A stretch of DNA of 29,008 nucleotides from Ectocarpus siliculosus (Eukaryota > Sar > Phaeophyceae > Ectocarpales > Ectocarpaceae): NCBI GenBank assembly GCA_000310025.1, contig FN649749.1, positions 843,036 to 872,043 on the forward strand, read 5' to 3'. Of the stretch, positions 1 to 29,008 are shown in pieces (the first letter of the stretch is position 1; each line of letters begins with the position of its first letter). Position numbers and translations under genes: made by a program. The notes below the pieces were generated by a model, which saw only the letters and a program-made list of their open reading frames with translations, was not told where the DNA came from and ran no database searches.

Positions 1-454
1 TGGGGGGGGGGGGGGGCAATGAAGTTTTTTTTTTTGAATGCTGGGGCGGTCTGTGTTGCTTTTTTAGTGCTTTGGTGAGGTTCCGTGTTCTCAGTTTGCG
101 AGACAATGTTTTCTTCTTTCCCTAGAGACAAGTCTGGTTTTGATCGAAATCAGTTATTAATAGCTGCTGCTGCAGTGGTTGTCCCTCTATCCTCATATCC
201 TTGTTGTTGCTGCTTGTGGTGGTGGTTGGTTGTTGTTGATCCGTTTGCCCATCGCTTCTCTGCTATCTCAACATGATTTTTTCCATATTTACTCTGGACA
301 TTTAAACCCTTGCATGACAACTCTCTGTTTTTTTTTTTTCACACACCGACACACGGCAAAACACCGTCGCCCCCTGTTGTTGTTGTGGACCGTGTGACCT
401 CTGTCGTCGTCATCATCGTTCATCCGTTCGCACTCCTGTGTTTTGGATCGGCAG

Positions 455-2240
455 CCTGGGTACGAGAGACAACTTGGTGAGTACCCCCTTAGTATTTTTC
501 TCTTTCTCTCTCTCTCTCCATCTATCTCTGTGTCTGTATCTTTCCCCCCCCCTCTCTCTCCCTCTCTCTCTGTCTATCTCTCTAACTCTAGATTAGTTCG
601 TGATTTTTTTGTCTCGAGGTTGGCAAGGTCCAGGATTCGGACACTCAGGGTTGGCCTTACTATCTACTGTAGCAGCTGGAGGATCGGTAGCAGTCAATGA
701 CTTTGACACAGCTCCCTCGCACCTGATGAATCCTTCACGCTGAACCTGTTTCCGTCGATGACTTGGCACAGCTCAGTCACGACCTAAATAAATCGTCCAC
801 GCTGTACCTGTTTTCCATCGATGAATTGACACAGCTCACTCACACCTCCTGTCGTACGCGCTGTATGTACCTGTTTCCGACGATCACTTGACACATTTCG
901 TTCACACCTCATGGAACCGTACACGCTGACCCTGTTTCCGTGGACCAATTGACACAGCCAGTTCCCTCACATCTCGCGACTCGTTACACGCTGTGCCTCT
1001 TCCCCCCCTCCAGGCACGGAGCTAGGGAAGACGCAATCCTGGGACTACAACGCCAAGCAGAGAGAGGGCACGCTCAAGCTGGCGATGCTGCAGATGCTGC
1101 AGATGCCACCCGCCGGGTTCGAGTCTGTCGTGAGGGGACACTTCTACCTGCGACGGAAGTGAGACTCCGTAGAATTGAGACATCGTAGATGTCGTAGAAT
1201 GCAGATTTCGTAGATTTCGTAGATTTCGTAGAATCCAGTATTCGTAGATTCTCGGTCTGAGTGCGTCGTCAGGGGGCACTTGTACGTGCGACGGAAGTGA
1301 TGAACTGCTGCTGCTGATGATGATGATGATGATGAGATGTGATTTCGTAGTTTTCGAGACATGTGACAACTTGACCCACTGCACTTTTTCTGAATTTGGT
1401 GAGAGTGAGGCTGCCCTTTTCGATCGCTGAACTGCTCTCGTCTCTCGCGAATCCGTCCCTGCGGTTTTCTTCATGCAGGTACTTGGAAGGGCTGGTGGCG
1501 CAGTACATCTCGGAGGCAACGGCCAGGCAGGGAAGCGGGCAGCACCTCAAGAGGCTGCAGGCCCTAGCCACCCAGGTGATGGCCGTCCTGCCCTTGTCGC
1601 TGTTGGTGTGGCGTCGTCGTTGCTGCCATGGGTTTGCGTGTGTTTTTGCAGGTGTCGTGTTGTGTTGTGTTGCGCTTTGTTGTGTTTTGGTGTGGTGGTT
1701 GCGGTCATGGCAGTGTGGTGGTGGCAGTGAAGTTGTCGGTTCACCAAATCGTCCCTGATGCCGTGCATCCCGCGTCTTTGCCGTGGCGAGAGTAACGGGC
1801 ACCGAGCTTTTCGACCCAACTATGTCCTGCCCATTCCGTTTAATGGTGTCCGCCCACGAATACCCCCCCCCCCCGGGATGCCCGGATACTACACGCCCCC
1901 CCCCGGCGGGTGGGTATGCCACGCTCATTTTGATGGCGTCGAAATGAATGAGATGACGACTCCCCCCCCCTCTCTATGACTGTCGACACGAACAGTTGCG
2001 CGCACGTGTGTGTCACCGATTCGTACTTAACCGTCGGCAGGGGCCGTACGCTTGCGTTGCAAGGGCGACGCCTTCCAGTGCATGACAAAACACAGACAGA
2101 TAGATGTTCGACTCCCACCCCTGATCTGTACTGAAGTACCACACACCCTTCATTGGGTGCGCGCCCATTTTTTGTCTTGATTCTTTTGCCCACAGCTGCA
2201 GGAGAAATTCGCGACGCTACAGCCGCCCACCGCTAGTTAG
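455..2240 (+). CDS. C-terminal exons of a BIRC6/UBE2O-type giant E2 ubiquitin-conjugating enzyme (5' part outside window)
   Basis: Exons 455-476, 1014-1158, 1479-1575 and 2196-2240 (stop TAG 2238-2240) join in phase into 102 residues. All introns are GT-AG; the first donor is a strong GTGAGT. The peptide opens with PGYER, then a GT-rich turn, a 'Y.....REGTLKLAML' helix, 'PPAGFESVVRGHFYLRRKYL' and a helical tail. This order matches, from family knowledge, the end of the UBC domain of BIRC6 (BRUCE/Apollon), where PGYER follows the catalytic region and an HFYLKR segment leads into the C-terminal helices; UBE2O is more distant. Such proteins attach ubiquitin to substrates as combined E2/E3 enzymes. 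The catalytic cysteine exon must lie left of the window. The 22-nt first exon is very short, supported only by phase and homology, so its boundary is the least certain. An extra exon in the 620-nt last intron cannot be excluded. Confidence 0.72.
694..1013 (+). repeat. Degenerate ~62-bp intronic tandem repeat, five copies, ending at a splice acceptor
   Basis: Five diverged copies start near 694, 757, 820, 882 and 943. Each has the order 'acttGACACAGCTC', 'CACACCT', 'ACACGCTG' and 'CCTGTTTCC'. The last copy runs into the polypyrimidine tract and the CAG acceptor at 1011-1013 of the E2-gene exon. Confidence 0.8.
1121..1300 (+). repeat. Partial exon duplication with donor site, separated by a 9-bp TTCGTAGAT tandem repeat
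   Basis: The last 38 coding bases of the second E2 exon plus its donor (1121-1162) recur at 1259-1300 inside the next intron, with about 36 of 42 positions identical. The second copy would read ECVVRGHLYVRRK and keeps the GTGA donor. Between the copies lies a short array of TTCGTAGAT units (about 1186-1250). After the second copy is a CTG/ATG microsatellite (1305-1335). Confidence 0.75.
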
Positions 2241-5200
2241 CCAGCCGCCCACCGGAGGGAGGGAGCAAGGCGTGTCTTGGCGTGGGGCAGCCGCGGGAAG
2301 GGGGAGGGGAGGGGGGGCGGCATCTGTAATCTTAGCCGTTGGGTGCGCCGTTGCCGTCGACGGCCTTATTCTAGCGTAGCACCATCGCACCTCCCCCACA
2401 CGCGATGACTGCTGTGCTAGTAGGTCCAATCGCGTGCTGGCCTCCGAAGCGGAGACCATCAGAGCCTGGCCAGAGGGGCGGCGGAACACCGGCAACCGTA
2501 TGGCTACCCCGAGGAAGTTTCTTTAGGGTTAGAAAATTCCTTGCGGCGAGGGACAAAGAGGGGTAGCGTCGTGTTGGACTACACCAGCGAGAGAGCATGG
2601 TTGTGGTATGTAAGTCAAGCCTGTCGGCACCACCCGTGTGGTCTGGCCTCGAAGAAAAGTCGGCAGTAGGCCGAGCCACTTGAGCAACAGCGGTAGTAGA
2701 ATAGTCCGAACTGCGACGCGTATATGTATGTCGCCACGATCAATCAGCGCTAGGGTCCTGTGTGCCCTATCGTTCATGCACGGCCGCAGACTTCAGCCGC
2801 ATGAGAGACCCTCGCTCTCATCCCTCGTAAGAAAGCAATATGAGCAACCCTCACTTCCATCCCTGCAGAGAAAGCCGTGGCAGGTCGGATCTTGACCTAC
2901 TGGTGGCAGCGTAGGAAGGGGCAGAACTGGTGCCGTCGCGGAAGGAAGGGGTTTGGAGTTGGATTGGATTGGTCCGTGGGAGGCATGGTAGGCTCTGGGC
3001 GCGCTAGTGGAAAAGAAGCGAGCTGGCTTCGGGTCTTACACGTCCATCTCCTTGCAAGCGCTCTTTGTTGTTGTGGTGTTTTGTTTTACTTTATTTTCCT
3101 TGCTTGTTTGTGATGGTCGGCAACATGTCTTTGCGTACGTCGCGTGTTGGACCGTGTGGTCAGTTATTCATGGGTCTGATGTGTTCTTACATGCGTGTCA
3201 TCTTATGTACGTGGGGTTGTTCTAGTTGTTTCTTACGCTGAATGTATGGGGGAGGACTTCTATTCACGTTAGTTGTTAAAGGTTTAGACGTACTGCATCC
3301 CCTTTCTTGCAGGGGGGTCCGTGGGGTCAGAAGATGATGCATCGTCCAGGAGATGGGGGGTGGGTCTCTGCTGTGGGCATACCGCGACCGTTTGTCTTTC
3401 TGCCTAGGAGGTCAGATCATGTCTGCCTTTACTCTGTCGACCCTCCTCGTCGTTCAGAGACGACGCTTGCTTGGAGAATTTAAATTTTTCGAAGGAATGG
3501 ATGGCCTTGCTGATGGATGGAATGGCAACCGGTCGGTCACCGCCCACCAACATGATGAAAAAAACACACAATAAGAAACAAACGAGGATAAGGACCCACC
3601 CGTTGATTCGAGTCGTGGGACACCCAGGTTCTCTTCCACCAAAATCAGCCGTCATTCTCGTCGACCTCAACGAGAGAATCGGCCTCGAACGACACACGCT
3701 TTTAGGAGATTTGGGAGATCGTGCCCTCATCAACAGGGATGATCTCCATCCAAATCTCTTCGTGTGCTGTTTGATCCACTTGTTGTCTGTCCTCTCTGGC
3801 TTTGTTCGCGAGAGCCGGGTCGCCGAGTCGACACCATATGTATGTCTTTTTTTCGTGCACCCTCGGGTCTAGCGCGCGGAAGGCACGGCAAAGGTGAGAG
3901 ACAATGGCTACTACATTTTTCTTGAAAAAAAGCACGACGAGTAATTGTGTGGATTATAGTAGTGTACTTGTCGAGCGGTATCGAGTTGGCCGTTATGCGT
4001 GCTGTTTCCTGATAAAATTGGCTAGAAATCTGCTAGAAACGTGGGGGAGACGTGTTGATCTTGTTTGAAGCGTGTAGAGTCTAGAGAGAGAAATAACGTT
4101 TTGGGCGGGGAATGGACCGTTTGTTGTCTCCACATTAACTAAGAAAGCGTTCCGGTCTCCGATCAGTTCCTTCTGTGATGCCCTTGTTTCACATGATGGG
4201 CCAACCATTTGCGACTGAAGCTTGCAAGACGAGATGAGGGGGTAGGTGGTCTTGCTTGGCAGGAACGAGGAAAACCGCGACCACAGCAAAACAGACACAG
4301 GCAAGTACTCTAGCTAGGACATTTCGCAGACAGACTCGTCCTGGATGCCAACCGCACACTCCCAACACAGCAAGCACTTGTGTGTGGTTCGAAGTCAGTC
4401 GTTGATGAGGCAGGCGGATGCTGCTGCTGCCCAAGACGAGCAAACGACGCCAAATGAGACAAATCTATTTAGGTTTTCATTATCAAGGACATTTGTATCT
4501 GCCCGCGTCTCAACCCCTCTTGCTACCCCGTGCCGAACGAGATAAGACTAGGCGAAGCCAAGACAACGTCGTTGCCTCGAATGGAAGAGAAGCAACTAAA
4601 CGGCCCAAACCACACCTACCTGTCTTGTCACGTCCTGACAGCAACAGCAGTATCATGCGCCACGACTACCTCCTGTTCTCCCTGTTCTCTCTACAGGCAG
4701 TAGTCTCTAAAAGGCAAAACAGGAAAGAGTTCCCGTGGCTACTAAATATTAGCAACACACACGCGTACAAAGCAAATGAAGGGGAGAGGTCACTCGACCC
4801 TTCCCCTTTGATTGTTAGATATATAAGGAAAACAACCTGCAAAAAATTACTTCGGATCGGAAATGCCATTTCCCGCGGTTCACCAGATACGCATCGAGCC
4901 TTGAGAGGCTTCTAAGCCACAACGCTTGCGAACTTGCTTGAAAAAATCCTTATCCATCTAGGGGTACACAGGACAAAAACACCCGGCAAAAAAAGCCTGC
5001 AAATGTCGTCATCACCCTACGGGCTAGCACAACACATTTACTACCTTATCCTACCCTCTAGGATTCATCGACCACATCCAACGTCACAGAACGCTCTCTT
5101 AACGACTTGCGAAAAATGAAACAGGAAACATTGTGAAGGGACTCGCTGCTGCTTGCACCCTGCTGAAATGGTACATGCACGCGACTCCTCCAAAAAAGAT

Positions 5201-5712
5201 TATCAAGGTACAGTACAACCCTTTTCGAAGGAATTCGCCGCTTGCGCCCTGCTGAATGGTGCACACGACTTCCAATGTTGGTCAAAAAGCACTAGCCTAA
5301 TGCTGCACACACGAGATCATGCCTACCCCCAGTTCTTGGATTCGGAACACATGCTGCTTACTACCAGCTACCAACCACCCAAGCGTTGGCGGATGACCCG
5401 CACGTCACTCAAATAGCCCAGCTGGAAATGAAAGTTTCAAAAATCCTGTCTGTGTGGCCTCCCCTCCCGCGTGACTCCGACCGGTGCGTCGAAAAACACA
5501 CCCAAACGAGCCGGCGTCAAATGGGACCATAGCACACACAAGAGCAGACACAAGATTTCAGTACTGACTGGTGCTGGTACTGCTGTTGACCGTGTTGAAT
5601 CGCCCAGCGGCGTAACCCGCCAAGCGTTGGGCTGCTTGTCGGTTCGTACTTGCACCACGTTTTTCGCTCCCGTTCCGGTTCGTGGATTTTTCGGCTTGGC
5701 ATAGGTCTATTA
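2241..5712. other. Intergenic stretch, no supported gene
   Basis: I see no exon with convincing homology plus splice sites here. The interval holds 3' flank of the E2 gene and of GEMIN2 (the two genes converge). Around 3454-3935 both strands stay open for 200-400 nt, with peptides such as DPALANKAREDRQQVDQ on the minus strand, but no start or splice structure ties them together. A diverged ~91-bp direct repeat (CTTGCACCCTGCTGAA, 5151-5188 and 5242-5275) is present. No clear polyadenylation signal was found after either flanking stop codon. Confidence 0.5.
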
Positions 5713-8084
5713 TCATGCCACTTCCGCCTGCTGGAAAAATCTGCCAGTGATGGCCGTGATGATGTTGAGCGCGGGCAAGTTGTCGTCTAGCGGCGACTCC
5801 TGAAAAAAAAAAAAAGGGAAGGGGAAGGGGGCAAAACTTGAAAATGACAAAGGCACAAGATGAAATAGGTTCTGAAAAGGGTTCTGGGTGGATGCACTGA
5901 TGCACTGACCACCAGGCACATCTGTGGCGACACTACTGACATGGCATCCAGAAACGCGAAACTACAGGGTGGTCGACGCCTTTTTCCGCGAAGCCTAGTC
6001 ACGGATGGGCGCGCACTAGGGGGCTCTGCAACACGTTTGCCGGGGGAACAAAAGCACCAGGTTCACCATGGAGTTTGGTCTGGTTCCATCCTACATACCC
6101 CCCCATCCTGCAGTTCTGACGACTGCGTACCGCTCGAAGAACAGGGTGCACTACCTCCATCCCATCACGCTCTTCCATACTCAATAATTGCCATGACTCT
6201 CTGGCTACGCTGGTGCAGTTCGCAACAACTCTATTGGAGTTGTGGAGGAGTAGGAGGAGTAGGAGAGGGGGAGAGAGAGACGGTTTGCTCATGGTGACCT
6301 GAACGCCATAGGTGATCGGGGTACGTCTTGCCCGAGGTGATCCGAAAGACGTGGGTCATCGGTGTACCGTACCGTATACCACATAATACAACCCACCCAT
6401 ATACCCATGGTACAAGATACGACACCCGAGACGTACAAAGAAACAGAGAGGAATATATGGGTGATATACCACACAATGCAACCCACCTACATATATACCA
6501 TGGTACAAGATACGACACCCGAGACGGACAGGGAAACAGAGAGGGAGATAGAGGCTCACCACTTCTGCTCGTTGCGAGCAACATCTCCGGAGAATCTCCC
6601 TCACCAACGCCGCCGTCTCTGATTGGCGTTCCAGGGATGGACAGATCAAGGAGACATGGTCGGGGGCGGCAAGGAAAAAACAAAAAAGGACACGAAATAT
6701 TTCAAGATATTCGAAGCGAAGTAAAGCAGTAGGAGGCGATTGGCTTCAGCGAAAACTATTCCATGGCCCACTGAAAGCCCTACAGACTGGCGCCAGAATA
6801 GATGAGACGACAACATACACACTTGCTGACAACAAAAAAAACATTTGCTTTTTGTGGGAAGCAAGACAAAGGAAGGGTAAAACAAAAATAGAGAGGAAAA
6901 CACGGAGCAAGGGATCAATACCGTAGGTGACATGACATGACACAAGGTACCACACTCCCTGGAACGATTTCAAAGCTCGGTTACTCCACGACAAAATAGG
7001 ATGCGAAAAATCGTGTGGTCCGTTTTCGGAAAGCTGTCGAAGAGACGGTTCCGACGTCGCCGTTTTCGGCACCGCCGCAATTTCTGCTTTGGAGCAATCG
7101 AGCTTTTTAGATTAGAATCAGTCCCCGGGGTGTTTGGCATCTTGTGTCCGTCTCCCGTAGGTGGACGGATCGCACTGAGAGAGAGATAGCCCAAAAACAG
7201 AGCAAACAGACGTCCAAAAATACCAAAAGGCCCCAAAAGCAGAGCAAACAGACGTCCAAAAATACCAAAAGGCCCCAAAAACAGAGCAAACAGACGTCCG
7301 AAAATACCAAAATACCAAAGGCCCCGAAAGCAGAGCAAAAACAATAGTAAGCAGTCGACATGCCTCCAACGAAAGATAAGATAAGCGACAAGCCTCTCAC
7401 CGCTTCCTAAGGGTTTCTCGAGGCACGCCAGCAGGGTGTAGATCCACACGGCTCTTGCTCTGTAACGGGACAACCACGACGACAGGATTGGTGGGTTGGG
7501 GCGGGGGGGGGGGGGGATACCAATGGCGACGAGGTCATGAACAAGCCCCAACTAAACGTTCCTTCTCTCTTCTCGCTTCCTCCACCGCTAGCCAATAGCG
7601 GCAGTAGAGGCGACACACCCTCTCGCACACTATTGTAGTGTGGAGAGGATGTGTACAGCAGCATATGCATCGTCAATGGTGTAAGAACGAGCGTGTGTTG
7701 TTGGTGTGATGTGCCCCTCTCCAAGGTCGCTGCCGCTGCAAAAACAAAAAAAAGACAACGCTGAGGGAGGCCAAGGTGTGCCACGCATGCTGCGGAACCC
7801 CTCGACGTTGTGTGCCCCAAGGAGGCTTTTCCGACGGAAGGGCGAGTGGTGGCTCGTCTGAGAGTACGTCGAGAAAAAAAAAAGATTGGCAATAGCAGCA
7901 GCTAAATGTATCTACCACCACCTGCAGACGAATTGTTCGGAACGACGGGGCCCGTGTGAGTGGCAATACGACACCGTTGAGCAAAAACACACCCAAACAG
8001 GGGCCTCGATAGATGATCCGATAGATGATCCGACTCAAACCAAGAGAGAGAGAGATACAGAGAGAGAGAGAGAGAGTGGGAGGG

Positions 8085-8115
<31 letters not shown>

Positions 8116-10291
8116 GAAGGAAGATACAGAGAGAGAAGGAATAGGGAGAGAGGCAACTGATCGATTCAAGCATCACGGGCGGTCAGACGACTCTTGATTG
8201 GTAGCCCACCTCGAGAGGAGGTGGTCCCGTAGCCAATCAGCGTGAAAGGCCAGGACCTTTTGCGTCAAGACCTGGGACAAGCAGGAGGAACAAGAACAAG
8301 TAAAGAGCAGGGGGGGGAGTCGCAACAGGGATCGGGAAGTAGGGGGTGGGGGGGTCGCAACAGAGTTCGAGTAGGAGCACATATGCAAAGCATGCTCCTG
8401 TGCTATTTACGCGATCAAATTCGATGGGTTTGAGTCCCGAACCATCAACACAGCCTCACTCTACACACAGTCTCGCGAAACAGGAGAATAGCTCATCTGG
8501 AAGTGAGTGCAATCCCGCTCGTTGCTTGCTGGCCGGCTAACCTCCCTCTCAACCAAACTAGCCGCTATACGCCACCATCAGACCACCATAGCACAGCATA
8601 ACACAGCATAGCACAGCATAGCACAGCATAGCACAGCATAGGACAGCATAGGACAGCATAGCACAGCACACACACACACACACACACCTGATCGAACTGC
8701 ATGGCTAGTCGCATCGTAGGGGGGGTTCCGTGGGGGTGCGTCCGCAGCCACTCCCTCCCCGTGCGCCTCTCCGTTTGTCCAATCTGCGCGTCCCCCGAGG
8801 CCGTCGTAGATGCGGATGCCACTGTGGGTACCGCCGTTGCCGTTGTCGCCGAGGAGGGGGATCGAGGTTTGCCGTCTCGTCCCTGTTCCCTTTCCTCCTC
8901 TGCGGTTGCCTTCCCGAGAGTGGCCGAGAACATGTCGAACCTGACAAATTAGACGACAGCAGCAGCAGCAGCAAAGGCAACGGCATATTAGACGGCAGTA
9001 TGTAAATAGCAGCAACACAAAAGACACACAAGGATGGTAGTTAGCGCGATCGATGCAAAAGAAACACACACACACACACACACACACACAAGACAGCCGA
9101 CACGCGCGGTCCATGCTAGTCGAAGAAATAACACAAGAACACAACACAGTAGTTAGCGCGGTCAATGCAGCAAAACACATATACGAAGAGAGACACCCAC
9201 CAACACGTCGCTTCTCTCGAAGGGGACCCTGCAGTAGCACCAGCACAACAAAACACACTCACGGCAGATAGATCAGCCAATGCAAACACGCACACACGTC
9301 CATGACGCCTCCCTCACGGCGTCCCAGGTCAATGCCTTAATTAAACAAGCACTTCCAGCCGCACTGAGACTGGTGTACTTTCATTGCCCAGCCGGTTAGC
9401 GCGGTCGACCAAAAATACACACGCACACACATATACCCTTAGACACACAGGAGTGATTAACGAGGTCGATGCCAACAATAAAAAACACACACGTCCCTCC
9501 TGTCGGCAGAACCGCACAATTTCGTTTTTCCTCATCAAGACCGACATATTTTCAATGTGCAGCCGGCTAGCTCGGTCGACGCCAATAATAAACAACCACA
9601 CTCATACATACACACCTGTAGTTAACGCGGTCGATCATGACAAAATACAAAAACACACGCACACTCAAACACACAGTAGTTAGCGACGTCGATCATAGCA
9701 ATACAAAGAAAACACACGCACACTCAGACACACAGTAGTTAGCGACGTCGATCATAGCAAAACAAAGAAAACACACGCACACTCAGACACACAGTAGTTA
9801 GCGACGTCGATCATAGCAATACAAAGAAAACACATGCACACTCAAACACACAGTAGTTAGCGACGTCGATCATAGCAATACAAAAAAAACACACTCACAC
9901 TCAAACACACATTGGTTAGCGACGTCGATCATAACAATAGACAAAACACACACTCAGACACACAGTAGTTAGCGACGTCGATCACAACAACACGTAACTA
10001 ACAAACACACACTCAGTCCCAGTTAATGGCATTTAGAAGTGATGTTGGCGTTTTTAACCGCACTAAGATTGACGTCTTTTCATTGGTCAGCCGGTTACCG
10101 CGGTCGATGCTAACATAAAAAAAACACACACACTCAAGACACACACACGCACTCACATGGCGCTGCTCTCGACTGGTGCCGTGCAGTAGGTGCTCTGGGC
10201 GTCATCGTCCCTACGGGGATCCCTCGAGCCGCCGCCGCCGCTCACGGCTGCTTCGGAAGTGGTGGTAGTGACGGAGGCCGGGGGGGGAATG

Positions 10292-10354
<63 letters not shown>

Positions 10355-12205
10355 GTGTCGATGGGCTCCGAGGTAGGTGACAGCAGGGCCGATCCGCTCG
10401 CAAACGTGGACCCCGCCTCTGCGGTGATGACGTCACGCCGCGTCATGTCCGCCCGGAGGGGGAACAAATGAGAGCAGCCATCAGCAGCAGTTGTAGCAGC
10501 AGCAGGTGCAGCAGCAGTAGTAGTTGTAGACGCAGCAGTTGAAGCAGCAGCAGCAGCAGCAGCAGCAGCCGTAGTTGTAGTAGCAGCAGCAGGAGTCGGA
10601 GAAGCAGCCAAAGCAGCGGCGGCAGATGCAGCACCAGCAGTAGCAGCACCAGCAGCCAGTAGCAGCACCAGCAGCCAGTAGCAGCACCAGCAGCCAGTAG
10701 AAGCATCAGCAGCCAGTAGCAGCAGCAGCAGCCAGCGCATGTGTTTTCGTGGGGGAATACAAAGGTGTGTATGGAAGCAGTGGAGGGCGGAGAAGATGAG
10801 ACCGCCCGCGAGTGAACAGAGGCGGCAAGAACAGCACTACCGCAGTAGTGCAACAAGAAGGTGTGTAGATCGTGACACGAGCTCTGCTGTCATTGTGGTT
10901 GTTGCTGACTTCCGTAGCTGTATTACTCCACAGCCGAGAGGTCGCTGTGGAAAGAACTCGCCGAGAATGCTCCTTGTATTAGACCTATCAGAGTCGATTT
11001 TCGCATCCTCTATTTGGGTGTGGGAGTAATCGAGCCATGAAAGTCGTTCTAGCGAGGGGATGGGTGCAAAATCCATCGCACACTCCTGGTGATTCGTGGA
11101 AAAACAAAAGCCCACGAAAACAAAACGACTTTGTTTTAATTCAAGATGGCTGAAGAGGCTATAAGACACACGCACAGATCGACAAACAGACAGAGCTAAG
11201 TATTATCGCACCCGGCGCCATCCATCTCTCGGCCTTCAACGATACAACCCGATATTTGCCGTCATCATCCTTGGCAAGAATCCGCCCCCCGCGTCTCGGG
11301 AAAACGCAGTCAATGGTACAGCCATACGGTATACAGACAACCGCCGCACCTGACTCCACCACCTCTTCGTCGTCCTCCTCCTCCTGATCCGCGTACCCGA
11401 GGCAGAAGATGTGCCAGCCGGTGCTGTCTTTCAGCGCCGGCACGGGCTCTCTTTCCGCCGGGCTTACCGCCGCCGTCGCCTTCCACCGCCGCATGTACTG
11501 CACGACAACAACAAGCAACAGCACGGCACAGGCGTAGCAGATTTGGGGCGGGGGGAGGTGTAACAGCACAGCACCGACGAAGCAGATTTGGGGCGGGGGG
11601 AGGACGGAACCCTTGAGATACAGCAGTATAGTGGTATCGGTCCCTGTACCAAGAGTGGTCCCTTAATAAGGCCGCATGAAGAGGGCCGGTAATCCTGTAC
11701 ATGACGAGGCCCATGATATCGCGCAACACAGCAGCATTCGAGTTGCCTTGCACCCTGCCCAGTGCCAGGTGCCTCGTACAAGCCCGGCCAATTCCCTCGG
11801 CACTACAATGCGACTGCTGTGTTCGGTTTATTTCCTCTCCCCACCCAAGTAAATAAAACAGGGTGGCACCCCGACGTTCGGAAAAACATACCTCGTGACA
11901 CGCGACAAAACCCCTCGTGTTCGTGCACTTCAAAATCGAGAGTTGTAAACAACAAACATTTATCGAGCTGAGGGAAAATGGCAGAAAACGCAACAAAATT
12001 CGGGACAGCGTTTTATCGCTGTTATTCTGCATTCGAGATACAGAGGACGAACACCACACGAAATATTATTCTCGTACAGCTGTGGGGCGGATTCTGCAAC
12101 ACACTTGCATGTACACGTTGAGCCGACAGCCATAAACAGCGACCAATACCTACCAAGAAGATGAACAACACAGCAACAACAGCAACAACAGCAGCAGCAG
12201 CAAGC

Positions 12206-12246
<41 letters not shown>

Positions 12247-12467
12247 GCCATCAACAACAAGAACCAACAACAGGAACACGATCAAGAACAACGCCATCAA
12301 CAACAAGACCAAGAACAACGCCATCGGCAACAACAACCCTCGTCCGTATCGTATCGTACCTGCCGCAGGTCGACGAAGGTGGAAAGCACCTCCAGCTCCC
12401 ATTCCTCGCTCGGCAGCAAGTACTCCGGACAAGCCGGCACGGGCTCAGTCGACGGCATGTAAAGAGT
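5713..12467 (-). CDS. GEMIN2: GEMIN2 / SIP1 homologue (SMN complex subunit), 5' end missing
   Basis: Eight minus-strand exons in transcript order, 12467-12360, 11497-11350, 10418-10157, 8940-8688, 8271-8210, 7459-7401, 6618-6560 and 5799-5713 (stop TCA on plus at 5713-5715), join in phase to 345 residues. GEMIN2 binds SMN and the Sm proteins during snRNP core assembly in the cytoplasm. Family landmarks appear in order: EEWELEVLSTFVDLRQ (the W...F..+R helix), GWHIFCLG, GTPPTMRLAMQFDQ then VLTQKVLAFHADWL, the hallmark WIYTLLACLEKPLGS, TAALVREILRRCCSQRA, and a terminal LPALNIITAITGRFF. Exons 5-8 are the firmest, because every junction restores a conserved segment. A ~170-residue insertion between FCLG and GTPP carries Gln20 and Ala/Thr/Ser-rich sequence; human GEMIN2 has about 30 residues there. 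The donor at 11350 is one of two possible. The N-terminal exons fall in damaged sequence or the gap above 12467. Confidence 0.75.
6375..6546. repeat. Two-copy ~90-bp tandem repeat in a GEMIN2 intron
   Basis: Copies at about 6375-6451 and 6465-6546 share TATACCACA, CAACCCACC, the run CATGGTACAAGATACGACAC and the AAACAGAGAGG end. The spacing is 90-93 bp. The repeat lies in the last GEMIN2 intron (5800-6559). Confidence 0.85.
6921..7163 (-). mobile_element. MITE-like element, copy 1, in a GEMIN2 intron
   Basis: The left end (CCGTAGGTGACATGACATG then ACACAAGGTACCACACTCCC) pairs imperfectly with the right end (GGGGTGTTTGGCATCTTGTGTCC, ending near 7151-7163). The core 7019-7110 is clearly homologous, on the opposite strand, to the core of the elements at 23076-23591: CGGAAAGCTGTCGAAGAGAC here against GTCTCGTCGAGAGCTTTTCG there. 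In the sense direction of GEMIN2 its orientation equals that of the ankyrin-intron copies in their host gene. No transposase is encoded, so a non-autonomous element is inferred. The exact ends and target duplication are unclear. Confidence 0.6.
7198..7340. repeat. 42-bp minisatellite, about 3.5 copies
   Basis: Units start at CAGAGCAAACAGACGTCC (7198, 7240, 7282, with a last partial copy at 7331). The first two periods are exactly 42 bp; the third unit has a 7-bp ATACCAA slip. It lies in a GEMIN2 intron between the MITE-like element and exon 7401-7459. Confidence 0.9.
8042..8150. repeat. (GA)n and (GACA)n simple repeat
   Basis: GA-rich tract followed by seven tandem GACA units (about 8085-8113) and further GA repeats, in the GEMIN2 intron 7460-8209. 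The rest of that intron, from 7460, shows no supported exon. Confidence 0.9.
8590..8687. repeat. 10-bp CACAGCATAG minisatellite running into a (CA)n tract at a 5' splice site
   Basis: About eight units of CACAGCATAG or GACAGCATAG (8590-8667) are followed by (CA)n to 8687. On the GEMIN2 sense strand the intron that follows exon 8940-8688 therefore begins directly with (GT)n, so the microsatellite supplies the GT donor itself. Confidence 0.85.
9031..10156 (-). repeat. 1.1-kb intronic repeat array (59-bp minisatellite plus ~120-bp parent unit)
   Basis: The array fills most of GEMIN2 intron 8941-10156. Read in the gene's sense, the parent unit is (GT)n, a T-rich stretch, then GCATCGACCGCGCTAACCGG, then a segment ending CTTCTAAATGCCATTAACT. 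The best copy spans 10156-10018 and starts at the donor. Partial copies centre on 9049, 9160, 9403, 9460, 9575 and 9627. From 9675 there are four 59-bp units (9675, 9734, 9793, 9852) and two decayed ones (9911, 9965), all with TTAGCGACGTCGATCAT and CA-rich filler. The motif is shared with 20526-20930. Confidence 0.85.
10294..10353 (-). repeat. Uninterrupted (CAG)20, encoding polyglutamine in GEMIN2
   Basis: Sixty bases of pure CTG on the plus strand read as twenty CAG codons (Gln20) in GEMIN2 exon 10418-10157. It sits between SPTSEPIDT and PIPPPASVTTTT. The lack of synonymous CAA interruptions suggests a recent, length-variable expansion. Confidence 0.85.
10480..10735. repeat. Imperfect CAG/GCA-rich low-complexity tract
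   Basis: Irregular AGCAGCAGC and GTAGTAG repeats, including three 21-bp units CAGCAGCCAGTAGCAGCACCA (about 10650-10735). In the model used here it lies inside GEMIN2 intron 10419-11349. It stays open on the minus strand as Ala/Thr/Leu-rich peptide, so partial translation cannot be ruled out. Confidence 0.75.
12160..12245. repeat. CAA/CAG trinucleotide tract in a GEMIN2 intron
   Basis: AACAACAGCAACAGC-type repeats grade into a run of about twelve CAG units ending near 12243. They lie in intron 11498-12359. More CAACAAC-rich sequence continues to about 12335. Confidence 0.85.
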
Positions 12468-12494
12468 CTGGCGGAGGCGTAACCAACACATTAC

Positions 12495-13041
12495 GGGAGG
12501 GGGGGGGGGGGGGGGGGGGGGCAACGGCAAAAAAAACCGGGAAAAAAGAAAATTGTGAAAACCCCCCCCCCCAAAAAAGTTTGCCCAAACCAAAAAAAAG
12601 GGCCCCGAAAAAAAAATTTTTTTATCCATCCAATCAATTAGGGGGGGCCCCAGGGAACAAAGAAACTTTTTCCAAAATTTAAAACCGGGTTACCCGGGGG
12701 AAAAAAAGGGAGGGCCTGGTTAAAAAAAGAGCCCAAAAATTTAACCCTTTAATTTTTTGGGCCCCCCGGTTTTTTTTTGGGCCCGCGGGGGAGGGGGGCC
12801 CTCCCCCCCCCGGGAAAATCCCCCATTTCATCCCGGTAAGGAACCAAAAAAGGAAAGGGTTTCCAAAACGAAAAGGGGGGGGGCAACAATAACGGGGGGG
12901 GAGCCCCCCAAGGCCCGCCCCCTGTTAGAAACCCCCCCCCCTTTCAGGGGGAACCCGGTTCCCGGGGGCAAGGCAAACCTAATTCAAAAAAAAAAAAAAA
13001 AAAAATACCCCCCTTCCCCCAAAAATTTTTGCCTGTTAAGA
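12495..13041. other. Homopolymer-distorted, probably low-quality assembled sequence
   Basis: From a poly-G run onward nearly every base occurs in stretched runs (G6-G20, C6-C10, A5-A20, T5-T9), unlike either flank. This pattern is typical of low-quality read ends placed beside a scaffold gap. Open frames here should not be trusted. The missing GEMIN2 N-terminal exons would be expected here or in the gap. Confidence 0.75.
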
Positions 13042-13141
13042 NNNNNNNNNNNNNNNNNNNNNNNNNNNNNNNNNNNNNNNNNNNNNNNNNNNNNNNNNNN
13101 NNNNNNNNNNNNNNNNNNNNNNNNNNNNNNNNNNNNNNNNN
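13042..13141. other. Assembly gap of 100 N
   Basis: Exactly 100 N, a conventional placeholder for a gap of unknown size. Confidence 0.99.
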
Positions 13142-13250
13142 GGTTCAGGCCAGTTGTTACAAAAAAAAATTCCGATTTGGAATCCGGGGGATCGACAGAA
13201 AATGCTTAACCATCCACAAACAATAGGAGGTCTGCGTACTGGGCAGCAAG

Positions 13251-13690
13251 CAGAGAGCACCAAAGCGCTTTGTCAGATCGTCCTCGCCTCACAGACCCCT
13301 GTTTGTCATCTAACCGGTAAGGCTGTACACTCCACTACTGTGAGCTTCTCGGAGCCAAGTTTGGGCAGCTAGAGTGCAGTGTGCGCAGAGCATGCCTCGG
13401 ATATGAAAGAAAATTCATGATTCCCAGTTAGGGGATTCCAACCAACTCCAGTTGGGAATATTCATGAGGAATTCCAACCACGATCGTCCCAACATTTCCA
13501 AATTGGAACTCCTACTTTACGAGCATGATTAACACAAACTTGCACCCCAGCCCCCCAAACTTGGCTCAAAGAGGCTCAAAGCAATGCACTGTGCCGCCTC
13601 GAAGGTTTGATTGCGAACGGGTCTCTGTGAGGCGAGTGCTGAGTGCCAAAGCGCGTCTGCGTGCTTTTCCAAACAAGTGAGCACAACTCC
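13251..13690. mobile_element. Fold-back element with ~120-bp diverged inverted arms
   Basis: The left arm (13251-13372) and the reverse complement of the right arm (about 13552-13690) align along their length. They share GCGCTTTG, CTCGCCTCACAGA, ACCxxTGTTTG/ACCCGTTCG and the end GAGCCAAGTTTGGG. The 180-bp middle is AT-richer, with repeated ATTCCAACCA and GGAATATTCATGAGGAATTCC. No protein is encoded. A third arm-like copy is at 16511-16640. I infer a non-autonomous fold-back or MITE-type element. Confidence 0.6.
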
Positions 13691-13785
13691 TGCGACCTCG
13701 TGTGGGTTTGGATGTAAAAGGCGTAAATTCGGGATTACAAATTGGAAAAACTCTCCGTAACAACAGGCCTTAAGAGAGACTATTT

Positions 13786-14036
13786 ACGAGAGTACAATCG
13801 GTTTGTCACGCCTCTGGCCGATGTGTATGCCCAGGTGCAACAGGAGGCAACGTCGAGGGGGGGGGGGGGGGGTACGCACACAGCAGATGTGGGAGTGTTT
13901 GATTGCTTGATGTGTTGTGGTGGTGACTAATACGAGATTATTCGAGACAAATTGCGGATATAAGAGAGTAAAATCGGTTTGTCACGCCTGCCCTGGCCGA
14001 TGTGTATGCAGATAGGTGCAACAGGAGGCACGGCGG
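13786..14036 (+). repeat. Tandem duplication, ~176-bp spacing
   Basis: GAGAGTACAATCGGTTTGTC, GGCCGATGTGTATGC and AGGTGCAACAGGAGGCA occur at 13789-13854 and again at 13965-14033 with few changes. A G16 run (about 13857-13872) sits between them. The first copy reads LREYNRFVTPLADVYAQ in one frame; the second copy does not keep that frame, so coding is not supported. Confidence 0.8.
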
Positions 14037-14233
14037 CTTCTACCCCTAGCAGAACACCCTTCTTGTAAAAACAAGCAAAATAAGTGGAAGCAAATAACGA
14101 AACAGAACAAAATATTGCAGAGTTCTGGTCCTCGATCATCGGACGGCCGGCGCTAACGAGGGTGGTGGTGGAGAGAGGCGGAGAGACAGAGATAGAGCAC
14201 AGATACGCACAGAGGGGAAACAAAACAGCAAAC

Positions 14234-14638
14234 ATGCAGATTGTAAAACGCAGGGCACGCTCCTTAGGTAGGTACAGCAGTAGTGTGGTGGACCACTGGG
14301 TGATGCTGGATGTCAACGGCAGAGTGTGTGCTTTCAACATGGGGGTCAACGGTCAAGTGAAGCGAGACTTTGCCACCTCTCTCTTTTTGTGAAACTGCTG
14401 ACCCCGCTTTTGTGTCCAGGGCCAGAGATCGACATACTTCTTGCCGTATCAGCCAGCACGCGGAGGCTCGGGAGTCGCGGGTCAAGGCAAGAGGTCCACG
14501 GCGTGTCCAGCGGATACATACGCGGATCCCAACACTCAAGCCTTCCCATCCGACATAGCTGTGCGACTGAGATCGACGAGGAACAGAAGCCTCTTCTTGC
14601 GCACGGCATCATGGAATAGCTACTGCTGTAGCGCTTGA
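14234..14638 (+). CDS. Possible small two-exon gene, unknown function
   Basis: I do not recognise the product. ATG at 14234 opens MQIVKRRARSLGRYSSS and a VDHWVMLDVNGRVCAFNMG stretch. Splicing 14357-14419 (GTGAAG...TGTCCAG, 63 nt, phase 0, with CTGAC and a pyrimidine tract before the acceptor) joins it to STYFLPYQPARGGSGV and a basic, cysteine-ended tail (NSYCCSA, stop TGA 14636-14638). The total is about 113 residues. Without splicing the first frame stops at 14390. AATAAATAAA follows the stop codon directly. The intron is short for this window, and a longer upstream extension of the same frame (to about 14084) lacks an ATG. Confidence 0.35.
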
Positions 14639-14640
14639 AC

Positions 14641-14650
14641 AATAAATAAA
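14641..14650 (+). promoter_or_regulatory. Possible polyadenylation signal (AATAAATAAA)
   Basis: Overlapping AATAAA-type hexamers begin two bases after the stop codon of the possible small gene. Between here and 15175 I see no further feature except an open frame on the plus strand with no clear start. Confidence 0.35.
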
Positions 14651-15175
14651 AACGATGACCGCAAAGCTCATCCTCTTGGCTAGAGCCAACTTCCCAGCCG
14701 TGTTTGCCACACTGTCACATTACTGCTCGTCTGCCCAGGCGCCCCACACCACACCCACACCCACATGCTTACGCTAAACGGCAGATCTTGGGAGAATTGG
14801 AGTGTTTACCACACTTGTTCTCTATATGTTCACCCGCCCCAAGAGCAGACAACAGGACCCCCTTCTGCCTCCCGAAGCACGCCTTACCTCAGATTCTTTG
14901 AGGGTTGCCTCCCCTTCCTCAGCGTCGCCAACAAACAGGGCAGGGCGCTCCATCCGACTGCTCAGATCAGAGCAGGGCGGGTGCGAGACACACCTGCAGC
15001 AGACTGGGGAGGCCTGCAGAATGATTTTTTGAATATGACAGGTACCCAATACTATCCAGCCGCAGGGCCTCCGGTGGCCTTTCGCCGTGCTGATCAGCCC
15101 GGTCAGCCCGACCACAGACCAGCCGACAGCCCTGACAACCAGAGAGAGAGGGGCGCGCTCTGTTGTTCTCTCGTG

Positions 15176-18100
15176 ATGCCTCGGCTGCTGTCGGAAGAGA
15201 TAGACGATGCCGTGCGAGAGGTCAAGTTTATAGAGGAGGCCCTGTCCGGCAGCGCCGGTTGCGACGCCGGGGGCAGCGGCTCGTACCTCGGGTTGACCGA
15301 CCGTGGGGCCTTGCTAGATTTGCTCCTTTGCGCCCGACGGCAGCTGAACCTTCTCCGAGAGAAAGAGGTAGCAATCCTCAAGTCTTCTGCTGCTGCGGGG
15401 GGGCGATCCAATCAGCACTTTGGTGAGTTATGGGCACCCCGCCCGGCGTCGTGTGACCTCTCCGTGTTGCTGCTGTGCAGAATCGAGAGTCAGCACGAAC
15501 GTTGAAGTGTGTTTGGTTCGTCGTGACCCTCATCCATGTGTATTGGTCGATGATTGTCGTGGCGACCAGCGTACGTTGCTCTGTGTCTCTGCCCGGAAGC
15601 TAGGTCTTCTGAGCATCGTTTCCGTGTCGATGGCTGTTGGGAGGAGGTGTGCACTCATTGTTGTGGCCGCTACCAATCGCCTTCCTATGAGCCATCTGGC
15701 TGGCTCTAACGCCTGGTGTGTGACATAGTCTCCCGTCTAGAGGGTTCTCGGAATCTGGAATTGTTCCACTCAAAAGAGAGCTGCAACCAAGAGACGAGGG
15801 GGGGGGGGTCTGTAGACACCAAATCAGTCCACGCCGGTAGGGCTATAGGCCAGCAAGAGCCTGGCACGGCTACGGTAGCGACGATAAGTTGACTGCTCTG
15901 TACCGACCTCAATCATCGGGTGTTGAGGAGAATCTGCGGCAGGATACGTAACAAGCCATATGCGGTGAGAAGCCGACTAGACCAGCGCGCCGAAAATACA
16001 AATTCCAGTGGCCAAAAAAATAAAAAAGGGAACGAGAGCAGCTGTTGTTGCCCGTGCCTTGTGTGCCATTCCCGGTCGAACATAAAAATGGTGTGGATAA
16101 GGAATTGTCATGTCCGTCCAGCTTGATGGTCACGTCACTCTTTTGGGTGTATGGATACATATGCGTAATAGCCGGAGCACGATGGCCGTCCGGCTGTGTC
16201 TCAGCCAGCGTCATGTGCACGGTACACGTCACCGAGCGGGACCTGAAGAATCTGAGAGCCGCTGGGCTTGGATACACCCGCAAGCACGTTAAAAAAGAAA
16301 ACTTCATTGAAGAGTTGAACTCGGAGTCGGATGACGACATGGTTGGGAAGAAATAATAGGTAGGGAGAGGAAATGTTAATGTTCCACTCTGCCTGCATTA
16401 ACGTTGCTAGATAAATCTATCAAGGACTCTTTGCTGCTGTGGAAGCGATGCATTTGTTGTGTTTTGTGTAGGAAAAAAGAAAAAAACAGGAGTTGTTCTG
16501 CGCACTGGGTTGGAAACAAGGCAGCCTGACGCGCTTCATTACTCAGTGCTCGCCTCACAGTCACCCGTTCGCAGTCAACGCTTAGAGGATGCTGTTCACC
16601 CCACTTGTTGTGAGCCTTTCTCGTAGCTTGACGGGGAATGTGCGCACGAGAGAATGCGTCGGATTGTACACAGAGTTAGCTAATTTTCCGTGGTGTCCGG
16701 TTTGAAAGTTTCAAGATTTCCCGATTGGAAGTCATGATATTTTTTTAGTCTCTACTTTTTCTCTCGTTTCGTGGCACTGCGTGGGGGGATCGACGATTTA
16801 GCGAGCGCGAATGCGAAGCTCCGCGCGAGGAGACGCTATCGAGATAATGAGATCATCCTCATCCTCGGAGGAGTTAAGTCACGATCGGTGGAGGCGCGTT
16901 CTCTCTGTCGAAGATGACGCTATCTAGCTCCGCGTCTGCAGCACGCGCCCGGAGTACTGATGAAGCCGACCAAGATGCGAAGGAGCTTGCTGCCATAACG
17001 GTGATGGCGACCCAAGCCAACTCGGCTGCCGTCCGTGAAAACAAAAACGCTTCCCTCGAAGAAGCGTTCGGGGAACGGTTCTCGAACCGTTCTTCTAGAT
17101 GCATGTGTATGTATATGCGGTTTGATTGTCACGGACCGCGGCTGAGTTGGCTTGGATCGCCACGGCCGTGGTGGCAGCAAGCTCCTGCGCATCTTGGTCG
17201 GCTTCATCAGTACTCCGGGCGCGTACTGCAGACGCGGCACGCTGACGCGGAATGTTTGTTTGGTCCACGCGCATAGCAACCCCTAAGGCCCTGATGAGGA
17301 ATATCGCTTGTTGACGAAACTTTTTAGAAAAGCAGTGCTCGCTGGTAGTCTTTGTTTGCTCTCTTTGGTAGACTGAACAAAGGGAGTGGCGACACCTCCT
17401 TGCAGAGAGGGGCCGTTAAGACGACGTCCCCGGGTAGTTCCATCCTAGGGAGTTGCAGCTCCCGCCGTGACCTGATAATCTTGCCTAGATCTACCCACCG
17501 TTCACATCCTCGCACTCACACCCCCGAACACTTCAGCCCACGGTGGCGGTTGTGCAGATAGTTGTGCAGATATGTACATGGAAATCCCCGGATACGACTT
17601 GAGCCAATTCCAGAATTCGAAGCTCGCCAACGAAGCACAGCTACATCAGATGAACAAAGGATCATCGTCGTGAAGTGAACACAATGGGGGTGTGTGCGAC
17701 ACCTCAGGGACCATGAAACGGCAACGTTCCCTGATGGTTCCATCCGAGGGAGTTGCACCCCATGCCATTCCCCGACAGCAGAGTTTCCTCCAGCAGCAAA
17801 TCTACCGCTGAGGTTTTACGTACTCCAGTCCGATAACGCAGTGGTGCCCCCCGTTTGCCCCCCGACCGTCACTGATGCTCTCGAAAAAAACGAAGAACCT
17901 TCGCCGTCGGCTGCTACGGGGGTTTGCCAACCCGGAGGAGGCGTTAGCGACACAAGAAGGCTCTCGGACGTGACGACTTGGATGTCGTGCAGGAGTCTGC
18001 TGGACAGCATGGGCGTGGGGGACATCCGTCTTGTGCACTCGGCGGTGCCAAGAGGTAAGATGACCGGCGACCAAAGGGGTGGGGGCGGAGAGGCCAGCAG

Positions 18101-21100
18101 CAGCACCCGAGAGAAGGGAAACGCGAAATTGCAAGAGATGTATGGATGGAGATGGTTTAGGAAACAAAAAAGAAAATGCACCCACACAGCTAGGATATGC
18201 GCGTGACCCCCCCTTTTTTTTGCGTTCGCGTGCGTACACCGACTATTATTCGGTTTTTCGCTCACCACAACAAAGGTACTTCGCCATAACGATGCCAAAC
18301 CTTGTTTGGCGGCTTGATATTAATAAACAGCACCCCGACAATCGATGCCACTACTATTAAGCTGGCTGCTGTAGGAGAGAAATATCAGCCTGTAGCGCCT
18401 CCCGACAGCGATCAAGTCCCTGAACCCCCCCCTCCCCGGGTGCATTCTCGGGTCAACGGCTCCATCAGCGGAGCTGAGCGTGATCGTCGACGCGTTGCAC
18501 CTGTTTCAATGGCCGGGGGCAGCCGCCGCAAGGGGCCTCGCCGCCGGCGCTCGATATCGGGCCGCCGGGGAGCAAGAACGGGCCGGGCTCCGTGCCTACC
18601 TGAACGCCATCATCCTCCCGGGGGACGCAAATGAGTGGGTCGTTCCTGTCGCGGGGGGGCAAGACCCCGGCGACGCGGCCGAAAGCGGCGGCCACGACAA
18701 TAACTCCTCCGACTTCTTGTCCGTACCGTGCGACGGTAGCTGGAGACGCCGCCGCCGCTCCGGCCATGCGGGGGACAGGTGGGCGGCGGCGACCGAGGGG
18801 GGGGGGGATACGCAAGGGGCAGTTCGCGGGGGGGTACCCTCCGCGGCGATCTGTCTCTCCGAGGCCATCAGCTGCGGGGGGCCCGCCTCCGGCTTGCGGG
18901 TGCTGTTGGAGGTGGTTCTGCCGGAGGCGACGTCGGCGTCCGCTAACGGCACCGCTATATCGAGCTGCAAGAACGGCGAAGACAACGGCTGTCGCCGTGG
19001 CAGAGGCAGCTGCCGCGGTGGGCTGTCGCCGCGTGCCGCGGGCGCGGGCGGGCAGCAGGCGGCGGGGCTGTACCGGGCGATCGGGGTCCTCGTTGCGGCG
19101 AACCGCCGGAGTCCGCTGACGAGGCCCGTGGTCGTGCTGACCGACCTGCAGGCCTCCTGGAAGCTGCTCTGGCTGGGCGGGGCGCGCTCGGGCCTGGCTC
19201 CGGCCGGAGAGGCGGCGGCGGCGGCGGAGGCGGCGGGGACGGCCTTCCACCATGCGGCAGCAACCACCGTCGACGGCGACGACGTTGACGTGTTTGTGTG
19301 GAGGATGAGTCCTCGCGATGCGATCTCGGTCGTACGCTCCATGCTGGATGAGGAGGCCGTGGGGTGGGACGGACAGGTCTCGTGGGCGCCTCGTCAAGGT
19401 GATGCTGTTGCTGCTCCTGCTGCTTCTGGGGGGGGCGGTACACACGGCGACGACGGCTTTCACGCTCTCGCATGGGCAAGCGAAGGAGCGGCAGGAAGAG
19501 GAGGAGGAGGAGGAGGTGGAGTTGCGGCAGGAGAATCAAAGGGCCCAATGCAATCGCTGAGAGACCGCCATCTCGTCGGCCGTCGCAACTTCGGCCGGCC
19601 TCATTCTTGTCCCCGCCACGGGGGCTCGCGGGCGGCTTCCTCCGCTGCTGCCGCCAACGGCGGCAGCGGCGGCGGCGGCGGGGGGGTAGAAGCCTACATG
19701 GGGGGAATCGGGCGCACCTCGAGCCCCCCGCTGGCGATGGAAATGGCGCTCCGCAGGGAGCACGCGTCTTCCTTCACGGGGAATAGCTTGCCCGGGCAGT
19801 GGACAGCAACGGGGGGTAGCTTTGGGGAGGGCGGGGAGTTCCCGCCGAGAGAGTGCCGAGCCTTTTCGGCCGGCGTTCAGCACGCTAGTGACGGGTTGGA
19901 CAGGGCGGCCGAGATGATGGGACGGCGGTCTACTTTTGCGAATCTCTACCCGCTCCATGGAGGAGGAGGAGGCGGCAACAGCGGAGGAGGAGGGGGAGCG
20001 GGGGACGAAGGGTACTCGGTTGACGATCGCTTCCGGGGGCGGCTTTCGAACGGTAATCATCATTCTACCAACGGCGGCGCAACGCCCAGAGAGCATCGGG
20101 GCGGCAGCTTCGACAACGACGGCAGAGGCTTATCAGACAACAGCAGCACTAGGCAGCGCTCCTTTACGGCCTCCTCCCCTCACACGCGACCGCTGTCACC
20201 GCCGTCTGCTCCGGTTAACCCGCTCGCCGACCCGACCGTCCTCCGGCACCTCATCCCCTTCGCCGCGGGGGACGGCTTTCTGTTCGTCGCCGGGATTTCC
20301 AGGAGCTGGAGAGATGCCTGGGGCGTCGAGCGGCCGCCGGAGACGGACACCGATGCCGCCGTGCAGTCGCCCTCTCGGCTGGGGTGGGCGAGGGCCAGTG
20401 GGCTGGGCTGGGGGCCGAGCGTGTGCGCGCGGGCTGCGTCGGGGGGGCACCTGGCGACGCTGCGGTACGCCAGGGCTCTGGGCTGCCCTTGGGACTGGAC
20501 TTGCTGCGCGCTGGCCACCACGAAGGTGCGGCATGTGTGTGTGTGTTTTTATTATTAGCATCGACCGCGCTAACCGGCTGACCAACGAAAATACGTCAGT
20601 CTCAGTGCGGGTGAAAACACAAAACACTTCTAAATGCCATTAACTGGTACCCCGTGAGGGTGTGCATGGGCGAGACTAACCTATTCTCCGGATCAAACAC
20701 AGAAACGGTAGCAACAGAAGAAAACTGCACTTGTCTACGACGGCTGCTACCTTGCACTCGATTTCGTTTTGGTGTGTGTGTGTGTGTTTGTCTTTGTTGT
20801 TGGCATCGACCGGCTTGTGAACAATGAAAAGACGGCAGTCTCAGTGCGGTCGAAAACAAAACCTGCCCGTGTGTATGTGTGTGTGTTATTTCTTAATTAG
20901 CATCCACCGCGCTAACCGGCTGACGAATGAAAAGACGCGTGTGTGTGCATGTGTGTGTATTTTTTTCTTGTTTTGCGGTGTTGATTGCGATGCTGGGGCG
21001 TGAATTGTGTGTGCGTTGTGTACGATATAGCCTAGAGCACGTTGCACCAAGGACACGGGAAGAAACGCCAAGTCATGGGTGTGTGCGGGGGGGGTTGTCC

Positions 21101-24100
21101 GTTACCGTTCATCTGCGCCAGCAGCCGGCTGACCAAACCACCAATGACGAACACACACGTGAATACAACACGGTCGGTGCCGCGCTTGCTCTGCTGCCCC
21201 GACCTTCTCTACTGTTCCTTCTAAGGGCTAACCGAATACTTGCACGCGCGTCCCGCACCGCCCCAGGCTCTTGTCCCGGTGAGCGCGATGATCCAGTGGG
21301 CCGCATCGCAGCCAGCGTCTTCCTCCTCTTCTGTGGTTGGTGACGACCCTTTGCGACCGAAGCGCCTTGAGGTGCTGAAGTGGTGCAGAGAGAACGGGTG
21401 TCCTTGGGACGAGGCTACAACATCCGAGGTGCGGAAGGGCTGTCTTCCTAGTGGCGGTGTTCGGAACAAGCGTGCACTGTGCGCGGTTTTGTTAGGCTGC
21501 TGCCCACTGCCGCTGTTGTTCTTGTTTCCCACTCAAGACCTTCCTTCGGGTGGTGTTCGGAAAAGTTCGGAAAGAGCGTGGACTGTGCTCGGTCTTCTTC
21601 TTCCCAAGAGACTGCTGCTGTTGTTCTTGTTTCCCACTCAAAACCCTTCTTCGGGTGGTGTTCGGAAAAAGCGTAGGGTGTACTCGGTTTTCTTGTTCCC
21701 AAGAGGCTGCTGCCCACTGCCGCTGTTGTTGTTTTCCCACTCGAAGCCTTTAAAGCCCGTGTGCGCTTCCAGGAGGGCCCTTCAAGTTTTTGTGGAGTAG
21801 CCGAGCTTTTTTTAATTGGACCAGGGTTTCAGTTGGCAACCTACGATACTTGTAGGCTCGTGCCGTACTGCAGGAAATTTTTCAGGCTTTTCAGCGACAG
21901 CAGCGGTGGCAGCAGTTGCTGTTGTTGAAAGTTCGTCTTGGCATGTAGCGACTGGTCTGACCGTTTGTCAGTGCCGTGTCTGCTCTACTCTTCCAACTCG
22001 ACGATGTTTTTTTTTTCGGTCACCGCTTCTCGAACTGGCAATTTTTTTTCCAGAGGACATGCACCCCCACCCGTTTAGGGGAGACACGACAGGTATTTTG
22101 AGAAAAGAAAAATACTATGTTCGTGCACAGATTCTTGTCCCCCCTTTCGCCCATCCGACCTTTCGCCCACGCACGCGGTTGGCTCTTTGTTTTGCCCTAT
22201 ACACTATCCTACCCAGGCTGCCCGGGAGGGAAACATGGAAATCTTGCGGTATGCCGTGGGCAACGGCTGCCCTAGGAACGTGCTCATGTGCGCGTACGCC
22301 GCGGCGGCGGGCCACTTGGAAACCCTCAAGTGGGCGAGGGAGGAGGAGGGCTGCGGCTGGTGGGTGTTTTTTTTTTTACGGATACCCTGATTTTTTTTGT
22401 GATCCCCATCTGGTACTCGTGAACGCTGGGGCATGCAACTTTATCGTTTCGGGGTGGGTTAGCTGATGGATCACACGGTCAACACTATTTCTTTTGTGAT
22501 CCACATCTACTCTTGAATGTCTGGGTATGTGCACTCTCTAACATTAAGGAACGCGTCGGCTGGCAGATAGCTGGATCATGATGCTATCTGTCCAATACAC
22601 ACCCATAAGTAGAATGCCTTCTCTGTTGATAACATAATTGGCGCTCCAAGACGCGTTCGAAGAGTTGCAGTGGCAAACTAAGACACGGGTGCTCTCTTTT
22701 GAAATTCATCAAAGAAAAACGTATGTTTCAACGAAGTGTTAAGCTGTCTGCAGCATTTTCTTTTTTTGTTCATCTCAAGTACCCCCCCCCCCCGCTCGTA
22801 ATAACTTTCCATTTCGAAAAAGTGTGAAGTAATACACACAATTTTTTTTTTGTCAGCTCAATTTCCCCCCTCATCTTTTTTCCCCTCAGGAACGAGGCCA
22901 CGTGTGCGTTCGCGGCAGCGGGGGGTCACTTGGAAGTCCTGGAATGGGCGAGAGAGAGGGGTGCCCCATGGGGAGAGGAGACGTGCGCAAGTGCCGCCAG
23001 GGGGGGCAGGCTCGAGGTGCGGGTTTTTAGGTTCGGCCCGGCAGCCAGCTCGGCGACCGCTCGCTTGCTGCCTTGCCGTGTATGAGGTGGAGGGATGACA
23101 CCCCCCTCTGCACCGGTTGTAGAACTCGATTGGTCCACAACCGAGCTCGTGCCCAACCCCAAAAATGGCGGTGTCGGAAACACGTCTTCGACGGCTTTCC
23201 GTCGACGTGCCGCGGGCTCTGTACGCAGCCCCATGGTTACGGAGCAATCGATCTTTCAAAGTCTAGCGGGGGTGCCATCTCTCCGCCCCCGCCTGTTTGT
23301 ATGTCGTGCGGGTCGCACTGCTTTGCTCCCGGGACTGGCAGATTGATGATGTTGCGGCGCAATTACATGCCGTAGGTGACGTAAGATACCACACCCCCTT
23401 GCACCGACCCTCAAAAGCAACGATTACTCTAGAGCAGCAAAGGGTGGCGGCACCGAAAATGGCGGCGTTGGGACCGTCTCGTCGAGAGCTTTTCGAAAAT
23501 GTATCATTTGGTTGAGATATCCTCTTCGTCATGGAGTGGTCGAGCTTTGAAGATCTGCCCAGGGGGTGTGATATCTTATGTCAGCCTACGGTAGGACGCC
23601 GAATGATTTTGTTGCAGCGCTATTGAGGGGCGGGTTATCCCCGCATTGTGGTGCGGTTTTTGTGTTCGCGGTGTGGAATTAATTGATTGTGGTTCCCGGG
23701 ACGTTGGAGAATGGAGTTTGTCTATTTTCGCTCTCTCCTGTCGTCGTAGGTCGCATAAGATAACACCCCCCCCCCTCTCGACCGATTCGACGGTCACAGC
23801 TCGAAATCGTATCGCTTGATCTTGTTCTTGGTCGTGGAGCAACGGAGATTTGATAGTCGGTCTAAGGTGGGTGCCATCTCTCAATCTCTTACGGCGCAAC
23901 AACAACAACAACAACAACAAAACACTATCCGCAACCACAAAAACAACAACAAGTCAACCCTCCGTCGTTCGTAAAACCAAGGTTTTGAAGTGGCTGAGAA
24001 AGCACGGGTGCAAGTGGGGGGCGGGGACGTGCGGCAACGCGGCCGAGGGCGGGCACTTTGACGTCCTTAAGTACGCCAGGGGGGAGGGGTGTCCGTGGAC

Positions 24101-24813
24101 CGAGGCGGCCTGCACGCTAGCCGCGAGGGAAGGTCACCTGGAGATCCTCAAGTGGTGCCGCAAGAACGGCTGCAATTGGGTCTCCGCGACGTTCAGGTGA
24201 AGCGGGCAAGGGGTTGGTTGGGCGTTCTCGCCTCTCTCTTTTGTTATAGGATTTATTGTTGAAAATTTTGGCCCGTCATTTTGTTCATTTTTTCACCGAG
24301 TGCACAAATCTGTCATGTGATGTCGTGTGATGTGATTTCACACGTACCAACTGCTGCTGTTGTGTTGCATCGTGTTCCACGTTCCGCGTTCCGCGTTTCC
24401 ATGTTCCACGTGCCGTGTTCCTCGTTTCCGCGTTCCTCATTCCACCTTTCCGCGTTCCGCGTTCTTCGTTACCACGTTCCACGTGCCGTGTTTCTTGTTC
24501 CCACGTTCCTCATTCCACGTTTCCGCACTCACGTTCCGCGTTCCGCGTTCCACGTTCCGTGTCTCGCGTTCCGTCACCGCGCAGGGCTGCCGCGGGCGTG
24601 GGAAACCAGGAGATGCTTTGTTTCCTGTTCGAGGAGGGTTGCCCCTGGGACCGCCGGACTTGCGCCGCGGCCGCGAGGAACTCGGACCTCGAGACCCTCA
24701 AGTGGTTGCGGCTCAAGGGCTGCCCGTGGGACTCGCGGGTGCTGGACGCCGCGGCGGAGGTCGGGGCGATGGACGTGTTCGAGTGGGCAATGAGCAACAA
24801 GTGCCCTTCCTGA
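15176..24813 (+). CDS. Large coiled-coil / unrecognised-domain / F-box-like / ankyrin-repeat protein, eight exons
   Basis: Exons 15176-15422, 17779-18054, 18409-20525, 21363-21428, 22217-22359, 22890-23016, 23982-24196 and 24585-24813 (stop TGA 24811-24813) sum to 3420 nt, 1139 residues, in phase throughout. Exon 1 gives SYLGLTDRGALLDLLL and a Leu/Glu/Arg coiled coil (REKEVAILKS). Exons 2-3 contain VHSAVPRAIKSLNPPLPG, and near residue 415 VVVLTDLQASWKLLWLG, weakly like strands of Crinkler-type nuclease-fold proteins; no intact catalytic motif was seen. A Gly/Ser-rich linker leads to NPLADPTVLRHLIPF near 778 (F-box-like, usual at the N-terminus of such brown-algal ankyrin proteins), then about twelve repeats of type GGHLEVLEWARERGAPW. 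Ankyrin exon joins are very firm: each restores exact repeat spacing. The link of exons 1-2 to 3 rests on phase alone; two genes (15176 part and ankyrin part) remain possible. Role unknown; ankyrin repeats bind proteins. Confidence 0.68.
16205..16356 (+). CDS. Possible terminal exon with acidic/basic tail, inside the long first intron
   Basis: After a TGTGTCTCAG acceptor the frame reads HVTERDLKNLRAAGLGYTRK, then a Lys-rich stretch and an acidic tail ELNSESDDDMVGKK before TAA (16354-16356). It looks protein-like, but I do not recognise it. Its phase also fits the donor at 15422, so exon 15176-15422 could instead splice here and make a 132-residue protein. It might also be an internal methionine-started frame. 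These alternatives cannot be separated without transcripts. Confidence 0.3.
16511..16640 (+). mobile_element. Solo arm related to the fold-back element at 13251-13690
   Basis: GCTCGCCTCACAGTCACCCG, GTTCGCAGTCAA and TTGTGAGCCTTTCTCGTAGC follow the same order as the arms at 13251-13372 and 13552-13690. It is closest to the right arm. No opposing second arm was recognised nearby. It lies in intron 15423-17778. Confidence 0.5.
16930..17237. repeat. Long inverted repeat, 113-bp arms, ~81-bp loop with nested hairpins
   Basis: Arm 16930-17042 matches the reverse complement of 17124-17237 at about 88% by eye, starting with CCGCGTCTGCAG and including a run of over 35 identical bases around GGAGTACTGATGAAGCCGAC. 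Both arms stay open outward-in as RSTDEADQDAKELAA on plus and RSTDEADQDAQELAA on minus. The loop holds two hairpins: AACGCTT/AAGCGTT (17046-17068) and AACGGTT-CTCG-AACCGTT (17074-17091). The host gene for the coding-like arm is not identified. Confidence 0.85.
17386..17755 (+). repeat. Diverged ~65-bp direct repeat, ~305-bp spacing
   Basis: Copies at 17386-17452 and 17692-17755 both run GCGACACCTC, then a gap, then GTTCCATCCxAGGGAGTTGCA. The second copy ends just before the acceptor region of exon 17779-18054, so the repeat may mark an insertion or a duplicated intron end. Confidence 0.65.
20526..20930 (+). repeat. Donor-proximal copies of the (GT)n-GCATCGACCGCGCTAACCGG repeat in the ankyrin gene
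   Basis: The intron after exon 18409-20525 starts GTGCGGCATG(TG)n, then TTTTTATTATTAGCATCGACC and on to CTTCTAAATGCCATTAACT (20526-20642). This is the same ordered unit as GEMIN2 intron positions 10156-10018. Two partial copies follow at about 20770-20860 and 20875-20940, each led by (GT)n. Confidence 0.85.
21436..21760 (+). repeat. Three-copy ~96-105-bp tandem repeat in the next ankyrin-gene intron
   Basis: Each unit contains GGTGTTCGGAA (21456, 21552, 21657), a CTGCTG / CCACTGCCGCTGTTGTT stretch and TTTCCCACTCAA. It begins within about 10 bases of the donor at 21429 and occupies the first 40% of intron 21429-22216. The rest of that intron shows nothing recognisable. Confidence 0.85.
23076..23290 (+). 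mobile_element. MITE-like element, copy 2
   Basis: The left end (CCGTGTATGAGGTGG then AGGGATGACACCCCCCTC) pairs with the right end (GGGGGTGCCATCTCTCCGCC). The core AAAATGGCGGTGTCGGAAAC then GTCTTCGACGGCTTTCCG matches copies 1 and 3. It lies in ankyrin-gene intron 23017-23981. Ends are approximate. Confidence 0.6.
23370..23591 (+). mobile_element. MITE-like element, copy 3, with near-perfect terminal inverted repeats
   Basis: The left terminus CCGTAGGTGACGTAAGATAC, followed by CACACCCCCT, matches the reverse complement of the right terminus, CCGTAGGCTGACATAAGATA then TCACACCCCCT, with about three differences in 30 positions. Length is 222 bp. The core AAAATGGCGGCGTTGGGACC is shared with copies 1 and 2. 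There is no coding sequence, and no convincing target-site duplication was seen. Confidence 0.75.
23744..23894 (+). mobile_element. MITE-like element, copy 4 (short derivative)
   Basis: The left end CGTAGGTCGCATAAGATAAC is followed by a C-run; the right end GGTGGGTGCCATCTCTCAAT then CTCTTACGG is its imperfect inverse. It keeps the GTGGAGCAACGGAGATTTGA motif of the other copies but has lost the AAAATGGCGG core, giving 151 bp. It is followed by (AAC)n at 23898-23921. Confidence 0.55.
24365..24580 (+). repeat. CGTTCC/CACGTTCC minisatellite up to the last ankyrin-exon acceptor
   Basis: About 25 degenerate units of the form CRCGTTCC, GCGTTTCC and CTCATTCC fill intron 24197-24584 from 24370 and stop a few bases before the CGCGCAG acceptor (24584). 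The array supplies the pyrimidine-rich sequence for that splice site. Confidence 0.85.
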
Positions 24814-24897
24814 GAGAGAGATGTGCCGATCCGCTGTGCTAGCCTGGGCCGCCGACGCCACGGAGCGGACGGGATATGTGGTTGCGATGGCGCCGCG

Positions 24898-24951
24898 AGC
24901 ACAGGCGGTGCCAGCACAGGCGGTGCCAGCTTGCGTTGCCTAGGCAACGCA
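24898..24951. repeat. 15-bp tandem duplication plus 20-bp perfect palindrome, 3' of the ankyrin gene
   Basis: AGCACAGGCGGTGCC occurs twice in tandem (24898-24927) and is followed by the perfect palindrome TGCGTTGCCTAGGCAACGCA (24932-24951), 119 bp after the stop codon. It could form a hairpin in the 3' UTR or serve as a protein-binding palindrome; function unknown. Confidence 0.85.
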
Positions 24952-26190
24952 CAGCGGTGGAATCGTTTTTTTGAGAGGGATGGAGACGGGATGGGACCCA
25001 ATCAAGAACCGTCTGTGCCTAGACCAAGGACAGCCCCCCCGCGGGGCCTCTACGTGGGGTAATTGAGTCCCGGCAGCCGTTCAGAGACGGCAATGATGAT
25101 ACGGCTCCAGCGGGGTGCTCTGTTGGTGTAAGGACCCAAGCAGCATGGAGCAAGGCATGGAGGGAGCGATGAGGGAAACTACGCACGCTTCGATAGGTGT
25201 ATTTTTTGTCGTTGCGATTTCTGCCGGGGGTGTAGGACCCCAGGTGGGCATTTTTCAAGGGGGGGGGGGGGGGGGGGGGGCAGGCTAGACGGAAAACAAG
25301 CATAGACGCCCCCCCTCGAGTTGGTCAAGTCCATGTTCTGCTTTCGGTTTCATGCTATTTATATATAGACTAATGGTATTTTCGATTCTACAGCAGTCGC
25401 TTACGCAGTACAGCAGTGTCCCGGAAACAAGTCGTTGACCCAAAGCCCGTTCGATGGTGCTGACTTGAATGCCGCCTGACGAGGAAAATCTTGGGGTTTA
25501 GTGTTGAATGGTTGGGCGTTGTGAGAGGGTATCATAATGATTGTTGTAGCATATTCATCGTGTTAGAGGTACCTTAGACTTCCGTTGGTGTGGGGTTTGG
25601 ATAGCTTGACTTTATGTTTTGTTTTGGGAAGATTGGTGTGGAAGAAATTGCGATTGCATGGTGTGCGCGCGTTCTAGACTTTCGGATGAATCCAATGTTT
25701 GGACGCCGGGGAAGGCGATCTACGCTAGAGTGCAAGGCGTGATGATAAAAAAACTGCTTTTCCGTTCTATGCATGATAACCGTTTGGTAGAATTCTTGTA
25801 GAGGTCAGAGGACCCCAAAATATGGCACAACGGGCGGTGGCTAGTTTTCGGTGTCTGTCTGTGGTGGGCTGAATAGAGATGAAAGTAGTGAGGGACGTGT
25901 GTGTCGTTGATTTTTTTTTTTTGCGTTCTTCTTTGCCTTCCAAAGGCACGATTGAATTGTATTTTTGGAAGCCTCTCTTCTTTCGAGTTTTGCCGGGGCC
26001 GTTGGGCTGGACGCCCTCCTTCGAGAGGAAGGAGAGAGGGCGTCAGGAAGGCGCTTCTTGTTTTTTCGCGCGCGAGATCAATATATTTGCTTTGCGCCGT
26101 CCCCAAGTTTGTACGATGCGATTCTGTCGAGTAGCATAGTTTTGGGGGCCGTTGTCTTTATTGTTGTGGGGTAGGGGGGGGGGGGGGGGG

Positions 26191-26352
26191 GGGTCGCAAC
26201 CGGTGCTTGTTAGGGGAGAATGGGTATTTCGTCGAGCATTCCGTGAGTGAATTCCTGTTGCGGGCATATGTACCGTGAGTGAATTTGATGCCGGGGTCGC
26301 AACTGGTGGTTTATTTGGGGAGAATTAAGGATGTCGTCGAGCATGCCGTGAG
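26191..26352. repeat. ~103-bp diverged tandem duplication
   Basis: GGGTCGCAAC, GGGGAGAAT and GTCGAGCATTCCGTGAGTG at 26191-26252 recur at 26294-26353 with small changes. A further ACCGTGAGTGAATT fragment lies between, at about 26270. The first copy directly follows a long G run. Confidence 0.8.
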
Positions 26353-27826
26353 TGGTGGTTGTTGTGCCAGAGGAAGTTTTTTGCGTTTGATATGTTGGCT
26401 TTGCGGGTTTACGCCGCTCTTCGGCTGTAACTGGAGAGCAATGGGCCTTTTTTTTTAATGTTGTTGTTGTTGTTGTTGTTGCACGTTTTGACCCATGGCC
26501 CGACGGAAGAATGATAGAGAAGAGGAGAGCGTTGATGTGTGGTGTCCGATGGACGTTAAGCTGCAAGCAAGTCGATTACAATCACAGAGGCCTAAGTGTT
26601 CTCTGTTCTTAAGAAGTTTCTCCCTGCCCAGATGTGTTGTTGCTTCCAACAATTTGGATTATCGAAGGAGGGACAAAACTGAAACTGATTCTTGGGTGCG
26701 GGACAGACAAGCAGCTAGCTAGACAGGGCGTGTGCTTTTGGAGTGCTCGCGTGATGATGTACGTGCGCGTGCCCTCTCCTCCCCACCCCAACAAAGCCAC
26801 GAGTCAATCGTTTTTTGCTCTGGGACGGGGCGAACGTGCTCCCGGTGTGCGTATTCTGCTAGCCCATGGCGCCTGTTTGTTGAGCGTTCCTGGGATCCAC
26901 CTTTTGGTGTTAGAGATTAGAGGAGAGGTGAGGGGGGTTGCAGAAGGTGGCCCGCGCTCTCGTTAAATTTTTTTTCTTGTGTCAGGGCTACTGGTGCGGT
27001 GTTGTTGTCCCCAGATGTGTGTGTTTGTTGTGTCGTCGATGTACACCATAGTATCTGGGGTCTTCATTATTTGAACCGCGGTTGGTTTTGCGACCGTTGT
27101 TTTTTGGGATTTTTTGTTTAATGTAAGGCCATTGCATGTACACATGCACTTAAGGCCGGCCGAATACCTACCGTTTCCTCGCGTGTGCTGTTGTTATCGA
27201 GAGGGCGGTGGTGTGTATCGGCCATGCGGAGTCGAAGGTGTCGTCGGTGTTGTTTTCGCGATCGACGGATTCCCGCAGGTTTGCCGGTAAATTATATATC
27301 TACAACATGTAGTTTTAATGCCGACGTGAAAAGAATTGGCTTCTATGCGTACGCAGCGATACGAATGCCTCTTCAAAAGAAAGGTGCATGCAAATGCCAG
27401 AGCTCTTCGGGTGGAGAGAACAAACGCCGTACGGTACGCGGAAGCTGCGAGCGATGGTGATTAACGGCAGTGCGAGCGAGAAGCGGCAAGTAAGTTATTT
27501 CCCTCTTTACGTGGGCGTGTGCTCGGTTTCAGGTTCGTTGTCCCTCTCCCTCCGTCGTTTGCTTACACACGTGCGTTTGCCGTTGGCGTGAGACATGCCG
27601 GGTTCAGGGGCTGCAACGAGATACAGCCGCCGCCGGGGAAACCTGCTGCGAAACGTGCCGTAGAAAGCACCTTACCTTAGCGGAAGGAAGTATGTATGTG
27701 GTATGTATTTATGTAGCAGTGTGGAGATCAGGGAGAAGCGAAGGTGTATTTCACGGACGGATGATAGTAGTCCCTCGTGATGTGCAAGCATTGGACGAAC
27801 GGATGTGTGCATACGGTGTGTGGATA

Positions 27827-28095
27827 TTTCTGTAGTTTTGTAAGGGAACAAACCCGGTTGCCCTACCTGCTAAATAATCGTCGTCGTAAGGACGCAACAA
27901 GAAATTTATCACACCACTGTACTGGTACTGTTTTTGTGCGAATCGTCATATCTTGACTGTTCTCTACACCACCTTGGAAGAATAAGGAAAAAATTTCAGA
28001 GGACCAGCATGGTTGCCCGGAGCAACCTGCGATACCAATGGATATATCTGTAGTTCTGTGAGGGAAAAACCCCGGCAGAATCTGGTCGACGAGCA
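27827..28095. repeat. Diverged direct repeat, ~215-bp spacing
   Basis: GGATATTTCTGTAGTTTTGT then AAGGGAACAAACCCGG (27822-27857) and GGATATATCTGTAGTTCTGT then GAGGGAAAAACCCCGG (28039-28074) are clearly related. The sequence between is not repetitive. Confidence 0.65.
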
Positions 28096-28876
28096 AGCGT
28101 TATACTGCTGCTGTGCGCCTCTGTTGCAACGCCTGCTTTACAACGAAAAATATGTTTGGAAGATGGGAAGAGGCTAACACAATGCAGCGGGTGCTGCTGT
28201 TGTGTTCACTTGGCTCCCAGAAAACGCCATGATCGCATATGATGCACAAACAAAATCCCGGCAATCACGGGCTTTGACTGCTGCTGCGTTGTGTATTGTC
28301 ATGTACCGCGTCGGAAGGAGAGAGGCCCATATTAATTTCTTGTTGGGGGGGTGCGAGCTGGGATGTATTTTGCTGGTTTTGGGGGTGAAGTCGCTCTGGG
28401 ATGGCATGCACAGCAAGAAGTGATTGTACGCATAGTATTTACTACATAGTACTGGTGAGGTCTACAATTTAGTACACAGCAGTCGATGGTTGTTCACCGA
28501 ATCTTCAAGATTCGTTTTTATCCCTTTGGATCTAATTGCGCCGCATCCCGAGAGTTTATCCAGAACCGGTTCTCCTTTGCTGCTGATCTGCTGATTCTGC
28601 TGATGCCGGACACCTTGAAGCTCAGGGCTCGGGTGAGGACGTCGTGTCTTGATGCGAGATCTCGCGCGAAAGGGAGAGGCGGTGAACAGCTCAGCGTGGG
28701 GTGGACAATACGCACGCCACAGCGCCGTCGTTGAAGCCGCCCCGTATTTGATGAAGGAGACGCAGCCTCACATCGTTACCTCGAGGGCGACCTCCCCCGC
28801 AGCTCTTTACCCCTCACGTACGCGACTTTCCAGGAAGCAGTAGCTCTTTGTGAACTTACCGTTGTCTGGGTGTATC

Positions 28877-29008
28877 ATGGACAGCCGGCGTCTGCAGGAG
28901 CTCCGCGAGGTCTATACCCAGCTCTCCCAGCAGAGCACGGGGCCGGATGGATTCTCTGTTGCAGCAGCCGCAGCAGCCGCCGCTGCTGCAGCCGCTCTGA
29001 GCTCCGTG
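28877..29008 (+). CDS. Possible start of an unrecognised gene, running off the window
   Basis: ATG at 28877, in an ATCATGG context, opens 44 codons without a stop to the window edge: MDSRRLQELREVYTQLSQQS, a short GPDGFS linker, then twelve consecutive alanines encoded by mixed GCA/GCC/GCT codons, then LSSV. The amphipathic N-terminal helix and mixed codon use suggest real protein rather than pure repeat. Too short to name. The upstream 350 bases have overlapping frames on both strands but no clear exon. Confidence 0.4.
   Translation, partial: MDSRRLQELREVYTQLSQQSTGPDGFSVAAAAAAAAAAAALSSV

Follow-up and report, generated by a model that had tools for sequence, protein, structure and literature searches.

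The window, a 29,008-nt stretch of Ectocarpus siliculosus DNA, bears two genes on opposite strands whose introns share a repeat. The identities of the hosts, a putative GEMIN2 gene on the minus strand and a putative ankyrin gene on the plus strand, are weakly supported: the SIP1/GEMIN2 match at 6973-7551(-) had an E value of 0.0082, below the Pfam cut-off, two Ank_4 matches (E 2.5e-4 at 23820-24197 and 6.3e-4 at 22079-22387) fell just below it, and the exons adjoining the two introns gave no convincing Pfam match. An earlier note on this DNA had described a unit of about 120 bp common to both introns, beginning at the splice donor and ending with CTTCTAAATGCCATTAACT, and had taken it either for an introner-like element carrying its own donor or for an element inserting at, or converting, donor-proximal sequence. 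The stretches are indeed present in both introns as described, each in the sense direction of its host. The comparison clearly showed that 89 nt are alike at 85% (20535-20623 (+) in the ankyrin intron vs. 10045-10133 (-) in the GEMIN2 intron), thus the shared sequence is real, but it is not a 120-bp unit. The CTTCTAAATGCCATTAACT motif is common to both copies but does not terminate the element: in the ankyrin intron, the first copy continues past it to ~20771 and there meets the GT tail of its neighbour, and the unit appeared to end at the motif only because the GEMIN2-intron copy stops slightly past it, near 10010. Nor does the repeat begin at the splice site itself in either intron: GTGCGGC and GTGAGTGC, which by eye look like ordinary intron starts, separate the donor from the GT tail.

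In the ankyrin gene, the codons, read by eye in the ankyrin frame, end with ACG AAG at 20525, and the splice donor with the first intron bases GTGCGGC occupies 20526-20532 (+). Three copies of the element follow head-to-tail on the same strand, with bodies from 20558, 20803 and 20900. The GT run and T-rich stretch of the first copy (20533-20557, matched in other loci from 20531 on) represent a 3′ tail read antisense, and its body (20558-20771) is an antisense 3′ end, 5′-truncated at ~20771. The second copy (20772-20861) has its GT tail at 20772-20802 and a truncated body from 20803, and the third one (20868-20937) consists of a GT tail and a body cut off after ~38 bp. The GEMIN2-gene intron has an approximate extent of 8941-10156 (-), with the acceptor near 8941 by eye. 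Its donor-proximal copy (10008-10147, GT tail and body from 10110) is followed in the same orientation by a tandem array of 59-bp units (9600-10007), each made of a GT-rich tail and ~21 bp of element-like body (tails at 9984, 9931, 9872, 9813, 9754, 9695 and 9637), then by further truncated tails at 9582, 9472 and 9411 (within 9300-9612) and by more diverged short ones at 9283 (weak), 9168, 9116 and 9056 (within 9025-9295). With ~15 tails between 10110 and 9056, this intron thus consists largely of stacked element ends; 6 or 7 of the 15 belong to the one tandem array, leaving 8 or 9 separate tails, some of which carry bodies of just 21-26 bp by eye.

These tails come from a scan of the window that allowed up to 6 mismatches over 17 bases and demanded a GT-rich stretch upstream. 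It gave 19 matches, namely the 3 in the ankyrin intron, the 15 in the GEMIN2 intron and a single one at 12974, and every match inside the two introns was in the sense direction of the host. The reversed control gave 5 matches, therefore single weak tail matches mean little; the match at 12974, lying in a low-quality stretch, was taken as spurious. The unit of the 59-bp array resembles an ultra-short element copy, and this minisatellite was apparently born from a retrotransposon tail. Elsewhere in the window, an inverted repeat at 16930-17237 (arms 16930-17050 and 17117-17237, 121 nt each, 88% complementary and 66 nt apart) is possibly a foldback or hairpin element.

The repeat was then sought in the window's own genome (189 Mb, 492 contigs). 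A first search listed 44 matches at 91-100% (40 scored of 1,885 candidates). The 20-base core GCATCGACCGCGNTAACCGG occurred exactly 635 times (315 on the plus and 320 on the minus strand) and not once in the reversed control, while at up to 3 mismatches there were 3,097 occurrences vs. 12 in the control. The genome-wide search with the repeat, which the earlier note had suggested, thus revealed similarity far above chance. Rfam gave no match for the window and four loci. Our sample comprised 96 copies among 100 listed of the 635, 4 being left out as lying near another listed place: set 1 (60 copies, gene-sense, with ~500 bp upstream and 1,100 bp downstream) and set 2 (36 copies with ~500 bp upstream and ~300 bp downstream, where lengths are capped at ~300 bp). 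All 96 lie on contigs C1-C6 and are exact at the core, so the sample is biased to intact copies.

In the gene-sense direction, the left end of the copies is fixed, consisting of (GT)n, a T-rich stretch and TTATTA joined directly to GCATCGACC; the GT run and the T-rich stretch occupy some 20-45 bp before GCATCGACC. The right end is variable: the 60 copies of set 1 span 35-936 bp, and the median length across all 96, with set 2 capped at ~300 bp, is 111.5. Viewed from the opposite strand, the 60 copies have a fixed 3′ end and are truncated to graded extents at the 5′ end, which is the hallmark of non-LTR retrotransposons. The sequence shared by the two introns is the 3′ end, read antisense, of a 5′-truncated non-LTR retrotransposon. 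By short motifs, the 96 copies split into 53 of family A, 7 of B, 2 of C and 34 unassigned. In seven copies (L018, L020, L023, L024, L028, L032 and L047), the final 40-odd bases are those of the element whereas the body differs (GTCAGTGCCAGCGGG...). Hence this 3′ end is not confined to one family: these copies belong to a second family, or to a non-autonomous one, with the same terminus. In L014, L034 and L048, the left flank is shared too, in two of them over the whole 480 bp available, which means that the element is also carried along within a different repeat or a duplicated segment.

The sequences flanking the copies clearly showed a preference for GT runs. Of 89 copies, 62 had GTGTG at the truncated junction and 75 had it ahead of the tail, vs. 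a control rate of 4.9% in left flanks; for CACAC, the corresponding counts were 0/89 and 3/89 (7 of the 96 copies, with too little sequence past the right end, were left out). No target-site duplication beyond the GT emerged among these 89 copies: a score of at least 6 was reached by 14 (null 11.6%) and of at least 7 by one (null 4.1%), with no excess over mismatched flanks. Single suggestive duplications were noticed by eye, uncounted, in L007, L008 and L149. No empty insertion site was found. Extra tails in the vicinity of the 60 set 1 copies lay in the same orientation in 15 cases and in the opposite one in a single case (p 0.0005). The idea that intact copies lie upstream of older ones was unsupported, as within 400 bp 6 older tails were downstream and 7 upstream.

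The simplest account is that the element inserts at GT runs, some of which came with earlier copies. The RNA of the element would end with ...GCTAATAATAAAAACACACAC, and a likely route is target-primed reverse transcription, where the cut end ...GTGTG-3′ would pair with the CACAC tail and prime the synthesis. As a rule, synthesis would end prematurely, so that the resulting copy is short and bordered by GT on either side. Each new copy would supply a GT run as a possible next target, so that the copies, observed to stack head-to-tail in one orientation, may owe their stacking to this supply. Donor-adjacent copies would then be GT-run insertions just inside existing introns rather than products of donor recognition. 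Taken together, the results make it probable that the element is a GT-run-inserting LINE whose short 5′-truncated copies stack in one orientation, and that the donor-near copies are insertions inside existing introns.

The proximity to splice donors, which attracted attention to the repeat, was evaluated in the same sample. By eye, codons ending at a plausible donor within ~100 bp upstream were seen for 22 of the 96 copies, 12 in set 1 (L002, L008, L017, L023, L027, L032, L037, L040, L042, L049, L052 and L059) and 10 in set 2 (L119, L120, L132, L134, L135, L144, L149, L150, L152 and L153), L134 and L135 being duplicates of each other. Some copies are only tens of bases away from a splice donor, and in a few the run opens with the donor GT itself. 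A Pfam scan of 20 set 1 and 9 set 2 frames, picked for their coding look, placed above the cut-off the upstream exons of L027 (elongation factor G), L042 (Sec7-like), L052 (RRM), L059 (aldo/keto reductase, just) and L152 (GST). Those of L017, L049 and L120 had matches below the cut-off, and the L002 exon, ABC transporter-like by eye, had no Pfam match. The scan covered sense frames only, so Pfam provides no strand control.

This proximity could mean that the element endonuclease recognizes splice donors (AG/GTG) as such, the other GT runs serving as secondary sites. The 22 donor-near copies are what such recognition would predict, and in set 1 the same-strand exons are more frequent upstream of the element (14/59) than downstream (4/59; p 0.019). 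At a stricter cut-off, 16 of 94 copies were donor-near vs. 2 of 40 GT runs without the element (40 of 100 listed of 418 runs, one of which, L101, carries an element), a difference that is not significant (p 0.09); the donor effect may therefore stem, in part or entirely, from the GT runs. Against donor recognition, the GT run shows no preference for a preceding AG (a G just ahead of the run follows an A in 9 of 21 copies vs. 6 of 16 GT-run controls), and most copies have no recognizable donor nearby. We therefore regard recognition of donors as such as improbable. A codon-model donor finder, applied to the window and 22 other loci, detected GTGTG in the first 60 bases of none of 20 candidate donors, many of which look false, vs. 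5.6% of random 60-mers, so a general GT-richness of donors is unsupported.

The orientation of the copies relative to exons was compared near exons only, this being the scope of the test for copies in both orientations or in intergenic DNA. Open-frame length upstream gave no sense excess in 60 loci (mean longest frame of 64 codons in sense, 77 in antisense). As long frames arise by chance at this base composition, codon scoring replaced this measure. A codon-like stretch 30-230 bp upstream was found on the same strand in 21 of 94 copies and on the opposite strand in 4 (p 0.0009; 2 of the 96 were dropped for runs of N). The exons used to train the codon model include L027 and L042, both among the 21, and without them the counts are 19 vs. 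4. By set, the counts were 14 vs. 1 in set 1 and 7 vs. 3 in set 2, the latter, taken alone as a replicate, showing no significant bias (p 0.34). The suggestion that the element inserts at donor-proximal sequence thus holds in part: the donor-near copies and the sense excess speak for it, whereas significance was reached neither in the replicate nor in the comparison with GT runs.

Beside exons, then, the surviving copies would mostly have their GT side on the sense strand. TTTATT, which is AATAAA on the other strand, is present in 46 of 96 tails vs. 9 of 948 control stretches. Copies in the opposite orientation would place the AATAAA of the element in the pre-mRNA, and selection should remove them; selection against premature polyadenylation would be a sufficient cause of the strand bias.

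Longer copies, reached by walking from the longest ones, carry a reverse transcriptase on the antisense strand (RVT_1, Pfam E 6.5e-10, above the cut-off, L061:1710-2321(-)), with the motifs GVQQGCNLG and YVDD recognized by eye. Behind it, again by eye, lie a cysteine/histidine-containing stretch and then MDLVIPPG...ILIDVTIVNP, which we read as a putative restriction-like endonuclease. This putative endonuclease had no Pfam match and no PDB sequence match, and two structure predictions, with mean pLDDT of 31.1 and 32.7, were unusable for a fold search. No uninterrupted full-length protein was read among the copies. Judging by eye from these motifs, the element probably belongs among the lineages with a restriction-like endonuclease.

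The element might instead be a Penelope-like retroelement of the Chlamys group. Such elements combine a GIY-YIG endonuclease with a Penelope-type reverse transcriptase and tend to sit in CA repeats, and head-to-tail partial copies, as found here, fit such an origin. In the available part of the Ectocarpus account, PLE/Chlamys (4,782 copies, 0.43%) is also close in copy number and coverage to LINE/CRE (4,821 copies, 0.42% of the genome) (PMC12477816). However, GVQQGCNLG is LINE-like by eye, a long C-terminal part follows the reverse transcriptase, and no GIY-YIG match was obtained by Pfam in the five frames scanned, which makes a Penelope-like origin quite doubtful.

As a GT-run-inserting LINE, the element can be likened by description to several known systems. 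The Ectocarpus LINE/CRE elements, at ~172 bp per copy as computed on a genome of ~197 Mb, likewise comprise thousands of very short LINE copies, but the account, in its available part, names neither a target nor donor proximity (PMC12477816). The Togen families are NeSL-related non-LTR retrotransposons specific for (TG)n microsatellites, resembling our element, according to the available description, in the target and, for our element by eye, in kinship to lineages with a restriction-like endonuclease, but they are fish elements (PMC4640811). Utopia, a non-LTR retrotransposon present in oomycetes, has one zinc finger and a C-terminal restriction-like endonuclease (in our element, the endonuclease is a by-eye reading), and some of its families lack target-site duplications; unlike the element here, it is described in the portions available as targeting U2 snRNA genes at low copy number (PMC4640811, PMC5348765). 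The literature search, with most subscription journals outside it, returned no title on donor-proximal, GT-targeted LINEs, nor on introners in brown algae. Overall, the element is probably a LINE aimed at GT runs, with truncated ends stacked in introns in one orientation and fairly often near donors.

The first proposal for the repeat, an introner-like element, implies that an exon acquires a new intron when the element inserts into it; GTGTG in the element would then act as the donor and TTTTTATTATTAG/C perhaps as the acceptor. Introners are mobile and tied to splice sites, and some families carry or co-opt a donor, as stated in the accessible part of the source (PMC9860276). The donor-proximal position common to many copies agrees with this proposal, and in L008, L144, L149 and L153 the exon codons directly adjoin the GT run, so the tail, or the GT run that was entered, may serve as a donor. 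However, introners, as portrayed there, create introns by exon insertion (PMC9860276), whereas here the copies end by truncation and the acceptors, by eye, lie elsewhere. The right ends are graded truncations, not splice ends, and the next exon begins ~480-500 bp past the start of the element body in L002 and L017 (by eye) and ~886 bp past it in the EF-G gene (L027; GVESVLSNG...), beyond further element pieces, so in the latter the acceptor is far outside the element and an introner is unlikely. No coincidence of element and intron boundaries was observed for the right ends of 60 copies and the introns of L002, L017 and L027 (next exons ~480-890 bp on), and most loci have the element without a recognizable exon nearby. 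An element that makes introns and brings its own donor is thus not supported by these data, and we consider the introner reading very unlikely. A further alternative, in which the repeats form a satellite or microsatellite family and spread without retrotransposition, through gene conversion or recombination, accords with the 59-bp tandem array in the GEMIN2 intron, but it is hardly credible in view of the thousands of dispersed copies with one fixed and one graded end and is already contradicted by the reverse transcriptase encoded in the long copies.

The preferred reading, a LINE inserting at GT runs, bears on intron length. In the accessible part of the Ectocarpus account, introns are long (median 524 bp on autosomes, intronic content ~46%), and LINEs are frequent in them and often 5′-truncated (PMC12477816). 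In our data, shortened copies accumulate in introns, arranged head-to-tail, and some introns may thus have lengthened through successive insertions of a single element. A bolder scheme, which we put forward tentatively and hold to be rather unlikely as a whole, is that a GT-run retrotransposon lands at splice donors and re-targets its own tails, that introns are built and lengthened serially from the 5′ end, that some are spliced from the GT run of the element, and that a share of the intron length of the genome has so arisen. It is still an open question why introns are long in some lineages, and an element that targets GT runs, leaves a usable donor and supplies its own next target would offer a concrete mechanism of intron growth that is amenable to testing. 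It follows, too, that introns with a common donor-proximal repeat need not be introners. A search among the ankyrin paralogues (L155-L158) and for a paralogue of the L002 exon gave no answer on the age of the introns relative to the insertions. A minor observation concerns L149: the exon end AGAAGATTCTTCGxCAG and a GT-rich start appear a second time on the downstream side of a diverged copy, at ~+120 to +150 from the core, and may be a duplication of the exon end and donor.
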